Positions 1 through 64,000 of a stretch of DNA of 64,000 nt are shown one piece after another. Under the pieces are notes generated by a model. The model was not told where the DNA came from, did not search any database, and saw nothing but the letters and a program-made list of their open reading frames with translations. A program made the translations under genes and the position numbers. The DNA comes from an uncultured Rhodospirillales bacterium. Its GTDB lineage: Bacteria > Pseudomonadota > Alphaproteobacteria > ATCC43930 > CGMCC-115725. Numbering within the stretch: position 1 is the first letter of the stretch; each line of letters opens with the position of its first letter. Location of the stretch: assembly GCA_903828515.1 (NCBI GenBank), contig CAIKMD010000007.1:434001-498000 (forward strand). The letters run 5' to 3'.

Positions 1-119
1 GCGCATTCCTGCATGGCCTTCCAGGACGAGAAGCTCTCCTGTTGCAGGGCATCGGCGCGTGCCGTGCCCGGCAGCAAGGCGGCGCCCAGAAGCAAAATCG
101 CGAACGACAAACGGATCAT
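1..119 (-). CDS. Exported protein, N-terminal fragment (cut by window edge)
   Basis: Only the first 39 codons are inside the window. From the ATG at 119 the frame reads a short basic start (MIRLS), a hydrophobic core rich in Leu and Ala, and a probable signal peptidase I site after ARA, before DALQQ. That is a standard Sec signal peptide, so the product should be periplasmic or outer-membrane associated. The mature part begins with a Gln/Ser-rich stretch containing one Cys near the edge. The gene starts 7 bases after the stop of the small membrane protein at 127-504 and is probably co-transcribed with it. The family cannot be named from this fragment. Confidence 0.6.
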   Translation of the reverse strand, partial: MIRLSFAILLLGAALLPGTARADALQQESFSSWKAMQEC

Positions 120-126
120 CTCGTAT

Positions 127-504
127 TCACCCCACGGGTGCCGCGCTGCGTCGCAATCCGCGCCACAACGCGATGGGAAGGGACAGGATCAGATAACCGA
201 GGACCGGCGCCTCGATCAACAGCACCGAGCGCCCTTGTTCGTGACGCAGAAGACGTTGCGCGCGCTCGTGAGCCTCGGCAAGGCAGGTCCCGGCCGCCGG
301 TCCGACCCGCTGGCCGCAGGAATCGTCGATGTAATCGTCGACCGTGGTCAGCCGCCCATCGACCCGCACCGCATCCTTGAACTGCGGATAGATGCGCCAC
401 GTCGTCGCCGCCATCCAGGCCAGCGCCAGGATGACGAAATAGCGCGACATGCGGGGCATCACCGGCACGGGGCTGGGCTCTCCATTTCGGGGCGCATCGC
501 TCAT
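127..504 (-). CDS. Small membrane protein of unknown function
   Basis: A 125-residue protein I do not recognise. It has a hydrophobic segment near residues 20-35 (YFVILALAWMAATTW) and a second one near the C-terminus (LIEAPVLGYLILSLPIALW). The roughly 60-residue stretch between them, with two Cys that could pair, is probably periplasmic. I chose the ATG at 504 because a GAGGATGGGA stretch lies just upstream; an in-frame upstream start at 561 would add a polar 19-residue leader. It sits directly upstream of the exported protein gene at 1-119, so the two may form a small envelope operon. Confidence 0.5.
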   Translation of the reverse strand: MSDAPRNGEPSPVPVMPRMSRYFVILALAWMAATTWRIYPQFKDAVRVDGRLTTVDDYIDDSCGQRVGPAAGTCLAEAHERAQRLLRHEQGRSVLLIEAPVLGYLILSLPIALWRGLRRSAAPVG

Positions 505-573
505 GATCGTCCCATCCTCATTATAACGCGCTAGGACGCGCTTCCATCCGGAAGACCGCACCTAAAATTGCGT

Positions 574-1779
574 TTAGTCGATCGCCGCGGCGCGCCGGAC
601 ACTCCAGATCATCGAACTGCGGATAAGGAATTCGCGCGCCGCCGCCTTGTCCGCGCCGGTCCGGCGCAACTCGTCGAGATTCTTGGCACGAACCGTCGGG
701 TCGCGCTCCTCGAGCAGGCGCTTGTTCTGGATCGATTGCGCCTGGACGAACTCGACATTGGCGGCCCGGCGCTGGCGCACGTACCGGTCGAGCAGGCTGT
801 CCTCGGCTTCGCCGCGCCAGACTGGAATGAGCTTCTCCGACAGGTTGAACGCGCCGTGCAGCGCGCCGTTCAGGCCGAACGCGCCCAGCGGATTGTTGAC
901 ATGCGCGGCGTCGCCGACGATCAGCATGCGGCCCTGGCGGAAGTCCGCGGCAACGCGCTGATGCACGCGATAGATGCCGCTGTGGAGGATTTTATAGGGC
1001 GTTGATTGCGGCTGGAAACGCTGCAGGCTCTGCTCGCCGAAGGCGATGCTGAGCGCGGTCTCCTCGGGCAGCTCCTCGCCGATCGGAAAGATCACCCGCC
1101 ACATGCCGGGCGGGCCTTCATGCGGCATCTTGAAGATCGCGCCCCAATCGACCGGATCGGCGATATAGGCGTTGAGCGTATAACCGTGGCGCGCGAAATC
1201 GTCGTGGCAGCCGACGACCAGGAATCGCTCGGGCCATGTGAAGCCCTCGAAGGCGACGCCCATCGTGTGGCGCACCGGGCTGCGCGCGCCGTCGGCGCCG
1301 ATCAGATAGGAGCCGCGGATCATCTCGATCCCGCCCGGCGTCTCGATCCGCGCGGTGACGCCGTCGGCGTCCTGCGTCGCGTCGAGGAATTTATGCGAGA
1401 ACCGGACTTTGCCCCCGAGGCTCTCGAGCCGCGCTTTGAGCAGCGGCGTGAGCTTGTACTGTTCGCAATGCATGCGGAACGGAAAGGGCGTCAGATCGGC
1501 GATCAGGCCGAGATCCCATTCGACGATCACGCCGTCTTCGCGCCCGCGCATCTGCCAGTGTGGGACTTCGAGGCCCATCGCGTGGAAGTCGTGTCCGACG
1601 CCGATGCTGGTCAGCATCTCCATGGTCGGCGGATGGAAGCTGCCGGCGCGCTGGTCGCGCGGCAGGCTCGCCTCGGCCTCGCACACGATCGAGGGCACGT
1701 CTTTCAACGCAAGACTGACGGCAATCGCGAGCCCGGCGGGACCGCCGCCGATGATGAGAACCGGTTCGCGCTGTGCCAC
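574..1779 (-). CDS. FAD-dependent aromatic-type monooxygenase
   Basis: A 401-residue flavoprotein of the PheA/TfdB/UbiH hydroxylase superfamily. All three fingerprints are visible: an N-terminal dinucleotide fold (LIIGGGPAGLAIA, residues 8-20), the central DG motif (IGADGARSPVR) that contacts FAD and NAD(P)H, and the GD motif (MLIVGDAAHVNNPLGAFGLN) that binds FAD ribityl. Such enzymes insert one oxygen atom into a substrate, usually an aromatic ring, using NAD(P)H and O2. Translation probably starts at a GTG (1779) preceded by GGGAG. No ring-cleavage or ubiquinone genes are adjacent, so the substrate cannot be inferred. At 401 residues it lacks the thioredoxin-like C-terminal domain of larger phenol hydroxylases. 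Confidence 0.85.
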   Translation of the reverse strand: MAQREPVLIIGGGPAGLAIAVSLALKDVPSIVCEAEASLPRDQRAGSFHPPTMEMLTSIGVGHDFHAMGLEVPHWQMRGREDGVIVEWDLGLIADLTPFPFRMHCEQYKLTPLLKARLESLGGKVRFSHKFLDATQDADGVTARIETPGGIEMIRGSYLIGADGARSPVRHTMGVAFEGFTWPERFLVVGCHDDFARHGYTLNAYIADPVDWGAIFKMPHEGPPGMWRVIFPIGEELPEETALSIAFGEQSLQRFQPQSTPYKILHSGIYRVHQRVAADFRQGRMLIVGDAAHVNNPLGAFGLNGALHGAFNLSEKLIPVWRGEAEDSLLDRYVRQRRAANVEFVQAQSIQNKRLLEERDPTVRAKNLDELRRTGADKAAAREFLIRSSMIWSVRRAAAID

Positions 1780-1866
1780 TAAAAAACTCCCAGCGCCCTT
1801 GGTTTTATGGCGCGGGTGCGAAGACTAGGGATGAGGCGCGCGGTGTCAACCGAGCGCGCGGATCGG

Positions 1867-2487
1867 TCACATCGGCGGTTTGACGCCGTTCTTTTCGACC
1901 GTGACGTTGCCGGCGGTGAGCATGCCGTCGGCGCCTTTGTTGGCCTGGAGATAGACCGCCTTGCCGCGTTTCAGATCGGCCGGCGTGCCGGGTGCGGGCG
2001 CCACGATCGGCGTCTTCGGGCCGACGATCACTTCGGCGGTGCCGTTCTTGTAATCGACCGACAGCGTCGTGCCGTGCGTGCCCTTGGCGGCGCCGACGAC
2101 ATGGGCGTTGGTCATGATGCTGCCCGGCGCCAGGTCCCAGGGGAACTGGCTGTCGGGAATCTGGACCGAGGCGGGAAAGTAATGAACCTCGACCGCGTGC
2201 AGCTTGCCGTCCTTGCCAGGCATCGAGGTCGAGCCGACGAAATCGCCCGGCTTGATGTCGGAGAGTTTTTTCTTCGCCAGCGTGCGCACGACGTAGTTCG
2301 GCGCGAGCATCACGGTGAGGGTGGTTTTCTCGCGCGACTTGATCGTGAGGGTCTGGCCGTCGAGCTTGACGATCGTGCCGCGAATGCGCTGCGGCGGGGT
2401 CGGGGGTGCGCCGGCCGGAGCCTGCGCGAAGGCGGGCAGGGTCAACGCCGCGAGGGTCAGTCCCACCATCATGGCTTTCAGGTTCAT
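1867..2487 (-). CDS. Periplasmic paralogue A (DUF5666-like)
   Basis: A 206-residue exported protein with a clear Sec signal peptide ending in PAFA, followed by a Pro/Ala linker. The mature part begins RIRGTIVKLDGQTLTIKSRE, a small beta-barrel pattern seen in DUF5666-type periplasmic proteins. This is followed by KKKLSDIKPGDFVGST and a MPGKDGKLHAVEVHY segment, suggesting OB-like strand repeats. It ends in NGVKPPM. The protein is closely related to its upstream neighbour at 2519-3121, and the 3' ends are identical over 38 bases (1869-1906 and 2521-2558), so the pair is a tandem duplication. Function unknown; a role in binding a metal or other periplasmic ligand would be a guess. Confidence 0.7.
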   Translation of the reverse strand: MNLKAMMVGLTLAALTLPAFAQAPAGAPPTPPQRIRGTIVKLDGQTLTIKSREKTTLTVMLAPNYVVRTLAKKKLSDIKPGDFVGSTSMPGKDGKLHAVEVHYFPASVQIPDSQFPWDLAPGSIMTNAHVVGAAKGTHGTTLSVDYKNGTAEVIVGPKTPIVAPAPGTPADLKRGKAVYLQANKGADGMLTAGNVTVEKNGVKPPM

Positions 2488-2558
2488 GTCATCCTCCGCG
2501 TAGGTTCCGGTGCCGCGATTACATCGGCGGTTTGACGCCGTTCTTTTCGACCGTGACG
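1869..2558. repeat. 38-bp direct repeat at the 3' ends of two tandem paralogues
   Basis: Positions 1869-1906 and 2521-2558 are identical over 38 bases. They encode the shared C-terminus of the two DUF5666-like proteins. The rest of the two genes is clearly homologous but diverged, so the perfect block suggests either strong constraint or recent gene conversion. The feature spans both copies. Confidence 0.75.
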
Positions 2559-3121
2559 CTGTTCGAGGCGAGGCTGCCGTCGGCGCCCTTGGTGGCGCGC
2601 ACGAAGACGGCCTTGCCGGCCTTGAGGTCGGTCATCGCGCCGTCGGCGGGCGCCACGATCACCGTCTTCTTGTCGACAATGATGGCGGTCGGGGTGCCTT
2701 TATAGGTGAGCGACAGGGTGGTGCCGCCGGTCACTTTCGCGGTGCCGGTGACATGCGCGTTGGTCATCACGCTGTTGGGCTGAAGATCGTAGGGGGTCTG
2801 CAACTCGGGCGCGGCCGGCGGCAGGTAATGAACCTCGATCGCATGGAGCTTGCCGTCCTTGCCGGGCATCGAGGTCGAGGCGAGGTAATCGCCGTTCTTG
2901 ATGTCCGAAAGTTTCTTGCGGGTGAGGACGCGCACGGTGGTGGTGGGCGCCAGCGCGATGGTCACGGTGGGGCCTTCGCGCGTCTTCACGGTCAGGACCT
3001 GACCCACGACCTTGGTGATCTTGCCGCGGATCGTGGTCGGGGCGCCGGCGGGTGCCTGGGCGAAGGCGGGCATGGCCAGCGCCACGAGCATCGCCGCGAT
3101 CAGGAATGGCTTGGTCTGCAT
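2519..3121 (-). CDS. Periplasmic paralogue B (DUF5666-like)
   Basis: A 200-residue exported protein. The signal peptide ends PAFA before QAPAGAP, exactly as in paralogue A. Conserved blocks shared with A are TIRGKITKVVGQVLTVKTRE, KKLSDIKNGDYLAST, SMPGKDGKLHAIEVHYLP, MTNAHV and the terminal VEKNGVKPPM. I chose the ATG at 3121 because it begins the signal peptide and has GGGGAGA upstream; a longer frame adds a polar leader that would bury the signal. Paralogue A follows after 31 bases, so the two are probably co-expressed. The divergent gene on the other side is prfC. Confidence 0.7.
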   Translation of the reverse strand: MQTKPFLIAAMLVALAMPAFAQAPAGAPTTIRGKITKVVGQVLTVKTREGPTVTIALAPTTTVRVLTRKKLSDIKNGDYLASTSMPGKDGKLHAIEVHYLPPAAPELQTPYDLQPNSVMTNAHVTGTAKVTGGTTLSLTYKGTPTAIIVDKKTVIVAPADGAMTDLKAGKAVFVRATKGADGSLASNSVTVEKNGVKPPM

Positions 3122-3279
3122 GAAATCTCCCCTGGGGTTCTTGGTTATATCGTCGCGGAAATCCGCCACTTGGGGTCATACCATGAAGCGGCAATGCCGG
3201 GCGGGAAGAATAGGCTCACATTCGCGTTATCGGGCCCGGCCGGTTGATTTCGCGGCAGGCGCCCTGTAAGTCCTTCGGC

Positions 3280-4902
3280 ATGGAACCGCTCGCGTCTGGG
3301 CTTGCTGGCGAGATCGCCCGGCGCCGGACATTTGCCATCATTTCCCATCCCGACGCCGGCAAGACCACGCTCACCGAGAAGCTCTTGCTGTTCGGCGGCG
3401 CGATCCAGCTTGCGGGCGAGGTCAAGGCGCGCGGCGACCGCCGTCGCGTGCGTTCGGACTGGATGGACATCGAGCGCGAACGCGGCATTTCCGTTAGTTC
3501 GGCGGTGATGAGCTTCGAGCATGACGGCCTCGCCTTCAACCTGCTCGACACGCCGGGCCATCAGGATTTCAGCGAGGACACTTATCGCACCCTGACCGCG
3601 GTCGACAGCGCGGTGATGGTGATCGACGCCGCGCGCGGCATCGAGACCCAGACCCTGAAGCTGTTCGAGGTCTGCCGCCTGCGCGACGTGCCGATCATCA
3701 CCTTCATCAACAAGCTCGACCGCGAGGGCCGTGACCCGTTCGACCTGATGGACGAGATCGAGCGCAAGCTGGCGCTCGACGTCGTGCCGGCAAGCTGGCC
3801 GATCGGCATGGGCCGCGATTTCCTCGGTACCTACGATTTGATGGGCGATGCGCTGTTGCTGTTCGATCGCGGCAAGGGCGACAGCATCGTCGCGCCGATG
3901 CGCTGCGCCGGCCTCGACGATCCGAAACTGGCGCAACGCCTGCCCGAAGCGGCGCTCAAGAAGTTGCGCGACGAGGTCGACATGGCGCGCGGCCTGACGC
4001 CTGAATTCGATCTCCAATCCTATCGCCAGGGCCATATGACGCCGGTGTTCTTCGGCAGCGCGCTCAACAATTTCGGCGTGCGCGAATTGTTGAAAGGCGT
4101 GGCCGATTTGGCGCCCAGCCCGCGGCCGCAGCCGGCCTTGCCCAAGCCGATCGATCCGGCGAGCCCGCGCGTCACCGGTTTCGTCTTCAAGGTCCAGGCG
4201 AATATCGATCCGCAGCATCGCGACCGGATCGCCTTCATGCGCATCTGCTCGGGCAAGTTCCGGCGCGGCATGAAGCTCCATCATGGGCGCTCGGGCAAAA
4301 CCATGAGCGTGCAGAACCCGGTGTTCTTCCTCGCGCGCGAACGCAACCTTGCCGAAGAGGCATGGCCCGGCGACATCATCGGCATTCCCAATCACGGCAC
4401 GCTGAGCATCGGCGACACGCTGACCGAGGGCGAACAGATCCGCATCACCGGCATTCCGTCCTTCGCGCCGGAAATCCTGCGCCGCGTCCGGCTCGACGAT
4501 CCGATGAAGTCGAAGCATTTGAAGCGCGCGCTGGAACAGCTCGCCGAAGAGGGCGTCACCCGCGTTTTCCGCCCGTCCTTCGGAGGCGACTGGATCGTCG
4601 GCGTGGTCGGCGCATTGCAGCTCGAAGTTCTCGCCGCGCGGATCAAGGCCGAATACGAGCTGGGCGTTCGCTTCGAGCAGGGTCAGTTCGAGACGGCGCG
4701 CTGGCTCGACGGCGATCCCGCCGAACTGAAACGCTTCGCCGATTCCAACCGCGCCGCGCTCGCCGAGGATCACGACGGCGTGCTGGTGTTCCTCGCACGC
4801 AGCTCCTGGGACCTGGAGCGCACCATGAACGACTGGCCGGCGATCAAGTTCAATGCCACGCGTGAGCAGGTCAATCAGGCCGACGGCGACAAATCCGCCT
4901 GA
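3280..4902 (+). CDS. prfC: Peptide chain release factor 3
   Basis: A 540-residue translational GTPase that recycles RF1/RF2 from the ribosome after termination. The G domain shows G1 SHPDAGKTT near residue 22, the switch I region ERERGISVSS, G3 DTPGHQDFSED and G4 NKLDREGRDP. RF3-typical features follow: PASWPIGMGRDFLGTYDL, domain II, and the RF3 C-terminal region (EGVTRVFRPSFGGDWIVGVVGALQLEVL). Length matches the family (about 530). The ATG at 3280 is preferred over an in-frame upstream start at 3244 because homologues begin a few residues before EIARRRTFAIISHPDAGKTT. The gene stands alone on the plus strand, divergent from the periplasmic paralogues. Confidence 0.95.
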   Translation: MEPLASGLAGEIARRRTFAIISHPDAGKTTLTEKLLLFGGAIQLAGEVKARGDRRRVRSDWMDIERERGISVSSAVMSFEHDGLAFNLLDTPGHQDFSEDTYRTLTAVDSAVMVIDAARGIETQTLKLFEVCRLRDVPIITFINKLDREGRDPFDLMDEIERKLALDVVPASWPIGMGRDFLGTYDLMGDALLLFDRGKGDSIVAPMRCAGLDDPKLAQRLPEAALKKLRDEVDMARGLTPEFDLQSYRQGHMTPVFFGSALNNFGVRELLKGVADLAPSPRPQPALPKPIDPASPRVTGFVFKVQANIDPQHRDRIAFMRICSGKFRRGMKLHHGRSGKTMSVQNPVFFLARERNLAEEAWPGDIIGIPNHGTLSIGDTLTEGEQIRITGIPSFAPEILRRVRLDDPMKSKHLKRALEQLAEEGVTRVFRPSFGGDWIVGVVGALQLEVLAARIKAEYELGVRFEQGQFETARWLDGDPAELKRFADSNRAALAEDHDGVLVFLARSSWDLERTMNDWPAIKFNATREQVNQADGDKSA

Positions 4903-4935
4903 ATTTGCCCCGACTGATTTTATGAGGATCGGCCA

Positions 4936-5949
4936 ATGATCCGGCTTTCCGTTCTCGACCAATCGCCGATCCGCACCGGCGGCACGCCCGCCCAGGCGAT
5001 CGCCGAAACCGTTCAACTGGCGCAGGCCTGCGAGCGCTGGGGCTATCACCGCTATTGGGTGGCCGAACATCACTCGTCGGAGAGTCTCGCCGGCGCCGCG
5101 CCTGAAATTCTCGTCGGGCGATTGGCCGCGGCGACCAACACGATGCGCATCGGCACCGGTGGGGTGATGCTGTCGCATTACGCGCCGCTGAAGGTCGCCG
5201 AAGTCTTCCGCATGCTGGAGACCCTCTTTCCCGGCCGCATCGATCTCGGCATCGGCCGCGCGCCCGGCAGCGACTACGTCACCTCGCGTGCGCTGGCGCA
5301 CGGACCGGGCAAGCTCGGCATCGAGGAATTCCCCAATCAGATCGCCGACGTGCTCGCCTATCTGCGCGATGTGATCCCCGATGGACATCCCTTCGCCGGC
5401 GTCAGCGCGCAGCCACGCGGGGCGACCGCGCCCGAGCCGTGGCTGTTGGGCTCAAGCGACCAGAGCGCGCTCTATGCCGCCTATTTCGGCTGCGCCTTTT
5501 CCTTCGCGCATTTCATCACCGACCGGATGGGCCCCGAGATCATGGCGGCTTACCGCCAGCAGTTCCGCCCCTCGATCTGGCTGCCGCAGCCGCTGGGCAG
5601 CATCGGCGTCGCCGCCATCTGCGCCGAGACCGAGACGGAGGCCAAGCGTCTGGCGCAATCGCGCGATTTGTCGCGGATTCGGATGGAGCAGGGGATATTG
5701 AAGCCGGTGCCTTCGGTCGAGGAGGCCGAGGCCTATGATTATTCGCGCGAGGAACGCCTGCGCATCGCGATGAATCGCCAGCGCCAGGTGATCGGCGATC
5801 CGGCGCAATGCAAGGAACAGATTCTCGCGCTGGCCCAGAAATACGACATCGAGGAATTTGTGATCCTGACGATCACCTACGATTTCGCCGCTCGGCTGAA
5901 ATCCTACGAACTGCTGGCCAAGGAATTCGGGCTTAGCCCTCTTGCTTGA
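4936..5949 (+). CDS. LLM-class (luciferase-like) flavin-dependent oxidoreductase
   Basis: A 337-residue member of the bacterial luciferase-like monooxygenase family. The start MIRLSVLDQSPIRTGGTP and the block RYWVAEHHSSESLAGAAPEI are typical of the YhbW/alkanal-monooxygenase-like subgroup, as are GTGGVMLSHYAPLKVAE and RIDLGIGRAPGSD. These enzymes use reduced FMN and O2 on a range of substrates; the substrate here cannot be predicted. The gene lies 33 bases after prfC with GAGGAT just upstream. Its 3' end overlaps the convergent pssA gene by 17 bases. Confidence 0.85.
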   Translation: MIRLSVLDQSPIRTGGTPAQAIAETVQLAQACERWGYHRYWVAEHHSSESLAGAAPEILVGRLAAATNTMRIGTGGVMLSHYAPLKVAEVFRMLETLFPGRIDLGIGRAPGSDYVTSRALAHGPGKLGIEEFPNQIADVLAYLRDVIPDGHPFAGVSAQPRGATAPEPWLLGSSDQSALYAAYFGCAFSFAHFITDRMGPEIMAAYRQQFRPSIWLPQPLGSIGVAAICAETETEAKRLAQSRDLSRIRMEQGILKPVPSVEEAEAYDYSREERLRIAMNRQRQVIGDPAQCKEQILALAQKYDIEEFVILTITYDFAARLKSYELLAKEFGLSPLA

Positions 5950-6745
5950 ACTCGACGACGTCGGCGCCGCGATTGGCGTGGCGCAAATCCTCGGCGGCGC
6001 GGCGCAGCTTCAGGAATGCCTGGATGCTGAACGGGAACGAACCGACATAGATCAGGCCGACGACGAGCAGCGTCGCCCAGGGCTCGGTGGTCGCCAACGC
6101 CGCGAGCGCACCGATCGCCAGCAACACCGCCAGCGCCCATTCGCGCGGCACATGGATGCGTTTGAGCGAGAACGTCGGAACCCGGCTGACCATCAGCGCA
6201 CCAATCGCGGCGAGGACAAACGCGCCGAACCATGGATTGCGGAATCCGTCCCAGCCGAATTCGAATTGCAGCAGCATGGGGACGAGGGCGAGACCCGCGC
6301 CCGCCGGTGCCGGTACGCCGGTAAAGAAATTATAGGCGTAGGGCGGTAGATCAGCGCCGATCTGGGTGTTGAAACGCGCCAGGCGCAACGAACAACAGAC
6401 GGTGTAGAGCAAGGCCACGACCCAGCCGAGGCTCGACAGGCTGTGCAGCGTCCAGACATAGAGGATGAGCGCCGGCGCCACGCCGAAGCTGACGAAATCC
6501 GCGAGTGAATCGAGTTCGGCGCCGAACTCCGAGGTGCCCTTCAACAAGCGCGCGACGCGGCCGTCGATACCGTCGAGGATCGCGGCGACGAAGACGGCGA
6601 CAACGGCGGTGCGGTAATCATCGGCCAACGCGAGGCGAATGCCGGTCATTCCGGCGCAGAGCGCGAGCAGCGTCAGGATGTTCGGGATCATCCGGTTCAA
6701 GGATAGGCCGCGCATCGGCCGGACGCGAAGGCGAGGGCGGCGCAT
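5933..6745 (-). CDS. pssA: CDP-diacylglycerol--serine O-phosphatidyltransferase
   Basis: A 270-residue integral membrane enzyme that transfers phosphatidyl from CDP-diacylglycerol to L-serine, giving phosphatidylserine. The CDP-alcohol phosphotransferase signature is intact: DGIDGRVARL followed by GAELDSLADFVSFG, supplying the metal-binding Asp residues. About seven hydrophobic segments follow. It begins one base after the stop of psd, so the two genes form the phosphatidylethanolamine pathway as an operon: PssA makes phosphatidylserine and Psd decarboxylates it. The first residues are Arg-rich; a second Met at residue 11 is an alternative start. The 3' end overlaps the convergent flavin oxidoreductase gene by 17 bases. 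Confidence 0.93.
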   Translation of the reverse strand: MRRPRLRVRPMRGLSLNRMIPNILTLLALCAGMTGIRLALADDYRTAVVAVFVAAILDGIDGRVARLLKGTSEFGAELDSLADFVSFGVAPALILYVWTLHSLSSLGWVVALLYTVCCSLRLARFNTQIGADLPPYAYNFFTGVPAPAGAGLALVPMLLQFEFGWDGFRNPWFGAFVLAAIGALMVSRVPTFSLKRIHVPREWALAVLLAIGALAALATTEPWATLLVVGLIYVGSFPFSIQAFLKLRRAAEDLRHANRGADVVEFKQEG

Positions 6746-6746
6746 G

Positions 6747-7430
6747 TTAATGCTCCGTGCCGCGGCGCGGCGGCTCTTGCGCGTGAGCGTCGGCGAGGAT
6801 GGTCTCGCCGCCGATCGAACGCTGTCCGACCAGCGCGAGCGTCGCCCAGCCGAGCGGGATATAGACCTCGGCGCGGCTGCCGAAACGGATGAGGCCGATG
6901 CGCTGGCCGGCGATCACGTCTTGTCCCTCGCGCAGCACGCAGACGATGCGGCGCGCGACGAGGCCGGCGATCTGTACCACGCCGATATCGCCCTCGGATG
7001 TCGAAATCATCGTTGCCATGCGCTCGTTGTCGATGCTGGCCTTGTCGAGGCTCGCGTTGAGGAACTTGCCTTCGGTATAGGCAAGGCGCGCGACGCGGCC
7101 GGCCATCGGCGAGCGGTTCACATGCACATCGAGCACGTTCATGAAGATCGCGATGCGGCGCATCTTATCGGTGCCGAGACCCAGTTCGGGCGGCGGCGGG
7201 ACTTCGTCGACGGCAAGGATGAAGCCGTCGGCCGGCGCCAGGACCAGCCCCTCGCGCTGCGGGCTGACCCGCCAGGGATCGCGGAAGAAATAAATGCACC
7301 ACGCGGTCGCCAGCACGCCGATCCAGCCGAGCGGCGCCCAGATCCAGAACAGGATCAAAGTCACGGCGGCGAAAATGGCGATGAAGCGCCAGCCGTCCCG
7401 ATGGATGGGGGCAATAACTTTATTCAACAA
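6747..7430 (-). CDS. psd: Phosphatidylserine decarboxylase proenzyme (short form)
   Basis: A 227-residue pyruvoyl enzyme of the short PSD type, converting phosphatidylserine to phosphatidylethanolamine. An N-terminal membrane anchor (FIAIFAAVTLILFWIWAPLG) precedes the catalytic part, which includes FFRDPWR, APADGFILAVDEV, MNVLDVHVNRSPMAG and ERMATMIST. The self-cleavage site is the GS pair in IRFGSRAEVY, where Ser becomes the pyruvoyl group. Translation appears to begin at TTG (7430, or the next TTG at 7427), preceded by GAGGAGAT at a suitable distance; no ATG fits. pssA follows after a single base. Confidence 0.93.
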   Translation of the reverse strand: MLNKVIAPIHRDGWRFIAIFAAVTLILFWIWAPLGWIGVLATAWCIYFFRDPWRVSPQREGLVLAPADGFILAVDEVPPPPELGLGTDKMRRIAIFMNVLDVHVNRSPMAGRVARLAYTEGKFLNASLDKASIDNERMATMISTSEGDIGVVQIAGLVARRIVCVLREGQDVIAGQRIGLIRFGSRAEVYIPLGWATLALVGQRSIGGETILADAHAQEPPRRGTEH

Positions 7431-7514
7431 TTGACTGATCTCCTCGACCGGAAGCTAGCCGAAAAGCCGCCGGTCTTCTATCGCCCTTCGCGGCGCCACG
7501 CGAGCCAAAGCCCC

Positions 7515-9605
7515 TTATCGTCCTTCTCGCCGCCAGGCGAGAAGGAACGCGCCGAGCGCCAGGATCAGCGCACCGAGCCCGGGCAGGAGCGGCGTCTCGC
7601 TCACGCCGGTCACGACGAAATCGCCGTTTTGCCGCAGGCCCAGCCAGTTGCGCCCGGCGGCGGTGCGCTCGGTGCCGACCCGGCGAATGTCGGGCAAGGC
7701 CGCGCCGCTGCCGATCCAGAACGTGCCGCCGCCCGATGCGGCGACATCGGCGGCAACCTTGTCGGTGGTGGCGCGCACATCGGCGAGTTCGATCGGGTTG
7801 AGCGCGCCCGCGGCAGCGAGCGCGGTACGCTTGCCGTCGGTCACGCGATAGAGCCCGCTTTCGGTCACGGCCAGCGAACCCGTGCTGCGCCCGCCGCTCT
7901 GCGGGGCGAGCGACAGGCTCTGTGGAATGCCGTCCGGACCGGTGACCTGCACCGGACTGTCGTCGGGTTCGAGGGATTGCCGCGTGACGACAAGACGATT
8001 GCCCTGCACCTCGGCGCGCAGGTCGTTCTCTTCGAGATCGGGTTCTTTCATCAGCCAATACACGACGCGGCGCAGCAGCTCGGCCTGCGGCCCGCCGCCC
8101 TGATAGCCGCGCGTCCACAGCCACATCTCGTCGGAAAGAAGCTGCGCGACGCGGCCATCGCCGACGCGATCGAGCACCAGCAAGGGCCGGTCGCCCAATC
8201 CGTTCATCACCGTGGCGCCGCGATGCGCCTGCGCCTCGACGTCGAGGAACCAGCGGCCCCAAGGCGGGGTCTTGCCGATGTCGCTGGGCAGGCCCGGCAG
8301 GTCGGCGGTGACGGGATGGCGCCGCCCGGTCGCGCTGACCTGCGGCACGTAAGGCTGTTCGAGAATATTGCCGGTGGGCTCGGCCGGGAGCACCGCGCCC
8401 AGCGGCGTGCGATAGAGACTTTCGGCGCTGCCGAAGCTCGGTCCCGCCGCGTCGAGCAGCGCGCCGCCGTTCTGCACATAGCGCGCGATGTTCTCGAGAT
8501 AGGCTGGCGGCAGCACGTTCATCTGCTTGTAGCGGTCGAAGATGATGAGATCGAACTGGTCGAGCTTCTCGTCGAACAATTCGCGGATCGGGAACGCGAT
8601 CAGCGACAGTTCGCGGATCGGCGTGCCGTCCTGTTTTTCCGGTGGACGCAGGATGGTGAAGTGGACGAGGTCGACCGACGGATCGGATTTCAGGATGTTG
8701 CGCCAGGTACGCTCGCCCGCATGCGGCTCGCCGCTCACCAGCAGGACTTTCAACCGGTCGCGCACGCCGTTGATGACGATGGCGGCGCGGTTGTTGTCGA
8801 GGGTCAGTTCGTGCGGCCCTGCGTCGACCTGCAATTCGACGACGTTGGTGCCGCCATGATCGATCGGCACGCTGAGCGCGACATCCTGGCCGACCGGGAC
8901 CGAGCGAGTGACCGCCGGCCCGCCATCCTTGCGCAGGGTGAGTTGCGCCAGGCCAGTGCCGCCATTCGGCAGGTCCTCGATGCGGACATTGAGCTGTATC
9001 TCTTTGCCGACAATGCCGAAGCTCGGCGCGTCTTTGACGACGAGGCGCCGATCCGCCTCGCCGGGCTGGCCGGTCAGCAGCACATGAAGCGGCGCGTCGA
9101 GGCCCAATTGCGCCGGCACCGGCATGTCGTGAATCTGGCCGTCGGTGATCATGATCGCGCCGGCGACGCGCTGGCGCGGCACGTCGGCAATCGCCCGCGA
9201 CAGCGCGGTATAGAGCTGCGTGCCGGTATCGGCCATCGGCGCATTGGCGTCGGGCGCGCCGGCATGGACGACGCGCACATCGAGGTCTTTGAAACCTTGG
9301 AGGCGTTGGGTCACCGCATCGAGCGCGGCGTTGGCCTCGGCGCGGCGGTTGCCGATCCGCATGCTCGGCGATTCGTCGACCACCACGACCGCGATGTCCT
9401 TTTGCGGATCGCGTTGCTCCTGCACCAAGGAGGGATCGAGCAGGATCAGCACCAACATTGCCGCCGCCGCGAGCCGCCACAGCGTGCCGCGCGCGCGCCG
9501 CCAGGCGCCGTAGGCGAGAATGAGCGCGGCAAGCGCCGCGAAGATCGCAATCGCCGTCCACGGCAGGAGCGGCGAGGCCGCGATGCTGTAGCCGAAGGCG
9601 TTCAT
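7515..9605 (-). CDS. Membrane protein with vWA-like and glutamine-amidotransferase-like regions (MoxR operon)
   Basis: A 696-residue protein, last gene of the MoxR operon. Two N-terminal membrane segments (about residues 12-30 and 44-57) precede a vWA-like region whose first strand ends VVVVDESPSM, keeping the DxSxS metal-site pattern. The middle part (KVLLVSGEPHAGERTW, then QFDLIIFDRYKQMNVLPPAY) resembles the glutamine-amidotransferase-like domain found in BatA-type proteins. A last membrane segment (LGALILALGAFLLAW) is followed by a short basic tail. I placed the start at the ATG at 9605, which overlaps the stop of the upstream gene as ATGA. Role unknown; the family pattern suggests MoxR-dependent assembly or stress function at the membrane. 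Confidence 0.7.
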   Translation of the reverse strand: MNAFGYSIAASPLLPWTAIAIFAALAALILAYGAWRRARGTLWRLAAAAMLVLILLDPSLVQEQRDPQKDIAVVVVDESPSMRIGNRRAEANAALDAVTQRLQGFKDLDVRVVHAGAPDANAPMADTGTQLYTALSRAIADVPRQRVAGAIMITDGQIHDMPVPAQLGLDAPLHVLLTGQPGEADRRLVVKDAPSFGIVGKEIQLNVRIEDLPNGGTGLAQLTLRKDGGPAVTRSVPVGQDVALSVPIDHGGTNVVELQVDAGPHELTLDNNRAAIVINGVRDRLKVLLVSGEPHAGERTWRNILKSDPSVDLVHFTILRPPEKQDGTPIRELSLIAFPIRELFDEKLDQFDLIIFDRYKQMNVLPPAYLENIARYVQNGGALLDAAGPSFGSAESLYRTPLGAVLPAEPTGNILEQPYVPQVSATGRRHPVTADLPGLPSDIGKTPPWGRWFLDVEAQAHRGATVMNGLGDRPLLVLDRVGDGRVAQLLSDEMWLWTRGYQGGGPQAELLRRVVYWLMKEPDLEENDLRAEVQGNRLVVTRQSLEPDDSPVQVTGPDGIPQSLSLAPQSGGRSTGSLAVTESGLYRVTDGKRTALAAAGALNPIELADVRATTDKVAADVAASGGGTFWIGSGAALPDIRRVGTERTAAGRNWLGLRQNGDFVVTGVSETPLLPGLGALILALGAFLLAWRREGR
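7522..7545. terminator. Perfect 10-bp hairpin over the 3' end of the MoxR operon
   Basis: CCTTCTCGCC (7522-7531) pairs perfectly with GGCGAGAAGG (7536-7545) around a 4-base loop. It covers the last codons of the 696-residue protein gene, whose stop lies at 7515-7517. No U-run follows at once, so it may be a weak or factor-dependent terminator, an mRNA-stabilising hairpin, or a decayed REP-like element. Confidence 0.4.
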
Positions 9606-12331
9606 TGCCCGAGCCGTTCGAGAATGGCGGGCACGTGAACCTGGTCGCTCTTGTAGTTGCCGGTCAGCGCGTACATCACGAGGTTCACGCCGAAGCGATA
9701 GGCCATCTCGCGCTGCGGCTCGCCACCGGGCACCGCCGGATGGATCGGCCGGCCGCCGCCATCGACGGCCCAGGCGCCGGCCCAATCGTTCGAGCCGATG
9801 ATCACGCTGGCGACGCCGTCATTGACCGCGTCGTCAGACGGCTCGACCCAGAGCGTGCCGCCGGCCCAGCGGCCGGGGAATTCCTGCAGGAGATAAAACG
9901 ATTTGTTGAGCACGTGTTCGGGCGGTACCGGGATCAGCGGCGGGATCTCGAGCCCCGCCGCGATCTGCTGCAGCCGCTGCTGGGTCGCCGCCGCGCTGAA
10001 GGGGGTGCTCTCGCCTTGGTCGCGCGTGTCGAACAGGATCGTGCCGCCGGTCGCCAGGAACTTGTTCACCCGCTCGACCGCCTGCGCCGACGGCGGCTGT
10101 TCGCCCGGCACGATGGGCCAATAGAGCATCGGAAAGAAGATCAGTTCGTCGTGCTCGATATCGACCGCCATCGGCTCGCCCGCTTCGACGGCGGTGCGCC
10201 GGTTGAGCACGTTGGCGAGACCGGTGAGGCCGGCTTTCGCCTCGGCATCGACTGCCGGGATGCCGGTCAGGACATAAGCGAGATGAAAGCCGCTGGTCGC
10301 CTTGATCGCGAAATCATCGTCGCCTTGCGCGGACGCGGGCGCCGCGAATGCCGTCGCGCCGATCAGTCCGGCGAGCAAGACGCCGACCGCCTTGCGCCGC
10401 CACGCGGCAGCGATAGGGATCAGGCCACGCAAAGCGTATGCGATGAGCAGGTCGATGAGCCCGAGCGCCAGCGCGCCGCCGAGCAGGCTCGGGCGGAAAT
10501 CGATCTCGGGCCCGCGCGCGTAGGTGATGCGGGTGACGCCGTTCGGCAGCGCGCCGAGGCTGGTGAACTTTTTCACCGCCGGCGCGAGGTTCAGGGCCTG
10601 GCGCGCATCCTCGGTGCCGTAAAACCCGGGTGGGAATTTCGCCGAAGGCGTGGTCGCGGCAAAGCCGCCGGCGGGGATGGTGCCGGCATAGGCCGAGGCG
10701 GGCGCGAGCCGGCCGAACCCGTCGAGCGTCTCGACCGGCGGTAACGGTTTGTCGCTGTCGCCCGACACGCCCTGGCTCACCGCGACGACGCGCCGGAGCA
10801 TGTCGACGAACAATCCCGAGATGCCGAGCGTCGACCATTGCGGATCGGCGGTGGTGTGAACGAGTACGAGCCAGCCCTTGCCGCGCTTCTCGGCGGTCAC
10901 CAGCGGCGTGCCGTCGGTGAGCCGCGCCCAGGTCTTGCCGGCGAGATCGAGCGCGGGCTCGGCCAGAACCTGGCGCGAGATCGTCACGTCCTTGGGAATC
11001 TCAAGACCGGCAAAGGGGCTCGTTTGATCGAACGGCGCGAGCGTGGCCGGGTTCTCCCAGGACAGCGCACCGCCCAGGGTCCGGCCGCCGCGCCGCAAGG
11101 CCACGGGCAACAGATCGTCATCGGTCGCTTCGGCGAGGCGAGGCCCGGCGAGGCGCAGCACTGTGCCGCCACCTTCCATCCATTTGACGATCGCGGTTTT
11201 CTCGTCTTCACCGGCAGGCGACACGTCAGGCAGCGCGAGAACGGCGACGCCGCCTTTCATCAGGCTTGCGGCGTCGCCGGTCCTGACTTCGCTGAACGGT
11301 TCGAGCGCCTTGCCGAGGTAATAGGTGCCGCTCAACAAGGGTTGCGCCGGGCCCACGCTGCGCGGCGCCACGATGCCGACCGGCCGCCGCCGCCAGCGCT
11401 CGTCGAGAAGCAGCACCGCGCCCGCCGACGATTCGCCCTCGATCGCCAGTTCCATCGCGCGATTGCGGAGTTCGCTCGGCAGTTGAAGATGCGCCACGGC
11501 GGTCAGCGCGCCGGGCGCGAGGCTGACTTGCTGGCGTCCGAGGAAACGGCCGTCATCGCCGACCGCGCGCACGACGATCTCGGCGGGCCCCGTTCCGTCG
11601 GCGCGCGTGACGGTGGCGGTCAAATCCTGATCGTCGCGATCGGCCGGCGACAGCAGGCGCGGCAAATCCTCGACCGCGTCGGTCATCACTCGCAAGGGTC
11701 CGCGTTGCGCCAGGCCTTCGGCGAAAGTTTTTGCGTCGCCATCGTCGATCCCGTCCGACAGCCAGACGAATTCCGCGCCGCCGAGATCGAGCTTCGACAA
11801 GCGATCGAGCGCATCGGGGCGATTGTCGGGCCACGCCATGGGCGCCAGCGCCGCGACGGCGGCATGCGCGTCGGCGGGGCGCAGTACCGAGAGCGGCGGC
11901 GGTGCGGTGTTCCCCGGCAGCGGCGCGGTCGCGACCAGCACGACGTTGCGATCCTCGCGTTCGGCCTGCGCCACTAACGGATCGAGCGCGGCGCGGCGTT
12001 CTTCCCAATGCCGCGCGGCGGTCCAGCCATTATCGACGACGAGAACCAGCGGGCCTTTGCCGGCCAGTGTCGCGGTCGGATTGAGCAGCGGATGCGCGAG
12101 GGCGAGGATGATGAGCGCGGCGAGCGCCATGCGCAGCAGCACGAGCCACAGCGGCGTGCGCGCCGGGGTTTCCTCGCGCGGCACGAGGCCGAGCAACAGG
12201 CGCAGCGCCGGGAAACGCACGCGCTTCGGCGCCGGCGGCGTTACCCGCAACAGCCACCACAACGCGGGCAGCGCGGCGAGACCGACGAGCAGCCACGGCG
12301 ATGCGAAGGCGAGGGCGCCGAGACTCAGCAT
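9602..12331 (-). CDS. BatA N-terminal / DUF4159 membrane protein
   Basis: A 909-residue protein. It opens with the BatA-type N-terminus (FASPWLLVGLAALPALWWLL, then a second segment LWLVLLRMALAALIILALAHPLL). A vWA-like domain follows whose first strand reads LVLVVDNGWTA, so the DxSxS metal motif is not conserved. After a middle membrane segment (near residue 625) and another hydrophobic stretch ending in ASAQGDDDF, the last 220 residues form a DUF4159 domain (YVLTGIPAVDAEAKAGL, ELIFFPMLYWPIVPGE, GGTILFDTRDQGE). It is the third gene of the MoxR operon. The BIME-like repeat pair sits just upstream of its start. Confidence 0.85.
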   Translation of the reverse strand: MLSLGALAFASPWLLVGLAALPALWWLLRVTPPAPKRVRFPALRLLLGLVPREETPARTPLWLVLLRMALAALIILALAHPLLNPTATLAGKGPLVLVVDNGWTAARHWEERRAALDPLVAQAEREDRNVVLVATAPLPGNTAPPPLSVLRPADAHAAVAALAPMAWPDNRPDALDRLSKLDLGGAEFVWLSDGIDDGDAKTFAEGLAQRGPLRVMTDAVEDLPRLLSPADRDDQDLTATVTRADGTGPAEIVVRAVGDDGRFLGRQQVSLAPGALTAVAHLQLPSELRNRAMELAIEGESSAGAVLLLDERWRRRPVGIVAPRSVGPAQPLLSGTYYLGKALEPFSEVRTGDAASLMKGGVAVLALPDVSPAGEDEKTAIVKWMEGGGTVLRLAGPRLAEATDDDLLPVALRRGGRTLGGALSWENPATLAPFDQTSPFAGLEIPKDVTISRQVLAEPALDLAGKTWARLTDGTPLVTAEKRGKGWLVLVHTTADPQWSTLGISGLFVDMLRRVVAVSQGVSGDSDKPLPPVETLDGFGRLAPASAYAGTIPAGGFAATTPSAKFPPGFYGTEDARQALNLAPAVKKFTSLGALPNGVTRITYARGPEIDFRPSLLGGALALGLIDLLIAYALRGLIPIAAAWRRKAVGVLLAGLIGATAFAAPASAQGDDDFAIKATSGFHLAYVLTGIPAVDAEAKAGLTGLANVLNRRTAVEAGEPMAVDIEHDELIFFPMLYWPIVPGEQPPSAQAVERVNKFLATGGTILFDTRDQGESTPFSAAATQQRLQQIAAGLEIPPLIPVPPEHVLNKSFYLLQEFPGRWAGGTLWVEPSDDAVNDGVASVIIGSNDWAGAWAVDGGGRPIHPAVPGGEPQREMAYRFGVNLVMYALTGNYKSDQVHVPAILERLGQ

Positions 12332-12341
12332 GGGTGCGACA

Positions 12342-12381
12342 ACCCCCCACCCTGTCCCTCCCCCTCAAGGGGGGAGGGGAC
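12342..12381 (+). repeat. REP-like element, copy A
   Basis: A 40-base element in the 164-base gap between the DUF58 and DUF4159 genes. It begins ACCCCCCACCCTG and contains an internal hairpin, CCCTCCCCC pairing with GGGGGAGGG. It matches the reverse complement of 12436-12475 at 38 of 40 positions by eye. With copy B it forms an inverted pair about 54 bases apart. Confidence 0.85.
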
Positions 12382-12435
12382 GCGCTGGTGATCATCGCTT
12401 CTTCTCTCAGAGAGAGATGAGGCGTTGTTATCATC

Positions 12436-12475
12436 GTTCCCTCCCCCATTGAGGGGGAGGGACAGGGTGGGGGGT
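12436..12475 (-). repeat. REP-like element, copy B (inverted)
   Basis: The inverted partner of copy A, with its own internal stem of CCCTCCCCC and GGGGGAGGG. The 54 bases between the copies contain a further small dyad around CTCTCAGAGAG (12404-12414). The arrangement resembles a bacterial interspersed mosaic element. In the operon mRNA the two copies could also pair with each other as one long stem. Confidence 0.85.
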
Positions 12476-12495
12476 AAGAGCGCCACCAACATTGG

Positions 12496-13365
12496 CTACT
12501 GCCCCGGCTCGGCCAACGCCGTGTAGAGCGCGAGCAGCGCGGCGTGTGGCGGCTTGTCGGTGCGATGCGTGGCGAAGCGCCAGCCCGCCGCGCGCGCAAT
12601 GGCGCCGAGCCCGGCGCGGTGACGCGCCAGCTTGTCGGTGTAATCGCCGCGAATGGTTTCGACCCGGCTGATCAGCAACGGGTCTTCTTGCTCGAGCCCT
12701 TCGAAGCGCACGCGGCCCTCGAACGGCAACGTCTCTTCGGCGGGATCGAGCACTTGAAGCAGATAGCCTTTGAGGCCCATCGCGGCGAAAGAGGCGACGC
12801 GCTTTTCGACTTCTTCCAACGGGGCGAGCAGATCGCCGGTCAACACCAACTGGCCGTGACGCGGCAAGGGTTCGACCGTCGGCAGATCGGGGCTCGCGTT
12901 GCGTTCGAGCTGCAATGCCATGCGTTCGAGCACCGCGCGGCCATGGCTCGGTGCGATACCGGTGCCGAGCAAGGTCACGCGCTCGCCGCCGCGCAACAGC
13001 AGCGCCGCGAGCGCCAGCGTGATCAGATCGGCGCGTTCGCGTTTCGTCGGCACGCCGCGACTTGAGGCGTAATCCATCGACGGCGACGCGTCGCGCCACA
13101 GCCAGACGCTTTGCGCGGCTTCCCATTCGTTCTCGCGCACGAAGAGCCGCTGCGACTTGCCGCTTTCGCGCCAGTCGATCCGATTGATCGCGTCGCCGGG
13201 CTGGTATTGGCGGAATTGCCAGAACGTCTCGCCCTGACCGACGCGGCGGCGTCCGTGAACGCCTTGCGCGACGGTCGATGCGACACGACTCGCCGCCACC
13301 AGCAGCGGGGGCAGCGCCGCTGCGGCTTGTTCGGCGCGGTGCTGAAGGCGCGCCGTGTCGGCCAT
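12496..13365 (-). CDS. DUF58 domain protein of the MoxR operon
   Basis: A 289-residue DUF58 protein. Family landmarks are the RRRVGQGETFWQFRQYQPGD segment and the RIDWRESGKSQRLFVRENE block (residues about 45-92), followed by a vWA-like core with WLWRDASPSM as its DxSxS motif. No membrane segment is seen. DUF58 proteins almost always pair with MoxR ATPases, which probably act on them or on the vWA proteins encoded beside them. The ATG at 13365 overlaps the moxR stop codon as TGATG, implying translational coupling. Confidence 0.88.
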   Translation of the reverse strand: MADTARLQHRAEQAAAALPPLLVAASRVASTVAQGVHGRRRVGQGETFWQFRQYQPGDAINRIDWRESGKSQRLFVRENEWEAAQSVWLWRDASPSMDYASSRGVPTKRERADLITLALAALLLRGGERVTLLGTGIAPSHGRAVLERMALQLERNASPDLPTVEPLPRHGQLVLTGDLLAPLEEVEKRVASFAAMGLKGYLLQVLDPAEETLPFEGRVRFEGLEQEDPLLISRVETIRGDYTDKLARHRAGLGAIARAAGWRFATHRTDKPPHAALLALYTALAEPGQ

Positions 13366-14363
13366 CAGCGCAGGGGCGCCAGAAGCCGATCGATGACGTG
13401 GCCGATTTCGACGCCTTCGGCGCGGGCGGCGAAGGTCAGCGCCATGCGATGGCGCAGGATCGGCGGCGCCAGGGCGACGACGTCGTCGATCGACGGCGCG
13501 AAACGCCCATCGAGCAGGGCGCGGGCGCGACAGGCCAGCATCAAGGCCTGGCTGGCGCGCGGGCCCGGGCCCCACGCGATTTGCGCGTTGGCATCGCCGT
13601 CGGCGCCCGGCCGCGCGTTGCGCACGAGTTTCAGGATCGCCTCGACGACGCTTTCGCCGACCGGTACGCGGCGCACCAGACGTTGCGCCGCGCTCAACTC
13701 GGCGGCGCTCAACACCGTGCTCGCCTGCTCGTCGCCGATGCCGGTGGTGGCGAGCAGCATCTGGCGCTCGGCGTCGAGATCGGGATAGCCGACGTCGATC
13801 TGCAGGAGGAAGCGATCGAGCTGCGCCTCGGGCAGCGGATAGGTGCCTTCCTGTTCAAGCGGATTCTGCGTGGCCAGAACATGGAAAGGTTTCGGCAGCG
13901 GGTGATATTGCCCGGCGACGGAGACGCGGCCTTCCTGCATCGCCTGCAGCAGCGCCGATTGCGTGCGCGGGCTGGCGCGGTTGATTTCGTCGGCCATCAG
14001 CAACTGGCAGAACACCGGGCCGGAGATGAAACGGAACGAGCGCCGGCCGCTCTCGCCTTCTTCCAGCACCTCGGAACCGAGAATGTCCGCCGGCATCAGA
14101 TCGGGCGTACACTGAATGCGCTTGTCCTCGAGGCCGAGGACGGTGCCGAGCGTCTCGACCAGGCGCGTCTTGGCGAGGCCGGGCACGCCGATCAACAAAC
14201 AGTGGCCGCCGGCCAAAAGGGTGATGAGGGCTTGATCGATCACCTCGCGCTGACCGAAGATGACGCGGCCGATACGCTCGCGCACCGCGGTCAGGCGCTG
14301 GCCCAGCGCGTCGATCTCCGCGGCGAGGTCGGTGCCGCCGACCGGTTTGAGATTTTCGGGCAT
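13365..14363 (-). CDS. MoxR-family AAA+ ATPase
   Basis: A 332-residue AAA+ ATPase, first gene of its operon. Walker A is GVPGLAKT (about residue 60) and Walker B is LLMADEINRA, followed by SPRTQSALLQAMQE, a sensor 1 region (VLATQNPLEQEGTYPLPEAQ) and an arginine-finger region (LDRFLLQI). MoxR proteins act as chaperone-like ATPases that mature or activate vWA-containing partners, which here are probably the three downstream gene products. The ATG at 14363 is chosen because MoxR proteins begin close to the first helix; upstream in-frame sequence runs into the divergent promoter region. The divergent neighbour encodes a DUF1285 protein. Confidence 0.93.
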   Translation of the reverse strand: MPENLKPVGGTDLAAEIDALGQRLTAVRERIGRVIFGQREVIDQALITLLAGGHCLLIGVPGLAKTRLVETLGTVLGLEDKRIQCTPDLMPADILGSEVLEEGESGRRSFRFISGPVFCQLLMADEINRASPRTQSALLQAMQEGRVSVAGQYHPLPKPFHVLATQNPLEQEGTYPLPEAQLDRFLLQIDVGYPDLDAERQMLLATTGIGDEQASTVLSAAELSAAQRLVRRVPVGESVVEAILKLVRNARPGADGDANAQIAWGPGPRASQALMLACRARALLDGRFAPSIDDVVALAPPILRHRMALTFAARAEGVEIGHVIDRLLAPLR

Positions 14364-14407
14364 GCTCACGGAAGGTTTCCTCTCGCAACCGAAGGGGGCG
14401 TCGATCG

Positions 14408-15004
14408 ATGGACGAGGCCGATGCCAAAACGCGTGATCTGGCGCGCATCGCGGAACAGGCCGCCCTGACTCGGGAAAGAACACCGGGCGGGGGAAGCGCC
14501 CCGTCGCGTGCCCCCTCTCGCGATTGTGGGCATTTCGATATCCATATCGATCGTGATGGTAGCTGGTTCCATCAGGGGACACCAATCAATCGCGCGTCAT
14601 TGGTCAGGCTGTTCAGCACCGTGCTGGAACGGGATGCCGACGGGGTTTACTGGTTGGCGACGCCGGTCGAGCGCGGTCGGATCGCGGTCGCCGATGTGCC
14701 GTTTCTCGCGGTCGAATTGGACCGCCGGGGCGACGGCCCGGGCCAGGAACTCGTTTTTCGCACCAATGTCGGCGATTTCGTGACCGCCGACGCCGAACAT
14801 AAGCTACGGGTGGCGATGGGCGACGACGGCGCGCCGCGACCTTACGTCGATGTCAGAAACGGGCTGGAAGCGCGGCTCGCGCGGCCGGTATTCTATGCGC
14901 TGGTCGAGTTGGGGAGGGAAGAGCGGGTCGGTGACACGACCCTCTTCGGAGTATGGAGCAAAAACACATTCTTTCCGCTGGGATCCCTGGCGGAGCCCGC
15001 TTGA
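14408..15004 (+). CDS. DUF1285 domain protein
   Basis: A 198-residue cytosolic protein of family DUF1285. Landmarks are FDIHIDRDGSWFHQGTPINR, LVRLFSTVLERDADGVYWL, VPFLAVELDR and the C-terminal PYVDVRNGLEARLARPVFYAL. The molecular function is not known; the fold is compact and lacks obvious catalytic motifs. It opens a plus-strand block with a NUDIX hydrolase, DUF6111 and the CCA-adding enzyme, divergent from the MoxR operon. That arrangement recurs in alphaproteobacteria. The end of the frame overlaps the proposed NUDIX start. Confidence 0.85.
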   Translation: MDEADAKTRDLARIAEQAALTRERTPGGGSAPSRAPSRDCGHFDIHIDRDGSWFHQGTPINRASLVRLFSTVLERDADGVYWLATPVERGRIAVADVPFLAVELDRRGDGPGQELVFRTNVGDFVTADAEHKLRVAMGDDGAPRPYVDVRNGLEARLARPVFYALVELGREERVGDTTLFGVWSKNTFFPLGSLAEPA

Positions 15005-15570
15005 CCCGCGACGGGATTCGCGGCCGCTTGGCGGCGCGGCCGATCGGCATGCGCGGCAATGGCGTCGACGATGGCCACAACACGCCGGCTGCCGTGCTGG
15101 TGGCGCTGGTCGATCGTCCCGAGGGCTGGTTCGTCCTCTTCACCCTGCGCTCGGCCGATCTCGCCGATCATGCCGGTCAGATTTCCTTTCCCGGCGGCCG
15201 CATCGATCCCGAAGACGAGAACGAAGATGCCGCGGCGCTACGCGAGGCCGAGGAAGAGATCGGTCTGCCGCGCGACCATGTCGAGATCGTCGGACGCCTC
15301 GACACCTGGGTTAGCGGCACGGGCTTCATCATCACGCCGGTCGTTGGCCTCGTCCGCCCGGTCGCGCATCTCGTGCCCAGTCCCGTCGAAGTCGCCGAGA
15401 TTTTCGAGGTGCCGCTCGACTTCATTCTCGACAAGAACAATCACCAGCGTCGCTCGCGCGAACTCGGCGGTCAGCAGCGTCATTTCTGGGCGGTGCCCTA
15501 TGAGCATCGCAATATCTGGGGCGCGACCGCCGGCATCCTGGTCAATCTCGCCGAAGCGTTGACCGGATAA
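14953..15570 (+). CDS. NUDIX hydrolase, CoA pyrophosphatase type
   Basis: A 205-residue NUDIX enzyme. The segment LFTLRSADLADHAGQISFPG matches the NuCoA motif that marks coenzyme A pyrophosphatases. It runs into an extended Nudix box (GGRIDPEDENEDAA, then REAEEEIGL) with the metal-binding Glu residues. The reaction is likely cleavage of CoA to 3',5'-ADP and phosphopantetheine. The start is uncertain: ATG at 14953 overlaps DUF1285 by 52 bases with a poorly spaced GGAG. A TTG at 15001, overlapping the upstream stop as TTGA and preceded by GGCGGAG, is at least as good. Confidence 0.88.
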   Translation: MEQKHILSAGIPGGARLTRDGIRGRLAARPIGMRGNGVDDGHNTPAAVLVALVDRPEGWFVLFTLRSADLADHAGQISFPGGRIDPEDENEDAAALREAEEEIGLPRDHVEIVGRLDTWVSGTGFIITPVVGLVRPVAHLVPSPVEVAEIFEVPLDFILDKNNHQRRSRELGGQQRHFWAVPYEHRNIWGATAGILVNLAEALTG

Positions 15571-15578
15571 GAGGGCCG

Positions 15579-15845
15579 ATGGGCCGCGAGTTCCTCACCA
15601 TCATCGTGCCGCTGCTGCTGCCGACGGCGCTTTATGTCGCGTGGCGGCTGTGGTTCGGCCGCACGCTGCAATTCCCGACAAGCTGGATGTGGCTGGCGGC
15701 GGCCGGCCTGATCTTGGCCGCGCTCACGCTCGTCGCCGTGAGTCTCGATTTCGGCGGGCCGCGCTCGGGCAATTATGTGCCGCCGTATCTCGACGACGAT
15801 GGCAAGGTCGTGCCGGGTCATGTCGACCCCGCGCCGTCGCGCTGA
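15579..15845 (+). CDS. DUF6111 family small membrane protein
   Basis: An 88-residue protein with two hydrophobic segments (about residues 6-24 and 34-55) and a polar tail containing YVPPYLDDDGKVVPGHVDP. This matches the alphaproteobacterial DUF6111 family, which has no assigned function. It lies 8 bases after the NUDIX gene and 4 bases before the probable TTG start of the CCA-adding enzyme, so it is embedded in that operon. Confidence 0.75.
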   Translation: MGREFLTIIVPLLLPTALYVAWRLWFGRTLQFPTSWMWLAAAGLILAALTLVAVSLDFGGPRSGNYVPPYLDDDGKVVPGHVDPAPSR

Positions 15846-15849
15846 CGCT

Positions 15850-17028
15850 TTGCGTATCGTTCCCCGCGCGTGGATGAAACAACCGGCGACGCGCGCGGTG
15901 ATGCGCGCTTTGGGCGGCCAAGCGCGCTTCGTCGGCGGCTGCGTGCGCGACACCTTGTTGAAACGCCCGATCGGCGATATCGACATCGCGACGCCGCTGC
16001 TACCCGACGCGGTGATGAAAAGCCTTGCGCGCGCCCGCATCAAGGCGGTCCCGACCGGGCTGGCGCACGGCACGGTCACGGCGGTGATCGGCAAGCGGCA
16101 TTTCGAGATCACGACCTTGCGGCGCGACGTCGAAACCGATGGCCGCCATGCCGAGGTTGTCTTTGATGGCGATTACGAAGCCGATTCCCGCCGGCGCGAT
16201 TTCACGATGAACGCGTTGTCGCTCACCCTCGACGGCGCGGTGTTCGACTATCAGAACGGCTTGCGCGATCTCAAGGCGGGCAAGGTGCGTTTCATCGGCG
16301 ACGCCGCGACGCGGATCGCCGAGGACGTGCTGCGCCTGCTGCGCTTCTATCGCTTTCAGGCGCGCTATGGGCGTGGCGCCGCCGATAAGGACGCGCGCGC
16401 CGCCTGCCGCGCCTCCACGACATTGTTGCCGACGCTCTCGGGCGAGCGCGTCGCCGCCGAATTGCTGAAGCTGCTCGGCGTGCCCGATCCGGTGCCGACG
16501 CTGATCCTGATGGAAAAGGACGGCGTGCTGGCGCCGATCCTCGCGCCGCGCGATCCGGTCGTGTCACGGCGTCTGATCCGAATCGAGCCGCAACCCGATC
16601 CGCTGCGTCGCCTCGGCGTGTTGATTGCCGAGGACCATGACGGCGTCGGGCGCCACCTCAAATTGTCGAATGCCTTACGTGACCGGCTTGTCGCGATGGC
16701 GGCGCCGATCGATCTCGCGGCGGATGCCAGGGCGCAGCGCGCGCTGCTCTATCGGTTGGGTCGCGCGGCCTATGAGGATCGTGTGCTGGTGACGGCAGCG
16801 GTGAGCGGCAAGACGCGCAACGTGAAAGCGCTGTTGGCTTCGGCGGCGCGGTGGCGACCGGTTGCGTTCCCGCTCAAGGGTCGCGATGTCACCGCGCTCG
16901 GTGTCGCGCCCGGTCCGGCGGTAGGGCAGATTCTCGCCGGGGTCGAAGCCTGGTGGATCGACGGCGATTTCAAAGCCGCGCGGCGCGCGTGTCTCGCCGA
17001 GATGAAACGCCGCGTCGCGAAAATCTAG
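15850..17028 (+). CDS. cca: CCA tRNA nucleotidyltransferase
   Basis: A 392-residue class II nucleotidyltransferase/poly(A) polymerase family protein that adds or repairs the 3' CCA of tRNA. The head domain shows [20 protein letters not shown], where GDIDI carries the catalytic Asp pair, then [12 protein letters not shown] and the [20 protein letters not shown] block of the neck domain. The first ATG in this frame is at 15874, but homologues usually have a few more residues before the [12 protein letters not shown] region. A TTG at 15850, four bases after the DUF6111 stop, is therefore the better start. It overlaps the convergent hemF by 4 bases. Confidence 0.9.
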
Positions 17029-17855
17029 GGCCAGCTCACATCGGGCGGCAACGACATCAGGATAGCCTCGACGTTGCCGCCGGTTTTGAGGCCGAACAGC
17101 GTGCCGCGGTCATAGATCAGGTTGAATTCGACGTAGCGGCCGCGCCGCATCCGTTGATGTTGCCGCTGTTCGTCGGTCCAGGTCTCGCGCATGTGGCGGC
17201 GGACCAGGGCGGGATAGATCGCCAGAAACGCCTCGCCGACATCGCGGGTGAAGGCAAAATCCTTTTCCCAATCGCCGTCGAGATAGTCGAAAAAAATGCC
17301 GCCGACGCCGCGCGTCTCGTTGCGGTGCTTGATGAAGAAATATTCGTCGCACCATTTCTTGAAGCGCGGATAATACGTCGGATCGTGCTTGACGCAGGCG
17401 GCTTCCAGCGCCGCGTGGAAATCGCGCGTGTCGGCCTCGTCGGGCACCATCGGGGTGAGATCGCTGCCGCCGCCGAACCAGGTTTTGGTGGTGACGAGAT
17501 AGCGCGTGTTCATATGCACGGCCGGGACCAGCGGCGAACGCGGATGAATCACCAGCGAGATGCCGCTCGCCCAAAAGCGCGGATCGCTGTCGGCGCCGGG
17601 GATCTGGGCACGGAATTCGGGGCTGAACTCACCCCACACGGTCGAGACATTGACACCGGCCTTTTCGAACACCCGGCCTTTGAGAATTCCCATCGTGCCG
17701 CCACCGCCGCCCTCGCGTTGCCACGGCTTGCGGGCAAAGCGTGGCGGCTCTTGTGGGTCGAACTCGGCCTCGATCGCTTCGAGCGCCGCGCAAATGCGGT
17801 CGCGCAGCGCTTCGAACCAGCGCGCCGCTTCCTGCTTTTTCGTCTCGTCGTTCAT
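17025..17855 (-). CDS. hemF: Oxygen-dependent coproporphyrinogen III oxidase
   Basis: A 276-residue HemF, converting coproporphyrinogen III to protoporphyrinogen IX by oxidative decarboxylation of two propionates in haem synthesis. Landmarks include [70 protein letters not shown] and the C-terminal [18 protein letters not shown]. The O2 dependence indicates that the organism lives at least partly aerobically. Its ATG (17855) overlaps the stop of trmL as ATGA. The 3' end overlaps the convergent cca gene by 4 bases. Confidence 0.95.
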
Positions 17856-18304
17856 GATGGGAAATTGTCGGTCTGCCTCAGCGCCTCGCCCAGGACGAGC
17901 GCGGCCGTGATGCCCACGTTGAGCGATCGCATTCCGGCTCGCAAGGGGACGCGCAGCCGCATGTCGGCCGCGTCGTGAACGGCGTCGGGGACGCCGGCGG
18001 ATTCCCGCCCGAGCAGTAAAGTGTCGTCGGCGCGGAACGCGAAGCGGTGATAGGGCAGCTCGGCTTTGGTGGTCAGCAGCACCAACCGGCCGGGTTTCCG
18101 AGCGGTGCAGAACCGCTCCCACGAGACGTGGCGGACGAGATCGACCGAGTCGAGGTAATCGAGCCCGGCGCGCTTCAGGCGGCGGTCATCCAGCAGGAAT
18201 CCCAGCGGTTCGATCAGATCGACGCCGACGCCGAGACATGCGGCGAGGCGCAGGATCGTGCCGGTGTTTTGCGGAATATCGGGCTCAAACAGGGCGAGCC
18301 GCAT
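17852..18304 (-). CDS. trmL: tRNA (cytidine/uridine-34-2'-O)-methyltransferase
   Basis: A 150-residue SPOUT-class methyltransferase that methylates the ribose of wobble base 34 in certain leucine tRNAs. Visible family blocks are [20 protein letters not shown] near the start, [19 protein letters not shown], and [20 protein letters not shown], which forms the knotted SAM site. The ATG at 18304 starts directly before the first strand; a longer frame adds an untypical leader. It is divergent from petA and followed by hemF with a 4-base overlap. Confidence 0.92.
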
Positions 18305-18394
18305 CGTCTTGTTTTCGCTTTCTCTTCTGTGCGGCAGGATGTCGCATGGCCGCAATCGTTCAACACTATAGCTTGCCCGCCGGACGCAATGTTT

Positions 18395-18423
18395 TTGACG
18401 CGCCGCCTTCGCGATTCTACGCT
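18395..18423 (+). promoter_or_regulatory. Candidate sigma-70-type promoter of petABC
   Basis: TTGACG (18395-18400) and TACGCT (18418-18423) are separated by exactly 17 bases. The -35 box matches consensus at five positions and the -10 keeps T, A and the final T. It lies about 33 bases before the petA start, in the trmL/petA divergent gap. Confidence 0.55.
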
Positions 18424-18455
18424 AGAGGACGGTTAGCGAAGCACGAGGGGATTAC

Positions 18456-19112
18456 ATGGCGGATACCGCGCAACCCGGCCCGATTGGCGGACATGGCCAT
18501 GACGGCGAGACCCGGCGCGATTTTCTCGCCATAGCCGCCACCGCGATCGCCGGTGTGGGCACCGCTTGCGCCACCTGGCCGCTGATCTCCAGCATGAACC
18601 CGGCCCAGGACACGCTCGCCGCCGGCGCGCCGATCGACATCGACATCTCCGGCGTCCAGCCCGGCCAGCAGATCATCGTGCTGTGGCGCAGCCGGCCGAT
18701 CTTCGTGGTCCGCCGCACGCCCGATCAGGTAAAAGCCCTCGCCGCCGACAAGGACGCTGCCTCGCTGCGCGATCCGACCTCGGCCGCCAACCAGCAGGCG
18801 GCTTACGCCAAGAACGTCTATCGCTCGGTGAAGCCCGACGTTCTCGTGCTGGTCGGCATCTGCACCCATCTCGGCTGCATTCCCGAATTCGTGCCGCAGC
18901 CCGGCGGCAGTCTCGGCGCGTCGTGGCAAGGCGGCTATTTCTGCCCCTGTCACGGTTCGCGCTACGATCTGTCGGGCCGCGTCTTCCAGAACGTACCGGC
19001 GCCGTACAATTTGCCGGTGCCGCCCTACCACTTCGTGTCCGACACGGTGATCCGCGTGGGTGAGAACCCGCCGGACTCCACCTTCGATTTCAACTCGATC
19101 GAGCAGATCTAG
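18456..19112 (+). CDS. petA: Ubiquinol-cytochrome c reductase iron-sulfur (Rieske) subunit
   Basis: A 218-residue Rieske protein of the cytochrome bc1 complex, passing electrons from ubiquinol to cytochrome c1. A twin-arginine signal-anchor (ETRRDFLAIAATAIAGVGTA) tethers it in the inner membrane. The 2Fe-2S ligands are in CTHLGCIPEF and CPCHGSRYD, and the Cys residues of both boxes can form the stabilising disulfide. The globular domain faces the periplasm. The ATG is preceded by GAGGGG. petB follows after 12 bases and petC after that, giving the standard petABC (fbc) operon. Confidence 0.97.
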   Translation: MADTAQPGPIGGHGHDGETRRDFLAIAATAIAGVGTACATWPLISSMNPAQDTLAAGAPIDIDISGVQPGQQIIVLWRSRPIFVVRRTPDQVKALAADKDAASLRDPTSAANQQAAYAKNVYRSVKPDVLVLVGICTHLGCIPEFVPQPGGSLGASWQGGYFCPCHGSRYDLSGRVFQNVPAPYNLPVPPYHFVSDTVIRVGENPPDSTFDFNSIEQI

Positions 19113-19124
19113 GAACCCGCCTCC

Positions 19125-20360
19125 ATGGCCGCGCTGCAATCGCAAAGCAAGATCGTGCGGTGGATCGACCACCGTTTGCCGATCTTCACCTTCATGCAGC
19201 ATGAGCTGCACGAGTACCCGACCCCCAAGAATCTCACCTATTGGTGGAATTACGGCTCGCTCGCAGCCCTGATGCTGATGATCATGATCGCGACGGGCAT
19301 TTTCCTCGCGATGGAATACACGCCGAACGTCAACCTCGCCTTCGACTCCGTCGAGCGCATCATGCGCGACGTGAATTACGGCTGGCTGATCCGTTACATC
19401 CACATGAACGGCGCGTCGTTCTTCTTCATTGTCACCTACATCCATATTTTCCGCGGTCTTTATTACGGCTCGTACAAAGAGCCGCGCGAGTTGCTGTGGA
19501 TCCTGGGCGTGGTGATCCTGCTGTGCATGATGGCAACGGCGTTCATGGGTTACGTGCTGCCGTGGGGCCAGATGAGCTTCTGGGGCGCCACGGTCATCAC
19601 CAACCTGTTTTCGGCGATACCGCTCGTCGGCAACGAGGTGGTGACCTGGCTCTGGGGCGGCTTCTCGGTCGACAACCCGACGCTCAACCGGTTCTACGCG
19701 CTGCACTACCTGCTGCCCTTCGTGATCCTGGGCGTGGTCGGCCTGCACATCATGGCGCTGCATACCCACGGCTCGAACAATCCGCTGGGCATCGACCGCA
19801 AGGGCCCGCAGGACAGCATCCCGTTCCATCCCTATTACACGATCAAGGACATGTTCGGCGTCGGCGTGTTCCTCACGATCTTCGCGATCTTCGTGTTCTG
19901 GTTCCCGAACCTGCTTGGCGATCCGGCGAACTACATCCGCGCCAATCCGTTGCAGACCCCGCCGGAAATCGTGCCGGAATGGTACTTCCTGCCGTTCTAC
20001 GCGATGCTGCGCTCGGTCCCCGATATCCTCTTCATCAAGGCGAAGCTCGCCGGCGTGCTGGCGATGTTCGGCTCGATCTTCATGCTGTTCATCCTGCCGT
20101 GGCTCGATACCTCGCCGGTGCGCAGCGCCCGTTTCCGCCCGATTTACAAATGGGTGTTCTGGCTGCTCGTGATCGACGTGCTGGTCCTCGGCTATGTCGG
20201 TGCGCATCGTCCCGAAGGCCTCTATGTGGTGATGGGTCGGATAGCGACGCTCTATTACTTCTTCCACTTCCTGATCCTGTTCCCGCTCCTCGGGATCTTC
20301 GAGCGCCCGCTGCCGCTGCCGACCAGCATCAGCGCCGCCGTCACCAAGGGGAAGCCGTGA
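19125..20360 (+). CDS. petB: Cytochrome b subunit of bc1 complex
   Basis: A 411-residue cytochrome b, the membrane core of complex III, carrying both b haems and the Qo and Qi quinol sites. About eight hydrophobic segments are present. The haem-ligand helices are visible as [17 protein letters not shown] and [20 protein letters not shown]. The Qo-site signature PEWY occurs in [18 protein letters not shown]. The stop overlaps the petC start as TGATG, so synthesis of cytochromes b and c1 is translationally coupled. Confidence 0.97.
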
Positions 20361-21127
20361 TGCGCGCGTTCGCGATTGCTCTCTTCTCCGTCGTCGCGCT
20401 GGCGGTGCCCGCCTTCGCGCAGGAAGAGGCCATGCCGCCGCTCGATCATGAGAAATGGTCGTTCGACGGTCCGTTCGGAACGTTTGACCGTGGCGCGTTG
20501 CAGCGGGGCTTCGAGGTCTACAGCGAGGTCTGCTCGAACTGTCATTCGCTGAAGCTGATGTCCTATCGCGATCTCGGCGGTCCGGGTGGTCTCGGTTACA
20601 GCGACGACGAGGTCAAGGCGATCGCGGCGCAGAAGGAAGTCACCGACGGTCCGAACGACCAGGGCGAGATGTTCCAGCGTCCGGCGCGGCCGTCCGATCA
20701 TTTCGTGCCGCCCTTCCCGAACGACCAGGCCAATCGTGCCGCGCACAACGGGGCGCTGCCGCCGGATCTCTCGCTGATCGTCAAGGCACGCGAGGGCGGG
20801 TCGGATTACATCTACGGCATTCTCACCGGCTACAAGCCGCCGCCGCCGGGCCTCAAGATGCCCGACACGATGCAATACAATATGCATTTCCCGGGTCATC
20901 AGATCGCGATGCCGCCGCCGCTCTCGGACGACGTGGTGAGCTTCGCCGACGGCACTAAGGCGACCACGGCGCAGGAAGCGCACGACGTCGTGACCTTCCT
21001 GACCTGGGCGTCCGAGCCGCGGATGGAAGAGCGCAAGAAGACCGGCGTGAAGGTCGTCTTCTTCCTCTTGGTGATGACGGGCGTGCTCTACGCCGCCAAA
21101 CGGAAAATCTGGGCCGACGTCCACTAG
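20360..21127 (+). CDS. petC: Cytochrome c1 subunit of bc1 complex
   Basis: A 255-residue cytochrome c1. A Sec signal peptide ends in PAFA before QEEAMPP. The haem-binding motif CSNCH lies in EVYSEVCSNCHSLKLMSYRD, and the distal Met ligand is likely in one of the PDTMQYNMHFPG or HQIAMPPPL segments. The C-terminal anchor is VKVVFFLLVMTGVLYAAK. The start ATG at 20360 shares a base with the petB stop. The gene ends just before the left REP-like repeat that borders the DUF559 gene, so that repeat will lie at the 3' end of the petABC transcript. Confidence 0.97.
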   Translation: MRAFAIALFSVVALAVPAFAQEEAMPPLDHEKWSFDGPFGTFDRGALQRGFEVYSEVCSNCHSLKLMSYRDLGGPGGLGYSDDEVKAIAAQKEVTDGPNDQGEMFQRPARPSDHFVPPFPNDQANRAAHNGALPPDLSLIVKAREGGSDYIYGILTGYKPPPPGLKMPDTMQYNMHFPGHQIAMPPPLSDDVVSFADGTKATTAQEAHDVVTFLTWASEPRMEERKKTGVKVVFFLLVMTGVLYAAKRKIWADVH

Positions 21128-21132
21128 AGGAG

Positions 21133-21197
21133 AACCCCTCGCCCGCGAAAGCGGGAGAGGGAGGGGCCCGGCCTCTTAAGGCCGGGAGGGTGAGGGT
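21133..21197 (+). repeat. Left 65-bp structured REP-like repeat of the DUF559 unit
   Basis: It begins AACCCCTCGCCCGCGAAAGC and ends GGGAGGGTGAGGGT. Two hairpins are present: CCCGC/GCGGG near the outer end and CCCGGCC/GGCCGGG in the centre with loop TCTTAA. Its reverse complement recurs at 21566-21630. The central hairpin carries the stop codon of the DUF559 gene. Confidence 0.85.
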
Positions 21198-21538
21198 GCT
21201 TTTTCAGCAACCTCACTTTTCAACGCTTTCAGAATGCCCGTCGCCACGCCCTCGGGATTGGCGAGCACGTCGTTGTTCCAGAACCGAATCACGCGCCAAC
21301 CTTCAGCTTCCAACGCGGCGGTCCGACGTTCGTCGCGCTCATTCTCGGCGTGCTGCCCGCCATCGACTTCGATCACCAAACGATGCTCGATGCAGGCAAA
21401 GTCGGCGATGAAAGTGCCAATCGGGCGCTGTCTTCGAAATTTGTAACCGTTCAATCGGCGCGAACGCAAAATCGACCATAGACGCTGTTCGGCATCGGTC
21501 ATGGTGCGGCGAAGGCGACGGGCTTCGCGATTGGGCAT
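21176..21538 (-). CDS. DUF559 (Vsr-like) endonuclease-fold protein
   Basis: A 120-residue protein of family DUF559, related to very-short-patch-repair endonucleases and the PD-(D/E)XK fold. The conserved run starts MTDAEQRLWSILRSRRLNGY, then KFRRQRPIGTFIADFACIEH, LVIEVDGGQHAENERDERR and GWRVIRFWNNDVLANPEGV. The probable active-site acidic residues are D in IADFAC and E/D in VIEVDGG. The ATG at 21538 lacks a clear ribosome site; Met13 (21502) is an alternative. The last residues (APSPSRP) and the TAA are encoded by the left REP-like repeat. The upstream region is almost wholly the right repeat. Function is not established for the family. Confidence 0.85.
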   Translation of the reverse strand: MPNREARRLRRTMTDAEQRLWSILRSRRLNGYKFRRQRPIGTFIADFACIEHRLVIEVDGGQHAENERDERRTAALEAEGWRVIRFWNNDVLANPEGVATGILKALKSEVAEKAPSPSRP

Positions 21539-21565
21539 GGCAGAAAGTTAGCATGGCGCGGCGTT

Positions 21566-21630
21566 ACCCTCACCCTCCCACTGCTTCGCAGTGGGCCCCT
21601 CCCTCTCCCGCTTTGCGGGCGAGGGGTTTT
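21566..21630 (-). repeat. Right 65-bp structured REP-like repeat of the DUF559 unit (inverted)
   Basis: Read on the minus strand, its outer arm (AACCCCTCGCCCGC) and inner arm (GGGAGGGTGAGGGT) match the left copy. The centre differs in sequence but is still self-complementary (CCCACTGC/GCAGTGGG). The change therefore preserves structure, which argues for selection on the hairpin. Confidence 0.85.
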
Positions 21631-21688
21631 GAGAGAACGCGCCGCGATTCCGATTGCCGACGCGCGGCCTTGCTGCTTGATTACCGGC

Positions 21689-22561
21689 ATGACAGTGATC
21701 GGCATCATCGGCGGCAGCGGCCTCTATCAGATCGAGGGCCTGACCGACATCGAATGGCGGCGCGTGGCGTCGCCGTTCGGCGAACCCTCGGACGAATTGT
21801 GCTTCGGCAAGCTCGGCGGCGTCTCCGTCGTGTTTCTCCCGCGCCACGGGCGCGGCCACGTCATCCCGCCGAGCGAGATCAATTTCCGCGCGAATATCGA
21901 CGCGTTGAAGCGCTCGGGCGTGACCGACGTGATCTCGCTTTCGGCGGTCGGCAGCCTCAAGGAGGATTTGCCGCCCGGCACGTTCGTGCTGGTCGACCAG
22001 TTCATCGACCGCACCTTCGCACGCGAGAAAAGCTTTTTCGGCGGCGGCTGCGTCGCCCATGTCTCGATGGCGCATCCGGTGTGCCATCGGCTCGGGATGC
22101 ATCTGGCTCATGCCGCGGAGAAAGCCGGCATCGCGGTCAAGCGCGGTGGCACCTACATCGTGATGGAAGGCCCGCAGTTCTCAACACTGGCCGAGAGCAA
22201 TCTCTATCGCGAGCAATGGGGCTGCGACGTGATCGGCATGACCAACATGCCCGAGGCGAAACTCGCGCGCGAAGCCGAGCTCTGCTACGCGACGGTCGCC
22301 ATGGTGACGGATTTCGATTGCTGGCATCCGGATCACGACAACGTCACCGTCGACATGATCCTGAAGGTCCTGTTCTCCAACGCAGATCGGGCGAAAGCCT
22401 TGGTCAAGGAACTGGTGCCGCTGGCCGGCGCCGACGCCGAATGCCCACAGGGCTGCCGCCATGCGCTCGACTACGCGCTGATCACCGCGCCCGAATCGCG
22501 CGACGCCAAGGTGCTGGCGCGGCTCGATGCGGTCGCGGGCCGCGTTCTCAACAAAGCCTGA
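21689..22561 (+). CDS. mtnP: S-methyl-5'-thioadenosine phosphorylase
   Basis: A 290-residue enzyme that splits methylthioadenosine with phosphate into adenine and 5-methylthioribose-1-phosphate, the first step of methionine salvage. The nucleoside-phosphorylase fold is marked by [72 protein letters not shown] and [29 protein letters not shown] carries the Asp residues typical of MTA-specific enzymes. The ATG at 21689 is used; an upstream frame would run into the REP-like repeat. mtnA follows after 4 bases. Confidence 0.95.
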
Positions 22562-22565
22562 GACG

Positions 22566-23678
22566 ATGAAGGTCGCCGGCAAAGCGATGCGCACGATCTG
22601 GCTCGAGGCCGACGGCGTTTCCGTCGGCATCATCGACCAGACCCGCCTGCCGCACGAACTGGTCACGCTCACGCTCGCCGATCTGGATCAGGCCGCGCAT
22701 GCGATCCGCGCCATGCAGGTGCGCGGCGCGCCGCTGATCGGCGCGGCGGCGGCTTATGGGCTCGCGCTGGCGATGCGCCACGATGCAAGCGATGCCGGGC
22801 TCGATACGGCCTGCGCCACGCTGATGGCGACGCGCCCGACCGCGGTCAATCTGCGCTGGGCGATCGACGACATGCGTCTTGTCCTGGCGCCGCTGGCGCC
22901 GGCGCAGCGTCTGGCAAAGGCCTATGCGCGCGCCGCCGAAATCGCTGAGGAGGACGTCGCGATCAATCGCGGCATCGCCGCTGCTGGTCTTCCGCTCATC
23001 GAGGTGGCATGGGCGAAGAAGAACAAACAGGGTCGTGTCGACATCCTCACTCACTGCAACGCGGGTTGGCTCGCGGCGGTCGATTGGGGTACGGCGCTGG
23101 CGCCGATCTATCTCGCGCATGATCGCGGCATACCGGTGCATGTCTGGGTCGACGAGACGCGTCCGCGCAACCAGGGCGCCTCGCTCACCGCCTGGGAGCT
23201 GGGCCAGCACGGCGTGCCGCACACCGTGATTGCGGACAATGCCGGCGGGCATCTGATGCAGCACGGCCGGGTCGATCTCTGTATCGTCGGCACGGATCGC
23301 ACGACCGCGACGGGCGACGTCGCCAACAAGATCGGAACGTATCTGAAGGCGCTCGCCGCGCACGATAACGGCGTGCCGTTCTATGTCGCGCTACCGTCGC
23401 CGACGATCGACTGGTCGCTCAGCGACGGAGTGCGCGACATCCCGATCGAAGAGCGCGATCCGAAAGAGGTGACCGAGATTTCGGGGGCGCTGACCGGCGG
23501 CGGCATCGCCACGGTGCGGCTGGTTCCGGCGGGCAGTGCCGCCGCCAATTTCGCCTTCGACGTGACGCCGGCGCGGCTGGTGACCGGCCTGATCACCGAG
23601 CGCGGCGTTAGCGCCGCCTCGCGCGATGGGCTCTTGAAGCTGTTTCCCGAGATGAAAGAAAAACGCGCGGGCGAATGA
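22566..23678 (+). CDS. mtnA: S-methyl-5-thioribose-1-phosphate isomerase
   Basis: A 370-residue isomerase (eIF2B-related fold) that converts methylthioribose-1-phosphate to methylthioribulose-1-phosphate. Key segments: [30 protein letters not shown] with the catalytic Cys, [18 protein letters not shown], and [18 protein letters not shown] with the catalytic Asp. The ATG at 22566 follows the mtnP stop by 4 bases; Met8 is an alternative. No further salvage genes (mtnB, mtnK, mtnD) are nearby, so the rest of the pathway is elsewhere or different. The stop codon lies in the loop of a strong hairpin. Confidence 0.95.
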
Positions 23679-23692
23679 CCGCCCGCGCGTTT
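23661..23692. terminator. Bidirectional terminator between mtnA and dienelactone hydrolase gene
   Basis: AAACGCGCGGGCG (23661-23673) pairs perfectly over 13 bp with CGCCCGCGCGTTT (23680-23692) around a 6-base loop containing the mtnA stop codon. The A-tract and T-tract ends make it symmetric, as expected between convergent genes. Confidence 0.8.
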
Positions 23693-23712
23693 GGGTCGTC
23701 CCGTTTTCGCGT

Positions 23713-24384
23713 TTAGCCGACGTGCTTGGCGAGGAATTCCTGGCTGCGGCACGCCGCAACCTGGGCGGCTTCGGGATTGAACGAGCCGCGCTCGTCGCAA
23801 TGGAAGCCATGGCCGGCGCCGGCATAGATGAAGATCGGTGCGCCAACTTGCGCGGCCTTGATCTTCTCGACTTCGGCCAAGGGAATGCTCTGATCCTTCT
23901 CGCCGAAATGCAGCATGATCGGCGCCTTCGGCTTCTCGGTGTGGAATTGCGGGATCTGGCCGCCGTAATAGCCGACGCCGCAAGCGACGCCGCTGAGCCG
24001 CGTCGTCGACAGGAAGGCGATCGAGCCGCCCATGCAGAAGCCGAGCACTGCGACCTTGCCGGCCGACTTCACCGAATCGATCGCCGCCTGGGTATCCATC
24101 AGGCGAAGGTCGAGATTGCCCTTGCCGGCATTGGCGCGGGCCTTGTCCATGTCGTCGCCCGCATAACCGGCCTCGAAACCCTTTTCGACGCGGTCGAACA
24201 GCGCCGGCGCGATCGCGACATAGCCGAGTTGCGCATAGCGGTCGGTGACCGATTTGATGTGGTGGTTGACGCCGAAAATTTCCTGAATGACGACGATGGC
24301 GCCGCGCGGGGTGCCGACCGGATCGGCACGATAGGCGTCAAGTTTGAAACCGTCTTTGGCGGTGAGCACGACGTTCTGACCCAT
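23713..24384 (-). CDS. Dienelactone hydrolase family protein (1)
   Basis: A 223-residue alpha/beta hydrolase of the dienelactone hydrolase family. The Cys nucleophile sits in VAVLGFCMGGSIAF, the Asp is probably in HFGEKDQSIPL, and the His is in GAGHGFHCDERGSF. Together they give the Cys-Asp-His triad of carboxymethylenebutenolidases. The N-terminal IQEIFGVNHHIKSVTDRYA block is also typical. It probably hydrolyses a lactone or ester, but no aromatic-catabolism genes lie nearby to identify the substrate. A strong GAGGAGG ribosome site precedes the ATG. A second family member is at 50260-50985. Confidence 0.88.
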   Translation of the reverse strand: MGQNVVLTAKDGFKLDAYRADPVGTPRGAIVVIQEIFGVNHHIKSVTDRYAQLGYVAIAPALFDRVEKGFEAGYAGDDMDKARANAGKGNLDLRLMDTQAAIDSVKSAGKVAVLGFCMGGSIAFLSTTRLSGVACGVGYYGGQIPQFHTEKPKAPIMLHFGEKDQSIPLAEVEKIKAAQVGAPIFIYAGAGHGFHCDERGSFNPEAAQVAACRSQEFLAKHVG

Positions 24385-24464
24385 ATTAAATCCTCCTCGA
24401 TTTTGGTGGGGTTTGGTTTTGCTTGGGGTCGATCATAGAAGGTCGAGCGCCGGATGCTCAAGCC

Positions 24465-25565
24465 TCAGACATTGAAGCGGAAATGAAATATGTCGCCGTC
24501 GCGGACGAGGTAGTCGGCGCCTTCGAGGCGCATCTTGCCGGCTTCCTTGGCGCCCTGTTCGCCGCCGCAGGCGACGAAATCGTCATAGGCGATTGTTTCG
24601 GCGCGAATGAAGCCCTTCTCGAAATCGCTGTGAATGACGCCGGCCGCCTGGGGCGCTTTCGACCGGTTGGCGACGGTCCAGGCATGGGCTTCCTTCGGCC
24701 CGACGGTGAAGAAGGTCAGGAGATCGAGCAGCTTGTACCCGGCGCGGATCACCCGGTTGAGGCCGGCTTCCTCGAGGCCGAGGGCGACGAGGTATTCGCG
24801 CTTTTCACTTTCGTCGGCCAGCGCCGAGACCTCGGCCTCGATCGCCGCTGATACGATGACGCTCGCGGCGCCCCGGGACTTGGCGTATTCGGCGACTTTC
24901 GCGGATTGCGCATTGCCGGTGGCGGCCGATGCCTCGTCGACATTGGCGACGTAGAGCACCGGTTTGGCCGACAGAAGCTGCAGCGCCTTGAAGGCGGGAA
25001 TCTGATCGGCCGACAGTTTCAGCAGGCGCGGCGATTTTCCCTCGCGCAGCAATTCGAGCGCCGGCTCGGCGACTTCGAGCATCGCCTTGGCTTCCTTGTC
25101 GGCGCCGCGCAACTTCTTCTGCGCCGCGGTCACGCGCTTTTCGAGGCTTTCGAGATCGGCGATCATCAACTCGGTCTCGACCACTTCGGCATCGCGGATC
25201 GGATCGATCGAGCCCTCGACATGGGTGACGTTGCCGTCGTCGAAACACCGCAGGACATGCGCGATCGCCTCGACCTCGCGGATATGGCCGAGGAACTGGT
25301 TGCCGAGGCCTTCGCCCTTGGAGGCGCCGCGCACCAGCCCGGCGATGTCGACGAACTCCAACTGCGTCGCGACGATCTTGGCCGATTTGGCGAGCTTCGC
25401 GCAGACATCGAGCCGCTCGTCGGGCACCGCGACGCGGCCGATATTGGGCTCGATGGTACAGAACGGATAATTCGCCGCCTCGGCCGATTGCGTCGCCGTC
25501 AGCGCGTTGAAGAGCGTCGATTTGCCGATATTGGGCAGGCCGACGATGCCGCAATTAAAACCCAT
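24465..25565 (-). CDS. ychF: YchF/OLA1-type P-loop ATPase
   Basis: A 366-residue Obg-related NTPase that favours ATP over GTP and is linked to ribosomes and redox stress. G1 is GIVGLPNIGKSTLFNALT, G3 is LEFVDIAGLVRGASKGEGLG, and the usual NKxD is replaced by a YVANVDE strand, which fits the ATP preference. A coiled-coil insertion (about residues 140-180) and a C-terminal TGS-like domain (LLTFFTVGPKEAHAWTV, then AAGVIHSDFEKGFIRAE) follow. It starts one base after the pth stop, a pairing conserved in many bacteria. Confidence 0.95.
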   Translation of the reverse strand: MGFNCGIVGLPNIGKSTLFNALTATQSAEAANYPFCTIEPNIGRVAVPDERLDVCAKLAKSAKIVATQLEFVDIAGLVRGASKGEGLGNQFLGHIREVEAIAHVLRCFDDGNVTHVEGSIDPIRDAEVVETELMIADLESLEKRVTAAQKKLRGADKEAKAMLEVAEPALELLREGKSPRLLKLSADQIPAFKALQLLSAKPVLYVANVDEASAATGNAQSAKVAEYAKSRGAASVIVSAAIEAEVSALADESEKREYLVALGLEEAGLNRVIRAGYKLLDLLTFFTVGPKEAHAWTVANRSKAPQAAGVIHSDFEKGFIRAETIAYDDFVACGGEQGAKEAGKMRLEGADYLVRDGDIFHFRFNV

Positions 25566-25566
25566 C

Positions 25567-26187
25567 TCAGACCGGTTCCTTCGGTTCGCCTGGTGTCGGT
25601 GGCGGTGCTTTGGGTGGATTGGGCTTCACGATCGCGGCGACCTTGGTCATGAAACCAGTGGTGTCGGACGCCGCCAGAAACGGCGCCGCTTCGGCGATCG
25701 CGGCGATCATCGGGTCGAGCCAGACTCGTTCTTCCGCGAAAAAATTCTGCAGCACATAGGCCTCGACCAGTTCGCGCGCGCCGGGATGGCCGACGCCGAC
25801 GCGCACGCGCCAGTAATCCGGACCGATCGCGTCGTCGATCGAGCGCAGGCCGTTATGCCCCGCCGAGCCGCCGCCGCGTTTGACCCGCATCTTGCCTTCG
25901 GCGAGATCGATCTCGTCGTGGATGACGGCGATCTCTTCGGGCGGAATCTTGTAAAACCGCGCCGCCGCGCCGACGCTGTCGCCGCTCAGATTCATATACG
26001 TCTCGGGCTTGAGCGCCAAAAGCCTGGTGCCGCCGATGTCGCCTTCGGCGAGCGCGCCCTGAAACTTCCCGCGAAACGGCTTGAAGTCGAAACGTCGCGC
26101 GATCGCCTCGACCGCCATGAACCCGACATTGTGCCGGTTCAGGGCGTAGCGGGTACCCGGATTGCCGAGCCCGACGATGAGGCGCAT
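25567..26187 (-). CDS. pth: Peptidyl-tRNA hydrolase
   Basis: A 206-residue enzyme that cleaves the ester bond of peptidyl-tRNAs dropped from ribosomes. Motifs: LIVGLGNPGTRYALNRHNVG with the catalytic His and adjacent Asn, then PETYMNLSGDSVG, VIHDEIDLAEGKMRVKRGGG with the conserved Asp, and SAGHNGLRSIDDAIG. A Pro/Lys-rich tail extends the C-terminus slightly beyond the E. coli length. It lies between rplY and ychF in one operon. Confidence 0.95.
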   Translation of the reverse strand: MRLIVGLGNPGTRYALNRHNVGFMAVEAIARRFDFKPFRGKFQGALAEGDIGGTRLLALKPETYMNLSGDSVGAAARFYKIPPEEIAVIHDEIDLAEGKMRVKRGGGSAGHNGLRSIDDAIGPDYWRVRVGVGHPGARELVEAYVLQNFFAEERVWLDPMIAAIAEAAPFLAASDTTGFMTKVAAIVKPNPPKAPPPTPGEPKEPV

Positions 26188-26202
26188 GGCGCTCAGCGTG
26201 GC

Positions 26203-26224
26203 GGCGGCCCGTTGCCGGGCCGCC
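26203..26224. promoter_or_regulatory. Intercistronic hairpin between rplY and pth
   Basis: GGCGGCCCG (26203-26211) and CGGGCCGCC (26216-26224) form a perfect 9-bp stem with a 4-base loop in the 48-base gap. No U-run follows, so partial termination, processing or mRNA stability control is more likely than full termination. Confidence 0.4.
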
Positions 26225-26235
26225 CCACCTGTGCC

Positions 26236-26988
26236 TTACTTTTTCGCGGCGGGTTTGGCGCCGCCGGCTGCTGCGCCGGCCGCGGGGGCCGCGCCGGCCG
26301 CCGGTGCTGCTGCCGCGCCCGGTGCCGCCGGCGTATCGCCGGCTGCTGCCGCTGCCGCTGCCGCATCGGCCGCGCTCTTGGCCGCGGTCGCGGCCTGTGC
26401 CGCTGCGACCTGCTCGTCGCGCACGGCGGTCGGCGCCGCGATCGAGGCGACGGTGAAGTTGCGCGCCATCGTCGGGCGCGTGCCTTCGGGCAGTTTGACG
26501 TTCGTGATGTGGACGCTGTCGCCGATCTCGAACCCGTCGAGGCTGATCGTGATGCGGTCGGGGATCGCCTCGACCGGGCAGACCAGATCGATCTCGTGGC
26601 GCACGATGTTCAGCATGCCGCCGCGACGAATGCCCGGCGAGGTTTCCTGATTCGTGAACACCACCGGGACCGCCACCGTGACCGTGGTTCCCGCGTTGAC
26701 GCGCAGGAAGTCCACGTGCAGCGGATGATCGGTGACCGGATCGTACTGCACGTCGCGCGGCAGGCTGCGATGGGTCGTGCCGTTGAGGTCGAGGTTGACC
26801 AGGCGCGCGAAGAACCCGGGCTTGTGAAGCTCGCGGGTCAACTCGCGGGGATCGACGGACACCAACGTTGCGGGCTTGCCTTCACCATAAAGGACTCCCG
26901 GCACGCGACCTGCACGGCGAGCGGCCCGGGCGGCCCCCTTTCCAGCCCGGTCGCGCGCCTCGGCGCGTAAAGTAATCGTCTCGGCCAT
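26236..26988 (-). CDS. rplY: 50S ribosomal protein L25, CTC type with Ala/Pro-rich tail
   Basis: A 250-residue L25 of the long (CTC) form, which binds 5S rRNA. The N-terminal L25 domain is visible in RAARRAGRVPGVLYGEGKPA, and the second beta domain in DHPLHVDFLRVNAGTTVTV and LVCPVEAIPDRITISLDGFE. The last 60 or so residues are low-complexity Ala, Gly and Pro ending in Lys-Lys, encoded by GC-rich repetitive DNA at about 26240-26400. Such tails vary between species. AAGGAG precedes the ATG. prs lies upstream in the same direction, as in many alphaproteobacteria. Confidence 0.95.
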   Translation of the reverse strand: MAETITLRAEARDRAGKGAARAARRAGRVPGVLYGEGKPATLVSVDPRELTRELHKPGFFARLVNLDLNGTTHRSLPRDVQYDPVTDHPLHVDFLRVNAGTTVTVAVPVVFTNQETSPGIRRGGMLNIVRHEIDLVCPVEAIPDRITISLDGFEIGDSVHITNVKLPEGTRPTMARNFTVASIAAPTAVRDEQVAAAQAATAAKSAADAAAAAAAAGDTPAAPGAAAAPAAGAAPAAGAAAGGAKPAAKK

Positions 26989-27059
26989 AACTTACTCCTT
27001 CGTGCGGCAATGGCGACGGCCTCCAGGGGTGCCGTACGCCGGTTGTGAAACTGGTGTTG

Positions 27060-27998
27060 TTAAACGAACAGGCTCGAGACCGAACGTTCCTCGCTGATGC
27101 GCTGGATCGCTTCGGCCATCAAGGGTGCAATCGTGAGGCGCCTGATGTTGCGCGCGGCGGTCACCGCCTCGGTGGCGGCGATGCTGTCGGTGGTGACGAG
27201 CGCTTCCATCGGGGACGCCGCGATGCGCGCGACCGCGCCGCCCGACAAGACGCCATGGGTGACATAGGCGGAAACCGATTTCGCGCCGCGTTCCATCAGC
27301 GCTTCGGCGGCGTTGCAGAGCGTGCCGGCGCTGTCGACGATGTCGTCGATCAGGATGCAGCGGCGGCCGTCGACGTCGCCGATGATGTTCATGACTTCGC
27401 TGACGCCGGCGCGTTCGCGCCGCTTGTCGATGATCGCGAGGTCGGCATCGACCCGGCGCGCGATCGCGCGGGCGCGGACCACACCGCCGACATCGGGCGA
27501 CACCACGACCAGGTCGCCGCCGCCGCCGTTATAGCGTTCCTTGATGTCGTCGATGAAGACCGGCGCGGCGAAGAGATTGTCCAGCGGGATGTCGAAGAAG
27601 CCTTGAATCTGGCCGGCGTGAAGATCGAGGGTGAGAACCCGGTCGGCACCGGCCGCCGTGATCATGTTGGCGACCAGTTTGGCCGAGATCGGCGTGCGCG
27701 GACCCGATTTGCGGTCCTGGCGGGCATAGCCGTAATAGGGGATGACCGCGGTCGCGCGCCGTACCGAGGCGCGTTTCAGCGCGTCGAGGGTGACCAGCAG
27801 TTCCATCAGGTTGTCGTTGGCGGGGAACGAAGTGGACTGGATGACGAAGACGTCCTCACCGCGGGCGTTTTCGTGAATTTCGACAAAGACTTCCTGATCC
27901 TGGAATCGCCGTACGCTGGCGTCCGTCAGGGGAAGATGCAAATGGGCCGAAATCGCCTCGGCGAGCGGCCGATTGCTGTTACAGGCAAGGATTTTCAT
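27060..27998 (-). CDS. prs: Ribose-phosphate pyrophosphokinase
   Basis: A 312-residue PRPP synthase that makes phosphoribosyl pyrophosphate from ribose-5-phosphate and ATP for nucleotide, His and Trp synthesis. Landmarks: [56 protein letters not shown], the metal and ribose-5-phosphate segment [20 protein letters not shown], and the PRPP loop [14 protein letters not shown]. It heads the operon prs-rplY-pth-ychF. Upstream, a terminator separates it from the lipoprotein operon. Confidence 0.96.
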
Positions 27999-28036
27999 GC
28001 GAATTGAGCCAGTCCCGCGAGCGCGCGGAATGTAAC

Positions 28037-28066
28037 AAAGGGGGTGGGTCCTGTAAACCCGCCCCC
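28037..28066 (-). terminator. Rho-independent terminator of the hldD-lgt-midA-pgeF-lipoprotein operon
   Basis: On the minus strand GGGGGCGGGT pairs with ACCCACCCCC (one G:U) around a 7-base loop, followed by TTTGTTACATT. It lies 8 bases after the lipoprotein stop codon and before prs. Confidence 0.7.
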
Positions 28067-28074
28067 CGGGCGGC

Positions 28075-28938
28075 TCAGGACCGGGCGTCGGCCTTCCGCG
28101 CCTCGGCGATCAGCGCCGCGATGCCGGGTGCGGCGGCATTGGCAACATCGAAGGCGGTCAGGCCCCAGGGGCCGTCGAGGCTGCCGGCGGCGACCGCGTT
28201 TTCCTGGTTGACCTGCCCCAGCAGGGCGCCCTGGGGATCGAGCAGCGACCAGGCGATTTTGACGCTCTGCTTGCCGCTATCGGGTTTCGATATCTCGACC
28301 TTGCCTTCGACGACGAAGCCCGGTTTGTCGGCGGGCTTTTGAATGAGAGGGACCTTGGCGCGGCGCAGCGCGTCGGCCATCGCGATCGACAAAGCCTCGC
28401 CGCCGTCGCCCGGCGCGCCCGTCACTTTATGAACCGCGACCAGCGGGTCGGTGCCGGCGACTGCCAGCGGCGCGGTATTTTGCACCATTTTCGCCAGGGC
28501 GGGCGCGGCCTGCCGCGCGATCTCCGAAACGCCGGTCCCGCCATGCTGCCACGCGGCCTGGGAGAGAAGCTGGGTGCTTTGCTCGATGGCATGCACGGTC
28601 GTCCCGTCGGCTTCGCGCATTTCCCAGGTAATGGTGACGTTGAGATTGCCGCTGCCGGCGTCCTCCGTCGTGGCCGCCCCTTGCAGGCGATAGGAGTGCT
28701 TGTTCCGGGCTTCCGTGCTCGCCGGGACGTCCTGATCCTGCAACGCCGTGGCCATCGCGCCGGCGAGGTCGTGCGCGGCCGGCTCGGGTGCGCCGGTGAT
28801 CGGCATGACGATCACGCCCGCGCTATCGGGCGGCGTCAGGATCGGCGCGTTGGACGGCGGCCGGTCGTCGGCGAAAGGATGCGGCAGGGGCTGACAAGCC
28901 GACAGCAGCAAGATGGCAGCGATGACGGCAAAACGCAT
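28075..28938 (-). CDS. Putative lipoprotein of unknown function
   Basis: A 287-residue protein with a lipoprotein signal: [15 protein letters not shown], where LSAC is a good lipobox and the Cys would be lipidated. After a Pro-rich linker the mature part has two similar-looking halves of about 120 residues. Each contains a Met-Ala-x-Ala-Leu pattern ([27 protein letters not shown]) followed by a beta-rich stretch ([26 protein letters not shown]), which suggests an internal duplication. No catalytic motif is seen. It ends the operon that contains lgt, whose product attaches the lipid to such proteins. Confidence 0.65.
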
Positions 28939-28962
28939 GGCGCGGATGATACCGGCCGTCCT

Positions 28963-29727
28963 TCAAGGCGCAAGGCAGATCGCCGAGAGCAGATGGCCGA
29001 ATTGCTTTTCGCCGGTCAGACACATGCGGCGATAGGAAAAAAATCGTGCCGGTTCACCGGCGGTATCGCCGCCGGTGGCGCCGATGCGGGTGACGCCCGC
29101 TGCCACGAGGCGGGTGCGCGCGTAACCGGCAAGATCGAACAGGTAATGGCTCTCGCGCGGCGCCGCGCGGAAGAACGCGGCGTTGTCGGGGCTCTGCGCG
29201 AGAAACGGCGCCGGAAATTCCGGCCCGACTTCATAGGAATTCTTGCCGATGCAGGGGCCGACGACGGCGGCGATGCGCGCGCGCGACGCACCGGCCTCGA
29301 CCATCGCCGCGATCGTCGCCTCGATCACGCCGGTGACGGCGCCGCGCCAACCGGCATGCGCCGCCGCGACGATGCCGGCCTTGGCATCGGCGAACAGAAC
29401 CGGCGCGCAATCGGCGGTCAGGATGCCGAGCACGATGCCTTTCGTTTTCGTCATCATCGCATCGGCGCGCGGACGCTCGTCATGTGCCCACGGGTGTTCG
29501 ACCGTCACGACCTCGGCGCCGTGCACCTGATGACAGGTGACCAATTGCTCGGGACGGGCGTCCAACGCCGCCATTGCGATGCAGCGGTTCTCGTTGACCT
29601 TGGCGATGTCGTCGCCCGAACCGAGGCTGCAATTCATCGACGCGAAGATCCCGTCGCTGACGCCGCCCTCGCGGGTGAAGAAGCCGTGGCGGATCGCGGG
29701 CTCGTCGAACAGCGGCGCGCGGATCAT
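28963..29727 (-). CDS. pgeF: Peptidoglycan editing factor PgeF (YfiH/laccase-domain family)
   Basis: A 254-residue protein of the YfiH family (Cu-oxidase_4). The metal-site residues are visible in VTCHQVHGAEV (His), ILTADCAPVLFAD (Cys) and AAAHAGWRGAV (His), with the terminal FFSYRR block also present. Family members prevent L-Ser being misplaced in peptidoglycan precursors in E. coli and have been reported to show purine-nucleoside or polyphenol activity. The start overlaps the stop of the upstream methyltransferase gene as ATGA. Confidence 0.9.
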   Translation of the reverse strand: MIRAPLFDEPAIRHGFFTREGGVSDGIFASMNCSLGSGDDIAKVNENRCIAMAALDARPEQLVTCHQVHGAEVVTVEHPWAHDERPRADAMMTKTKGIVLGILTADCAPVLFADAKAGIVAAAHAGWRGAVTGVIEATIAAMVEAGASRARIAAVVGPCIGKNSYEVGPEFPAPFLAQSPDNAAFFRAAPRESHYLFDLAGYARTRLVAAGVTRIGATGGDTAGEPARFFSYRRMCLTGEKQFGHLLSAICLAP

Positions 29728-30782
29728 GCGAGACCCTCCAGCGCGATGTTCGGTTGCGACAGCGCCATGACTTTGAACAACACGCCCATCTGGCCAGAAT
29801 CAATTAGGCGGCGGCAACCCGAGCGGATCGCGGCGGCTTGCGCCGGTGTCGCGCGTTGCAGGAGCGCCGCCTCGCGCGCGGCGATGCCGAGCCGCGCGAG
29901 AAACGCGCCCTGGCCGATCGGTCCGTGAACCGCCGCGCCGGCGGCCTGCGCCGCGCTGGCGAAAGCGGCGAAATCGACATGGGCGGTGAGATCGGCGCTG
30001 CCCGGTTCGTCGAGCACGGATTGCGCGCGATGGCGGCGCACCGCCTGCAGCGTGTCGCCATAGGCGCGCGGGTAATAGCCGTAATCGACGAACAGCGCGG
30101 CGCCGCCGTCATTGGCAAGCCGCGAACCCAACGCCGCGCCGAGCGCGATCGCGGCAGGGCAGAGTTCGGCGATCGCGTTTTCCGGCGCGGCGGGCAACAA
30201 TTCGGCGCCGAGCGCGCTCGGGCCGGGATCGAGCAGAAAGGCGAGGGTCTCGCGATCGTCGGCGAGGCCGATGCGCCGTTCGTGCCACGCGGCGCCGCTG
30301 CACTGGAATTGCCGGATCGGCAGCGCGTCGAGAAATTCATTGGCGACGAGCAGCATGGGGCCGGGCGGCAGCGTCGCGATGCCGTCATGCCATTGCGGCT
30401 GGTAGCTGGCGAGCTTCTCCGATTGCAGCGCGCGCAGGGCCGGGCTGCGTTCGACCAGATGAAGTTGCGCGGCGCGGGCGAAATCCGGCGCGCCGCGCGC
30501 CGCGCGCAACAGATCCGCCATCATCGTGCCGCGTCCGGGACCCAGTTCGACCAGCAGCACCGGGTCGGGCTTGCCGATGCTTTCCCAGCTCGCCGCGCAC
30601 CACGCGCCGATGAGTTCGCCGAAGACCTGGCTCACTTCGGGCGCGGTGATGAAATCGCCGGCCTGGCCGAACGGATCGCCCGCTGCGTAATAGTGCGAGA
30701 CCGCTTCGCTCATGTACTCGGCCACGCTCATCGGCCCGTTGGCGCGAATACGCCGGGCGAGATGCTGGCCGAGCGCGGTCAT
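29724..30782 (-). CDS. MidA/NDUFAF7-family SAM-dependent methyltransferase
   Basis: A 352-residue protein of the MidA family. The SAM-binding motif is LVELGPGRGTMMADLLRAAR, preceded by YYAAGDPFGQAGDFITAPEV, which is diagnostic of the family, and FGELIGAWCAASWE. The mitochondrial homologue NDUFAF7 methylates an Arg of a complex I subunit, and a similar role for the bacterial protein is plausible but unproven. It starts within the lgt stop codon and overlaps pgeF by 4 bases, so the operon is translationally coupled throughout. Confidence 0.9.
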   Translation of the reverse strand: MTALGQHLARRIRANGPMSVAEYMSEAVSHYYAAGDPFGQAGDFITAPEVSQVFGELIGAWCAASWESIGKPDPVLLVELGPGRGTMMADLLRAARGAPDFARAAQLHLVERSPALRALQSEKLASYQPQWHDGIATLPPGPMLLVANEFLDALPIRQFQCSGAAWHERRIGLADDRETLAFLLDPGPSALGAELLPAAPENAIAELCPAAIALGAALGSRLANDGGAALFVDYGYYPRAYGDTLQAVRRHRAQSVLDEPGSADLTAHVDFAAFASAAQAAGAAVHGPIGQGAFLARLGIAAREAALLQRATPAQAAAIRSGCRRLIDSGQMGVLFKVMALSQPNIALEGLA

Positions 30783-31570
30783 GTCTCGGGCTTGGCGCGC
30801 CAGAACACCCAGAGCCCGAGCAGCAAGACCGGGATGGAGAGGAGCTGGCCCATGGTAGCGCCGAAAAAGAGATAGCCCATGAAGGCGTCGGGCTCGCGGA
30901 AGAATTCGACGAAGATACGAAAAACGGCATATCCCATCAGGAACACGCCCGACAACGCGCCGGGCCGGTCGCGGATATGGGTCCAGCGCAGCAGCGCGAA
31001 CAGCAGAAGGAACAGCACGAGGCCTTCGAGACCGGCCTCATAGAGCTGGCTTGGATGGCGCGGTTCGGGCCCGGCGCCGGGGAACGCCATCGCCCAGGGC
31101 ACGGTGCTCGGCTTGCCCCACAATTCGCCATTGATGAAGTTCGCCGCGCGGCCGAAGAAAATGCCGATCGGCACGGCGCTGGTGATGATGTCGGCAAACG
31201 CGAAGAGCGACAGGCCGCGCTGCCGGCAGAACAGGAAGATCGCGGTGATGACGCCGAGCGCGCCGCCGTGGAACGACATCCCGCCGTGCCAGACCTGCAG
31301 AATCTCGCTCGGGTTCGCGAAATAGAAATCGGGCTTATAGAAAAGCACATAGCCGGCGCGGCCGCCCAGCACGACGCCGAGCGTCGCCCAGACCAGGAAA
31401 TCGTCGATCGCGGTTTGCGAGGCGACCGCCGGCGGGCGCTTGGCGACCCACAGGCAATAGCGCCAGCCGAGCAGCAGCCCGACGATGTAAGCGAGCGCAT
31501 ACCAGCGGATCGCAAAGGGCCCGATGGCGATGGCGATCGGATCGAAAGCCGGAAACGCGATGGACAGCAT
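30779..31570 (-). CDS. lgt: Prolipoprotein diacylglyceryl transferase
   Basis: A 263-residue inner-membrane enzyme with about seven hydrophobic segments. It attaches diacylglycerol to the lipobox Cys of prolipoproteins, the first step of lipoprotein maturation. The signature blocks VWHGGMSFHGGALGVI, GIFFGRAANFINGELWG and RHPSQLYEAGLEG are all present. The start shares a base with the hldD stop (TGATG). The operon also ends in a lipoprotein gene. Confidence 0.95.
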   Translation of the reverse strand: MLSIAFPAFDPIAIAIGPFAIRWYALAYIVGLLLGWRYCLWVAKRPPAVASQTAIDDFLVWATLGVVLGGRAGYVLFYKPDFYFANPSEILQVWHGGMSFHGGALGVITAIFLFCRQRGLSLFAFADIITSAVPIGIFFGRAANFINGELWGKPSTVPWAMAFPGAGPEPRHPSQLYEAGLEGLVLFLLLFALLRWTHIRDRPGALSGVFLMGYAVFRIFVEFFREPDAFMGYLFFGATMGQLLSIPVLLLGLWVFWRAKPET

Positions 31571-32556
31571 CAGCGATAAGGGTCCGCGGCGGCGAGATAG
31601 GTCTGGACGTAATCCTTCACCCCGTCTTCGAGCGAGGTGGCGGGCGCGTTGAAACCCGCCGCGCGGATGCGCGCCATCGGCGCCTCGGTGAAGTACTGAT
31701 ACTTGTCGCGAATCTGGACCGGCGTATCGACGTAATCGATCATCGGCTCCTTGCCGAGCGCGCGATAGACCGCGGCGGCGAGGTCGGCGAAACTGCGCGC
31801 TGTGCCGCTGCCGGAATTGAACAGGCCGCTGACTTCCGGGTGGTCATAGAGAAACAGCATCTCGGCGACGCAATCATTGATGTAGACGAAATCGCGCTTC
31901 TGGCCGCCATGGGGAATGCCCTCGCGGTGCGACCGGAAAAGATGGCAATGCGCGCCCGCTTCGGCCCGCACGAAGATTTGCGCGACGACGCTTTTCTGGT
32001 CGCCCTTGTGATACTCGTTCGGCCCGAACACGTTGAAGAATTTGATCCCGGCCCATTGCGGCGGCGTCGCCTCTTTGCGCTCGACCAGGCGCGCGACGCG
32101 GCGATCGAAGAGATGCTTCGACCAGCCATAGGCGTTGAGCGGCTGGAGCTTGGCGAGCGCGTCCGAGGACCCGTCGTCGCCGAAGCCGGCCTCGCCGCCG
32201 CCATAGGTCGCGGCCGACGACGCGTAGATGAAGCGCGTGCCGGTGGCGGCGCACCAATCCCACAGCGCCAGCGACAGCGCGAAATTATTCTCGATGATCA
32301 GGTCGGCGTCGCGTTCGGTGGTCGACGACGAAGCGCCGAGGTGAAAGATCGCGTCGATCCCCTTGGGATGGGATCCGAGGAAAGCGGCCAACGTCTCGGG
32401 CAGGATCAGTCCCGCGAGCTCGCGCTTGCCGAGATTGCGCCATTTGTCGTCGTTGCCGAGGCGGTCGCACACGACGAGGTCGGGCAGGCCCCGTTCATCG
32501 AGCGCCGCCACCAGATTCGAGCCGATGAAGCCGGCGCCGCCAGTGATCAGGATCAT
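31570..32556 (-). CDS. hldD: ADP-glyceromanno-heptose 6-epimerase
   Basis: A 328-residue short-chain (extended) dehydrogenase/epimerase that converts ADP-D-glycero-D-manno-heptose to the L-glycero form for LPS core. Features: MILITGGAGFIGSNLVAALD, LGASSSTTERD, the catalytic YGWSK in NAYGWSKHLFDRRV, KFFNVFGPNEYHKG and GGQKRDFVYINDCV. The other heptose genes are not in this window. It leads the operon with lgt, midA, pgeF and a lipoprotein gene. The ATG lies 5 bases after a good -10 box, so the transcript may be leaderless. Confidence 0.93.
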   Translation of the reverse strand: MILITGGAGFIGSNLVAALDERGLPDLVVCDRLGNDDKWRNLGKRELAGLILPETLAAFLGSHPKGIDAIFHLGASSSTTERDADLIIENNFALSLALWDWCAATGTRFIYASSAATYGGGEAGFGDDGSSDALAKLQPLNAYGWSKHLFDRRVARLVERKEATPPQWAGIKFFNVFGPNEYHKGDQKSVVAQIFVRAEAGAHCHLFRSHREGIPHGGQKRDFVYINDCVAEMLFLYDHPEVSGLFNSGSGTARSFADLAAAVYRALGKEPMIDYVDTPVQIRDKYQYFTEAPMARIRAAGFNAPATSLEDGVKDYVQTYLAAADPYR

Positions 32557-32561
32557 CGCTC

Positions 32562-32591
32562 TTTATAGGCGTAAGAAAGTGCGGGTCACAA
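32562..32591 (-). promoter_or_regulatory. Candidate promoter of hldD (possibly leaderless)
   Basis: On the minus strand TTGTGA (32591-32586) and TATAAA (32567-32562) are separated by 18 bases. The expected start of transcription is at or next to the ATG at 32556, and no ribosome site fits between them. Confidence 0.45.
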
Positions 32592-32633
32592 GGAGACGTT
32601 CCCCTTGTCGGCATGGCGTGCTAGGGACGGCGC

Positions 32634-32915
32634 ATGCAAACCCAGAACCGCTTTCTCGACGATCTAGCCCGCGTCGCCACCGGCGCGGCGGGGGCTTTCA
32701 CCGGGATGCGTGGCGAAGTCGAATCCCGCCTGCGCGATCAGTTCGAGCGGATCCTTGGCCGGATGAACCTGGTTCGCCGCGAAGAATTCGAAGCGGTGAA
32801 GGCGATGGCGGCCAAAGCGCGCGCCGCCCAGGAGGCGCTCGAGAAACGGCTCGCCGCGCTCGAGGCAAAAACCGGCGTCAAAAAGCCCGCGGCACGTCGC
32901 GCAACCAAGCGCTGA
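32634..32915 (+). CDS. ubiK: UbiK/YqiC-type accessory protein (BMFP family)
   Basis: A 93-residue protein. The N-terminal half is a short amphipathic region (FLDDLARVATGAAGAF), followed by MRGEVESRLRDQFERILGRM, then LVRREEFEAVKAMAAKAR and a coiled coil ending in a Lys/Arg-rich tail. That is the BMFP_YqiC pattern. UbiK in E. coli is an accessory factor for aerobic ubiquinone biosynthesis and promotes membrane association of the Ubi complex. The gene is divergent from hldD. A GC hairpin without a strong U-run follows its stop. Confidence 0.85.
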   Translation: MQTQNRFLDDLARVATGAAGAFTGMRGEVESRLRDQFERILGRMNLVRREEFEAVKAMAAKARAAQEALEKRLAALEAKTGVKKPAARRATKR

Positions 32916-33097
32916 AGCGGGTCGCGGCAGCCCGAACCGGGCCTGCAGCGCCAAAATCCGCACTTATCCCACGGTTTTTAGGGGTTGGCCCAATTCGGCC
33001 TTGCGCCCGACTCTGCACTTTGGCAGGCTCGTCTATAGTAGTTGAACGGGGGACTACCTACCAAATCTCGTGGGTCCCGGCCGCGAAGGAGTGCGCG

Positions 33098-33601
33098 ATG
33101 ACCGCCTTGTCGCTCGAGACCAAGGCCGTTTCTGCCAATCCCATCGACCTTGTCGAGGAGATCGTGCAGGCCAATGAGTGGCCGCATGACCGCCAAACCG
33201 ACGAAGAGATGGTGGTGGAGATTTCGGGGCGGTGGTGCGATTACCGCCTGCTGTTCATCTGGCAGCGCGAGATGAACGCGCTGCATTTTTCCTGTGCTTT
33301 CGAGATGAAGGTGCCGCGCACGCGGCGCGCCGCCGTCTACGAGCTGCTCGCGGCGATGAACGAGCGGCTGTGGTTCGGACATTTCGATCTCGCCTCGGAC
33401 GACGCCTCGCCGGCTTTCCGCCAGGGCGTGTTGCTGCGCGGATCGTTCGGCGCCAGCGTCGAACAGATCGAGGATCTCGTCGATATCTCGTTGTCGGAAT
33501 GCGAACGCTTCTTTCCCGCCTTCCAGCTCGTCGTCTGGGGCGGCAAGAGCGCCGAGGAGGCCATTGCCGCCTCGATGATCGATCCAGTGGGTGAAGCCTA
33601 A
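33098..33601 (+). CDS. YbjN domain protein
   Basis: A 167-residue cytosolic protein of the YbjN family, which resembles type III secretion chaperones in fold. Landmarks are EMVVEISGRWCDYRLLFIWQ, LHFSCAFEMKVPRTRRAAVY, LLAAMNERLWFGHFDLA and the C-terminal VWGGKSAEEAIAASMID. Function is unclear; in enterics the homologue influences stress and motility. The ATG at 33098 has an excellent AAGGAG 7 bases upstream, which decides the start. The downstream proC begins at a GTG inside this gene (11-base overlap). That YbjN-proC order recurs in alphaproteobacteria. Confidence 0.85.
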   Translation: MTALSLETKAVSANPIDLVEEIVQANEWPHDRQTDEEMVVEISGRWCDYRLLFIWQREMNALHFSCAFEMKVPRTRRAAVYELLAAMNERLWFGHFDLASDDASPAFRQGVLLRGSFGASVEQIEDLVDISLSECERFFPAFQLVVWGGKSAEEAIAASMIDPVGEA

Positions 33602-34409
33602 TCTCTTGCTCAAGCCGCGCGGTATTCTGCTGGTCGGTTGCGGCAAGATGGGTGGCGCCCTCCTTGCCGGCTGGAAGAAGCGACGTCTGCCCCAGCCGAT
33701 CGCCGTGGTCGAGCCGTTCGCCGCGACGCTCCCCACAGGCATCAAGCGCCACGCCACACCGGCCACGCTGCCCAAGCGTTACGCGCCCGCCGCCGTCGTC
33801 TTCGCGGTAAAGCCGCAAACCCTGCCCGAAACATTGCCGGCCTATCGGCGGTTTGCCGGAAGCGGGACGGTGTTCGTTTCCATCGCCGCCGGCAAGACGC
33901 TCGGCTTCTTCGCGCGCCATCTCGGCGATGAAGCCGCCGTGGTGCGCGCCATGCCGAATACGCCGGCCGCGATCGGACGCGGCATCTCCGTTGCCTGCGC
34001 GAACCCGTTGGTCACCGCGGCGCAACGGGCGCTGGCCAATCGTCTCCTGGCGGCGGCGGGCGAAGTCGCGTGGGTCGACGACGAGGCGCTGATCGATCCG
34101 GTCACCGCGGTCTCAGGCAGTGGCCCGGCCTATGTGTTTCTGCTGATCGAATGCCTGGCCGAGGCCGGCGTCGCGTCGGGCCTGCCGGCCGATCTCGCGA
34201 CGAGGCTGGCCCGGGCCACGGTGGCGGGATCGGGCGAATTGGCGCGATTGTCGCCGGAAGACGCGGCCCAGCTTCGCCGCAACGTGACCTCACCCGGCGG
34301 CACCACCGAGGCGGCGCTCAAAGTCCTGATGGGCGAGGGCGGCATGGCTGCGCTGATGCGCCGGGCCGTGACCGCCGCGACGGATCGTTCGCGACAGTTG
34401 GCAGATTAA
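33591..34409 (+). CDS. proC: Pyrroline-5-carboxylate reductase
   Basis: A 272-residue NADPH-dependent reductase making proline from pyrroline-5-carboxylate. It shows an N-terminal Rossmann motif (LLVGCGKMGGALLAGW), AVKPQTLPETL, VRAMPNTPAAIGRGIS, and the C-terminal helical domain with AVSGSGPAYVFLLIECLAEA and VTSPGGTTEAALKVL. Translation starts at GTG 33591 inside the ybjN gene, so the two are coupled. The TetR-type gene follows after 24 bases. Confidence 0.95.
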   Translation: MKPNLLLKPRGILLVGCGKMGGALLAGWKKRRLPQPIAVVEPFAATLPTGIKRHATPATLPKRYAPAAVVFAVKPQTLPETLPAYRRFAGSGTVFVSIAAGKTLGFFARHLGDEAAVVRAMPNTPAAIGRGISVACANPLVTAAQRALANRLLAAAGEVAWVDDEALIDPVTAVSGSGPAYVFLLIECLAEAGVASGLPADLATRLARATVAGSGELARLSPEDAAQLRRNVTSPGGTTEAALKVLMGEGGMAALMRRAVTAATDRSRQLAD

Positions 34410-34433
34410 GAGCTTCTCCCGTATCCTCAGGCC

Positions 34434-35066
34434 ATGCCGACGCAACGCCGGGCGCGCGCCGCCACCCCTGGCCGGAAGGTCAAGGTACCCAAGGACCGAC
34501 TGATCGACGCGGCGCTGACGCTCGCGGCCGAGGAAGGCTGGCGGCGGCTCACCCTCGCCGCGATTGCCGCCACCGCCGGGGTGCCGCTGGCCGAGACCGC
34601 GACGCTGTTCCGCTCGAAATACGGGATCATCGCCGCCTACCGTCGGCGGGTTGACCAGGCCGTGCTGGCCGGTCCGGCACCGTCGATCAACGATTCGCCG
34701 CGCGACCGGCTCTTCGACGTCCTGATGCGCCGGTTCGAGGCCCTCAAATCCGACCGGGTGGCGCTGCGGACGATCGCCCGGGACAGCCTCGGCGACCCCG
34801 CCATGCTCCGGCTTCTGCCGGGGGTGATGAGCGCCATGGGGTGGATGCTGGAGGCGGCGGGGCTGCCCTCCACCGGATATCGCGGGCATTTCGCCCGGCG
34901 TGCCGTTGCGGCCGTCTATCTCTCTGTTCTACCAGGCTTTTTCCGCGATGACAGTAGCGATCTCGGGATCACGATGGCGGCGCTGGATCGCCGGCTGAAA
35001 CAGCTCGATTCGCTGGCCGGAACGCTCGCGCCGATCCTCGCCGGGCGGGGCCGGAAAAAGGACTGA
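34434..35066 (+). CDS. TetR-type regulator with COQ9-like architecture
   Basis: A 210-residue protein. A basic N-terminus is followed by a TetR-like helix-turn-helix (DRLIDAALTLAAEEGWRRLT, LAAIAATAGVPLAETATLFR, SKYGIIAAYRRRVD). The C-terminal helical ligand domain includes DRLFDVLMRRFEALKSDRVA and PGVMSAMGWMLEAAGLPS. This combination is found both in TetR regulators and in COQ9-like proteins of alphaproteobacteria. Its place just upstream of a phasin gene makes it a candidate regulator of that gene, though it may simply belong to the proC operon. Confidence 0.75.
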   Translation: MPTQRRARAATPGRKVKVPKDRLIDAALTLAAEEGWRRLTLAAIAATAGVPLAETATLFRSKYGIIAAYRRRVDQAVLAGPAPSINDSPRDRLFDVLMRRFEALKSDRVALRTIARDSLGDPAMLRLLPGVMSAMGWMLEAAGLPSTGYRGHFARRAVAAVYLSVLPGFFRDDSSDLGITMAALDRRLKQLDSLAGTLAPILAGRGRKKD

Positions 35067-35099
35067 GTCGCGGCCCGCGGGACACTCCCGCCATCATAT

Positions 35100-35113
35100 T
35101 TGTGCAATGCAAA
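35100..35113. promoter_or_regulatory. PhaR-like operator, site 1
   Basis: TTGTGCAATGCAAA, a TGCA-N-TGCA dyad upstream of the phasin gene. It recurs in near-identical form at 35167-35179, 67 bases downstream. The core resembles the TGC-rich dyads bound by PhaR repressors. Confidence 0.5.
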
Positions 35114-35132
35114 ATTTTTATCCCAAATACCC

Positions 35133-35161
35133 TTGACCGGTGCTTGGGATGGCATCATATT
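35133..35161 (+). promoter_or_regulatory. Candidate phasin promoter
   Basis: TTGACC (35133-35138) and CATATT (35156-35161) are 17 bases apart. The expected start, near 35168, falls in the second TGCA-N-TGCA site, so a bound repressor would block initiation. Confidence 0.5.
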
Positions 35162-35166
35162 GGTCA

Positions 35167-35179
35167 TTGTGCAGTGCAG
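35167..35179. promoter_or_regulatory. PhaR-like operator, site 2
   Basis: TTGTGCAGTGCAG overlaps the predicted +1 of the phasin promoter. It shares eleven of its first twelve bases with site 1. Confidence 0.5.
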
Positions 35180-35221
35180 CATTTATGGTTTTCCCACTCC
35201 CCGGATCAAAGGACGCTCGAT

Positions 35222-35650
35222 ATGATCAATGGTAAGCAATCGTTTCTCGACTACGACATGACCAAGGCCTTTTCGGGCTTCGCCATTCCCGGCTTCAACG
35301 TCGAGGCGATCATGTCCGCCCAGCGCAAGAACGTCGAAGCGCTGACCCAAGCCAACCAGCTCGCGCTCGAAGGCGTGCAGGCTCTCGCTCGCCGTCAGGT
35401 CGAGATCGCCCGCGAAGCGCTCGAAGAGGCGACCTCGCTGTTCAAGGAATTGAGCCAGCCCGGCGCGCCGCAGGAAAAGATCGCGAAGAACGCCGAGATC
35501 GCCAAGCTCAACTTCGAGAAGGGCCTCGCCACCGCGAAGGAACTGACCGAACTCGTCACCAAGGCGAACACCGAGGCTTTCAATGTGCTGACCAAGCGCA
35601 TGACCGAAGGCTTCGAAGAAATGAAAGACGTCACCACGAAGGTCGCCTAA
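35222..35650 (+). CDS. Phasin family protein
   Basis: A 142-residue phasin, which coats polyhydroxyalkanoate granules. The segment IPGFNVEAIMSAQRKNVEAL followed by TQANQLALEGVQALARRQVE is the family signature, and the remainder is an uninterrupted amphipathic helix pattern without Cys or Trp. It begins at the ATG at 35222, preceded by AAAGGA. The two TGCA-N-TGCA sites and a strong 3' hairpin show it to be a single-gene unit with its own control. No PHA synthase is in the window. Confidence 0.9.
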   Translation: MINGKQSFLDYDMTKAFSGFAIPGFNVEAIMSAQRKNVEALTQANQLALEGVQALARRQVEIAREALEEATSLFKELSQPGAPQEKIAKNAEIAKLNFEKGLATAKELTELVTKANTEAFNVLTKRMTEGFEEMKDVTTKVA

Positions 35651-35708
35651 CCGGCAACCTGCGCGCCGACGCTTCGTCGTCGGCAGACGTTCAGTATCGA
35701 GTGCCTAA

Positions 35709-35752
35709 AACGACGCCATATCGCGCGCCCGCGCGATATGGCGTTGTCGTTT
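35709..35752 (+). terminator. Terminator of the phasin gene
   Basis: CGCCATATCGCGCG (35714-35727) pairs perfectly over 14 bp with CGCGCGATATGGCG (35730-35743). The flanks AAAACGA and TTGTCGTTT extend the stem imperfectly and give a short T-rich end. It would also act on the opposite strand. Confidence 0.75.
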
Positions 35753-35808
35753 CATGGTTGAGCGCGCGTTAACCATTCTTTCAGCGTGAGGATGGAAGCT
35801 CATAAGCC

Positions 35809-36342
35809 ATGGATACATGGCACGTCGAACCCATCCTCGACCGTCCCGCCGCTCTTGCCCGCGGTCTCCAGCGTTTCGGCGCCGCCGGCCTGTCGCTTCG
35901 CCTCGCCGCCCTGCGACGCCAGATCGAATGCGACTATCCGCTGACCCTCGCCCTCGACATCGTCAATCGCGAGGCCGCCGACGGGCTGCCGCCCGATCTC
36001 ACCGACATCATTCACGCGATCCTGCATGAAGCCGTGCTCAACGCGGCGCGTCATGCCGAAGCGGCCATCGTGCGCGTCGTCGTTCACGTCAACGGCGGGG
36101 TCGTCCTGCTGACGATCGCCGATGACGGCAAAGGCTTCCCCTTCATCGGCACTTATGATCTTCGCGCGCTCGATGCGCTCGGTGTCGGCCCGCGCCACAT
36201 CGCCCTGGGCGTTGCCGCGCGCGGCGGTGCGTTGACCCTCGATTCCCATCGCGCCGGAACGCGGCTCGACATTGTCCTGCCGCGCGAGATCGCCCGTCCG
36301 GTCGTGGCGATGGACGACGTTCCCGCCGTCGCCGCGGAATAA
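35809..36342 (+). CDS. Stand-alone HATPase_c protein (histidine-kinase-like ATPase)
   Basis: A 177-residue protein whose C-terminal two thirds form a GHKL ATPase domain. The N box is ILHEAVLNAARHAEAAIVRV, the G1 box LTIADDGKGFPF, and the G2-like end GPRHIALGVAARGGALTLDS followed by RAGTRLDIVLP, as in NarL-type sensor kinases. No H box, sensor domain or membrane segment is present, and the 60-residue N-terminal helical part lacks the usual His. It could be an anti-sigma-like kinase, an HPt-like partner, or a kinase remnant. GAGGATGGAAG lies upstream of the ATG. Confidence 0.7.
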   Translation: MDTWHVEPILDRPAALARGLQRFGAAGLSLRLAALRRQIECDYPLTLALDIVNREAADGLPPDLTDIIHAILHEAVLNAARHAEAAIVRVVVHVNGGVVLLTIADDGKGFPFIGTYDLRALDALGVGPRHIALGVAARGGALTLDSHRAGTRLDIVLPREIARPVVAMDDVPAVAAE

Positions 36343-36351
36343 ATCGATTTT

Positions 36352-37731
36352 CTAGTTCGGCAGATGCAGGCGGGCGCGCAGCCCGCCTTGCGGTGAATCC
36401 TCGAGCGTGACGTCGCCGCCCTGGCCGCGCGCCAGATCGCGCGCGATGGTCAGGCCCAGACCCAGCCCCCCGGTATTGGGATTGCGCGCCGCATCGAGCC
36501 GGTAGAACGGCCGAAACACGTTCTCGCGCTGCGGCGCCGGAATGCCCGGCCCGTCGTCGTCGACCAGAATATCGAAGCCGTCGCGCGCCGCGATGCCGGT
36601 GATCCAGACATGTTTGCCATAGCGCCGCGCATTGCCGAGCAGATTGGCGACGCAGCGCCGCGTCGCGTCCGGCCGCAGCGGCAGAACATAGCTTTCCGGC
36701 ATCGCGACGAAGATCGGCGGTTCGCTGCGCTCGGTCGCCGATACGAGTTCCTGAACGAGCAGGGCGAGATCGGAGTCACGTTCCTGTTCTTCGCCCTCGC
36801 CGCGCGCGAAATCCAGATAGCCCTGGACCATGCGCTGCATCGCCGCGACGTCGAATTTCAGGCCGTCGACCGTGGCGTCCGGCGGCATCAATTCGAGGGC
36901 GAGGCGCATGCGGGTGAGCGGTGTGCGCAGATCGTGGCTGACGCCGGCCAGCATCTCGGTGCGCTGGCCGATCTGACGCAGCATGCGGTCGCGCATGCGG
37001 ATGAAGGCGCGCGCGACCTGGCGCACTTCGGTCGCGCCCTCCGGGCGAAAATTGGCGACATCACGCCCTTTGCCGAAGGCTTCGGCCGTGGCGGCAAGCC
37101 TTCGCAGCGACTTGATCTGATTGCGCATGAAGACCGACGCGATGCCGAGCAGCACGAGCGACGAACCCGCCATCCACAGCACGAACAGCGAGGTGGTGGG
37201 CGTCGAGAGACGCTTGCGCGGCACCGCGACCTGCATCACCCCGTCGGGCAATTCGACCGAGACCAACATGTCGCGCGGATCGAACTCGCCGTCGATCTGG
37301 AACGGCCGGTCGACCCGCTCGGCCATGGCGAGCGCGAGCTGATCCTCGACCTGTCCGCCGGTCGAGCGTTGCATGCCTTGGGGCAGTTTCTCGCCGGCGC
37401 GGAAGGCATAGACCAGTTCGGTGACGCTGGCGCCGCGGTTCAAAAGCTGATCGCGCGCGCCCGGATCGTGAATGTAATTGATCGCGCTCAAGGTGAAGCC
37501 GATATCGGCCGCGACCGAGGCGGAGAGGCGCCGCGCCACGGTGTCCCAGACCCGGTCGTAGAACACCCAGGTCGCCAGCAGTTCGGCGATCACCAACGGC
37601 AGGATGGTGATGAGCAGGGCGCGTCCCCACAGCGAGCGCGGCAGCGCGCGCTTGAACCAGCGCCGATGGCTGTCGCCGGCGGCGGGCAAAGCAAGGCGCG
37701 TTTGGGCGTCGTCAATCGGGCTTGAGGACAT
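36352..37731 (-). CDS. EnvZ-like sensor histidine kinase
   Basis: A 459-residue membrane kinase. Two membrane segments (ALLITILPLVIAELLATWVF near residue 40, LFVLWMAGSSLVLLGIASVF near 185) enclose a periplasmic sensor of about 120 residues. After a HAMP domain come the H box AGVSHDLRTPLTRMRLALEL, the N box region ANLLGNARRYG, G1 VDDDGPGIP and G2 GGLGLGLTIARDLA. It would phosphorylate the response regulator encoded just upstream, whose stop overlaps this start by 20 bases. The ATG at 37731 is preferred over a GTG at 37743. Confidence 0.9.
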   Translation of the reverse strand: MSSSPIDDAQTRLALPAAGDSHRRWFKRALPRSLWGRALLITILPLVIAELLATWVFYDRVWDTVARRLSASVAADIGFTLSAINYIHDPGARDQLLNRGASVTELVYAFRAGEKLPQGMQRSTGGQVEDQLALAMAERVDRPFQIDGEFDPRDMLVSVELPDGVMQVAVPRKRLSTPTTSLFVLWMAGSSLVLLGIASVFMRNQIKSLRRLAATAEAFGKGRDVANFRPEGATEVRQVARAFIRMRDRMLRQIGQRTEMLAGVSHDLRTPLTRMRLALELMPPDATVDGLKFDVAAMQRMVQGYLDFARGEGEEQERDSDLALLVQELVSATERSEPPIFVAMPESYVLPLRPDATRRCVANLLGNARRYGKHVWITGIAARDGFDILVDDDGPGIPAPQRENVFRPFYRLDAARNPNTGGLGLGLTIARDLARGQGGDVTLEDSPQGGLRARLHLPN

Positions 37732-38416
37732 AACCGGTTCCACGCACGGTCTGCAGATATCGCGGGAATTTCGGATCGAGTTCGATCTTGCGCCGCAGCC
37801 GCGTCATTTGCACGTCGACCGTCCTGAGATTGTCGCCGCATTGCGCTTCCTGGCTCAATGCCTCGCGCGAGATCGGCTCGCCCGGCGTCTTGGCGAGCGC
37901 GAGCAGCAGCGCGGCTTCGGCCGAAGTCAGGTGCACCGGCTCGCGGCCGCGAAACAACTCGCCGCGTTTCAAATCGAGGCGATAGACGCCGAGGCGCAGT
38001 TCTTCCGTGATCTCGACCGGGTTCTGGGTGACGCGCTGCAGGATGTTGCGGATGCGCAGGACCAGTTCGCGCGGCTCGAACGGCTTGGTCAGATAATCGT
38101 CGGCGCCGCGTTCCAGTCCGTTGATGCGGTCGCTCGCCTCGGCCATCGCGGTCAGCAGCAGGATCGGCACCGCGCTGGTCTGCCGGAGGCTCTCGGTCAG
38201 CGCGAGGCCGTTCTCGCCCGGCATCATCACGTCGATGATGAGGAGATCGAAGGACATGCTTTGCAGGCGGGCGCGCGCTTCGACGGCATCCGCCGCGGCG
38301 GTGACGCGAAAACCCGATTCCACGAGATAGCGCCGCAACAGATCGCGCAGCCGCTCGTCGTCATCGACGACGAGCAGATGGGCTTCGGGCGGGGCGTCGC
38401 CGGGGGCGCCGTTCAT
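37712..38416 (-). CDS. OmpR-family response regulator (PetR-like)
   Basis: A 234-residue two-component regulator. The receiver domain has the acidic pocket LLVVDDDERLRD, the phosphorylated Asp in LLIIDVMMPGENGL, and the conserved Thr and Lys in LLLTAMAE and DDYLTKPFEPREL. The C-terminal winged helix ends with DVQMTRLRRKIELDPKFPRY and a VRGTGYVLKPD tail typical of OmpR proteins. With the MarR gene upstream it matches the PetP-PetR pair known from Rhodobacter, where it is needed for cytochrome bc1. Here petABC is 17 kb away. The ATG at 38416 is used rather than a GTG at 38431. Confidence 0.9.
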   Translation of the reverse strand: MNGAPGDAPPEAHLLVVDDDERLRDLLRRYLVESGFRVTAAADAVEARARLQSMSFDLLIIDVMMPGENGLALTESLRQTSAVPILLLTAMAEASDRINGLERGADDYLTKPFEPRELVLRIRNILQRVTQNPVEITEELRLGVYRLDLKRGELFRGREPVHLTSAEAALLLALAKTPGEPISREALSQEAQCGDNLRTVDVQMTRLRRKIELDPKFPRYLQTVRGTGYVLKPD

Positions 38417-38438
38417 CGCGGCATTATACACGGGGAAT

Positions 38439-38930
38439 CTAGCGCCGGCCGCGCCGGAATCGGACCCGATCGGTCTCGCCGGAAATCACGTTGGTCATCA
38501 CCCGGCGGAATCCTTCGACCGCCTGTGGCCCGGCTTCCTCGAAGGCGCGTTGAATCCGCTGCCGCTGGTTCTCGGAAAGCTGTCGTTCAAGCTCGATGCC
38601 CTGCGTCGTCAGGGAGAGCAGCCGCTGCCGGCGGTCGGCGCGGTTGGCGTTCTGGGTGATGAAGCCCTGACGGATGAGCTGGCCGAGGACGCGGGCGAGG
38701 CTCTGCTTGGTGATGCGCAGAATGCCGAGCAGCTCGCTCACGCTCATTTGAGGATGGCGGCCGACGAAATAGATGACGCGGTGATGGGCCCGGCCGAAAT
38801 TATAGCGGGCCAGCATGGCATCGGGTTCGGCGGTGAAATCGCGATACGCATAGAACAGGAGTTCGATGCCCTGGCGGACCTCGTCCTCGACGGTAACGAC
38901 GGCGTTTTCCCTAGTTTTTATGTCAGACAT
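38439..38930 (-). CDS. MarR-family transcriptional regulator (PetP-like)
   Basis: A 163-residue winged-helix regulator. MarR landmarks are RYNFGRAHHRVIYFVGRHPQ, MSVSELLGILRITKQSLARV, LGQLIRQGFITQNANRADRR and QRLLSLTTQGIELERQLSE, the third covering the recognition helix and wing. Its gene precedes an OmpR regulator and a histidine kinase. The ATG at 38930 lies inside a perfect palindrome (38919-38939), which is a likely operator for autoregulation. No ribosome site is visible, so the mRNA may be leaderless. Confidence 0.9.
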   Translation of the reverse strand: MSDIKTRENAVVTVEDEVRQGIELLFYAYRDFTAEPDAMLARYNFGRAHHRVIYFVGRHPQMSVSELLGILRITKQSLARVLGQLIRQGFITQNANRADRRQRLLSLTTQGIELERQLSENQRQRIQRAFEEAGPQAVEGFRRVMTNVISGETDRVRFRRGRR

Positions 38931-38939
38931 GTTGACATA
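38919..38939. promoter_or_regulatory. Palindromic operator overlapping MarR start and ilvE -35
   Basis: TATGTCA (38919-38925) and TGACATA (38933-38939) are a perfect inverted repeat with a 7-base spacer, centred on the MarR initiation codon (38928-38930). The right half also lies on TTGACA (38932-38937), a consensus -35 box facing ilvE. Confidence 0.65.
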
Positions 38940-38961
38940 TTTTTAGCAGGGTTGTTACATG
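38932..38961 (+). promoter_or_regulatory. Candidate ilvE promoter
   Basis: A perfect TTGACA (38932-38937) is followed 17-18 bases later by TTACAT/TACATG. The -10 is weak, so expression may need help or be held low. The predicted leader is about 75 bases. Confidence 0.4.
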
Positions 38962-39043
38962 GCAAGCAAGGCGCGTGGAGCTGATCCAGCCCGTCGCCGG
39001 CGCAAATTCAGGACCGGCCGACCGACCGAGGAACGCTGACGAT

Positions 39044-39928
39044 ATGGCAAGTGCGGGCAAACCTTTCGACGATCGCGATGGCACCATCTGGTACGACGGC
39101 AAGCTCGTGCCGTGGCGGGACGCCAACGTCCACGTCCTGACCCACGCGCTGCACTATGCCAGCAGCGTCTTCGAGGGCGAGCGGATCTATGACGGGCGCA
39201 TCTTCAAGCTCCGCGAACACAGCCAGCGCCTGATCGATTCCGCCCGGATTCTGGGCTTCGCCGTTCCCTGGAGCCTCGAACAGATCGAGGCCGCCTCCAA
39301 CGAAACCGTGCGCGCGTCCGGCATCGCCGACGGCTATGTCCGCCCGGTCGCCTGGCGCGGCCCCGAGCAGATGGGCGTCGCCGCCCAGCACACCAAGATT
39401 CATATGGCGATCGCGGTGTGGGACGATTGGAAGGCCTATTTCACCCCCGAGGCGCGCTCCAAGGGCATCCGCATGGCGTGGTCGAAATGGCGCCGCCCGG
39501 CCCCCGACACCGCGCCGACCGCGGCCAAATGCGCCGGCCTCTACATGATCTGTACCCTGTCGAAGCACGCGGCCGAGGCCGAGGGCTACGAAGACGCGGT
39601 GATGCTCGATTGGCGCGGCCAACTCGCCGAGGCGACCGGCGCAAATATTTTTCTCGGCATCGACGGCGAACTCCACACGCCGACGCCCGATTGCTTCCTC
39701 GACGGCATCACCCGCCGGGCGGTGATCGGCCTCGCCAAGGCGCGTAACATCAAAGTGATCGAACGCGCGATCATGCCGGACGAACTCGGCCGCACCCAGG
39801 AAGTCTTCGTCACCGGCACCGCCGCCGAGGTCACCCCGGTGACCGAGATCGGCCAATACAAATTCCAGGTCGGCACGATGACCAAGACGCTGATGGCCGA
39901 TTTCGACAAAATGGTGCGTGCATCCTGA
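39044..39928 (+). CDS. ilvE: Branched-chain amino-acid aminotransferase
   Basis: A 294-residue class IV PLP enzyme that interconverts Val, Leu and Ile with their 2-keto acids. Landmarks: DGTIWYDGKLVPWRDANVHV, THALHYASSVFEGERIYDG, the PLP Lys region APTAAKCAGLYMICTLSKHA, and LAEATGANIFLGIDG. The C-terminal VTGTAAEVTPVTEIGQYKFQ contacts the cofactor phosphate. The ATG at 39044, with GAGGAA upstream, gives the usual family N-terminus; an in-frame ATG at 38975 would add an untypical leader. It stands alone, divergent from the MarR operon. Confidence 0.95.
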   Translation: MASAGKPFDDRDGTIWYDGKLVPWRDANVHVLTHALHYASSVFEGERIYDGRIFKLREHSQRLIDSARILGFAVPWSLEQIEAASNETVRASGIADGYVRPVAWRGPEQMGVAAQHTKIHMAIAVWDDWKAYFTPEARSKGIRMAWSKWRRPAPDTAPTAAKCAGLYMICTLSKHAAEAEGYEDAVMLDWRGQLAEATGANIFLGIDGELHTPTPDCFLDGITRRAVIGLAKARNIKVIERAIMPDELGRTQEVFVTGTAAEVTPVTEIGQYKFQVGTMTKTLMADFDKMVRAS

Positions 39929-39959
39929 TCGCTGCCGGCGCGGGGTCACCGCGTTTCCG

Positions 39960-40427
39960 TTAGGACGATTTATCCCACTTCTTCGTCGCGTCGTCGTCGC
40001 TGTCTTTGGCGTCGACCCAGCGTGCGCCTGCACTCGTTTCTTCGAGCTTCCAGAACGGCGCCTTGGTCTTGAGCCAGTCGATCAGGAAGCGGCAGGCATC
40101 GAAAGCAGCGTCGCGATGCGACGACGCGCAGGCGACCAGCACGATGCGATCGCCGGGTTTCAGCTCGCCGTAACGATGGATGATCAGCACTGCCGCGAGC
40201 GGCCAGCGTCGCCTCGCTTCTTCCTCGATTTCGGCAAGGAGTTTTTCGGTCATGCCAGGATAATGCTCGAGCGTCATGCTCGTGATTTTCTCGGCGCCGG
40301 CGACGTCGCGCACCAGACCGACGAACGACGTGACGCCGCCGACGCTGGTCATGTCGCGAGTCAGCGCGTCGAGTTCCTTGCCGGTGTCGAAATCCTCGCG
40401 CTGGACCCGGATCATCGCGTCAGCCAC
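39960..40427 (-). CDS. moaE: Molybdopterin synthase catalytic subunit
   Basis: A 155-residue MoaE, the large subunit of molybdopterin synthase, which moves sulfur from MoaD onto precursor Z. Visible are VGGVTSFVGLVRDVAGAEKI, LEHYPGMTEKLLAEIEEEA, VLIIHRYGELKPGDRIVLVA and SSHRDAAFDACRFLIDWLKT, then KAPFWKLEE with the catalytic Lys. The acidic C-terminal tail is longer than usual. The start is GTG 40427 (8-base overlap with moaD) or ATG 40415. It ends a minus-strand molybdenum cofactor block with moaD, moeA and mobB. Confidence 0.94.
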   Translation of the reverse strand: MADAMIRVQREDFDTGKELDALTRDMTSVGGVTSFVGLVRDVAGAEKITSMTLEHYPGMTEKLLAEIEEEARRRWPLAAVLIIHRYGELKPGDRIVLVACASSHRDAAFDACRFLIDWLKTKAPFWKLEETSAGARWVDAKDSDDDATKKWDKSS

Positions 40428-40671
40428 CGGTGACGGGTGGAAACAGCGCGACCTCGTCGCCTGACTTCAGCGCATGAGCCAGGGTGACGTATTCGCGGTT
40501 GACCGCCACGCGCACGAGCTTCGGGTTCTTCAAGGCGTCGGCATAATTGGGGCCACGGGCTTTGAGCCATTCGATCAGTTCGCCGACAGTCGTCACGCCG
40601 GCGGGCGGATCGAGCGTCTCTTCCGCTTTGCCGATGCGGGTGCGCAGCCAGGCGAAATAGAGCAGCTTCAT
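40420..40671 (-). CDS. moaD: Molybdopterin synthase sulfur carrier subunit
   Basis: An 83-residue ubiquitin-like MoaD. It begins KLLYFAWLRTRIGKAEETL and ends FPPVTGG; the terminal Gly-Gly is the site that is adenylated and thiocarboxylated. The NREYVTLAHALKSGDEVALF segment is also typical. It overlaps moaE by 8 bases, the standard arrangement for the two subunits of one complex, and follows moeA after 14 bases. Confidence 0.94.
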   Translation of the reverse strand: MKLLYFAWLRTRIGKAEETLDPPAGVTTVGELIEWLKARGPNYADALKNPKLVRVAVNREYVTLAHALKSGDEVALFPPVTGG

Positions 40672-40685
40672 CGATGTAATCTAGG

Positions 40686-41942
40686 TTACGAGAGCACTTC
40701 GGAGAAGGGGAGGAAGTCGACCATCATGCCGGGCTCGAGCCGGGTGATGGTTTCGCCGATTTCGACCAGCCCGTCCGATTCCACCATCGACGTGAGAATG
40801 CCGGCGCCGTCGCGGGCGAATTTCTCGGCGATCCAGTTGCCGTCGGCGCCACGCACCAGCCGTGCCCGGACGTACTCGGTGCGGTTCAGGCGCTTCTTGT
40901 AGTCGAAGCCGGCGCTGACGCGGAACAGCCGCGGGCCGGAATCGATCGCGCCGGCGAGCAGCAGGAGCAGCGGCCGCGCGAGCAGCATGAACGTCACCAT
41001 CACCGCAACCGGATTGCCGGGCAGGCCGACAAACGGCACGCGTCCGATCTGGCCCATCGCCACCGGCCGCCCCGGCTTGATCGCGAGGCGCCAGAAGTGA
41101 AGTTTGCCGCCGGCTTCGACCGCTGCCTTGACGTGATCTTCCTCGCCGGCCGACACGCCGCCCGAGGTCATCACCAGTTCGTGGCTCTCGGCCGCGCGCG
41201 TTAGCGCCGCGCGAACGGTGTCCGCCTTGTCGGGCAGGATGCCGAGATCTGAGACCACGCAACCGAGGCCCTGGAGCAGGGCCTGCAACGTATAGCGATT
41301 GGCGTCGAAGATAGCGCCCGGCGGCAGTTCGGCGCCGGGTTCGCGCAATTCGTCGCCGGTCGAGAACAGCGCGACGCGCAACCGGCGATAGACCGCGATG
41401 TGGGTGAGGCCGAGCGACGCCGCCAGGCCGACCTCCTGGGCGCGCAAACGTCGCCCCGGCGCGAGGACAGTGGTGCCGGCCTTCACGTCTTCGCCGGCGT
41501 CGCGGCAATTGGCGCCGCGCTCGATCCCCGCCGGGATCGTCACCGCGCCGTTGGCGACCTTGCAATCTTCCTGCATCAGCACGGTATCGGTATCGGCCGG
41601 CAGCAGCGCGCCGGTGAAGACCCGGATCGCGCTGTGCGCCGGCGCGGGGTCGCGCAACGGATGGCCGGCGGCGGCGCGGCCGGCGATCGGCAAAACGGTT
41701 TCGGCGCTGTCGTTCAGATCGGCGAAGCGCACCGCATATCCGTCGACCGCGACATTGTCGGCGGGCGGCACGTCGCGCGTCGCGACCAAAGCCTCGGCGA
41801 GGATCCGGCCGGGTGCATCGGCCAGGGCGACGATCTCGCTCTCGGGCAAAGGTCCGAGTTTCGCCTTGAGCAAGGCCAGCGCGGTTTGCGCCGACATGAG
41901 CTCGCCGCCGAAGGCAAAGCAATCATCGCTGAGCTGAGCCAC
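40686..41942 (-). CDS. moeA: Molybdopterin molybdotransferase
   Basis: A 418-residue MoeA, which inserts molybdate into adenylated molybdopterin. The start region VAQLSDDCFAFGGELMSAQT is typical of alphaproteobacteria. Further landmarks are RDVPPADNVAVDGYAVRFAD, RVFTGALLPADTDTVLMQED, FSTGDELREPGAELPPG, VMTSGGVSAGEEDHVKAAVE, AIKPGRPVAMGQIG and GLPGNPVAVMVTF. Translation starts at GTG 41942, overlapping mobB by 20 bases. MsrP elsewhere in this window is a likely user of the finished cofactor. Confidence 0.95.
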   Translation of the reverse strand: MAQLSDDCFAFGGELMSAQTALALLKAKLGPLPESEIVALADAPGRILAEALVATRDVPPADNVAVDGYAVRFADLNDSAETVLPIAGRAAAGHPLRDPAPAHSAIRVFTGALLPADTDTVLMQEDCKVANGAVTIPAGIERGANCRDAGEDVKAGTTVLAPGRRLRAQEVGLAASLGLTHIAVYRRLRVALFSTGDELREPGAELPPGAIFDANRYTLQALLQGLGCVVSDLGILPDKADTVRAALTRAAESHELVMTSGGVSAGEEDHVKAAVEAGGKLHFWRLAIKPGRPVAMGQIGRVPFVGLPGNPVAVMVTFMLLARPLLLLLAGAIDSGPRLFRVSAGFDYKKRLNRTEYVRARLVRGADGNWIAEKFARDGAGILTSMVESDGLVEIGETITRLEPGMMVDFLPFSEVLS

Positions 41943-42447
41943 GATCCCCCGCTTCGATGCCGCAATGGGCGATGATGAAGGACGCGATCGCGTCGGCGTC
42001 GTCGAGCGGCAGGCACGGCAGCGTCGTGCCGGGCACGGCGGCGTCCGAGGCGATGGCGACGATCTTGTCATCGTCGGGGGCAAGCAGGGGCTTGCCGACC
42101 GCGGCGCGATAGATTTCGAGCTTCGGATGCGACGCGTGCTTGAACCCTTCGACGAGAAGAAGATCGACCGGCGTCATCTGCCTGATCAACGCGTCGAGCG
42201 ACCATTCGGTTTCCGTGCGGAGTTCGTGCATCAGGGCCCAGCGCCGTTCGCTTGCGACCATCACCTCGCGCGCGCCGGCTTCGCGATGCCGGTACGAATC
42301 CTTGCCGGGTTTATCGACGTCGAAGGCGTGATGCGCGTGTTTGATCGTGGAAACCTCGATGCCCCGCCGGATCATGGCGGGCAGAAGCAGGGTCATCAGC
42401 GTGGTTTTGCCGCTGCCGCTCCATCCCGCGAGCCCGAAGACCCGCAT
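41923..42447 (-). CDS. mobB: Molybdopterin-guanine dinucleotide biosynthesis adaptor MobB
   Basis: A 174-residue P-loop GTPase with FGLAGWSGSGKTTLMTLLLP at the N-terminus, then VSTIKHAHHAFDVDKPGKDS, HREAGAREVMVASERRWAL and LLLVEGFKHASHPKLEIYR. MobB assists MobA in making the guanine dinucleotide form of the cofactor. Its presence suggests that the organism makes bis-MGD enzymes; mobA is not in the window. The ATG at 42447 is 5 bases from the pgsA stop, linking cofactor genes to the uvrC-pgsA transcript. Confidence 0.93.
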   Translation of the reverse strand: MRVFGLAGWSGSGKTTLMTLLLPAMIRRGIEVSTIKHAHHAFDVDKPGKDSYRHREAGAREVMVASERRWALMHELRTETEWSLDALIRQMTPVDLLLVEGFKHASHPKLEIYRAAVGKPLLAPDDDKIVAIASDAAVPGTTLPCLPLDDADAIASFIIAHCGIEAGDRGSAQR

Positions 42448-42452
42448 CGTGC

Positions 42453-43067
42453 TCACGTTGCCTGGCTCGGCTTCGTCGTCGGCTTGATCGGGGACGATTG
42501 ACGCTTCGAATCGGCGATGCCGACATGGACGATCCCGGCATGCAGGTATTTGTAGCCGGTGACCAGGGTGAACACGGCGGCGATCCACAACAGGGCCTCG
42601 CCCAAGGCGCGCGTGTGCAAAAATTCGGGGCCCGAATCGCCGACCAACAGGACGCCGATCGCCAGCATCTGAATGAAGGTTTTCCATTTCGCGAGATTGG
42701 TCACGGGGACCTTCACCCGCATGTCGGCGAGATGCTCGCGCAGGCCCGACACCAGAATTTCGCGGCAGAGGATCACCAGGGCGGGCAGCACCGCCCATGC
42801 GCTCAGCCGATTCGACGCGGTCAGCATCAACAGTGTCGCCGAGACGAGCACCTTGTCGGCAATCGGATCGAGCAGGCCGCCGAACTCGGATTGCTGTTGC
42901 CACGCGCGCGCGAGCTTGCCGTCGAGCCAGTCGGTGATGCCGGCCGCGCTGAAAATGGCGCAACCGACCCACGGCCCGAGCGGCATGGGCATGTAGAAGG
43001 TCGCGACGACCAGCGGGATCGCCAGGATGCGCGACAGGGTCAGAAGATTGGGAAGCGTGTTCAGCAT
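42453..43067 (-). CDS. pgsA: CDP-diacylglycerol--glycerol-3-phosphate 3-phosphatidyltransferase
   Basis: A 204-residue membrane enzyme starting the phosphatidylglycerol and cardiolipin branch. The N-terminus LPNLLTLSRILAIPLVVATF is typical. The CDP-alcohol phosphotransferase motif reads DWLDGKLARA, then FGGLLDPIADKVLV, with all metal-binding Asp residues. Four to five hydrophobic segments follow. It lies 18 bases after uvrC, as is common in proteobacteria. With pssA (5933-6745) the window carries both CDP-DAG branch-point enzymes. Confidence 0.95.
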   Translation of the reverse strand: MLNTLPNLLTLSRILAIPLVVATFYMPMPLGPWVGCAIFSAAGITDWLDGKLARAWQQQSEFGGLLDPIADKVLVSATLLMLTASNRLSAWAVLPALVILCREILVSGLREHLADMRVKVPVTNLAKWKTFIQMLAIGVLLVGDSGPEFLHTRALGEALLWIAAVFTLVTGYKYLHAGIVHVGIADSKRQSSPIKPTTKPSQAT

Positions 43068-43085
43068 GGTGGCTTGCCCGGCAGT

Positions 43086-45011
43086 TTAGCCTTGGGCATG
43101 GAAATGGTCATAAACCTTTTTTGCGACGGTTTTACTGATTCCTTCGACGCGTTCGAGATCGGTCAATCCGGCCGCGGCGACCCCGCGCGCCGAGCCGAAA
43201 TGATGCAGGAGCGCGCGTTTGCGCTTGGCGCCGATGCCGACGATCTCGTCGAGCGGCGAGCCGGTGATCGCCTTGGCGCGCTTGGCGCGGTGGGCGCCGA
43301 TGGCAAAGCGATGGGCCTCGTCGCGCAGGCGCTGCAGGTAGTAGAGCACCGGATCCTTGGCATCGAGGCTCAGGGGTTCGGCGCCCTCGCGGAAAAACCG
43401 CTCGCGCCCGGCGTTGCGATCGGGCCCCTTGGCGACGCCGACCACCGGCAGGTCGTCGATGCCGAGATCGCCCAACACCTGCAACGTCGCGGTGAGTTGG
43501 CCTTGCCCACCGTCGATCAGGACGAGGTCGGGCCAGGTACCCTGGCTGCGTTCGGGGTCTTCTTTCAACGCGCGCGCGAAACGTCGGGTCAGCACCTCGC
43601 GCATCATCGCGAAATCGTCGCCTGGCGTGGTGTTCGGGTCCTTGATGGTGAACTTGCGATAGGCCGCCTTGATGAAACCCTGCGGCCCCGCGACGATCAT
43701 GCCGCCGACCGCATGCGTGCCCTGGATATGGCTGTTGTCGTAGACCTCGATGCGTTGCGGCGGTGCGTCGAGATCGAAGAGATCGGCGACGCCCTGCAGC
43801 AGCTTTTCCTGCGCGGCACCCTCCGCCATCCGCCGCGCCAATGCCTCGCGGGCGTTGATCAGGGCGTGATCGACGAGGTTCTTCTTGTCGCCGCGCTGCG
43901 GCGCCGCGATCTCGACTTTGCGCTCGGCCGCGGTCGAGAGCGCCTCGGCGAGCAGGCCGGACTCAGCCGGGATTTCGTTGACCAGCACCAGCGGCGGCGC
44001 CGGCCGGTTGGCATAGAACTGGCCGATGAAGGCCGCGACGATCTCGGCGAGGCTCAGCTCCTGCGCATGGCTGGGGAAATAGGCGCGATTGCCCCAGTTC
44101 TGTCCGCCGCGGAAAAAGAACACCTGGACCGAGCATTGCCCGCCGGCGAGATGCGCCGCGATCACGTCGGCGTCGCCGAGGCCGGTGACGTTGATGTCCT
44201 GGCGGCCCTGCACCAGCGTCAGCGCGCGGATGCGGTCGCGCAGCACGGCGGCGCCTTCATAGTCGCGTTTGTCGGCGCGCTCGGTCATTTCGGTGGCGAG
44301 ACGCTGCTGGACGTCCTGGGTGCGCCCCTTGAGGAAGGCATGCGCGTCGCCGACCAGCCGGTCATAACCTTCCTTGTCGATGCGGCCGACGCAGGGCGCG
44401 CTGCACCGCTTGATCTGATAGAGCAGGCACGGCCGCGTGCGGCCCGAGAAAATGCTGTCGGAGCAGGAGCGCAGGAGAAACGCGCGTTGCAGCGCGATCA
44501 GGGTGCGGTTCACTGCCCCCGCGTTCGCAAACGGCCCGAAGAAATCGCCGCTGTCGCCGGTGGCGCCGCGATGCTTGGTCAGTTGCGCGAAGTCGCCGTC
44601 GCCGGTGAGATGGATATAGGGGAAGGATTTGTCGTCGCGGAGGAGGACGTTGTAGCGCGGCATGAAGCGCTTGATCAGATTGCACTCGAGGAGGAGCGCC
44701 TCGACCTCGGTGTGGGTGATCACCACTTCCATGCTGCGCGTTTCGGCGATCATCCGCTTCAGCCGGTTCGGCAGGTTGAGCGGGTGGGTGTAATTGGCGA
44801 CGCGGTTCTTGAGGCTGTTCGCCTTGCCGACATAGATCGGCTCGCCCTTGGCGTTGAGCATGCGATAGACGCCCGGCGAGGCCGGCAGGTTGCGCAGCAC
44901 GTTGCGGATCACCGCGACGCCCTGGCCGATCTGGCTGGTCGCCGGGGCGAAATTCTCGTCGAGTGTGTCCTCGGTCTCGGCCGGCGCGTCGTTTTCAGGG
45001 TCGTCGATCAT
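43086..45011 (-). CDS. uvrC: Excinuclease ABC subunit C
   Basis: A 641-residue UvrC, which makes both incisions in nucleotide excision repair. After a 40-residue acidic leader, the GIY-YIG domain (SPGVYRMLNAKGEPIYVGKA) provides the 3' cut. A UVR motif near residue 215 (ADKRDYEGAAVLRDRIRAL) binds UvrB. The RNase H-like domain (IEVYDNSHIQGTHAVGGMIV, VLIDGGQGQL) makes the 5' cut, and a helix-hairpin-helix pair ends the protein (LTDLERVEGISKTVAKKVYD). uvrB is encoded 1.1 kb upstream on the same strand. Confidence 0.96.
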   Translation of the reverse strand: MIDDPENDAPAETEDTLDENFAPATSQIGQGVAVIRNVLRNLPASPGVYRMLNAKGEPIYVGKANSLKNRVANYTHPLNLPNRLKRMIAETRSMEVVITHTEVEALLLECNLIKRFMPRYNVLLRDDKSFPYIHLTGDGDFAQLTKHRGATGDSGDFFGPFANAGAVNRTLIALQRAFLLRSCSDSIFSGRTRPCLLYQIKRCSAPCVGRIDKEGYDRLVGDAHAFLKGRTQDVQQRLATEMTERADKRDYEGAAVLRDRIRALTLVQGRQDINVTGLGDADVIAAHLAGGQCSVQVFFFRGGQNWGNRAYFPSHAQELSLAEIVAAFIGQFYANRPAPPLVLVNEIPAESGLLAEALSTAAERKVEIAAPQRGDKKNLVDHALINAREALARRMAEGAAQEKLLQGVADLFDLDAPPQRIEVYDNSHIQGTHAVGGMIVAGPQGFIKAAYRKFTIKDPNTTPGDDFAMMREVLTRRFARALKEDPERSQGTWPDLVLIDGGQGQLTATLQVLGDLGIDDLPVVGVAKGPDRNAGRERFFREGAEPLSLDAKDPVLYYLQRLRDEAHRFAIGAHRAKRAKAITGSPLDEIVGIGAKRKRALLHHFGSARGVAAAGLTDLERVEGISKTVAKKVYDHFHAQG

Positions 45012-45407
45012 CGCGTCTTCACTTGATCCGGGCAGATGCCGACGTCAATCCTCGCGCCGCCCCGGCGGGCGATCGGGCGGTCCGCCATGATATCCACGGA
45101 CGCTGTGGGGAAGTGTGTAGACAACCGCTCCCCGCGCTCAACGATACCGCACGAAACGGGGGGTTTGCCGTGTTTGCATAAAATTCGAGCAGTCAGTTTA
45201 TCCTATTGAAATGTATAAATGTTTTTCGTGATGATTGTAAATTCTTGGTAACACTTGTTAAGTTCTCGCGGATTTATAGGGGTTTTCGCGCGCCGGTCGC
45301 GGCATGTGAACAACTTCCAACGCCGACCCTTCTGCCACGAATAAGACAGAATCTCCCGCGAGTCCTGACGCTTAGGCGATTTTGCTCGGGTCGCCTGTGC
45401 AAGTGCC
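45012..45407. other. 396-bp intergenic region with AT-rich core
   Basis: This is the only gap above 300 bases. The stretch 45165-45285 is strikingly AT-rich against the local background and contains the candidate uvrC promoter. Sequences near TATCCACGG (45091) and TTATCCTAT (45199) loosely resemble DnaA boxes. The open frames crossing it look non-coding. I find no tRNA and no strong hairpin. Confidence 0.6.
45212..45241 (-). promoter_or_regulatory. Candidate uvrC promoter
   Basis: On the minus strand TTTACA (45241-45236) and TATACA (45217-45212) are 18 bases apart in the AT-rich core. The predicted leader before uvrC is about 195 bases. Confidence 0.35.
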
Positions 45408-46163
45408 CTATTCGGCGTGGGGGCCGGCGCCCGGCTGGGCCCATCCGAGATGCTGGCCGCCATCGAGCGCGATCATCTGTCCGGTCATCGCGCCGGCCGA
45501 CACGATGAAGCACACGGCAGCGGCGATTTCCTCCGGCGTGGCGCCGCGGTGCAACGGTACGCTTTCGCTCTGACGGCGGAACTGCTCCGCGCTCTGGCGC
45601 GGGCTCGGCAAGGTCGGGCCGGGTCCGATCGCATTGACCCGGATGCGCGGCGCGAGCGCCATCGCCATCGTCTGGGTCAGCGTCCACAGCCCCGCTTTCG
45701 ACAGCGTGTAGGAAACGAAATGCGGCGTCAGGTTCCACACCCGCTCGTCGAGCAGGTTGACGATCGCGCCGGATTGCGTTGCCGGCAGCGCGCGCGCGAA
45801 TTCCTGCATCAGCACGAAAGGCGCGCGCAGATTGGTCTCGATATGCGCGTCCCAGCTTTCGCGTGTAACGGTGAGTGCTTCGTCGCGCTCGAACACCGAT
45901 GCGTTGTTGACGAGACAGGTGACCGGCCCGAGCGCCTTCGTCGCCGCCGGTATCAGCGCGACGGTTTCTGATTCATTGGCGAGATCGCCGGATAGCGCGA
46001 CGGCGCGCCGTCCCTTGGCGATGATCGCGGCGACCACCGCGTCGGCGTCGTCGCGCGCGCCGCGATAATGAACCGCGATGTCATAACCCGCATCGGCGAG
46101 CGCCAGCGCGATGGCGCGCCCGATCCGTTTGCCCGCGCCGGTGACGAGCGCCGCGCCGCTCAC
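45408..46163 (-). CDS. Short-chain dehydrogenase resembling pteridine reductase/FolM
   Basis: A 251-residue SDR. The cofactor loop [19 protein letters not shown] and [14 protein letters not shown] suggest NADPH binding. [13 protein letters not shown] is the structural NNAG-type motif. The active site lacks the usual Ser: the segment is [20 protein letters not shown], with Asp 13 residues before the catalytic Tyr, the same spacing as in pteridine reductases. GPGPTLPSP follows. A role in reducing dihydromonapterin or dihydrofolate is therefore likely, but unproven. Translation starts at GTG, overlapping the uvrB stop as GTGA. Confidence 0.82.
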
Positions 46164-48313
46164 CCGCGCCGCCGCTCGAAGCGCTGACGCGCTTTTTTCT
46201 TGGCGATTTCCTTGCCGGAACTGCCGGCCCGGCCGCCGATCGAACGGCCGCGCGGCGTGGCTTTGCTATCGGCGGTCAACGCGCCGCCCAGGCCGAGATC
46301 CATCTCTTCCAGCCGCTTGATCTCGTCGCGCAGGCGCGCGGCTTCCTCGAATTCGAGGTCCGACGCGGCCTGATGCATCTGCTTTTCGAGATCGGCGATT
46401 ACGGCCTTCAAATTCGAGCCCTGATAATGCGCTGCCGCGCTTTCGCCCAGGCCGACGGTGACGTGATCCTGTTCGTAGACGCTGTCGAGAATGTCCGAAA
46501 TGCCGCGCTTGATGCTTTCCGGCGTGATGTCGTGCGCGATGTTATAGGCGAGCTGTTTCTCGCGCCGGCGGCCGGTTTCTTCCAATGCCTGGCGCATGCT
46601 CTCGGTGATGCTGTCGGCATAGAGGATCGCGCGGCCGTCGAGATTGCGCGCGGCGCGGCCGATCGTCTGGATCAGGGACGTCCTCGAACGCAGATAACCT
46701 TCCTTATCGGCATCGAGAATGGCGACCAGCGCGCATTCCGGAATGTCGAGGCCCTCGCGCAGCAGGTTGATGCCGACCAGGATATCGAACACGCCCAGAC
46801 GTAAGTCGCGAATGATCTCGATCCGCTCCAGTGTGTCGACGTCGGAATGCATGTAGCGCACGCGCAGTCCGTTCTCGTGGAAATACTCGGTCAGCGCCTC
46901 GGCCATTTTCTTGGTCAGGGTGGTGACCAGCACGCGCTGGCCGTTCTTGGCAACATCGCGGCATTCGGCCATGAGGTCATCGACCTGGTTCTCGACCGGG
47001 CGGATGATCGGAATCGGATCGACCAGGCCCGTCGGGCGCACCACCTGTTCGACGAACACGCCGCCGGTCTTTTCCATCTCCCATTTCCCGGGCGTCGCCG
47101 AGACATAGGTGGTCTGGCCGCGCATCGTCTCCCATTCCTCGAACTTCAGAGGCCGGTTATCGATGCAGGAAGGCAGGCGGAATCCGTATTCCGACAGCGT
47201 GTGTTTGCGCGAGAAGTCGCCCTTGTACATGCCGCCGAGCTGGCCGACCGTGACATGGCTTTCGTCGACGAAGACCAGCACGTCCTTCGGCAGATATTCG
47301 AACAGGGTCGGCGGCGGCTGGCCGGGCGCGCGGCCGGTCAGGTAGCGGGAATAGTTTTCGATCCCGGCGCAGGCGCCGGTCGCCGCCATCATCTCGATGT
47401 CGAAAGTGGTGCGCTGTTCCAGCCGCTCGGCCTCGAGCAGCTTGCCGGTGGCGCGGAATACTTCGAGGCGATCCTTCAGGTCGATTTTGATCTGCTCGAC
47501 CGCCTGGTGCAGGGTCGGTTTAGGGGTGACGTAGTGGCTGTTCGGATAGATGCTGACCTCGTCGAGGGCGGTGATCTTCTCGCCGGTCAGGGGATCGAAT
47601 TCGTGGATCGCCTCGATCTCGTCGCCGAAGAGCGACAGCCGCCAGGCGCGATCTTCGTAATGGGCGGGGAAAATCTCGACCGTGTCGCCGCGCGCGCGGA
47701 ACGTTCCGCGCAGGAAATTCATGTCGTTGCGCTTGTATTGCAGTTCGACGAGGCGGGCCAGCAGTTCGGTGCGGTTGATCTTTGTGCCCGTCTCGATGGT
47801 GACCACCATCTCGGAATAGGTCTCCATCGAACCGATGCCGTAAATGCAGGATACCGAGGCGACGATGATGGTGTCGCGCCGCTCGAGGATCGCGCGGGTC
47901 GCCGAATGGCGCATGCGGTCGATCTGCTCGTTGATCGAGGATTCCTTCTCGATGAACGTGTCGGTTCGCGCGACATAGGCTTCGGGCTGGTAGTAATCGT
48001 AATACGAGACGAAATACTCGACCGCGTTCTCGGGGAAGAAACTCTTCATCTCGCCGTAGAGCTGCGCCGCCAGCGTCTTGTTGGGGGCGAGGATGATCGC
48101 CGGGCGCTGCGTCTGCTCGATGATATGCGCCATGGTGAAGGTCTTGCCCGAGCCGGTGACCCCCAAAAGAACCTGGTCGCGCTCGTTGGCCTTCACCCCC
48201 TCGACGAGGGCGGCGATCGCCTCCGGCTGGTCGCCGGCAGGCTGGAACTCGGAATGGATGATGAATCGCCGCCCCTGATCGGCGAGCGGCTTCTCGGCAG
48301 TCAAAATCGGCAT
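46160..48313 (-). CDS. uvrB: Excinuclease ABC subunit B
   Basis: A 717-residue helicase-fold protein that verifies DNA lesions and recruits UvrC. Walker A is GVTGSGKT (residues 51-58). The beta-hairpin region is [14 protein letters not shown], and Walker B/DEAD-like is [20 protein letters not shown]. Helicase motifs V-VI ([28 protein letters not shown]) are intact. The C-terminal UVR domain ([20 protein letters not shown]) is followed by a basic tail rich in Lys and Arg. It heads the minus-strand run with the SDR gene and is divergent from the aminotransferase gene. Confidence 0.97.
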
Positions 48314-48322
48314 GGGACTTAA

Positions 48323-49639
<1,317 letters not shown>

Positions 49640-49664
49640 ACGGCGCGGCAGGGGAGGGTTTGCC

Positions 49665-50258
49665 ATGCTGCCGAAGGACATCGATCCCGAATCGCGCTGC
49701 CGCCTGCCGATGGCGAAGCGCGAAGACATGGACCCCGAGGGCCAGGCGGTCTACGACCAGGTCGTCACCCCGACCGGCATCAACATTCGCGGGCTGAAAG
49801 GCCCCGGCGGCATTGGGCTTCATTCGCCGCGCCTTGCCAAGGTGTCGCGGCCGGTGAACCGCTACCTGCGCGCGGAGGCGGGATTGCCGCCGAAGGTGCG
49901 CGAGGTCGCGATCCTCGCGACGGCGCGCCAATGCGACAGCCAGTTCGAGTGGGCCGCGCACGAGCCCGAGGCGCTGAAGGAAGGCGTGCCGATGTCGGTG
50001 ATCGACATCATCAAGCACCGCAAGAGCACGGCGGGCTTGGCCGAGCCCGACGCATTCCTGATCGACCTCGCCCGCGAGGGGTTCGGCGCGCACAAAGTGG
50101 CGTCCGAAACCTTCGCGCGCGGGCTGAAACTCTTCGGCGCTAGGCAGTTGCTCGACATCGTCGTGCTGATGGGGAACTACGCCGCCACCGCCATGCTGCT
50201 CGCGACCTTCGACATGCAGCTCGACGAGGGCCAGCCCCCGTTGCTGCCGGTGCCGTGA
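49665..50258 (+). CDS. Carboxymuconolactone decarboxylase-like protein
   Basis: A 197-residue helical protein of the CMD/AhpD-like superfamily. The core is LPPKVREVAILATARQCDSQ, then FEWAAHEPEALKEGVPMSVI. Only one Cys is present in the active region, where AhpD proteins have a CxxC pair, so a peroxidase reductase role is unlikely; a decarboxylase-like or other role remains open. A strong GGGGAGGG precedes the ATG. It ends one base before the convergent dienelactone hydrolase gene. Confidence 0.8.
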   Translation: MLPKDIDPESRCRLPMAKREDMDPEGQAVYDQVVTPTGINIRGLKGPGGIGLHSPRLAKVSRPVNRYLRAEAGLPPKVREVAILATARQCDSQFEWAAHEPEALKEGVPMSVIDIIKHRKSTAGLAEPDAFLIDLAREGFGAHKVASETFARGLKLFGARQLLDIVVLMGNYAATAMLLATFDMQLDEGQPPLLPVP

Positions 50259-50259
50259 A

Positions 50260-50985
50260 CTAGACGATCTCGGCGAAGAACTCGCGCATCATCGCGTAGG
50301 ATTTCTTGCACAGTTTCTCGTCGTAGCGCGTCGGTCCGGCATGGACGGTCGGATCGCAGAACGAATGCACCGCGCCGCCGAACATCATCACCTGCCAGTC
50401 GATCTTGGCGTCGCTCAGTTCGGTTTCGAGCGCGTCCATCTGCGGCTTCGGGGTGACCGGATCGGCCGAGCCGTGAATGGCAAGGACGCGACCCTTGATG
50501 TCGCATTTCGTGCCCGGCTCGATCGGGTTGGGCGCGGTGACGTGAAACACCACGACGCCTTTGAAGTCGGAACCGGCGCGCGCCTGTTCCAATACGTAGC
50601 CGCCGCCGATGCAGTAGCCGACGGCGACGGTCTTCGATGCATCGATGATGCCGAGCTTTTGCGCTTCGGCGCGCAGGGCTTCGAGCGCCTTGCCGCCGCA
50701 GGCATTGATGAAGGCGAAATTGTTGCGCACCGAGCGCGACGACTTCATCAAATCTTCCTGGGTCTTTTCCTTCTCGCCGTAGCCGAGGCCGAACATGTCG
50801 GCCATCAGGACGACGTAGTCCTTGCCGGCGATCAGGCGGGCTTGCGCGATGGTGTCGCCGCAGACGCCTTTCCAATCCGGTTGCATGAACAGGACCGGGC
50901 GCTTGCCTGACACGCTCTCGTCATAAACGATGGCGCCTTCGAATTTCTTGCCGTCGACCTCGTAGGGAACTTTCTTCTCGATCAT
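50260..50985 (-). CDS. Dienelactone hydrolase family protein (2)
   Basis: A 241-residue alpha/beta hydrolase. The nucleophile Cys is in VAVGYCIGGGYVLEQA, the Asp is probably in IHGSADPVTPKPQM, and the His is in FGGAVHSFCDPTVHAG. The N-terminal part (RPVLFMQPDWKGVCGDTIAQ) and the insertion around YGEKEKTQEDLM follow the subgroup that lacks a signal peptide. The ATG at 50985 has GGGAGG just upstream; a longer frame adds a 7-residue leader. It is distinct from the DLH at 23713-24384. Confidence 0.87.
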   Translation of the reverse strand: MIEKKVPYEVDGKKFEGAIVYDESVSGKRPVLFMQPDWKGVCGDTIAQARLIAGKDYVVLMADMFGLGYGEKEKTQEDLMKSSRSVRNNFAFINACGGKALEALRAEAQKLGIIDASKTVAVGYCIGGGYVLEQARAGSDFKGVVVFHVTAPNPIEPGTKCDIKGRVLAIHGSADPVTPKPQMDALETELSDAKIDWQVMMFGGAVHSFCDPTVHAGPTRYDEKLCKKSYAMMREFFAEIV

Positions 50986-51145
50986 CGCATCCTCCCTGGA
51001 TTGCATTGCGGTGCATCATAGCGGGCGGCTCGCAATCGAGAAGCCCGGCCGTGATCGTTCGGTCGAATCCCCCTTGCCAAGCGCGCCGGACGGCGCGACC
51101 ATCTTTCCACAATGCGGTGGTAAACCGCCGCGAAGGAGGGCGTGC

Positions 51146-53191
51146 ATGGCCGACAAACCTTCGGGGCCGCGCTGCGCGGCTGTGGTTGGACCGTACCTTT
51201 CCGGTAAAACGACGCTCCTCGAGGCGATGCTGTTCGCGTCGGGCACGATCAACCGACGCGGCAGTCAGAAAGAAGCCAACACGGTCGGCGATCACGCGCC
51301 CGAGGCGCGCGCCCGTCAGATGTCGACCGAGATCAACGTCGCGCGCGCGACTTTCCTCGACGATCCCTGGACCTTCCTCGATTGCCCCGGTTCGGTCGAA
51401 CTGACCTGGGAAGCGCAGAACGCGATGCTCGCGTCCGACGTCGCGGTGGTCGTCTGCGAGCCGCAGATCGATCATGCGTTGACTCTGGCGCCGCTGTTCA
51501 AGTTTCTCGACGACCGCGAAATTCCCCACATGTTGTTCATCAACAAGATGGACACCGCGTCGGCGCGGGTGAGCGAAATTCTCGCCGCGCTGCAAGGCGT
51601 GTCGCAACGGCCGCTGGTCTTGCGTCAGGTGCCGCTGGGTGGCGACGACGATCCGGCGCAGGGCTACGTCGATCTGGTTTCCGAACGCGCCTACAAATAC
51701 AAACCCGGCCAGGCGTCCGATCTGATCAAACTGCCCGAGGACATGCGTGACGAAGAGCAGTCGATCCGTGCCGGCCTCGTCGAGAAACTTGCCGATTTCG
51801 ACGACAAGCTGTTGGAGCAATTGCTGGAGGATGTGCAGCCGTCGAAGGCGGAAATCTATCGGCACCTGACGCAAAATTTGCGCCGCGACCTGATCGTGCC
51901 GGTGTTCCTCGGCGCGGCGCAACTCGACCACGGCGTGCGCCGGTTGCTGAAGGCGTTGCGTCACGAGACGCCGGAAAGCGGCACCGCCGCTTCGCGCCTG
52001 AAGCTCGCGCCGAAACCGGGCGATACCGTCGCGACCATCATCAAGACCTATTACCCGCCCAATACCGGCAAGCTGTCGCTGGTGCGGGTGTGGAGCGGAT
52101 CGGTCACCGAAGGCATGACCCTGCACGATGCGGCCGGCGCGTCGCCGCGCGTCGCCGGCGTGATGCGGGTGCTGGGCGCTCAGGCGACCAAGACGAGTTC
52201 GGCGGGCGCGGGCGACATCGTGGCGTTGGCGCGGCTCGACGGTGTCGCGACCGGCGCGGTGCTGTCATCGGGCACGGCGCCGAAGTTCGACGCGCTGCCG
52301 GTGCCGGCGCCGGTCTATGGACTTGCGATCGCGGCGGAAAAACGCACCGACGACGTGAAGCTGACCGCGGCGATCGCGCGGCTGATCGACGAGGATCCGA
52401 CGCTGTCGCTCGAGCACAATGCCGAACTGCAGGAGATGGTGCTGTGGGGACAAGGCGACATTCATCTGCAGATCGCGATGGATCGCCTCAAGACCAAATA
52501 CAATTTGCCGGTCACCGGCCGCCGGCTCCTGCTGCCCTATAAGGAGACGATCAAAACCTCGACCTCGGTTCACGCGCGGTTCAAGCGCCAATCCGGCGGG
52601 CATGGCCAGTTCGCCGATATCCAGATCGAAGTGAAACCGTTGCCGCGCGGCACCGGCCATGTCTTCAAGGACGCGGTGGTCGGTGGCGCCATCCCGCGCA
52701 ACTACATTCCGGCGGTCGAGGAAGGGGTGATGGAGTATCTCAAACGCGGCCCGCTCGGCTTTCCCGTGGTCGACGTGTCGGTGACGTTGATCACCGGCCA
52801 GTTCCACGCGGTCGACAGTTCGGATCAGGCATTTAAGACGGTGGCACGCCAGGCGATGGCCGAGGCGATGCCGAAATGCGAGCCGGTGCTGCTGGAGCCG
52901 ATCAACCACGTCGAGATTTCGGTGCCGAACGCTTTCACCTCGCGGGTGCAACGGATCGTTTCGGGCCGGCGCGGACAGATCCTGGGGTTCGATGCGAAGC
53001 CCGGCTGGCCCGGCTGGGATGCCGTCGCCGCCAACATGCCGATGGCCGAACTGCACGACCTCATCGTCGAATTGCGTTCGGTCACGCTCGGCGTCGGCAC
53101 CTACGTGACCTGGTTCGACCATCTCCAGGAACTCGCCGGCAAGCTCGCCGAAAAGGCGCTGCAGAGCCGAGCGACCGAGGCCGCGCAGTAA
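51146..53191 (+). CDS. EF-G-like translational GTPase paralogue
   Basis: A 681-residue protein with the five-domain EF-G plan. G1 is GPYLSGKTTLLEAMLF and G4 is INKMD. Switch I lacks the usual RGITI motif and reads ARQMSTEINVA, and G3 is DCPGSVE instead of DTPGH, so the catalytic His is missing. Domains II to V are recognisable: VRVWSGSVTEG, LWGQGDIHLQIAMDRLK, FKRQSGGHGQFADIQIEVKP, then GFPVVDVSVTLITGQFHAVD and RGQILGFDAKPGW. It is therefore an EF-G paralogue with weak or altered GTP hydrolysis. Ribosome recycling, stress or quality control are possible roles. A strong AAGGAGGG precedes the ATG. Confidence 0.87.
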   Translation: MADKPSGPRCAAVVGPYLSGKTTLLEAMLFASGTINRRGSQKEANTVGDHAPEARARQMSTEINVARATFLDDPWTFLDCPGSVELTWEAQNAMLASDVAVVVCEPQIDHALTLAPLFKFLDDREIPHMLFINKMDTASARVSEILAALQGVSQRPLVLRQVPLGGDDDPAQGYVDLVSERAYKYKPGQASDLIKLPEDMRDEEQSIRAGLVEKLADFDDKLLEQLLEDVQPSKAEIYRHLTQNLRRDLIVPVFLGAAQLDHGVRRLLKALRHETPESGTAASRLKLAPKPGDTVATIIKTYYPPNTGKLSLVRVWSGSVTEGMTLHDAAGASPRVAGVMRVLGAQATKTSSAGAGDIVALARLDGVATGAVLSSGTAPKFDALPVPAPVYGLAIAAEKRTDDVKLTAAIARLIDEDPTLSLEHNAELQEMVLWGQGDIHLQIAMDRLKTKYNLPVTGRRLLLPYKETIKTSTSVHARFKRQSGGHGQFADIQIEVKPLPRGTGHVFKDAVVGGAIPRNYIPAVEEGVMEYLKRGPLGFPVVDVSVTLITGQFHAVDSSDQAFKTVARQAMAEAMPKCEPVLLEPINHVEISVPNAFTSRVQRIVSGRRGQILGFDAKPGWPGWDAVAANMPMAELHDLIVELRSVTLGVGTYVTWFDHLQELAGKLAEKALQSRATEAAQ

Positions 53192-53329
53192 CGGCGTTTT
53201 CCCGCCCCTGTAACCTTTTGGTTTCACCAGCGAAAATGGCTGTGAGGGTTCCCATCGCGTGGCTGTGACTTGCCGCGAGGGGGACCGTGGCGCTATCGCC
53301 ATGTCGAGCAACGGTCACTGGAGAACGCC

Positions 53330-54304
53330 ATGCTGATCAAGATCAAACAAGGCTGGGAAATCCCCGAGAGCAGGGCGACGCCGGAATCGGTTTTCCACAA
53401 CCGTCGCGACTTGTTGAAGGCGATGGGGATGGGCAGCCTGCTCGCGGTGGGGTCCGGCGCCGCGCCGGCCCTGGCGGCGGCGGCAACCGCCGATCCCGAT
53501 CCGTCGGCCGGGCTTTATCCGGTGAAACGCAACGAGACCTATACGCTCGATCGCCCGATCACCGACGAGAAGCTCTCGACGACCTACAACAATTTCTACG
53601 AATACAGCGACGACAAGGATCTCGCCGACGCGGCGCAGCAATTGAAGATCCGCCCGTGGACATTGGCGATCGACGGCATGGTCGAAAAGCCGATGACAAT
53701 CGGTATCGACGATCTCCTCAAGCAGATGCCGCTCGAGGAACGGCTTTATCGCCATCGTTGCGTCGAGGCGTGGTCGATGGCGGTGCCGTGGTCGGGCTTT
53801 CCGCTGAAAGCCTTCGTCGCGATGGCGAAGCCCCTGTCGGGCGCGAAATACCTGCAAATGACCACGTTTCAGGACCCCAAGATGGCGCCGGGGCAAAAGT
53901 CGTTCTTCTATCCGTGGCCTTATATCGAGGGCCTGACGATGGAAGAAGCGACCAACGATCTCGCGTTTCTGGTCACCGGCATGTACGGCCATCCGGTGCC
54001 GCGTCAGGATGGCGCGCCGCTGCGTCTCGTCACGCCGTGGAAATATGGATTCAAATCGATCAAATCGATCGTGAAGTTCAGCTTCACCGACAAGCGTCCC
54101 GTGTCGTTCTGGCAGAAGCTGCAATCCAGCGAATACGGCTTCTGGGCCAACGTGAATCCCGAGGTGCCGCATCCGCGCTGGAGCCAGGCAACCGAGCGGG
54201 TGCTCGGCACCGGCGAGCGCAAGCCGACCCTGATGTGGAACGGCTATGGCGAACACGTCGCGCATCTCTATGACGGGATCAAGGGAGAGCGCCTGTTCAC
54301 GTAA
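53330..54304 (+). CDS. msrP: Periplasmic methionine sulfoxide reductase, molybdopterin subunit
   Basis: A 324-residue oxidoreductase of the sulfite-oxidase fold that repairs oxidised Met in periplasmic proteins. A twin-arginine signal (HNRRDLLKAMGMGSLLAVGS) is followed by AAPALA. The molybdenum-ligand Cys is in RHRCVEAWSMAVPWSGF. Other blocks are TYNNFYEYSDDKDLADAAQQ, YGHPVPRQDGAPLRLVTPWK and YGFKSIKSIVKFSF. MsrP normally receives electrons from the haem membrane protein MsrQ, but no msrQ gene lies next to it here. The ATG at 53330 gives the standard N-terminus (KIKQGWEIPESRATPE). Confidence 0.95.
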   Translation: MLIKIKQGWEIPESRATPESVFHNRRDLLKAMGMGSLLAVGSGAAPALAAAATADPDPSAGLYPVKRNETYTLDRPITDEKLSTTYNNFYEYSDDKDLADAAQQLKIRPWTLAIDGMVEKPMTIGIDDLLKQMPLEERLYRHRCVEAWSMAVPWSGFPLKAFVAMAKPLSGAKYLQMTTFQDPKMAPGQKSFFYPWPYIEGLTMEEATNDLAFLVTGMYGHPVPRQDGAPLRLVTPWKYGFKSIKSIVKFSFTDKRPVSFWQKLQSSEYGFWANVNPEVPHPRWSQATERVLGTGERKPTLMWNGYGEHVAHLYDGIKGERLFT

Positions 54305-54359
54305 TCAACGGCTAGGCCTATGAATCTCCGTGATTTAGCGAGGAGTCGCCTAGAACCTG

Positions 54360-54388
54360 TTGTTAACTCATGATTCTTCTGGTAGGAT
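54360..54388 (+). promoter_or_regulatory. Candidate promoter of the glycine-zipper lipoprotein gene
   Basis: TTGTTA (54360-54365) and TAGGAT (54383-54388) are separated by 17 bases. The start would lie near 54395, about 25 bases before the ATG, and GAAGGGG serves as ribosome site. A CTAGGC/GCCTAG dyad (54312-54353) lies just upstream. Confidence 0.55.
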
Positions 54389-54419
54389 ATCCTTAGCGAA
54401 TTCCTGAAGGGGTCATCCC

Positions 54420-54656
54420 ATGCGTGTCTCCGTCGCCTTTGTCCTATCTGCCGCGTTGCTGCTGTCGGCCTGCGGCCAGACGCCGACCGACCGGGCGCTC
54501 ACCGGCGCCGGCTTCGGCGCGGGTGGCGGCGCCATTATCGGCGCCCTGCTGGGCGCGCCGATGATCGGGGCGCTGGTGGGCGGCGCGGTTGGCGCCACGG
54601 CCGGCGCCGCGACCGATCCGTCGCAGATTTATCTCGGCGCACCGGTCTGGAAGTAA
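54420..54656 (+). CDS. Small glycine-zipper lipoprotein
   Basis: A 78-residue protein. The signal VAFVLSAALLLSAC contains a lipobox with the Cys at residue 18. The mature part has a glycine zipper (GAGFGAGGGAIIGALLGA, then GALVGGAVGATAGAATD), which can pack in a membrane as in SlyB/Rcp-like or YMGG-like proteins, and a short polar end. Outer-membrane location and an envelope-stress role are plausible. It has its own promoter and ends 10 bases before the convergent kinase gene. Confidence 0.75.
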   Translation: MRVSVAFVLSAALLLSACGQTPTDRALTGAGFGAGGGAIIGALLGAPMIGALVGGAVGATAGAATDPSQIYLGAPVWK

Positions 54657-54666
54657 CGCTGTTTTT

Positions 54667-55530
54667 TCAGTGCGTTGAGGCCAAAGCTGCGAAAGCGGCG
54701 ATGGCGTCGTCGAGACGGTCATAGGTGAAGCGGTAACAGCCGCTGCGATCCATGATGTCGGCCAGCAGGCGGAAACCGTCCGCCCCATGCAGGCTGTAAT
54801 TCATCGCGTTATGCGCGAGTTCCATCACCCCGGCGGCTTTCGACCACGGCGTGAGTTGTGCCATCGTACCCTTCTGCCAGCGCGGAAACACGATCCATCC
54901 AACCGGGGCTGCCTCGCTGACCCGGGCCATGCTGTCCTCGGGCGCCCGCATCAGGGCGACCGTGCCTTTGACCGTATCGGCGATCTCGGCACTGAAGACG
55001 GCGTCGGGGGCGAAGCCGCGCATGATGCCGATCGACTGGTTCTTCAGGTTGATCGGCCGCGCCAGCGGCACGACCTTGCCGTCGCCCGGACGAATTAGCG
55101 CCAGCTCGTCGGATAGGAGGCGCCATCCGCTGCGCGTCAGCGCCGCGGCGAGGGTGCTTTTGCCGGCACCGGGCGCGCCCGGCAGGATGACGACGCGACC
55201 GTTGCGTTCGATCGCCGCCGCGTGAACCACGAGGTATTGGTGCGCTTGCCCGGCGATCGCGTAATTGAGGCCCCATTCGAACATCGGCAGGGCCTGCGAT
55301 TGCGGCAGCGGCTTGAACAGGCTTTCGCCGTCGAGCAGAAACCGCGCCTGACGCCCGACGAAGCGCCGCGCGCCTTCGCCCGGCATCAAGGCGACATGAA
55401 AATCGGCATAGGACGCGTGGTCGGCGAATACCGCGCGCGGATAAAGCTGACGCAATCCGTCGACCAGCGCGCCGAACGGCGTCTCGAGCGTCGCGGTGAA
55501 CGGGCCAAGGCGCAGCGCCAGCGTGTTCAT
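54667..55530 (-). CDS. HprK-related kinase A (HPr-rel-A system)
   Basis: A 287-residue protein. The C-terminal half has the HPr kinase/phosphorylase-like P-loop LPGAPGAGKSTLAAALTRSG (core GxxGxGKS at residues 118-125), preceded by the conserved HAAAIERNG and followed by WRLLSDELALIRPGDG, whose Asp matches the HprK acidic site. The N-terminal 100 residues form a separate domain without known motif. The pattern matches the HPr-rel-A kinase family rather than true HprK, and no HPr or PTS gene is near. The ATG overlaps the PqqD-like gene's stop as ATGA. Its substrate is unknown; the adjacent exported protein is the obvious candidate. Confidence 0.82.
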   Translation of the reverse strand: MNTLALRLGPFTATLETPFGALVDGLRQLYPRAVFADHASYADFHVALMPGEGARRFVGRQARFLLDGESLFKPLPQSQALPMFEWGLNYAIAGQAHQYLVVHAAAIERNGRVVILPGAPGAGKSTLAAALTRSGWRLLSDELALIRPGDGKVVPLARPINLKNQSIGIMRGFAPDAVFSAEIADTVKGTVALMRAPEDSMARVSEAAPVGWIVFPRWQKGTMAQLTPWSKAAGVMELAHNAMNYSLHGADGFRLLADIMDRSGCYRFTYDRLDDAIAAFAALASTH

Positions 55531-55826
55531 GCCGCCTCGAGCAAGGACAGGCGTTGGAACATGTCGAGCGTGCGCCGGATCGCCGCCGGGCCGTCGACGG
55601 TCGTCGGCAACTCGATGCGCTGCAGCGCGGTTGCTTCGATCTCGGGCTCGTTCGCGGCTTCGGTGCTTAGGAGGCGAAACAGCCACGCGGCCAGATCGGC
55701 GAAATGATGCGTGTCGCCGGTGGTGTTGCTGTAGCAGACGATTTCGTCGTCCCAGGCGCGCCAGAGCACGTCGGGTGCGATCCGCACTTTCGTCGCGCTC
55801 CCATCCTGCGTCGGGAGGCCGGGCAT
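55527..55826 (-). CDS. PqqD-like peptide chaperone of HPr-rel-A system
   Basis: A 99-residue protein with the PqqD-like winged-helix pattern: VRIAPDVLWRAWDDEIVCYS, TTGDTHHFADLAAWLFRLL, then a helical end IRRTLDMFQRLSLLEA. PqqD homologues bind precursor peptides and present them to modifying enzymes, so this one probably links the kinase to its substrate. It sits between the exported Cys-rich protein gene (1 base apart) and the kinase (4-base overlap). No radical SAM enzyme is encoded nearby. Confidence 0.8.
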   Translation of the reverse strand: MPGLPTQDGSATKVRIAPDVLWRAWDDEIVCYSNTTGDTHHFADLAAWLFRLLSTEAANEPEIEATALQRIELPTTVDGPAAIRRTLDMFQRLSLLEAA

Positions 55827-55827
55827 G

Positions 55828-56448
55828 TCAGGTGTTGATGTTGAGCGGCGCGAGCTGCGTCGTGAGCGTGTCGAGGGCTTGCTGCGCGGCGGACTGGTCT
55901 TTGGGCTTCGACAGCCAGATCGTCTGCGTCATCGACTGAACCTGGCTCAGCGTTTTCGAATAATTGTTCGGCGCGAAGGCGGCTGCGTTGAGCAGTCCCG
56001 CGCCGATCTGTTCGCCGAACAACGCGGCATTGAGGGTGACGTTCTTGCCGTTGATCTTGCACTGGATCGACAGCGTGCCTTGCAGCGAGGCAAGCAGCGA
56101 TTGGTTGCCGCAGGTCCAGACACTGCCGACGCCCGGTGCGCCGCAGGCGCTGGTGAACGTGGTCGAGGGAAACATGGCCGTGCGCGGCCAAAGCTGGTTG
56201 GTGCCGGAGAGATTGCACCAGGTGAGCGGGCTCATGCCGCAATTGGTGCCGGCGGGAAGCGGATGGGAAAGATTGCCCGACAAGGCGTTCGACACCGAGC
56301 ACTGGCCGGTAAAGGCCAGCGCGGGCCGGCTGGCCAGCGTCACCGCAACCGGAATGCCACCCAGAAGAAGGCGCCGTCCGGGCGAGGCCGGACGATCCGT
56401 GGTCGCGTCTGCCGTGTGGTCAGGTGAATTCGTTGGTTGATCTGTCAT
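55828..56448 (-). CDS. Exported six-Cys protein in HPr-rel-A cassette
   Basis: A 206-residue protein I cannot place in a named family. A Thr/Pro-rich leader is followed by a twin-Arg-like signal (SPGRRLLLGGIPVAVTLASR, ending PALA), so export by Tat or Sec is likely. The mature part contains six Cys (in GQCSVS, TNCGMS, TWCNL, SACGAP, WTCGN and IQCKIN), many Ser, Thr and Asn, and conserved-looking SNALSGNLSHP. It is the first gene of the three-gene cassette, and its stop lies one base before the PqqD-like start. Being exported and Cys-rich, it is a candidate substrate of the neighbouring kinase and chaperone, but this is inference. Confidence 0.6.
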   Translation of the reverse strand: MTDQPTNSPDHTADATTDRPASPGRRLLLGGIPVAVTLASRPALAFTGQCSVSNALSGNLSHPLPAGTNCGMSPLTWCNLSGTNQLWPRTAMFPSTTFTSACGAPGVGSVWTCGNQSLLASLQGTLSIQCKINGKNVTLNAALFGEQIGAGLLNAAAFAPNNYSKTLSQVQSMTQTIWLSKPKDQSAAQQALDTLTTQLAPLNINT

Positions 56449-56508
56449 CGCTGAACCGAAGCAAGGCTCCAGTTTTAGCGATGAAGCTTAACATTTCGTG
56501 AGGGTCGC

Positions 56509-56961
56509 CTAGGCCGAGGCGCTGCCGCGATGCTCGCTCAGCCAGTCGTGAAGGTTAACCACGACACGGTCGTTGCTCGGCGCGGGCACGGCGCGCGGCT
56601 GGGGCCGGGCCTGCGACGCCGGTTGTTTGGCGATGGCAAGCCGGATGGCGGCGATCGAGGCCTGTTCGTCGAGTTCGGGCAGGACCGGGATTTCCGAGGG
56701 ATCGGCATCGACTTCGAATTCTTCGGGCTTCCACGGCGCGAAGACCTTGCGCGGCGCGCGCTGTTCGCGCGGATCGCTGCTGCACGCCCAAAGCAAGGTC
56801 AGCGTCAGGCCGACGAAGGCAGCGGCCAATCCGGCGATGCCGAAGCCCATCGCTTCCGGTGCCGCCGTCGCCGACATCGCGACGATGGCTGCTGCGCCGT
56901 TCGCGGCGATGGCCAGTGTTCCGACCGTCATGGCGATTGCGATTGGTTTATGGTCGCTCAT
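56509..56961 (-). CDS. Small membrane protein with cytoplasmic-type tail
   Basis: A 150-residue protein I do not recognise. Two hydrophobic segments (IAMTVGTLAIAANGAAAIVA and FGIAGLAAAFVGLTLTLLWA) form a hairpin in the membrane. A roughly 90-residue polar tail follows, Pro-rich with clustered acidic residues and ending VVVNLHDWLSEHRG. It is upstream of the HPr-rel-A cassette on the same strand, 60 bases away, and could share its transcript. GAGGG lies before the ATG. Confidence 0.5.
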   Translation of the reverse strand: MSDHKPIAIAMTVGTLAIAANGAAAIVAMSATAAPEAMGFGIAGLAAAFVGLTLTLLWACSSDPREQRAPRKVFAPWKPEEFEVDADPSEIPVLPELDEQASIAAIRLAIAKQPASQARPQPRAVPAPSNDRVVVNLHDWLSEHRGSASA

Positions 56962-56969
56962 CGGGGGCC

Positions 56970-57000
56970 CTCGTTAATCTTCATTAATATTAATAAAGCC
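56970..57000. promoter_or_regulatory. AT-rich divergent promoter region with repeated TTAA
   Basis: Three TTAA words (56974, 56984, 56990) and the palindrome ATTAATATTAAT lie between two divergent small membrane-protein genes. Spacings of 6 and 2 bases do not match the CtrA pattern exactly, so the regulator is unclear. Confidence 0.3.
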
Positions 57001-57158
57001 ATGTCGGGGCACGCGTCTAGAGTCGGTGTTCTTTACAGGCCGTACTCTGGACCGACACGCGATGCCGGAAATCCGCCAGTGGCGCTGCTCTTGCAATGTT
57101 TCCTGGCGAGATCACACGCGCCGGAACCGCTGGGAACCGCGCGGATAGGAGAACGGAC

Positions 57159-57653
57159 ATGGCTCATATCGAGGCATTCGACGACCACACCCCATCGGCT
57201 GTCGGCGCGATGGAAACGCTTTACTGGTGGCGCAATCGAATGCCGACCGAAACGCTGGGCGAGCATCCGGGTGTCACGGTTGCCCGCCTCGCCACCATCG
57301 CCAACCTGACGACCCCGATCGGGATCGAAAATCTCCCCCGCAATTACATGCGCGCGCGTGTTTCGCGCGAGCCGACGCCGGATACGCTTCACGCGGCGGC
57401 GGCCGATGTCGAAGTTTTGGCGGCGATCCGCGCCGAGAAAACCAATGCGACCTTCGCCGTGGCGACCGGCTTGCTGGCAACGACGGCACCGGCGGCTGCA
57501 GCCGCTTATGCCTTCACGGTGCATCACTCGGTGGCGCTGGCCTTTGCCATCGCGGGAATGCTGGCGGCGTGCTTCGCGATGGTTCAGGCGGTTCGCGGCC
57601 TCGTCACCGCGCACAAACTCACACCGCCCGATTTCGTGACCCGCGACGCCTGA
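57159..57653 (+). CDS. Small membrane protein of unknown function
   Basis: A 164-residue protein. The N-terminal half is polar (AMETLYWWRNRMPTETLGEH, then RLATIANLTTPIGIENLP). Two hydrophobic segments near residues 105-145 (AVATGLLATTAPAAAAAYAF and VALAFAIAGMLAACFAMVQA) form a membrane hairpin. I chose the ATG at 57159 because AGGAGA is ideally placed before it; an in-frame ATG at 57096 has none. It is divergent from the other small membrane protein and precedes the DoxX gene by 54 bases. Confidence 0.5.
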   Translation: MAHIEAFDDHTPSAVGAMETLYWWRNRMPTETLGEHPGVTVARLATIANLTTPIGIENLPRNYMRARVSREPTPDTLHAAAADVEVLAAIRAEKTNATFAVATGLLATTAPAAAAAYAFTVHHSVALAFAIAGMLAACFAMVQAVRGLVTAHKLTPPDFVTRDA

Positions 57654-57707
57654 CGCAACGCGCGCGGGACTTGCGTCGCGGACCGTGCCTGCCTATGGCA
57701 CGGCTCC

Positions 57708-58166
57708 ATGACGCCGCTCGCTTTCACATCGCTTGGCACTTTTGCCGATAGTCTCGTGCCCTGGGTCACGGCGCTGTTGCGCGCGATCTGCGGCCTGGCG
57801 CTGGTGCCGCATGGGTTGCGGGCTTTCTTCGGTTACTTTCCCAACACCGGTTCGCGCATCCTGAGCCCCGCGCTCCTCGCGGCCGGTCTCGAACGCTCCG
57901 GCTTTCGCGGGCGCTATTGGATTTGGATTGTCGCGATCGTCGAATTCGTCGCCGGACCGTTGCTGGCGCTCGGCCTCTTCACGCGCCTCGACGCGTTTCT
58001 GATCTTCGTGTTTTTTCTTGGCGCGGCCTATGACCACGCGCGCTTCGACGGGTATTTCTGGAACAAGCTCGGGATGGAATACCCGATGATGTGGGCCGCG
58101 GTCGCGCTGTACTTCGCCTGCGCGGGCGGCGGTCCCCTGTCGCTCGACGCGGCCTGGTGGGGTTAG
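57708..58166 (+). CDS. DoxX family membrane protein
   Basis: A 152-residue protein with four hydrophobic segments. DoxX-type patterns are ALLRAICGLALVPHGLRAFF, WIVAIVEFVAGPLLALGLFT and LDAFLIFVFFLGAAYDHARF. Family members are membrane proteins of varied or unknown role, some in redox stress or quinone-linked oxidation. The 3' end overlaps the convergent alpha/beta hydrolase gene by 4 bases. Confidence 0.8.
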   Translation: MTPLAFTSLGTFADSLVPWVTALLRAICGLALVPHGLRAFFGYFPNTGSRILSPALLAAGLERSGFRGRYWIWIVAIVEFVAGPLLALGLFTRLDAFLIFVFFLGAAYDHARFDGYFWNKLGMEYPMMWAAVALYFACAGGGPLSLDAAWWG

Positions 58167-59020
58167 GCGCCGACCGTCTCGCGCTTGATGAAGGCGACCA
58201 TCTTTTTCACCGCGTCCTTGGCGATGTCTGACTCCGGCAAGGTGCGGATCGCATCATATTTCGGACCATAGAACAGCACGTTCTCGATCGTGCCGCCGAG
58301 CTTGCGGTAATTGCCGATGAACTGTTCCATGAAGCGGCGCGGATGCAGTTCGTCGTCCGGGTTCTGCACATACAGGATGTCGGGCGTCTCGACCTTGTCG
58401 CCGCGCTCGAGCGCGAGGTTGGGACTGCCTTCGCCCATCGCGTCCTCGGTCAACCAATAGCGGTCCTGGTGCGCGATCGCGCCGCCGCGATTCTGATAGA
58501 CCTGCTCGCCGGCGGGTTTCGCCTTGCGGTCGTGATAGCGCCCCAAGGGACAGATCACCGGCCACAGGCTCACGACGTAAGAGACATGCGCATCGAAACC
58601 GCCCGCCAGCGGAATCGTCGCGTAGCGCGGGTCGTCGGGCTTCAGGGCGTTGAGAACCACGAGGTGCCCGCCGCTCGACGTGCCCATGCTGCCGACCCAT
58701 TCGGGTTTGGTGTCGAACCGCGCGGCATTGGCCTTCAACCAGCGCACGCCGTAATTCACGTCGGCGACCGAACCGGGATAGGTCGCGACCGGCGGGTTGC
58801 GGAAATCGAGCGCGGCGACCACCACGCCGCCGCGCGCCACCGCGCTGTTGATCGTGTCGTTGTTGGCGCGGTTGCCTTCGCACCACGCGCCGCCATGCGC
58901 CTCGATCACCGCCGGGAACGGACCCTTGCCGCGCGGCCGATGGATGCGGGCCATGATCGCCGTGTCGCCGTGGCGCAGATATTCGACTTCTTCGATGTCG
59001 ACGTCGTAGCTGTCGGTCAT
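58163..59020 (-). CDS. Alpha/beta hydrolase (HSL/esterase-like)
   Basis: A 285-residue hydrolase. The oxyanion-hole motif is VIEAHGGAWCEGNRANND and the Ser nucleophile sits in SMGTSSGGHLVVLNAL. The Asp is likely in YVQNPDDELHPRRFMEQF; a clear catalytic His is harder to assign. No signal peptide is present. It begins one base after the stop of the hydantoinase-B-like gene, so the two are probably co-expressed with the ABC importer upstream. Ester, lactone or amide substrates are possible. Confidence 0.82.
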   Translation of the reverse strand: MTDSYDVDIEEVEYLRHGDTAIMARIHRPRGKGPFPAVIEAHGGAWCEGNRANNDTINSAVARGGVVVAALDFRNPPVATYPGSVADVNYGVRWLKANAARFDTKPEWVGSMGTSSGGHLVVLNALKPDDPRYATIPLAGGFDAHVSYVVSLWPVICPLGRYHDRKAKPAGEQVYQNRGGAIAHQDRYWLTEDAMGEGSPNLALERGDKVETPDILYVQNPDDELHPRRFMEQFIGNYRKLGGTIENVLFYGPKYDAIRTLPESDIAKDAVKKMVAFIKRETVGA

Positions 59021-59021
59021 G

Positions 59022-60782
59022 TCAGGCGGCTTTTTTCAGTTCCGCGCGTTTTTTCGCGGTCGCCTCCTGATCGACCACGAAGGTCGCCGGGTCGAGGATC
59101 ACGCCGTAGAGTTCGGCTGCCGCCTTGATCGAGACATAGCCCTGGCGAACGTCCTCGCGCACGGATTCGATGGCGCGTTCCCACGGATTGCCGTAACCGC
59201 CGCCGCCGCCCGAGCGGACCTGGAAGGCGTCGCCGTCTTTCCTCAGGTCGAAGATCATCTTGGCGTTGGTGTAATCGTCGCGCCATTGGCCGTCGATGCG
59301 GGTGGCCAGTGCGTTGCCGCCGCCTTCGAGACCACCCTTCAAACCCCAGGGCTTGCAATGAACGCGGTCGATCTGGCTGTTGACGGTGATGTGCGATCGC
59401 GCGCGCGAGGTGCGCTCGACGCCGAGCCCGCCGCGAAACTTGCCGGCGCCGCCCGAATCCTGGATCAGCGAATAACTTTCCACCACGACGGGGAATTTTG
59501 CCTCGGTCTGCTCGTTCGGGCTGTTGTGCGTGTCGCCGTCGTTGATGCACACGGTGGCGGAGATGCCGTCCTGGTTGTGCTTGGCGCCCCAGCCGCCGCC
59601 CGGCAGCGACGTGCCGCCGATGAAGAACTCGCGCGTTTTCGGATAGATGCCGTGGACATTAACCGAGAGCAGGTCGGCGTGATGACCGGCGATCGCGCGC
59701 TCGGGGATGGCGTCGCTCATCGCCTTGAACACGGTGTCGATCACCGTCATCGGATAGGTCATCCATTTGCGCATCGGCGCCGGGCGCACGGCGCTGACGA
59801 TCTTGCCCGCCGGGACGATCGACTTGAGATTGCGGAACGAGCCATCATTCACCGGGTAGTCGGTCGGCGAGGTCAGGCACTTGAAGGCGACCTGGGTGCA
59901 GCCGACACCGGTGGTCTGACCGGAATTGTAGAAGCCGCGCACCTGCGGGCTGATCTCGCTGAGGTCGATGCTCATCTCGTCGCCTTTGACGGTGACGGTG
60001 ACCTTGATCGGCACGCGCTTGGCCACGTCGACACCGTCGTCGTCCATGTAGGACTCGGCTTGGTAGGTGCCGTCGGGAATCGAAAGGGTGCGGGCGCGGG
60101 CCTTCGCCTCGGAATGGTCCATGATCGCGACGATGCTGTCGAGCACCGGCTGGACCCCGTAGCGTTCGAGCAGTTGTTGGAAGCGGCGCTCGCCGGTCTT
60201 CACCGCCGCGACCTGCGCGCGCAGATCGCCCATCGCGCGACTGGGAATGCGGACGTTCATCTTGATGATGTCGATGAGGTCTTCGTTGACCACGCCGGCA
60301 TCCTGGTATTTGCAGATCGGAATCTGCAGGCCCTCGGCGTAGATGTCGGTGCCGGCGCCCCGCAGCGCGCCGCCGATGTCGAGCCAGTGCGCCATGCAGC
60401 ATGAAAACCCGACCAGTTCGTTCTTGTGGAAGATCGGCAGGGTCAGGGTGACGTGATTGAGGTGGCTGCCCGTCGTGTAGGCGTCATTGGTCACGTAAAT
60501 GTCGCCGGGCTTCATCGCGTCGAGCCCATAATGCCGGATCTTCGACTGAACCGTCTCGGCCATGCCGCGAATGAACATCGGCAGGCCGAGGCCGATCGAC
60601 ACGGTTTCGCCCTTCGCCGTGAAGAGGCCTGTGGTGAAGTCCAGCGCCTCATAGATGATGACGTTGTACGCGGTGCGCATGAGGTTGGTCTTCATTTCCT
60701 CAGTCACCGCGATCACCGCGTTGCGGACGATCTCGGTGACGACCGGATCGGCCTGCGCGGTGCGTTGTTCTTGGCTGTCCAT
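59022..60782 (-). CDS. Hydantoinase B/oxoprolinase (HyuB-like) subunit
   Basis: A 586-residue protein of the HyuB family. Landmarks: PVVTEIVRNAVIAVTEEMKT, NVIIYEALDFTTGLFTAKGE, KPGDIYVTNDAYTTGSHLNH, RGFYNSGQTTGVGCTQVAFK, and the Gly-rich end VRSGGGGGYGNPWERAIE. Family enzymes cleave or carboxylate hydantoins, 5-oxoproline or acetone-type substrates together with a HyuA ATPase subunit. No hyuA is encoded beside it in the window, which is unusual. It lies between an ABC importer and an alpha/beta hydrolase, so the cluster probably imports and degrades one compound. Confidence 0.87.
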   Translation of the reverse strand: MDSQEQRTAQADPVVTEIVRNAVIAVTEEMKTNLMRTAYNVIIYEALDFTTGLFTAKGETVSIGLGLPMFIRGMAETVQSKIRHYGLDAMKPGDIYVTNDAYTTGSHLNHVTLTLPIFHKNELVGFSCCMAHWLDIGGALRGAGTDIYAEGLQIPICKYQDAGVVNEDLIDIIKMNVRIPSRAMGDLRAQVAAVKTGERRFQQLLERYGVQPVLDSIVAIMDHSEAKARARTLSIPDGTYQAESYMDDDGVDVAKRVPIKVTVTVKGDEMSIDLSEISPQVRGFYNSGQTTGVGCTQVAFKCLTSPTDYPVNDGSFRNLKSIVPAGKIVSAVRPAPMRKWMTYPMTVIDTVFKAMSDAIPERAIAGHHADLLSVNVHGIYPKTREFFIGGTSLPGGGWGAKHNQDGISATVCINDGDTHNSPNEQTEAKFPVVVESYSLIQDSGGAGKFRGGLGVERTSRARSHITVNSQIDRVHCKPWGLKGGLEGGGNALATRIDGQWRDDYTNAKMIFDLRKDGDAFQVRSGGGGGYGNPWERAIESVREDVRQGYVSIKAAAELYGVILDPATFVVDQEATAKKRAELKKAA

Positions 60783-60796
60783 GATGCGCGGAAATC

Positions 60797-61900
60797 CTAT
60801 TGCTTCAGGGCCAGGCAGTGCTCGACCGGGAAGTTGAGCCGCACCTGCGCGCCGCGCGCCACGGCGGCCGAGGGCTGGAGCTGCAGGCGGACGCGCTCGG
60901 CGCCGACGGTGACGACGCAATCGATCAGGTTGCCGACATAGACCACGGTATCGACCGTGCCGGCGAACTGGTTGAGGGCGGCTCCGCCCTGATCGACCAT
61001 CAGGGCGACGTTCTCGGGCCGGATCGCCACGGTGACGTCTTCGCCGGCGGCGGCGCTGACGTCGAGGCGACAATGCATGGTGCCGATCTTCGTCTCGACC
61101 ATCGCGGTCGAGCTGCCGTTGCTGCCCGCGACCGACGAGACCTTGCCGGTGAGGAAGTTCGAACGGCCGATGAAGTCGGCGACGAAGGCGCCGGTGGGCT
61201 TCGAATAGATTTCGGCGGGCGCGCCCTCCTGGACGATCTTGCCGTCGTTCATCACCGCCATGACGTCGGACATGGTCAATGCCTCGATTTGCTCGTGGGT
61301 GACGAACAGGGTGGTGACGCCCAGGCGTTCGACGACCTGGCGGATTTCAAAGCGCATTTCCTCGCGCAATTTCGCGTCGAGGTTCGATAGCGGTTCGTCG
61401 AGCAGCAGGACGCGCGGCTCGGAGACGAGCGCGCGGGCGAGCGCAAGGCGCTGCTGCTGTCCGCCCGAGAGATAAGGGGCGGGGCGATCTTCGAGACCGG
61501 CGAGATGCACCAAGGCCAGGGCCTTGCCGACGCGCTCCTTGATTTCGGCGCGGCCGGGCTTCGGCTTCTTGTGGCGCAACGGGAACGCGACGTTCTCGAA
61601 CACGGTCATGTGCGGCCAAATCGCGTAGGACTGGAACACCATGCCGATGTTGCGATTATGCGGCGGAACCCAGATGCCCTTTTCCGACGAATAGACGATT
61701 TCGCCGCCGATCGAGATTTCGCCGGAGTCAGGCCGCTCGAGACCGGCGACGCAGCGAAGCATTGTCGTCTTGCCGCAGCCCGAGGGACCGAGCAGCGTGT
61801 AAAATTGGCCTTGGCGAATATCGAGCGACACGCCTTTCACCGCTTGATGCTCGCCGTGAGCCGTGCGGTAGGTCATACACAGATTGCGAATCTCGATCAT
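60797..61900 (-). CDS. ABC transporter ATP-binding protein (FbpC/PotA type)
   Basis: A 367-residue ATPase of a binding-protein-dependent importer. Walker A is LLGPSGCGKTTMLRCVAGLE, the signature LSGGQQQRLALARALVSEP, and Walker B VLLLDEPLSNLDAKLREEMR, followed by the H-loop FVTHEQ. The C-terminal 130 residues form a TOBE domain, which in this class binds effectors. It couples to the fused permease encoded 19 bases upstream. Similar ATPases serve ferric iron, polyamine, phosphonate or thiamine importers, so the substrate cannot be stated. Confidence 0.92.
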   Translation of the reverse strand: MIEIRNLCMTYRTAHGEHQAVKGVSLDIRQGQFYTLLGPSGCGKTTMLRCVAGLERPDSGEISIGGEIVYSSEKGIWVPPHNRNIGMVFQSYAIWPHMTVFENVAFPLRHKKPKPGRAEIKERVGKALALVHLAGLEDRPAPYLSGGQQQRLALARALVSEPRVLLLDEPLSNLDAKLREEMRFEIRQVVERLGVTTLFVTHEQIEALTMSDVMAVMNDGKIVQEGAPAEIYSKPTGAFVADFIGRSNFLTGKVSSVAGSNGSSTAMVETKIGTMHCRLDVSAAAGEDVTVAIRPENVALMVDQGGAALNQFAGTVDTVVYVGNLIDCVVTVGAERVRLQLQPSAAVARGAQVRLNFPVEHCLALKQ

Positions 61901-61919
61901 GATGCGACATCACCTCTCT

Positions 61920-63671
61920 TCAACGCATTGCAATCATACCCGCGCGGCGGGCAACGAACCAGTAGAGCAATAAAACCGGCAGCATCAGCGCCAGCATGAT
62001 GAGCGCCGCCGCCGAGGCCGAGCCGTAAGCCGAGGCCTGAACGAAACCCCACACCAAATAGGAGAACGGCAGGTTGTTGGTCGTCGAGATCACGACCGGC
62101 AGGGTCAATTCACGATAGGTCAGCAGCGCGATCCATATCCAGGCATAGAGCAGCGTAGGCGCGAGGAGTGGGATCAGCACGCGGTAGAGAACGCCGGCGG
62201 TGGCGGCGCCGCACACTTGCGCGGATTCCTCGAGCTCTTTGTGAATTTGAATCAGCGCGCCGTTGGTCATGCGCGTGCCGTAACTGATCCGCGCGACGAC
62301 ATAGACCAGCACCAGGATCCAGATCGTGCCGTAGATCGGCGCGTAATTGCGCAGCACGAACAGCGCCAGCAGCAGCGCCGCGACGCTGAACACGATCGCC
62401 GGAACCGCGAGCGGCAGGAAGGCGATGAAATCGAACCAGCCGCGGAAGCGGATCTTGGTGCGCAGCACGACCCAGGAAATCGCCACGCTGATGATCAGCG
62501 TCACGGTCGGCACGATGAGCATCAGCACGAGGGTGTGCGTCCCGGCGCGCCACAACAGTTCTTTCGGCATGTTCTGGAAATTGCGCAGCGACAGTTGCGC
62601 CCAGGCGGCGGCGGACGGGGTTTGCAGATAGGGCAGCAGCGCCGCCCAGATCAGCGTGAGCAGCGGCATGAGCTGGGCAACAATGAAATACGCGGCGACG
62701 AACAGCACCGCCAGCGGCTTCAGGGCGCCGAGCTTGGCGATGCGCGGGCGATAGCCTTTGCCGGTCACCACCGCGTATTTCGGCGCCTGGGCCTGCGCCT
62801 TGCGATAGGCCCAGCTCAGCCCGGCGGCGACGAATGCCATGATCACGCTCAGCGTCGCGACGTTGCCGTATTCGGGCGCGCCCTCGGACGGACTGAGCAC
62901 CCAGAACACATAGGTCGAGAAGGTGAAGATGCGGGTGGTCAGGCCGAGGATCGCCGGCACGTCGAACGCGGCGAAGCCGATCGTCGCGATATAGATCGCC
63001 GACGCCAGAAGCCCGGGCCAGATCACCCGCAGCGTGATGCGAAAGACGGCCTGAAACGGGCGGGCGCCGCTCATCGCCGCGGCCTCTTCGAGCGCCGGGT
63101 CCATCGAGCGCAACACCACCGCGTTCATCACGAAGGCGAGCGGCGCGAGGTTCATGCCCTCGATGACGCCCATCGAGAAGATGTTCGAGACATTGAACGG
63201 CGCGTTCTCGAGACCGAAGACGGCCATCAGTGCCTGGTTGATCATGCCGATCTTCGGATGCAGCAGGAACACCCAGCCCATCGCGACGGCAAAACCGGGG
63301 ATCAGCAGCGCCATCGTCATCAGTGTGAAGACGACCGGCTTGCCGGGGAAATCCGTCCGCTCCATCAGCCAGGCGAGCGGCAGCGCGAGCGCCAGCGCGA
63401 CGGTCAGGGTGACGCCCGAGAACAGCGCGGTGTTGGCGAGCACGCGATAGGTAAAGCTGTCGAAGAAGATGTGGCGGTAATGATCGAGCGTGTAGACGAG
63501 CGCGGGGTCGCCCGGCGTGCCTTCGGTGAAAGACAGCCAGAAGATGATCGCGAGCAGCACGAGGATCGCGAAGGATGCGAGAATCGTGAGGCCGATCATC
63601 CCGGCGGAGGCGACGTCGAATCTCAACCCCTGCCGCCGTTCGGTCACGCGTTCCGCTACGATCGTCGCCAT
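61920..63671 (-). CDS. ABC transporter permease, fused two-domain (FbpB type)
   Basis: A 583-residue integral membrane protein with two tandem permease domains (each about six membrane segments). Each has an EAA loop, visible as EEAAAMSGARPFQAVFRITL in the first half and ESAQVCGAATAGVLYRVLIP in the second. It forms the full translocation channel, as in FbpB-type iron and some organic-acid or phosphonate importers. It lies between the substrate-binding protein gene, upstream by 12 bases, and the ATPase gene. Confidence 0.92.
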   Translation of the reverse strand: MATIVAERVTERRQGLRFDVASAGMIGLTILASFAILVLLAIIFWLSFTEGTPGDPALVYTLDHYRHIFFDSFTYRVLANTALFSGVTLTVALALALPLAWLMERTDFPGKPVVFTLMTMALLIPGFAVAMGWVFLLHPKIGMINQALMAVFGLENAPFNVSNIFSMGVIEGMNLAPLAFVMNAVVLRSMDPALEEAAAMSGARPFQAVFRITLRVIWPGLLASAIYIATIGFAAFDVPAILGLTTRIFTFSTYVFWVLSPSEGAPEYGNVATLSVIMAFVAAGLSWAYRKAQAQAPKYAVVTGKGYRPRIAKLGALKPLAVLFVAAYFIVAQLMPLLTLIWAALLPYLQTPSAAAWAQLSLRNFQNMPKELLWRAGTHTLVLMLIVPTVTLIISVAISWVVLRTKIRFRGWFDFIAFLPLAVPAIVFSVAALLLALFVLRNYAPIYGTIWILVLVYVVARISYGTRMTNGALIQIHKELEESAQVCGAATAGVLYRVLIPLLAPTLLYAWIWIALLTYRELTLPVVISTTNNLPFSYLVWGFVQASAYGSASAAALIMLALMLPVLLLYWFVARRAGMIAMR

Positions 63672-63683
63672 ACCACTTTCAAC

Positions 63684-64000
63684 TCACTGACGGACGAGCT
63701 TGGCGAGTTCGGCATTGGCCGTGTCGAGCCCCGGATGGGAACGCCACCACTCGATTGAAACATCGACGAACTTCGCGCCCTTCGCGCCGTAATTGGCGAT
63801 TTCCTGACGCATGTGGCTGTCCGGAAAATCGGCGAGGTCGGTGCCCTGGATGTCCCACATCATCTTGGCCTGACCTTCTTGCGTCAGGATATAGAGGATG
63901 AAAAGGATTGCCGCGTTCGGATGTTCGGCATGGGTGAACACGGCGAGATAATTATAGCGCCGCTGCGCCATGTCGATCATGACCTGGTTGGCGAGGATGC
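63684..64000 (-). CDS. Extracellular solute-binding protein, C-terminal part (cut by window edge)
   Basis: The last 105 or so codons of a gene that begins beyond position 64000. The visible part, with YNYLAVFTHAEHPNAAILFI then LYILTQEGQAKMMWDIQGTD and a closing VDVSIEWWRSHPGLD, fits the end of a periplasmic binding protein of the iron/polyamine-type family, where AAxLFxxYxLTxEGQ is common. It is the first gene of the importer operon as seen here and would set substrate specificity. Confidence 0.8.
   Translation of the reverse strand, partial: ILANQVMIDMAQRRYNYLAVFTHAEHPNAAILFILYILTQEGQAKMMWDIQGTDLADFPDSHMRQEIANYGAKGAKFVDVSIEWWRSHPGLDTANAELAKLVRQ

Follow-up and report, generated by a model that had tools for sequence, protein, structure and literature searches.

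The window (the whole 64,000-nucleotide stretch analyzed here, from an uncultured Rhodospirillales bacterium) carries three closely packed genes on its minus strand. The first (55828..56448) encodes a type I exported partner of 206 amino acids with six cysteines, here called X, which is the candidate substrate of the system and begins with a twin-arginine leader (GRRLLLGGIPVAVTLASRPALA; residues 1-45, 56314..56448) containing R25, R26 and an AxA at residues 43-45. It is followed by a PqqD-like peptide chaperone of 99 amino acids (55527..55826) and an HprK-related kinase A of 287 amino acids (54667..55530). When read as minus-strand ORFs, X and PqqD are separated by a single spacer base, 55827, and PqqD and the kinase share a 4-base ATGA overlap, confirming the compact cassette with 1-base and 4-base junctions reported in a preliminary description of this DNA. 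Directly upstream of X on the same strand, a 150-amino-acid ORF without a family (56509..56961) is, judging by its adjacency, possibly the first gene of the operon.

Against TIGR04352 (HprK_rel_A, cut-off 200) the kinase scored 352.6 bits, and against TIGR04353 (cut-off 35) the PqqD-like protein scored 38.8. As both exceed the curated NCBIfam cut-offs, they constitute an HPr-rel-A pair, and the identities first proposed for these two proteins held. The exported protein, in contrast, belongs to no family among those searched: X of the window gave no NCBIfam match up to E 1, including the models for PEP-CTERM sorting signals, and came near no Pfam cut-off. In all, none of 11 X proteins compared with Pfam or of four compared with NCBIfam scored over a cut-off, and the X at L133 reached 17.1 bits to a TAT-signal model (cut-off 24). 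The six flanking genes tested at 53270-59020 included no radical SAM or PTS family member and no lasso cyclase or leader protease. The HPr of this genome is encoded on another contig, C3, beside an HprK-like ORF (75.8 bits to TIGR00679, below the cut-off of 240; L002, L296), so that the earlier statement that radical SAM, HPr and PTS genes are lacking nearby stands for HPr and, within the six flanking genes, for the other two.

The catalytic residues expected of an HprK-type kinase appear intact. H103, the GxGKST of the Walker A motif (PGAPGAGKST, residues 117-126, 55153..55182), D141 and E142 were invariant in an alignment of 16 kinases, and the P-loop, His, Lys and Asp positions (H103, P-loop and D141 among them) coincide with those of the HprK chains 2qmh and 1jb1 in a weak alignment (E 0.079). 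Asp141-Glu142 (55105..55110) stands where HprK has an Asp-Asp pair, and the kinase scored 19.9 bits to the HprK model TIGR00679 against its cut-off of 240. The nearest kinase in the 80-locus set described below, at L206, is from another uncultured Rhodospirillales bacterium and is 73% identical.

Of 43 genomes from the order, 9 encode a kinase over the TIGR04352 cut-off; the corresponding counts were 11 of 385 in a class sample and 61 of 398 in a phylum sample. Wider stretches were taken from 60 of the 77 distinct kinase genomes, the window included (60-locus set), and a profile of the window-type kinase was used to search 84,980 species genomes, from which the best 80 of 578 relatives were retained (80-locus set). 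Since the latter was drawn as the best relatives of the window-type kinase profile, it is biased to type I X, and the two sets are not wholly independent because the records L206, L207 and L222 occur in both. The gene order of the cassette was repeated in most of the 140 loci (60 plus 80, with the window's own counted and three records double) and is more than chance.

An ORF with a twin-arginine leader was part of the cassette at 55 of 60 loci, that is, 54 after hand checks plus L088, where a short, weak X (75 amino acids, 20.9 bits) lies downstream of the fourth gene; at L112, X is on the opposite strand. The ORFs initially chosen by position at L088, L127 and L137 turned out not to be X and were discarded. 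A cassette X was missing at L114, L115, L119, L127 and L137 in this set, but X was present elsewhere in four of these five genomes, with a PqqD gene adjoining it in three of the four. These four are the genomes of L114, L115 and L119, and that of L127, in which a weak X (31.6 bits) adjoins a PqqD gene at L205. For L137 no X was found. By HMM, PqqD was detected in 49 of the 60 stretches and undetected at 11, and the window's own 38.8 bits lie near the cut-off; the nucleotidyltransferase encoded by the fourth gene was likewise detected in 49 of 60 and absent at 11, some of them truncated by contig ends. Profile searches of the 80-locus set recovered X at 78 loci, and X, PqqD, kinase and nucleotidyltransferase all together at 75. 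The loci without X or PqqD were L214 and L229, the latter with its contig ending just upstream, and those without the nucleotidyltransferase were L206, L207 and L222, which form the window's own clade.

Genome-wide co-occurrence followed the same pattern. A type I profile (A1) matched 9 of the 43 genomes of the order, exactly the nine kinase-positive ones, and none of the other 34; because the X of all nine genomes had built the profile, the informative part is the 0/34. With the window's X as a lone query, seven genomes of the order were matched, all kinase-positive. A type II profile (A2, 20 rows) matched 38 of 398 phylum genomes, all within the 61 kinase genomes and none among the 337 kinase-negative ones, the X and kinase counts being taken as the same 398-genome sample; 18 of the 38 genomes lay outside the profile. 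Fisher tests gave p = 1.8e-9 (A1, order) and p = 1.9e-37 (A2, phylum), with genome relatedness ignored. Type I was sought in the order and type II in the phylum, where X may have been missed because at most eight candidates were scored per genome. X is therefore a regular component of HPr-rel-A, exclusive to kinase-positive genomes in the samples searched, and the possibility raised at the outset, that homologous kinase-PqqD loci would consistently lack the exported protein, does not describe these loci.

X was also found away from the kinase, in nine places. A PqqD gene adjoins it in five of them (L195, L197, L198, L200 and L205) and does not in L196 and L201-L203. L201, L202 and L203 (genomes G014 and G042) are extra copies of X, with no PqqD detected beside them and a cassette present in the genome, perhaps pointing to several substrates per kinase. 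At L271 a tandem arrangement was observed, in which PqqD, kinase, nucleotidyltransferase and X are followed by a second kinase and a second nucleotidyltransferase.

The X proteins, mostly 130-290 amino acids long, comprise three cargo types behind a common kind of leader. The twin-arginine pattern, which was written after seeing X, occurred in 49 of 54 X and in 19 of 702 other ORFs. The leader of the window's X, with its AxA, has the sequence features of a Tat substrate, and a TatC gene is present in the genome. When the type I and type II profiles were compared, a 39-column leader alone aligned (probability 95.6, E 1.2e-8). Type II X carry a C-terminal SCWxS motif with an invariant serine (Ser174 in L105 numbering, 20/20), and type III X, known from five loci, are short, with TCFASL or TCYASL near the end; the X of L089, L122 and L129 fit no type well. 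Of 54 X, 31 had the pattern [ST]C[WFVIY]xS[FLIY] within 45 residues of the C-terminus, compared with 7 of 10,800 shuffles, the types being partly defined by this motif. On a fast tree with long branches, the type of X follows the kinase, with three changes over 129 labeled rows.

Conservation within type I was assessed in 70 non-redundant sequences. Both arginines of the leader were present in all 70, and C50, S57, C70, G71, W87, L153 and N154 were each found in 61 to 68 (C50 in 66, S57 in 67, C70 in 68). Ser57 (56278..56280), between C50 and C70, is a candidate acceptor residue and is predicted to lie in a low-confidence, probably flexible segment. An AlphaFold2 model of X (mean pLDDT 78) had block means of 80-98 from residue 71 onward and values below 50 at residues 10-49 and 53-62, which cover most of the leader and S57. 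The type I cargo is thus modeled with confidence as a folded domain of about 135 residues, whereas type II X was modeled poorly (pLDDT 56). Foldseek, run with the window's X, returned no PDB match at E 0.001 or better. When the 418 chains listed by Foldseek itself were compared again, the best Z was 3.5, across X residues 83-206, and designed repeat proteins ranked first; the absence of a PDB match does not show a new fold.

These comparisons bear on two features considered in X. Its richness in cysteine was abandoned as a defining trait, as only C50 and C70 are near-invariant in type I and the cysteine count ranges from 2 to 12 among retained X. As for the invariant Ser, Thr or Cys that the preliminary description proposed to look for, C50, C70 and Ser57 are near-invariant within type I, and no single acceptor residue is common to types I and II. 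A serine at the C-terminus was considered as well, because lasso peptide kinases use the C-terminal serine of their precursors and the window's clade ends in LNIN[ST]. It was rejected as a general site: 98 type I sequences have unrelated C-termini, and LNIN[ST] is confined to the window's own clade.

A fourth component was missed in the earlier reading. It is a PF14907 (NTP_transf_5) nucleotidyltransferase, as identified in three representatives, whose gene usually follows the kinase and is unlinked to the cassette in the window's genome and clade. In this genome it lies on contig C9 (G000:C9), adjoining an exosortase-A exopolysaccharide cluster in which XrtA, a glycosyltransferase (TIGR03087), a deacetylase (TIGR03006), TIGR03016, a chain-length determinant and an export protein all score over their cut-offs and a tyrosine kinase falls just below (225.5 against 230.65). 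PF14907 enzymes also accompany other HprK-like kinases. At L292 (10076-10651) a single ORF begins with a PqqD domain (26.5 bits in Pfam, cut-off 23.4), continues with a twin-arginine leader and has a short tail rich in His, and its neighbors are a PF14907 enzyme and an HprK-like kinase (41 bits to the kinase profile, no Pfam match). This ORF resembles a natural chaperone-leader fusion, in a kinase family that is related to that of the window but distinct from it. In L291 and L295, from the same order, an HprK-like kinase and a PF14907 enzyme are found with asparagine-synthase-like genes, so related modules occur in lasso-like settings; a radical SAM/B12-binding gene is also near the L291 pair.

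The link to exosortase-A/PEP-CTERM exopolysaccharide comes mostly from outside the window. Neighboring gene clusters in the 60-locus set scored over the cut-offs for PrsK, PrsR, PrsT, the XrtA amidotransferase and the XrtA chain-length determinant, with a single representative scored for each of the five, so that some members may be other histidine kinases. A glycosyltransferase-like cluster (c4) occurred at 16 of 60 loci and an amidotransferase-like (asparagine-synthase-like) cluster (c3) at 18 of 60, its representative scoring over the cut-off of the exosortase-system model TIGR03108 and under that for lasso cyclase. Exosortase A (TIGR03109) was found over its cut-off in 8 of 9 kinase genomes of the order versus 6 of 34 others (8 of 9 versus 8 of 34 at E 1e-10 or better), and in the phylum sample in 25 of 61 kinase genomes versus 10 of 337 others (Fisher p = 6e-4 for the order and 2e-15 for the phylum, relatedness ignored). 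The remaining 36 of the 61 kinase genomes in the phylum sample fell below the exosortase-A cut-off. X thus shares loci and genomes with the PEP-CTERM/exosortase A system and its PrsK-PrsR-PrsT proteins, but it matches no PEP-CTERM model, its leader is of the twin-arginine kind, and it does not belong to the PEP-CTERM family.

Promoter elements extend this association. For PEP-CTERM genes of proteobacteria, an upstream 17-nt element has been described that ends in TTTACA and precedes a sigma-54 site by about 63 nt; the activator proposed for it is PrsR (available text of PMC1569441). A sigma-54 site (at most one mismatch) was located near the X start at 32 of 132 loci versus 12 of 496 other called ORFs. 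The 17-nt pattern TGTCRRN5TTTACA, derived from these same loci, was found upstream of type I X in 53 of 101 regions as an exact match and in 77 of 101 with at most one mismatch, the 101 including three duplicates and three regions from X of unclear type; the reverse strand gave 1 and 4, respectively, and a single shuffle gave none at either setting. When one mismatch was allowed, it was found at 1 of 26 type II and 0 of 5 type III regions. A sigma-54 site with at most two mismatches was present at 67 of 98 type I loci, and at 41 of those 67 TTTACA lay 30-95 nt before it, compared with 2 for the reverse complement and a shuffled mean of 1.4. The resemblance to the motif in the available text of PMC1569441 rests on length, the TTTACA end and spacing. 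Most type I X genes elsewhere thus have promoters that resemble those of the PEP-CTERM regulon, and the window's X is not among them, as no PrsR/sigma-54 promoter lies upstream of X in the window's clade. The window does contain, on the plus strand, a candidate PrsR-type site at 57021-57037 and a sigma-54 -24/-12 site at 57080-57094, each with one mismatch. This pair, which sits close to the cassette between divergent genes, points away from X and reads into an uncharacterized ORF of 185 amino acids (57096-57653). No other pair of this kind occurs in the 64 kb, and 20 Markov-1 controls averaged 0.05 pairs. The sister genome L080 has a like pair at 6264 (-), and the stretches tested from the relatives L082, L084, L085, L192 and L193 have none.

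The composition and co-occurrence of the cassette, the shared leader, the intact kinase residues and the linkage to polysaccharide loci, together with the promoter elements shared in other genomes, form the computed basis for interpreting this system. The best explanation, and in our judgement probably the correct one, is a protein-modification-and-export system with PqqD docking, phosphorylation by the kinase, possible further decoration, Tat export and a role with polysaccharide. Binding, phosphorylation, decoration, export and the polysaccharide role, all of which we infer, would proceed as follows. X would be made with its twin-arginine leader, which the PqqD-like protein would bind, presenting X to the HprK-type kinase. 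The kinase would then phosphorylate a hydroxyl residue of X, for which the best candidates are Ser57 in type I, in the low-confidence segment that directly follows the leader, and the serine of the C-terminal SCWxS in type II. The PF14907 nucleotidyltransferase, encoded elsewhere in the genome, may then attach a sugar or a nucleotide to that phosphate. Folded, modified X would leave by the Tat pathway and act outside the inner membrane alongside the exosortase-A exopolysaccharide. Points against this explanation are the lack of an acceptor residue shared by types I and II, the confinement of the C-terminal serine to the window's clade, the unlinked nucleotidyltransferase and the absence of the PrsR/sigma-54 promoter upstream of X in that clade, the 11 of 60 loci that lack the nucleotidyltransferase and the 11 with PqqD undetected, the window's PqqD score close to its cut-off, and the 36 of 61 phylum kinase genomes not over the exosortase-A cut-off. 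X is the best candidate substrate of the HPr-rel-A kinase on these comparisons, and the substrate idea, which had been drawn from adjacency, is much strengthened. A more specific and rather unlikely version is that X proteins are exported phosphoglycoproteins, phosphorylated in the cytoplasm and given a sugar on the phosphate by PF14907, with the folded conjugate exported via Tat and its sugar phosphate anchoring or priming the exosortase-A exopolysaccharide. If true, these would be a widespread, undescribed class, with a protein-polysaccharide linkage of a new kind.

A close parallel to the favored explanation is in lasso peptide biosynthesis, where the B1 protein is PqqD-like and binds the leader of the lasso precursor. 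The lasso tailoring modules (PadeK/ThcoK/SyanK, B1 and PsmN) likewise place a kinase and a nucleotidyltransferase in the cluster of the precursor gene; in the available text of PMC9266682, PadeK phosphorylates a serine of its lasso precursor, the C-terminal serine being the one that lasso kinases use, and PsmN of pseudomycoidin is linked to hexose addition on phosphoserine. The lasso precursor is a short peptide, whereas X is a longer protein that carries a Tat leader and whose cargo, at least in type I, is predicted to fold, and the six flanking genes tested in the window include neither a lasso cyclase nor a leader protease. In short, the best reading by analogy is that lasso-peptide tailoring may here be applied to a full-size protein.

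Other explanations can be set against this one. X could belong to the system and not be its substrate. It would then be an effector or matrix protein that is exported, and the target of the kinase would be some other protein, or else a sugar or lipid intermediate in the pathway to the polysaccharide. The glycosyltransferase-like and amidotransferase-like neighbors c4 and c3 would suit such a role, as would the want of one acceptor residue across all X types. However, PqqD stays beside X in more than half of the places away from the kinase, X type follows the kinase tree, and the kinases of lasso clusters phosphorylate the precursor (available text of PMC9266682); we regard this alternative as possible but doubtful. 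PqqD and the kinase could instead be a Tat quality-control or chaperone pair, the P-loop protein serving as an ATP-driven release switch and X not being lastingly modified. A Tat leader is what type I and type II X have in common, and some Tat substrates do have leader-binding chaperones. The invariant HprK-type catalytic residues and the usual nucleotidyltransferase partner suggest chemistry, however, and make this pair an unlikely one.

It is less likely still that X is a RiPP-like natural-product precursor from which the leader is removed, the modified core being the product. PqqD, kinase and nucleotidyltransferase occur together as in lasso clusters, unrelated cargo sits behind a common leader, and the c3 neighbors are asparagine-synthase-like, but against this stand the confidently modeled folded domain of type I, the six flanking genes tested in the window, among which no lasso cyclase or protease was found, and the c3 representative, which falls with the exosortase system and under the lasso cyclase cut-off. 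That the kinase is an ordinary paralogue of HPr kinase that targets HPr, as its weak match to the HprK model might suggest, is hardly credible with a score so far under the cut-off and with contig C3 of the genome carrying both HPr and an HprK-like ORF.

Searches of the open-access literature found no paper for HPr-rel-A, its model names or HprK with PqqD, nor for PF14907 and related phrases. Exosortase and HprK terms occurred together in none of the matches listed, and twin-arginine with PqqD, or RiPP recognition element with kinase and exopolysaccharide, gave nothing relevant by titles and abstract starts among the matches listed. HPr-rel-A itself is already named in NCBIfam; the comparisons here add a recurrent partner, a fourth gene, a candidate residue and a candidate regulon. 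Of the interpretation first offered for this DNA, the HPr-rel-A pair and the exported partner are retained, the latter as a regular one, and cysteine-richness as the defining property is given up. Together, the partner, fourth gene, residue and regulon turn a kinase family without an assigned role into a directly testable hypothesis. A kinase, a carrier and their usual transferase that, in the genomes examined, occur nearly always with a twin-arginine protein, and often near polysaccharide genes, point to a putative modify-then-export system. If this is true, PqqD-guided modification would extend beyond small peptides to full-size proteins bound for Tat export, and would be part of the surface-polysaccharide biology of many environmental proteobacteria.
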